The position numbers and the translations under genes were made by a program. A model generated the notes under the pieces. The model did not search any database. It was not told the origin of the DNA and worked only from the letters and a program-made list of their open reading frames with translations. From Candidatus Hodarchaeota archaeon (GTDB lineage Archaea > Asgardarchaeota > Heimdallarchaeia > Hodarchaeales > YT1-039), in the NCBI GenBank assembly GCA_016840025.1, contig JAEOTF010000063.1, positions 1-8,322 of the forward strand: a stretch of 8,322 nt of DNA. Reading direction: 5' to 3'. This document shows, in pieces, positions 1-8,322 of this stretch (within the stretch, counting starts at the first letter, position 1; every line of letters begins with the position of its first letter).

Positions 1-1
1 A

Positions 2-781
2 CACGATTTCAGCATTTCAGCAGGTGATATAGTTGGATTCAATATTGTATATTACGATTATCCGGGACCAACCAGTAAAACGTGGCCTGCATATCCAATT
101 AGTGATGTAGATAACTATGCAGAGATCAAAATTGCTGAAGGTGGAATAGAAAGATATGCCAACGAAATAATCGAAGCACCTGAGTATACTGTATGTTGCA
201 TTTATCCTGATTATGAGGGTTCAAAACCTCCAGGTGTTTATCCTGCGTCTTTGAGTGATTGGACTGCGATAGGATTTATTATTGGTATGTTCTCGAATAG
301 TCAGAATGAGACTACCGATACGAATCCATCAGTTATCAATACGGGTACTGGTATGATTATACTGTCTGATGGTAAATTCGTGCTTTTCGGTGGGCCTTTA
401 GTTAATTCTGCAGGGTACTATTACGAGAATAACCGGGTTGCACCGGTCTATTGGGGACAGGTTGGACTTACTTATTATTTGTATTTAGCAAATGGCACAA
501 GGCTTGATGATACTGCTATGCATTTCTCACTGATAGGTGCAGGTACTAATGATACCTTTTTGATTGAGCGATTCACAGACAACTCTGGTAATACTATCTA
601 TTACATGTATGGTTATGGTTGGAAGGGAACTTTTGCTGCTGGTAAGTTCTTCAAGTTTGTTATTGCTCCAGATATGGAAAGTTATACTGATTCTTTCTAT
701 GTGTTCAGATGGGCTGATGATGATGGTGACGGATTTGTTGATCTGGATGAAATAAACACGACACCTGTTGCATCAGGATAG
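2..781 (+). CDS. Secreted/cell-surface protein with C-terminal EF-hand-like loop (5' partial)
   Basis: The frame is open from base 2, so the gene starts left of the window; 259 residues of its C-terminal part are visible. An internal TTG at 251 could be taken for a start, but the coding sense continues upstream of it (for example IVGFNIVYYDYPG). The protein is rich in Tyr, Gly, Asn and Thr and low in Lys, as in exported beta-rich surface proteins. Visible blocks are GMIILSDGKFVLFGGPLVN, resembling a motif of archaeal S-layer-type proteins, and YGYGWKGTF. Near the C-terminus (bases 716-751) is a perfect calcium-binding loop, DDDGDGFVDLDE, with D at positions 1, 3, 5 and 9, G at 6 and E at 12. 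Nine residues (INTTPVASG) follow before the stop. No signal peptide can be seen because the N-terminus is missing. The last 29 bases before the stop are repeated at 6589-6617, so a second copy of this gene once existed downstream. The surface role is inferred from composition and motifs; the exact family is uncertain. Confidence 0.85.
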   Translation, partial: HDFSISAGDIVGFNIVYYDYPGPTSKTWPAYPISDVDNYAEIKIAEGGIERYANEIIEAPEYTVCCIYPDYEGSKPPGVYPASLSDWTAIGFIIGMFSNSQNETTDTNPSVINTGTGMIILSDGKFVLFGGPLVNSAGYYYENNRVAPVYWGQVGLTYYLYLANGTRLDDTAMHFSLIGAGTNDTFLIERFTDNSGNTIYYMYGYGWKGTFAAGKFFKFVIAPDMESYTDSFYVFRWADDDGDGFVDLDEINTTPVASG

Positions 782-782
782 C

Positions 783-869
783 TCGTTCAAATCTTTTATC
801 CGTAACTATTTAGCAACCTCTAAAGAAGAACGCTATGAAGTTTATATGAAAGATACTAAGAACTCGTAA
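783..869 (+). pseudogene. Coding-like fragment without a start codon
   Basis: Between the surface gene stop and the methyltransferase-type leader, a frame without stops ends at the TAA at 867-869. Its product has a protein-like composition (NYLATSKEERYEVYMK in the middle), but no usable start codon lies outside the preceding gene. I do not recognise the sequence. It could be the 3' tail of a lost gene or a chance open frame. The first bases (AAATCTTTT at 789-797) are shared with 6625-6633 downstream of the second surface-gene remnant, so part of this stretch may be the shared 3' flank of the surface gene rather than an independent gene. Confidence 0.25.
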
Positions 870-960
870 AAATTAGAGACTCATACTAAAGAGCAGATTA
901 TAGCGCGCGCCTAAATCCTTACAGAAATCGCAAGATATTTATCTTCTCAAAAAAGTTTAG
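857..960 (+). pseudogene. Methyltransferase paralogue reduced to leader plus last 16 codons
   Basis: This is a deletion remnant of a second copy of the methyltransferase gene at 6876-7625. Bases 857-900 align with the region just upstream of that gene (about 6827-6871); the stretch 871-900 matches 6842-6871 at 25 of 30 positions, including a shared AGACTCATA. Bases 910-960 match the end of the intact gene (7575-7625) with 5 mismatches in 51 bases and encode PKSLQKSQDIYLLKKV followed by TAG; the intact protein ends PASLQKSQDIYLLKKV. Everything between, about 700 bases including the start codon, SAM-binding motif and catalytic core, is absent, and the GC-palindrome TAGCGCGCGC (901-910) lies exactly at the join. 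The nucleotide differences, several synonymous, show a diverged paralogue rather than a recent copy. The remnant cannot encode a working enzyme. It lies 3' of the surface gene, in the same order as the second surface-gene remnant and intact methyltransferase at 6589-7625. Confidence 0.85.
901..910 (+). repeat. GC-palindrome scar 1 (TAGCGCGCGC)
   Basis: First of six copies of TAG(C/T)GCGCGC. It sits at the junction between the methyltransferase-like leader (left) and the last codons of that gene (right). TAG CGC GCG is in the same reading frame as the retained tail, so it places a stop codon in frame directly before it. The right half of the 12-base palindrome is broken here (GCC instead of GCTA) because the final C belongs to the CCT codon of the retained gene end. 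Confidence 0.85.
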
Positions 961-973
961 GACTTTAATGCAC

Positions 974-979
974 TTTTTT
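974..979 (+). terminator. Possible T-run terminator
   Basis: Six consecutive T residues lie 14 bases after the stop of the methyltransferase remnant. Archaeal transcription commonly ends in T-rich tracts without a stem-loop, so this could end transcription coming from the surface gene. The remainder of 961-1069 is AT-rich with no recognisable gene or structure. Weak call, because such T-runs are frequent in AT-rich DNA. Confidence 0.25.
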
Positions 980-1069
980 CTAATTAGAAGAATGCGATTG
1001 ATTATAACATCAGAAAAGAAAACAAATACTGCATGAAAAATCTTTATAACATTGAATTCTTTGAAAAAA

Positions 1070-2290
1070 TTAATGACTTATTTTATAATATAGGCTTTCT
1101 AATTGTTTTACCTGTTCATGAATACTAGTTATATGAGTCCTAATCGCGTTTTCACTTAATTTTTGATATAATTGTTTGTCTTTTGCTATAAGTTCCAATT
1201 TTGTTTTTAGGTCTGACATATTTCCGTTTTCATAATGGAGGCCATTATGTCCTTCTTTGATTGCATCTGACTGTGATCTAAGATCTGATGTGATAACTGG
1301 AATTCCAACTGCAAGAGCTTCCCTAATTGTGAATGAGTAACTTTCATTGCATAATGACGGTAAGACCAATACATCGATCTCTGACAGAATCTCAGCAAGT
1401 CTGTCATGAGGATATGGGCCAAAGAAAAAAATATTTTTGTTAGCTATCTGCTGAATCTCTTCCTGGTATTTAGGTTCTCCACCACCATGAATTCGCAACT
1501 CGACATTATTCATATTCATATTTTTGAAAGCTTCAATCAGAAAATGGACTCCCTTATGAGGCCCAAGAGCTCCAAGATATCCAAATATGAATTTCCGCAT
1601 TTTTTTCCTAACAAATTTCTTTTGGAATGAAAAGTCTAAACCTAAAGGTAATACTATTATTTCAGAAATCGATGGGAAATTCTTGACAAATAATTCTTTT
1701 ACAAATTCTGAGGGTGTAGCTATACAATTGATTTTAGATAATATTTCGTTTGCGTACTGATATTTCTTAATTCCAATCTCTTGAGAATCATTTTTAGCTA
1801 GAGATGGCTCATATGCAGAAATGCAATCCATACAATATTTTTCGTTTCTTGGTCCAGTGCATCTTTTACTATCTGGTTTAAGTAAGTTAATATTGTGGCA
1901 CATAAAAAAGAAGTCGTGAAGAAATAATAAGATTGGTATGTTTTTTTTAATCGCTGTCTCAAGGAGAGAAAATCCTAACGCAATACAATGTTGAACATGT
2001 ATAATATCTGGACGAAATTTGTCTAATAGATTGGAGAATGTTTCAGCAACATGATCGTCTAAATATGTATCTTCAAATTTAATACGTGAACTCATTTTCG
2101 GAGTGTTTATTCTACTTATAGGAATGTTATCATAGCTTTCTATAGATTTGTGATAGTCTGTTCCATCGCTACGACTGAAAACATGAACTTCATTATTCTT
2201 CATCAATTCTTTGGCTAATATGTAACTATGTTGTTCGGTGCCAGTAATCTCCTTTGGCGGAAAACCATGAGTGACTATTAACATTCTCAT
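1070..2290 (-). CDS. Family 4 glycosyltransferase (GT-B fold)
   Basis: The product is about 406 residues, a usual GT4 length, and is predicted to be a cytosolic or membrane-associated retaining enzyme that moves a sugar from a nucleotide-sugar donor onto a growing glycan. It opens with the typical N-terminal strand and loop MRMLIVTHGFPP, then TGTEQHSYILAKEL. A Cys-rich stretch after LFLHDFFFMC (with CTG and CMDC) resembles the cysteine cluster of many GT4 enzymes of surface polysaccharide loci. The C-terminal donor-binding half shows FGYLGALGPHKGVHFLIEAF and the E-x7-E region ESYSFTIREALAVGIPVITSD. I chose the ATG at 2290 because it gives the family-typical N-terminus. An in-frame ATG at 2317 would add nine atypical residues and lies in a degenerate GCGCG site; ATG at 2284 is also possible. 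No strong ribosome site precedes 2290, but ATG there overlaps a TGA in another frame (ATGA), suggesting past coupling to an upstream gene. Sugar and linkage cannot be told. Confidence 0.93.
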   Translation of the reverse strand: MRMLIVTHGFPPKEITGTEQHSYILAKELMKNNEVHVFSRSDGTDYHKSIESYDNIPISRINTPKMSSRIKFEDTYLDDHVAETFSNLLDKFRPDIIHVQHCIALGFSLLETAIKKNIPILLFLHDFFFMCHNINLLKPDSKRCTGPRNEKYCMDCISAYEPSLAKNDSQEIGIKKYQYANEILSKINCIATPSEFVKELFVKNFPSISEIIVLPLGLDFSFQKKFVRKKMRKFIFGYLGALGPHKGVHFLIEAFKNMNMNNVELRIHGGGEPKYQEEIQQIANKNIFFFGPYPHDRLAEILSEIDVLVLPSLCNESYSFTIREALAVGIPVITSDLRSQSDAIKEGHNGLHYENGNMSDLKTKLELIAKDKQLYQKLSENAIRTHITSIHEQVKQLESLYYKISH

Positions 2291-2310
2291 TGGATCTCTA
2301 CATCTACTAC

Positions 2311-2319
2311 CGCGCATTA
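2311..2319 (-). repeat. Possible degenerate GC-palindrome scar 7 (TAATGCGCG)
   Basis: Read on the minus strand this is TAATGCGCG, one base different from TAGTGCGCG at scar 4. In the phase of the other scars it reads TAA TGC GCG, followed by seven codons (VVDVEIQ) and a TGA that overlaps the ATG of the family-4 glycosyltransferase as ATGA. It may be an eroded scar of a gene that once preceded and was coupled to the glycosyltransferase. Only a five-base CGCGC core is left, so chance is possible. Confidence 0.35.
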
Positions 2320-2343
2320 AATCAATTAGATATCACTTTGGGT

Positions 2344-2351
2344 TTTATAGA
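2344..2351 (-). promoter_or_regulatory. Candidate archaeal TATA box for the GT4 gene
   Basis: On the minus strand the sequence reads CTATAAAA, a fair TATA-box match. With the usual archaeal spacing of about 25 bases to the start of transcription, RNA would begin near 2320, about 30 bases before the chosen ATG at 2290. A second TATA-like stretch (ATATATAA, minus strand, around 2390-2398) lies further out. If the archaeal assignment is wrong these calls fail. Confidence 0.35.
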
Positions 2352-2470
2352 GTAATCTGTTCCATCTTTTTTTATTTGATTACCTGAAATTATATATGAA
2401 AAAGAATAGCTTGGACAGATAGGATTTGGTAATAGAACCTTAGGGCCATAAAATTAAATCTAAAGATAGA

Positions 2471-2479
2471 ATTTAAAAT
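2471..2479 (+). promoter_or_regulatory. Candidate A/T-rich promoter box for the GT2 gene
   Basis: ATTTAAAAT lies in the 266-base gap between the divergent glycosyltransferase genes and could serve as a TATA box for rightward transcription, with a start near 2500. The gap is strongly AT-rich and offers other possible boxes, so this is only the best visual candidate. Apart from promoters and the ribosome site at 2545, nothing else is recognisable in this gap. Confidence 0.25.
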
Positions 2480-2544
2480 GCAAAAGAAGTAAAAGAAATG
2501 AATAGCTTAGCATGGATAATCAGTAAATACAGAATTTTTCAACC

Positions 2545-2549
2545 GAGGT
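2545..2549 (+). promoter_or_regulatory. Ribosome binding site of the GT2 gene
   Basis: GAGGT, complementary to the 3' end of 16S rRNA, ends seven bases before the ATG at 2557. It is the clearest ribosome site in the window and fixes the start of the two-domain glycosyltransferase. Confidence 0.7.
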
Positions 2550-2556
2550 TTTCCGT

Positions 2557-4572
2557 ATGGAAGACTTAAGAAGAATTATTAATCATATTACAGGAAAACT
2601 CAATTTGCTACTTGGTTTTGGACATTCACTTCAAAATATTTTAGAAAAAAATTTTCAACTTCAAAACAGTAGTTTTTTTGAACTCAACCTTAATGAGCAA
2701 TATAAAATATGGTTGAAAAACAGTGAATTAACAGAAGATCAAATTCATAAGATACGTCAAAGGGCTTCAAATTTTACATATAGACCATTAATCAGTCTTG
2801 TAATGCTGGTATATCATGCAAATGAAAAATGGTTTAGATCAGCAATAGAATCGGTGGTTAAGCAGGTCTATTGTGAATGGGAACTTTGTGTTATTGATAC
2901 ATCAACAAAACAAGAAATAAAAAACATATTAACTGAGTACTCACAAAATTATGGTCAGATAAGAATAAAATATCTGAAGAAAAATTTGGGAATTGCAGGG
3001 ACATCTAATCAAGCGCTGGGTATGGCCAAAGGTGAATTCATAGCATTTATTGGCCATAATGACGAACTTCAACCTAACACCCTATTCGAATTTGTGAAGC
3101 TACTAAATCAAAATAGTGATCTGGATTTACTATATAGTGATGAAGATCAAAAAGATCTGAACGGTCAGAGAGTAGAACCTTTCTTTAAGCCAGATTGGTC
3201 TCCCGATCTTCTCATGTCTATGAATTACATATCCCAATTTTCAATATTCAGAAAAACCTTGGTAGATAAGATTGGGGGATTCCGTGAAGGATTCGAGGGT
3301 AGTCAAGACTATGATTTAGTACTAAGATTTACTGAATTAACAAATAAGATTGCTCACATCCCTAAACCCTTATACAGTTGCCAAAAACTGCCAGGCTCTG
3401 CTGCTGGGTCTTTATATGCAAAGCTACATGCGCGAACATCCACAAAGAAAGCACTAAGAGAAGCTTTGCATAGGCGAGGCTTAGACGGAGAAGTTTTAGA
3501 AGGTTTCGGTGAGCATCATCGAGTAAGATATTATGTTCATCGAAGCCCTATGGTGAGTATTATTATACCGACTAAAGATAAGGTTGAACTTCTAAAACGG
3601 TGTATCAAAAGTATAGAAACTAAGACTCTCTACAAAAACTATGAGATAATTGTCCTAGACAATAATAGTACTGATCCTGATACTATATCCTATCTAAAGA
3701 GTATTCCATACAAGATTGAAGACTTTAAAGATCCTTTCAACTACTCAAAAATAAATAATTTAGGTGCAAGATTGGCAAAAGGCCAATATCTTCTTTTTCT
3801 AAACAATGATACTGAAATTGTAGATGGAAATTGGTTGGAAGCTATGTTAGAGCATTCACAGAGACCTGAGGTTGGAATAGTAGGTGCACTCCTAATTTAT
3901 CCTGAAAGTAGAACCAAATCCAAACATCATATAATCCAGCATGCAGGAGTTGTTCTCGGAGCAGGCGGTGTTGCTAATCACGCTTTTAGAGGTCTCCCAT
4001 ATGAAACATCAAACTATTTTGGTCTACACAGAGTACTTCGTAATTGTATCGCAGTTACCGGAGCATGTATGATGCTTAGAAAAAATGTGTTCAATGAAGT
4101 TGGAGGTTTTGATGAGAATTTCAAAATTGTTTTTCAAGATGTAGATCTCTGTCTTCGTCTGAAAGAGAAGGGATATTCTATTGTCTATACTCCTTACAGC
4201 ATATTAAATCATAGCGAGAAGGCAACTAGGAAAGACCATCCTGATGAGGATGAAAATTTAATAATAAAACGATGGAAAAAAATGATATTTGAAGGTGACC
4301 CTTATTATAATCCCAACCTGACTCTTATCAGAGAAGATTACTCCCTATCTTTTCAGTGCTCAACGGATCGTGCTATGACGGTGCTACTTGATATCTATAA
4401 TATAAGACCTGATTTGCAAAGATCTTATCCTGAAGTTCGACGGGGCAACTACACTAGATTAAAAGATTGGGTTGTAAAATATGGATTGACAGTAGATAAT
4501 GCAAAAATTCTTCTAAAGCCTTATGGGTCATACTTTCTTTCGAATGTCTATGAAAAAATTGAGCATAATTAG
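2557..4572 (+). CDS. Two-domain family 2 glycosyltransferase
   Basis: The 671-residue protein has two GT-A domains, as in bifunctional glycosyltransferases of O-antigen-like and surface glycan loci. Residues 1-75 form an N-terminal extension. Domain 1 (about 77-290) keeps SDEDQKDLNGQRVEPFFKPD and FEGSQDYDLVLR, but its metal-binding loop, normally close to LDHDDEL, reads FIGHNDEL (G166, H167, N168, D169), and the usual DDxS nucleotide-binding motif reads IDTS. Domain 2 (about 332-560) is canonical: VSIIIPTKD, IIVLDNNSTD, FLNNDTE (DXD-type, 416-419), VTGACMMLRK and QDVDLCLRLKEKGY (527-540). Residues 605-645 (LLDIYNIRPDLQRSYPEV) resemble a linker that in related proteins often joins to further domains. 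Start ATG is fixed by GAGGT at 2545. The TAG stop is part of the palindrome at 4570-4581, so the protein may be shortened. No membrane segments are seen. The activity is probably transfer of one or two sugars in glycan assembly; substrates are unknown. Confidence 0.94.
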   Translation: MEDLRRIINHITGKLNLLLGFGHSLQNILEKNFQLQNSSFFELNLNEQYKIWLKNSELTEDQIHKIRQRASNFTYRPLISLVMLVYHANEKWFRSAIESVVKQVYCEWELCVIDTSTKQEIKNILTEYSQNYGQIRIKYLKKNLGIAGTSNQALGMAKGEFIAFIGHNDELQPNTLFEFVKLLNQNSDLDLLYSDEDQKDLNGQRVEPFFKPDWSPDLLMSMNYISQFSIFRKTLVDKIGGFREGFEGSQDYDLVLRFTELTNKIAHIPKPLYSCQKLPGSAAGSLYAKLHARTSTKKALREALHRRGLDGEVLEGFGEHHRVRYYVHRSPMVSIIIPTKDKVELLKRCIKSIETKTLYKNYEIIVLDNNSTDPDTISYLKSIPYKIEDFKDPFNYSKINNLGARLAKGQYLLFLNNDTEIVDGNWLEAMLEHSQRPEVGIVGALLIYPESRTKSKHHIIQHAGVVLGAGGVANHAFRGLPYETSNYFGLHRVLRNCIAVTGACMMLRKNVFNEVGGFDENFKIVFQDVDLCLRLKEKGYSIVYTPYSILNHSEKATRKDHPDEDENLIIKRWKKMIFEGDPYYNPNLTLIREDYSLSFQCSTDRAMTVLLDIYNIRPDLQRSYPEVRRGNYTRLKDWVVKYGLTVDNAKILLKPYGSYFLSNVYEKIEHN

Positions 4573-4581
4573 CGCGCGCTA
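4570..4581. repeat. GC-palindrome scar 2 (perfect 12-base palindrome)
   Basis: TAGCGCGCGCTA lies between two convergent genes. Its first three bases are the stop codon of the two-domain glycosyltransferase, and its last base is four bases from the stop of the opposing membrane-protein gene (4586-4588). It carries TAG on both strands. Reading right in scar phase gives TAG CGC GCG CTA TAA, an immediate stop. It may mark a deletion that removed the end of the glycosyltransferase gene or a following gene. Confidence 0.8.
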
Positions 4582-4585
4582 TAAT

Positions 4586-6331
4586 CTACTTTTCATCACG
4601 GACTATTGTGAAAATTAATTTTTGTTGTGGATAGTAATAGTTGTTTCCGTCTTTTGTGACTATTTTTAAAATAAGTGTATGCGTCCCCTCATCAAGGATG
4701 GAAGAAGATAGAGATGCTTTAAACCCAGAGAATCTGAAGTTAGGAGTATTAAGTTGATCAGATATGTCTGATCTATCTAGACCATAAATGGTTGGGATAT
4801 CTAACTCTTCATCAAGAGTGAGTAAGACTGCGGATGCGGTATTGTTGAATTGTTTATCTACGGCCCAGCCTTCAATATAGATGGTTTTCTCAGTATTCGA
4901 ATTAATAATAATAGGATTTTTTCCATATGTTGTTCTATCATTTATAGACTCTATAGCAAAAAGTGTACTTTGATTAATCATAATAAGTTTTGATGTTTCT
5001 ATTGCGGGGTCACTAAAAATATGTAATTTATTTTTTTCTGAGAATTTAATTAGTCCCCTTACCCAATCAACGTCTGGACAAATATATCTCCTAATGCTTT
5101 CATTTGATTGTATTTTGTAAGTTTTTAAAATGTATAATGCTGTCTCATTGCGATGTTTACTTTTGTAACCCTCATCCCATCCTGTACTATACGAAACTAC
5201 AACGCCAACTAGAATTAATGCAAGCAAGAAATGAGCTGCTAAGCTCTTATTTTTAGTAGAGGAATTATGGAAAATGGAAATTGCTAGCAGATATAGAGAA
5301 GAAATTCCCAAAAGTGTAATGGGAGTATACCGGGATGATAAAGCTTGACTGATACCAAAACCACTTCTTCCAAAAGAAATAGCTATTAAGCTCAGAGAAA
5401 TAACGATAACCAAGGAAATCCATATTCTATCTTTTATGTAAAGTTTCATCTTATGCTGGAAAATGATGATGAATATCCCAGTAATCGTTGTCACTAGGCC
5501 AAAACCTGTTGAGTTGGCAACTCCATCAGAAAGTGGCGCCCCTATTAGTACCAAGATATAACGCCCAGCTGTCATTAGACTCGTTGCATGGAACTTAACA
5601 AAACTAGGTGGAGCAAAAAAGTCATAAAAATATGAAGTATATGTTATAACAGCAAACAATCCCCATAAAATTAACTTTTTCAAGTCTTTTTTTCCATCGG
5701 TAATTAATAATTGGATTATTCCTACTGGCCATACCAATAATCCCGTCACGAACGAGTATGAGGCCAAAATTGCGCTTGGTAAACTCAATATAAAACTGGT
5801 GTCTATTCTCCTACTCTTATCCAGAAAGTAAAAAGTCAATACTGTACCGAATATCATCAAGTATATGTGAAATGTGAAACCCATCAATATGCTCTCATGT
5901 TGCTTGAAAGTGAATAACAGGAAAGAGATTGGAAGAAAATATAATAGACGTTTAGAATAACTGATATGTGAGAACTTTTTCCAATAGATATAGAAAATTA
6001 TTATCAGGGTAAGACAAATAATTAGCCAACTGAAGTACATCTCAATAATCGTATTATACTGAGTAAATTTACCAAGAGTTAACATAATCATCTTAGCAAA
6101 CGGCATCTTGTGTTCATTGTGTTGACCAAAGAAATCAATAAATGTCAATGTGCCATTCATCTCTTTTTGGATGAGACGAACCATCACCCATTCGTCCATG
6201 TAAATGAGATTGACGCCGAATAGACTGATGTAACGTAATAGAGCTATTGGAGGCAAAATCAGAAGAAGGCCGGGAATGATCAAGGAGAGCAATGAAGATA
6301 AATTAATTCTAGTCAAGAATTTGTTACTCAA
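4586..6331 (-). CDS. Polytopic membrane protein, GT-C glycosyltransferase-like, with C-terminal beta domain
   Basis: The product is about 581 residues with some ten or more hydrophobic segments over roughly residues 12-375, starting with SLLSLIIPGLLLILPPIALL. The first extracytoplasmic loop holds YMDEW (D46, E47) and then LTFIDFFGQHNEHKMPFAK. An acidic pair in the first outer loop is a hallmark of GT-C enzymes, which use lipid-linked sugar donors, and the QHNEH block recurs in uncharacterised polytopic proteins of glycan loci. SSRYTPI follows around 332-338. The C-terminal 110 residues, beginning EGWAVDKQ, with YGLDRSDIS, FSGFKASL and GTHTLILKIVTKDG, form a beta-rich domain seen at the ends of other glycan-related proteins. 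There is no ATG at the N-terminus; the TTG at 6329-6331 is the best start because the first helix follows at once and the frame closes upstream at 6365. Its upstream flank carries scar 3. GT-C activity is inferred from architecture; no close named family is claimed. Confidence 0.88.
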   Translation of the reverse strand: MSNKFLTRINLSSLLSLIIPGLLLILPPIALLRYISLFGVNLIYMDEWVMVRLIQKEMNGTLTFIDFFGQHNEHKMPFAKMIMLTLGKFTQYNTIIEMYFSWLIICLTLIIIFYIYWKKFSHISYSKRLLYFLPISFLLFTFKQHESILMGFTFHIYLMIFGTVLTFYFLDKSRRIDTSFILSLPSAILASYSFVTGLLVWPVGIIQLLITDGKKDLKKLILWGLFAVITYTSYFYDFFAPPSFVKFHATSLMTAGRYILVLIGAPLSDGVANSTGFGLVTTITGIFIIIFQHKMKLYIKDRIWISLVIVISLSLIAISFGRSGFGISQALSSRYTPITLLGISSLYLLAISIFHNSSTKNKSLAAHFLLALILVGVVVSYSTGWDEGYKSKHRNETALYILKTYKIQSNESIRRYICPDVDWVRGLIKFSEKNKLHIFSDPAIETSKLIMINQSTLFAIESINDRTTYGKNPIIINSNTEKTIYIEGWAVDKQFNNTASAVLLTLDEELDIPTIYGLDRSDISDQLNTPNFRFSGFKASLSSSILDEGTHTLILKIVTKDGNNYYYPQQKLIFTIVRDEK

Positions 6332-6356
6332 TTGCAGATCATACCTAGAGGTTGTA

Positions 6357-6395
6357 TTAAGGAATTAATTGTGATAGCACGGAGGGCGCGCGCTA
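6357..6395 (-). pseudogene. Putative 3' tail of a lost gene behind scar 3
   Basis: Read on the minus strand this starts with TAG CGC GCG and continues in that phase through PSVLSQLIP to a TAA, 25 bases before the TTG start of the membrane-protein gene. The arrangement matches the two proven remnants (scars 1 and 5), where the retained gene tail is in the same phase as TAG CGC GCG. No intact counterpart is in the window, so gene identity is unknown and a chance stop is possible. If real, the lost gene lay directly upstream of the membrane protein, probably in one operon. Confidence 0.35.
6386..6395 (-). repeat. GC-palindrome scar 3 (TAGCGCGCGC on minus strand)
   Basis: Minus-strand TAGCGCGCGC, with the right arm altered (CCC instead of CTA). 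It lies 55 bases upstream of the start of the membrane-protein gene. A 66-codon frame at 6328-6528 (minus) reads straight through this site and scar 4, but in a phase different from the scars and with no recognisable family, so it is not called as a gene. Confidence 0.8.
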
Positions 6396-6506
6396 CCGAT
6401 TTCTCCTCGACATAATAGATAACAGCTCCATCTACGATATAGAACATTTGCTTAATTATTGATTTTGTTGTTGACAGGTAGCTTTTTCCTAATCCAGATC
6501 TTGTAA

Positions 6507-6530
6507 TTACCCCTTTACACGCGCGCACTA
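6507..6530 (-). pseudogene. Putative short gene tail behind scar 4
   Basis: On the minus strand TAG TGC GCG is followed in phase by RVKG and a TAA. This fits the pattern of a retained gene end after a scar, but four codons are too few for identification and the stop may be chance. The next 111 bases on the minus strand (6396-6506) would be the spacer and leader of the gene lost at scar 3. Part of that stretch translates in one frame as a protein-like sequence (KQMFYIVDGAVIYYVEEK) that I cannot assign. Confidence 0.2.
6521..6530 (-). repeat. GC-palindrome scar 4 (TAGTGCGCGC on minus strand)
   Basis: Minus-strand TAGTGCGCGC, with one C-to-T change from the consensus. It is 46 bases from scar 5 and points the opposite way, as expected for the 5' ends of two divergently transcribed lost genes. 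Confidence 0.7.
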
Positions 6531-6576
6531 ATCAAGCTAGCATGATTATCATTCGTATGCATATTTGGAATTATCC

Positions 6577-6586
6577 TAGCGCGCGC
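6577..6586 (+). repeat. GC-palindrome scar 5 (TAGCGCGCGC)
   Basis: TAGCGCGCGC followed immediately by TT and the retained 3' end of a second surface-protein gene. The TAG CGC GCG triplets are in frame with that tail. The site therefore stands where the body of a gene is missing, as at scar 1. Confidence 0.85.
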
Positions 6587-6618
6587 TTATAAACACAACA
6601 CCTGATGCATCAGGATAA
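6587..6618 (+). pseudogene. 3' remnant of a second surface-protein gene
   Basis: Bases 6589-6617 match 752-780, the end of the surface-protein gene at the left edge, with 2 differences in 29 bases. The frame is preserved and encodes INTTPDASG then TAA; the intact gene ends INTTPVASG then TAG. One difference is synonymous and one changes Val to Asp. The similarity continues past the stop (AAATCTTTT at 6625-6633 against 789-797). Sequence upstream of ATA is not surface-gene sequence but scar 5. The gene body, including the EF-hand loop, has been lost. Homology over such a short stretch is credible because coding frame, stop position and 3' flank all correspond. Confidence 0.75.
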
Positions 6619-6629
6619 AACTGTAAATC

Positions 6630-6636
6630 TTTTTTT
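6630..6636 (+). terminator. Possible T-run terminator after the surface-gene remnant
   Basis: A run of seven or more T residues lies about 12 bases after the remnant's TAA, at the place where the intact copy has a shorter T-run (794-797). It could be the retained transcription end of the lost surface gene. Weak call in AT-rich DNA. Confidence 0.3.
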
Positions 6637-6640
6637 ATTA

Positions 6641-6652
6641 TAGCGCGCGCTA
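6641..6652. repeat. GC-palindrome scar 6 (perfect 12-base palindrome)
   Basis: TAGCGCGCGCTA, identical to scar 2. In the rightward phase it is followed by GAA AGT TAA, that is two codons and a stop, compatible with a very short retained gene end but unproven. The following 6653-6875 is AT-rich and holds no recognised gene; a 19-codon frame (6770-6829, starting MDYLFQNFKKK) is noted but unsupported. The block GAATTAAAGAC occurs twice there (6759-6769 and 6841-6851), the second copy being part of the methyltransferase leader. Confidence 0.8.
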
Positions 6653-6875
6653 GAAAGTTAATCTAGCGTAGTCTAAATCATTATTCATTTGTATACACGT
6701 TTGTTAGAATTATACTATTGTTATTCTATTCATAATTGTATTGAGAAACTATCTGTTAGAATTAAAGACATGGATTATTTGTTTCAAAATTTTAAGAAGA
6801 AAAGTTTAAACCGAGAAAAAGAAAAGTAGAGAAGTCTTAAGAATTAAAGACTCATAGTGAAGAGTAGATACTGAA

Positions 6876-7625
6876 TTGATAATCAATATCAAATCTAAAC
6901 ATCTGATATGGATCTTGCTTTTGATTTTCATAATTGGTTTAATAATAATAGTATTAAAGAAAAAGAATGAAGATAATCTGCCACCAGCACATATACGTGA
7001 CAAAGTAACTTACACAGAGGATGCAGGATACTTCCTAAGAACAGGTAAAGAAAGTCGGAAAAATATTGAAGGAGCTTTATCCAGTATTGGTAAAGATTTA
7101 GGTTCATTTCAAAACATTTTGGATTTCGGCTGTGGACCAGGAAGAACAATAAGGTGGTTAAAAAAATATTCGGCGAATTCGAGAATATATGGTACAGATG
7201 TTGATGCTGAAGCTATATCATGGTGTCAGAAAAATATTGATTTCGCAAATTTCAGTGTTAACAAATCATTACCTCCAACCGAATATGAAGATGAAATGTT
7301 TGACTTTGTATATGCTATATCTGTATTTACCCATCTAAGTGAATCAGAACAGTTTGCATGGTTAAAAGAGCTTAAAAGAATAATGAAACCGCAAGCGATA
7401 TTACTAATCTCACTTCACGGAGCAGATACCCAAAACAAACTTCCACGTAAATATAAGAAAATATTAGATGAGGAATTATTTGTTCATATTGTAACTGAAC
7501 GGACTGGGACCTTCCATAGCATAAATTATGTTTACGATAATTACTCAAAGTTTTTTGAAATATTAGATTACATTCCTGCATCTTTACAGAAATCACAAGA
7601 TATCTATCTTCTCAAAAAAGTTTAG
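6876..7625 (+). CDS. Class I SAM-dependent methyltransferase with N-terminal membrane helix
   Basis: The 249-residue protein carries a Rossmann-type methyltransferase domain: motif I ILDFGCGPGR (81-90), the acidic end of strand 2 in IYGTDVD (D108 or D110, ribose binding), and FDFVYAISVFTHLSE (142-156) with the following helix and KPQAILLISLHG. The pre-domain NLPPAHIRDKVTYTEDAGYFLRTGK and the C-terminal QDIYLLKK match the build of small methyltransferases found in surface-glycan loci, so a sugar or glycan-linked substrate is likely but not shown. Residues 9-27 form one hydrophobic helix followed by KKKNED, giving a membrane anchor with the catalytic domain in the cytoplasm. The only start giving this anchor is TTG at 6876; the frame closes upstream at 6858 and there is no clear ribosome site. 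A cytosolic form from a later start is possible. Its leader and last 17 codons are duplicated at 857-960, where a paralogue has been deleted. The next gene is convergent, 48 bases away. Confidence 0.9.
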   Translation: MIINIKSKHLIWILLLIFIIGLIIIVLKKKNEDNLPPAHIRDKVTYTEDAGYFLRTGKESRKNIEGALSSIGKDLGSFQNILDFGCGPGRTIRWLKKYSANSRIYGTDVDAEAISWCQKNIDFANFSVNKSLPPTEYEDEMFDFVYAISVFTHLSESEQFAWLKELKRIMKPQAILLISLHGADTQNKLPRKYKKILDEELFVHIVTERTGTFHSINYVYDNYSKFFEILDYIPASLQKSQDIYLLKKV

Positions 7626-7673
7626 AACTAAATTAACAACCGATAAAAATGATAGACTAGCTGGCATTGGTAT

Positions 7674-8322
7674 CTACATTTTATAAAAGAAGGGGCAATT
7701 AAGGCATAAAGAATTTGGGGCTTTTCCAGTCAACATTTTTTCCCTAAAATCAACATATTTCCTATTCTTACGGATTAATTCTAAATCTTCTTGGAAAACG
7801 TTACCCATTGGTGGCACCACGGATCTTCCTTCATAGTCTAGAGATTGAATTACACAACAAGGATAGACATCTCCTTTAATTCCAATTATCATTGTTGATG
7901 CGCCATTGAAGCTACATTCGCCTGAAGGTTTATCTGGAATACATGATGGTAAATTCAAAGATACATTGTCAGGTAATTTCAGATTCATTGTCTCTGTAAT
8001 GATTTGATCTCGCTCTTTCGCTATCTCATTAGTTTTCCATGGGAGATCAAATATTCCTCTATCTGAATCTGATCTATACGCATTATGCACATTAACCGCA
8101 CATATGGAATCGACATTTAATTCTTCCATTTTCTTAACATATTTAGGAAGTTCTCTGAAATTATCTTTCATTAAAACAAAATTTGTAGAAACTAATGGTC
8201 TTTTCAAATTACGATTTTTCCTTTCATTAATCAACTCTGAGATATTGTGAATTAGAGTCTCCCATTTTCCTCCTTTTCTAATTTTTTCATAAGTTTCCTT
8301 GGTACCAGCATCTACGGAGACT
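7674..8322 (-). CDS. Radical SAM/SPASM protein (5' partial, C-terminal 215 residues)
   Basis: The frame runs off the right edge, so the N-terminal part with the radical SAM CxxxCxxC cluster is not visible. The first residues seen, SVDAGTKETYEKIRKGG, are the typical strand-4 region of the radical SAM barrel (SxDG/A-TxExYExIRxG), so the TTG at 8234 is not the start. The C-terminus holds a SPASM-type auxiliary iron-sulfur domain: cysteines in CIPDKPSGEC, GDVYPCCVIQ and CLNCPFF, with the usual GDVYPCC context. Such proteins use SAM radical chemistry to modify peptides or small molecules, and relatives often stand in surface polysaccharide clusters. The protein stops three residues after CPFF. It converges on the methyltransferase gene with 48 bases between the stops. 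Substrate unknown; the family call is secure, the function is not. Confidence 0.93.
   Translation of the reverse strand, partial: VSVDAGTKETYEKIRKGGKWETLIHNISELINERKNRNLKRPLVSTNFVLMKDNFRELPKYVKKMEELNVDSICAVNVHNAYRSDSDRGIFDLPWKTNEIAKERDQIITETMNLKLPDNVSLNLPSCIPDKPSGECSFNGASTMIIGIKGDVYPCCVIQSLDYEGRSVVPPMGNVFQEDLELIRKNRKYVDFREKMLTGKAPNSLCLNCPFFYKM

Follow-up and report, generated by a model that had tools for sequence, protein, structure and literature searches.

A short GC palindrome dispersed between genes of some uncultured archaea and often located at gene losses and gene-order breaks

Some uncultured archaea carry, dispersed between their genes, a short GC palindrome (consensus TA-GCGCGCGC-TA, with a core of 8 or 10 bp), which often stands exactly at gene losses or gene-order breaks. 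The motif accompanies derived joins, either at the join itself or next to it, and later breaks can also end at it; it may represent a record of how archaeal cells mend broken DNA. The motif was followed from the window (the whole stretch of 8322 bases analysed, 34.0% GC), in which a first-pass annotation had recognised a deleted methyltransferase paralogue with a GC-rich scar at the join, to the genomes of related archaea.

Deletion joins in the window

The window harbors two copies, A and B, of a unit in which the end of ORF1, a leader and the end of a methyltransferase gene follow one another in the same order. In copy A, ORF1 (positions 2–781, plus strand) is open at its left end, comprises 259 aa within the window and retains an intact 3′ end; its C-terminal end is weakly EF-hand-like, under the Pfam cut-off, and terminates in the peptide INTTPVASG. 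Further downstream lie the leader of the lost methyltransferase (859–898, plus strand), the junction with the motif TATAGCGCGCGC (899–910, including the run GCGCGCGC at 903–910) and the methyltransferase relic (910–964, plus strand), which consists of the final 16 codons, the stop codon and 4 nt. The reference for this deletion is copy B, with the corresponding leader at 6830–6869 and an intact class I SAM methyltransferase of 249 aa at 6876–7625 (both on the plus strand), read from a TTG start; the protein P0001 (“Thermoproteota archaeon”), 90% identical to this methyltransferase, starts at the same residue. The two leaders agree at 33/40 positions (83% over 40 nt) and the relic agrees with 7575–7629 at 49/55 (89%), the next-best matches in the window being 22/40 for the leader stretch and 30/55 for the tail stretch. 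In the self-alignment of the window, 705 nt of copy B (6870–7574) are opposed by 11 nt of copy A (899–909, TATAGCGCGCG).

Hence, the loss of about 705 bases from the methyltransferase paralogue is real, and its description as a near-precise, derived deletion bearing a GC-rich insert, distinct from recombination between long direct repeats, was borne out: no such repeats were seen at the deletion ends. The intact copy B does not hold TAGCGCGCG within its gene, the arrangement which the first-pass annotation had named as contrary to its reading. The match of the left side to the leader stands as well, whereas the join can be placed only to within about 6 nt, since AGATTA (895–900) fits the tail side (ATTAGATTACATTCC) as well as the leader. 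The motif may therefore have taken the place of CATT of the tail instead of being the exact filler of the join, and joining over short microhomology (AGAT/AGATTA) represents a possible alternative parse, judging from the alignment. The earlier remark that the filler is in frame with the retained tail was given no weight. The proposed search of related genomes for an intact first copy did not turn up any genome encoding a closely related methyltransferase: word patterns found none in viral or genome contigs, and the genomes gave one match of 43% (256 Bathyarchaeia) and one of 45% (400 further genomes), with none closer.

A second deletion with the same motif, missed in the first pass, is situated at 6579/6589 in copy B. 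Here the motif TAGCGCGCGC (6577–6586) immediately precedes, on the 5′ side, an ORF1 relic (6589–6618, plus strand) made up of the last nine codons and the stop codon (INTTPDASG*), which over 6589–6617 matches 752–780 at 27/29 positions, the best match elsewhere in the window being at most 18. The window opens inside ORF1, so this deletion is readable from its right side only. A third homology break (6643), also overlooked earlier, has the motif close by: a copy of TAGCGCGCGCTA occupies 6641–6652, a few bases past the end of the alignment between copies A and B. The arrangement suggests that the ORF1–methyltransferase unit was duplicated, after which the methyltransferase body would have disappeared from one copy and ORF1 from the other. 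At both joins of the unit the motif is found at the join or a few bases away, and the intact counterpart is devoid of it.

Overall, the window contains GCGCGCG at six places (11 matches, counting both strands), against a mean of 0.03 and a maximum of 2 in 200 shuffles. Thus, the filler is a repeated motif rather than a private scar: the first-pass annotation was right about its presence at the join and overlooked its recurrence elsewhere, and its interpretation as a whole holds in part, the derived deletion with a GC insert being supported and the insert proving to be one copy of a dispersed palindrome. The remaining places comprise TAGCGCGCGCTA between two convergent genes (4570–4581), where the TAG of the motif is the stop codon of a glycosyltransferase gene (2557–4572), GCGCGCGC (6386–6393) upstream of the minus-strand gene 4586–6331, and the shorter CGCGCGC (6520–6526). 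For the motifs at 4572, 6386 and 6520, the window offers no partner of this kind, and they are uninformative on joins.

Truncation of the neighboring genes at these places was considered and rejected. The glycosyltransferase (671 aa) is not cut by the motif at 4572, as its C-terminus coincides with that of the five closest relatives (two less closely related proteins extend further), and the protein encoded by 4586–6331 ends about where nine aligned relatives end. At the other side of the glycosyltransferase gene, a short frame at 2498–2569 (MNSLAWIISKYRIFQPRFSVWKT*) resembles the N-terminal part of its relatives, out of frame with the 671-aa gene; the five closest relatives are 693–1044 aa long, and the gene in the window may have lost an N-terminal part. 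The stretches 781–858, 965–1069, 6394–6518, 6527–6578, 6587–6642 and 6651–6829 gave no match among the 273 proteins compared.

Spread and shape of the motif

Outside the window, a filler private to one gene is likewise ruled out, since TAGCGCGCGC was counted 14 to 192 times in each of five archaeal genomes, all picked because they had the motif: on both strands together the counts were 192, 104, 92, 14 and 59, against 8, 5, 10, 1 and 3 for the reversed word. One of these genomes, the Thaumarchaeota assembly G003 (L048, L059; 92 against 10), is not one of the genomes catalogued for the class to which G001 belongs. The word TTATAGCGCGCGCTA was present in 108 stretches of public genome contigs; among the 80 listed, most were single matches in varied bacteria, as expected by chance, seven were named Bathyarchaeota and two Thaumarchaeota, and the only assemblies listed more than once, DVMM_8 (three), DVMM_2 (two) and B1T1B5 (two), all belonged to these archaea. 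Within 256 Bathyarchaeia genomes, TAGCGCGCGCTA was detected in 33, with five or more copies in 11, and the longer word TTATAGCGCGCG in 28. A 16-base form of the motif was also encountered in 3 viral contig stretches.

The length of the alternating runs is characteristic. In 66 contigs of G040 (390 kb), fetched by number and not for their motif sites, exact alternating runs starting with G were found 9 times at length 6 and 4 times at length 8, where 6.0 and 0.155, respectively, were expected. In G217, the first 333 kb contained 68 runs of at least 8 (43 of 8, 21 of 10, 2 of 12 and 2 of 14); a run of odd length was assigned to the next lower even length. A microsatellite origin was rejected, since run lengths do not fall off smoothly, length 6 being barely enriched and length 8 enriched. 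In general, the text of PMC12699852, as far as cited here, describes short tandem repeats as not enriched on average in archaea and bacteria, with GC/CG as the commonest dinucleotide repeat in Bacteria.

The core is frequently bordered by TA, namely on 22 of 44 sides at 22 G217 sites sampled regardless of their flanks, with a background of 7.9%. The motif is mostly intergenic: in stretches of G005 and G040, 62 of 74 sites fell outside ORFs of at least 100 aa, which cover 84.7% of this sequence (the G005 stretches and some of the G040 contigs having been picked because they contained sites). Certain stretches display local peculiarities. At L202:18930–19080, a unit of about 36 bp occurs in three tandem copies between a motif and several degenerate GC palindromes, and L203 and L206 of G005 contain eight motifs in stretches of 16–20 kb; matches of G040 to L206 extend only up to about 250 bases, and those to L203 include one of 4.3 kb, the rest being short.

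Motif sites in related genomes

The first-pass annotation did not cover other archaeal genomes, in which the motif likewise marks lost genes and rearrangements. The comparison involved three related draft genomes, G005, G040 and G004, which are mostly 83–98% identical where orthologous stretches align, and rearrangements starting at the motif were found among them. In the clearest arrangement (L198:8649), G005 carries 16 nt, TAGCGCGCGCGAACTA, where G040 has 501 nt with a 125-aa gene, the flanks being 90–91% identical. The product is a predicted membrane protein. The gene occupies the same place in G004, and the outgroups G035 and G036 possess a relative of the protein (56–62%) about 720 nt downstream of the same neighbor, so that loss in G005 is the simplest reading and the gene is probably ancestral; none was seen near this neighbor in the loci of G037, G039, G041, G043 and G045. 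A dispersed repeat, of which seven copies were aligned, is cut exactly at the motif in two of them (L206:1316 and L228:2830). Three other places rather favor a site that breaks again. G005 lacks a 264-aa gene present in G040 (L204:7773/L222:7342), the motif being found in both genomes at different edges. A further one-sided break coincides with the motif at L223:1283. At L217:2482, the site is kept in G004 and G005 diverges from the motif onward, with the G005 contig ending 22 bases later.

Smaller exchanges between relatives also involve the motif, their size being 1 to 14 bp in the well-aligned cases: 12 for 14 nt at L202:787 (compared with L214) and AGCGCGCGCT for C at L349:8433, both of undecided direction. 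At L202:32, roughly 10 bases replace 27 or the reverse, in an uncertain alignment. Certain sites are kept between species without rearrangement (L194/L291, L209:6901/L219:235 and L210:17698/L229:1347). At L288:3042, L276:6459, L209 opposite L219:897 and L349 opposite L216:2011, single-base differences within the motif are C-to-T or G-to-A, as is expected if the cytosines are methylated; these cases are few.

The association with breaks exceeds that of control positions, albeit in small numbers. Seven of 62 non-ORF sites were flush with alignment ends, compared with a mean of 1.59 (sd 1.23) for non-ORF positions of the same loci, where 2 of 1000 draws were as high; the 12 sites in ORFs were left out, and the seven include L204 and L222, which represent a single locus viewed from either genome, and L202:18930, which adjoins the tandem repeat and not a rearrangement. 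Within 15 bp of an alignment end, there were 15 of 79 sites, the control positions, taken 60–800 bases from a site whether coding or not, giving 4.18 (sd 1.9, maximum 11), with 0 of 200 draws as high. The continuity of the flanks was assessed for 74 non-ORF sites, some loci being counted twice, once per genome: 58 offered no flank that could be aligned, 10 showed a break or shift, 5 were continuous and 1 lay at a contig edge, while 6000 random non-ORF positions yielded 4659, 427, 899 and 15, respectively (this comparison leaves out the one motif site and the 15 control positions at contig edges, the ORF sites and those less than 100 bases from a locus end). Mismatches between relatives numbered 7/81 in the core and 38/600 in the flanks, which gives no sign of core constraint on these few sites; three of the seven core mismatches belong to a single site within a gene, and certain pairs were counted in both directions.

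Possible origin of the motif at joins

The explanation favored here, albeit tentatively and with slightly less than even confidence, is that the GC filler is a copy of the dispersed palindrome left where DNA ends were joined, i.e., the scar of a Ku-independent end joining. According to it, broken ends would receive self-complementary alternating GC, the tailed ends would pair over about 8 bp and would then be sealed without Ku, and the outcome would be a fixed palindrome regardless of the size of the loss. Afterwards, the motif would drift at about the rate of its surroundings and could break again. Ku (PF02735) was found in 54 of the 256 Bathyarchaeia genomes, and among the 11 motif-rich ones (five or more 12-mers) in G218 alone; its absence from the other 10 is tentative, since the completeness of the genomes is uncertain. 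Joining by Ku was set aside as the source of the motif since Ku was not found in these 10. The conserved, unrearranged sites count against the scar reading, and filler added without guidance should be more variable. A polymerase making strictly alternating DNA on a protein template, in a defence system, is described in part of the text of PMC13174585 and offers no more than an analogy. A more specific proposal, speculative and rather unlikely as it stands, is that in some archaea an end-joining polymerase adds strictly alternating GC, untemplated or templated by protein or RNA, making any two ends cohesive, so that the genome would keep a countable and datable record of breaks and gene losses in the form of GC palindromes.

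The close rival of the end-joining scar, with some cases behind it, is a palindrome that was there before: a breakage-prone site, forming Z-DNA or a cruciform, at which deletions and rearrangements start or end and which stays at the joint. This is possible, if somewhat unlikely. At L213:14965/L230, the left flank and the motif, after the same stop codon, are common to G005 and G040, and G004 carries a close variant, TAGCGCGTGCTA, displaced by a few bases; the gene order to the right is kept in G005 and G004, and G040 has other genes there. At L352:1136, a deletion in G004 ends flush at a motif which G005, as read by eye, shares with one base changed; hence, the motif can precede a deletion. 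In place of the deletion G040 has about 1.2 kb with a 342-aa gene, presumably alcohol-dehydrogenase-like by its sequence, a relative of which lies upstream of the same neighbor in the outgroup G037 (one of four with upstream DNA), and the join of G005 is about 50 bases away from its own motif. By contrast, the matched alleles at truncation points (copy B and ORF1 of the window, the gene of G040 and G004, and the intact repeat copies) lack the motif at these points, so that its arrival must have preceded or accompanied the deletion. Runs of 8–10 bp are also short for Z-DNA fragility, which weighs against a fragile site. On the other side, Z-DNA-forming sequences are termed deletion hot spots in the text of PMC13174585 and in titles cited there.

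The mostly intergenic position and the conservation of several sites between species would also suit an ordinary functional element, e.g., a terminator, a protein-binding or a nucleoid site, meeting deletion ends since both favor intergenic DNA. We consider this quite unlikely: non-ORF controls from the same loci still gave 1.59 against the 7 flush sites, two copies of the dispersed repeat end precisely at the motif, and the core gives no sign, on few sites, of slower evolution than its flanks. The excess of TA around a palindromic core recalls the excision footprint of a TA-target transposon (TA-GCGC/GCGC-TA) or the site of a cassette recombinase. This origin appears very unlikely, as pairs of TAGCGC and GCGCTA at larger distances showed no clear excess and no element with such ends was found (spacings up to 3 kb, 549 kb searched), and the genes missing next to the motifs of L198 and L352 have no motif at their ends in G040. 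An assembly artefact could be suspected, the window being one contig of 8322 bases and the compared genomes being drafts in many contigs; it is scarcely credible, given that separate genomes share orthologous sites at which both motif and flanks agree and that the motif is abundant in G217, which has a contig of at least 1.37 Mb.

Significance and known systems

Gene loss drives much of microbial evolution and usually leaves few readable traces. If the fixed palindrome of 8–10 bp marks joins, breaks would become countable and mappable across the genomes of uncultured archaea, motif-bearing and motif-free genomes could be compared to find the responsible enzyme, and the motif would show how archaea lacking Ku join broken ends.

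None of the titles and abstract openings listed in the literature searches dealt with this motif, but several known systems share certain of its features. HIP1 (GCGATCGC) and REP palindromes are, like the motif, short, dispersed and overrepresented; they differ from it in sequence. The excision footprints of Tc1/mariner-type elements consist of TA flanks around a few bases, whereas here the core is longer, deletions of hundreds of bases occur alongside and no parent element was found. Ku-dependent end joining leaves small filler insertions at deletion joins; in the present case the filler is a fixed palindrome, and Ku was not found in the great majority of the motif-rich genomes.

Among the published systems, the Z-DNA deletion hot spots, for which PMC13174585 cites the originals, tie alternating purine–pyrimidine DNA to deletions, as observed here; according to that source, however, the deletions revert the causative sequence, whereas the 8–10 bp unit described here stands at the joint. 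The nearest published description found is that of the deletion-coupled insertions of Haloquadratum walsbyi, where, as stated in part of the text of PMC3119063, lost DNA is replaced by unrelated sequence at the identical position and surface genes are involved. The same replacement between relatives is seen at L198:8649 (compared with L281) and at L202:787 (compared with L214). The inserts of Haloquadratum, according to the same part of PMC3119063, vary widely in size and have no conserved targeting-like sequence, whereas the joins described here, found via a GCGCGCG search so that all contain the motif (motif-free exchanges exist too), carry the same short palindrome.
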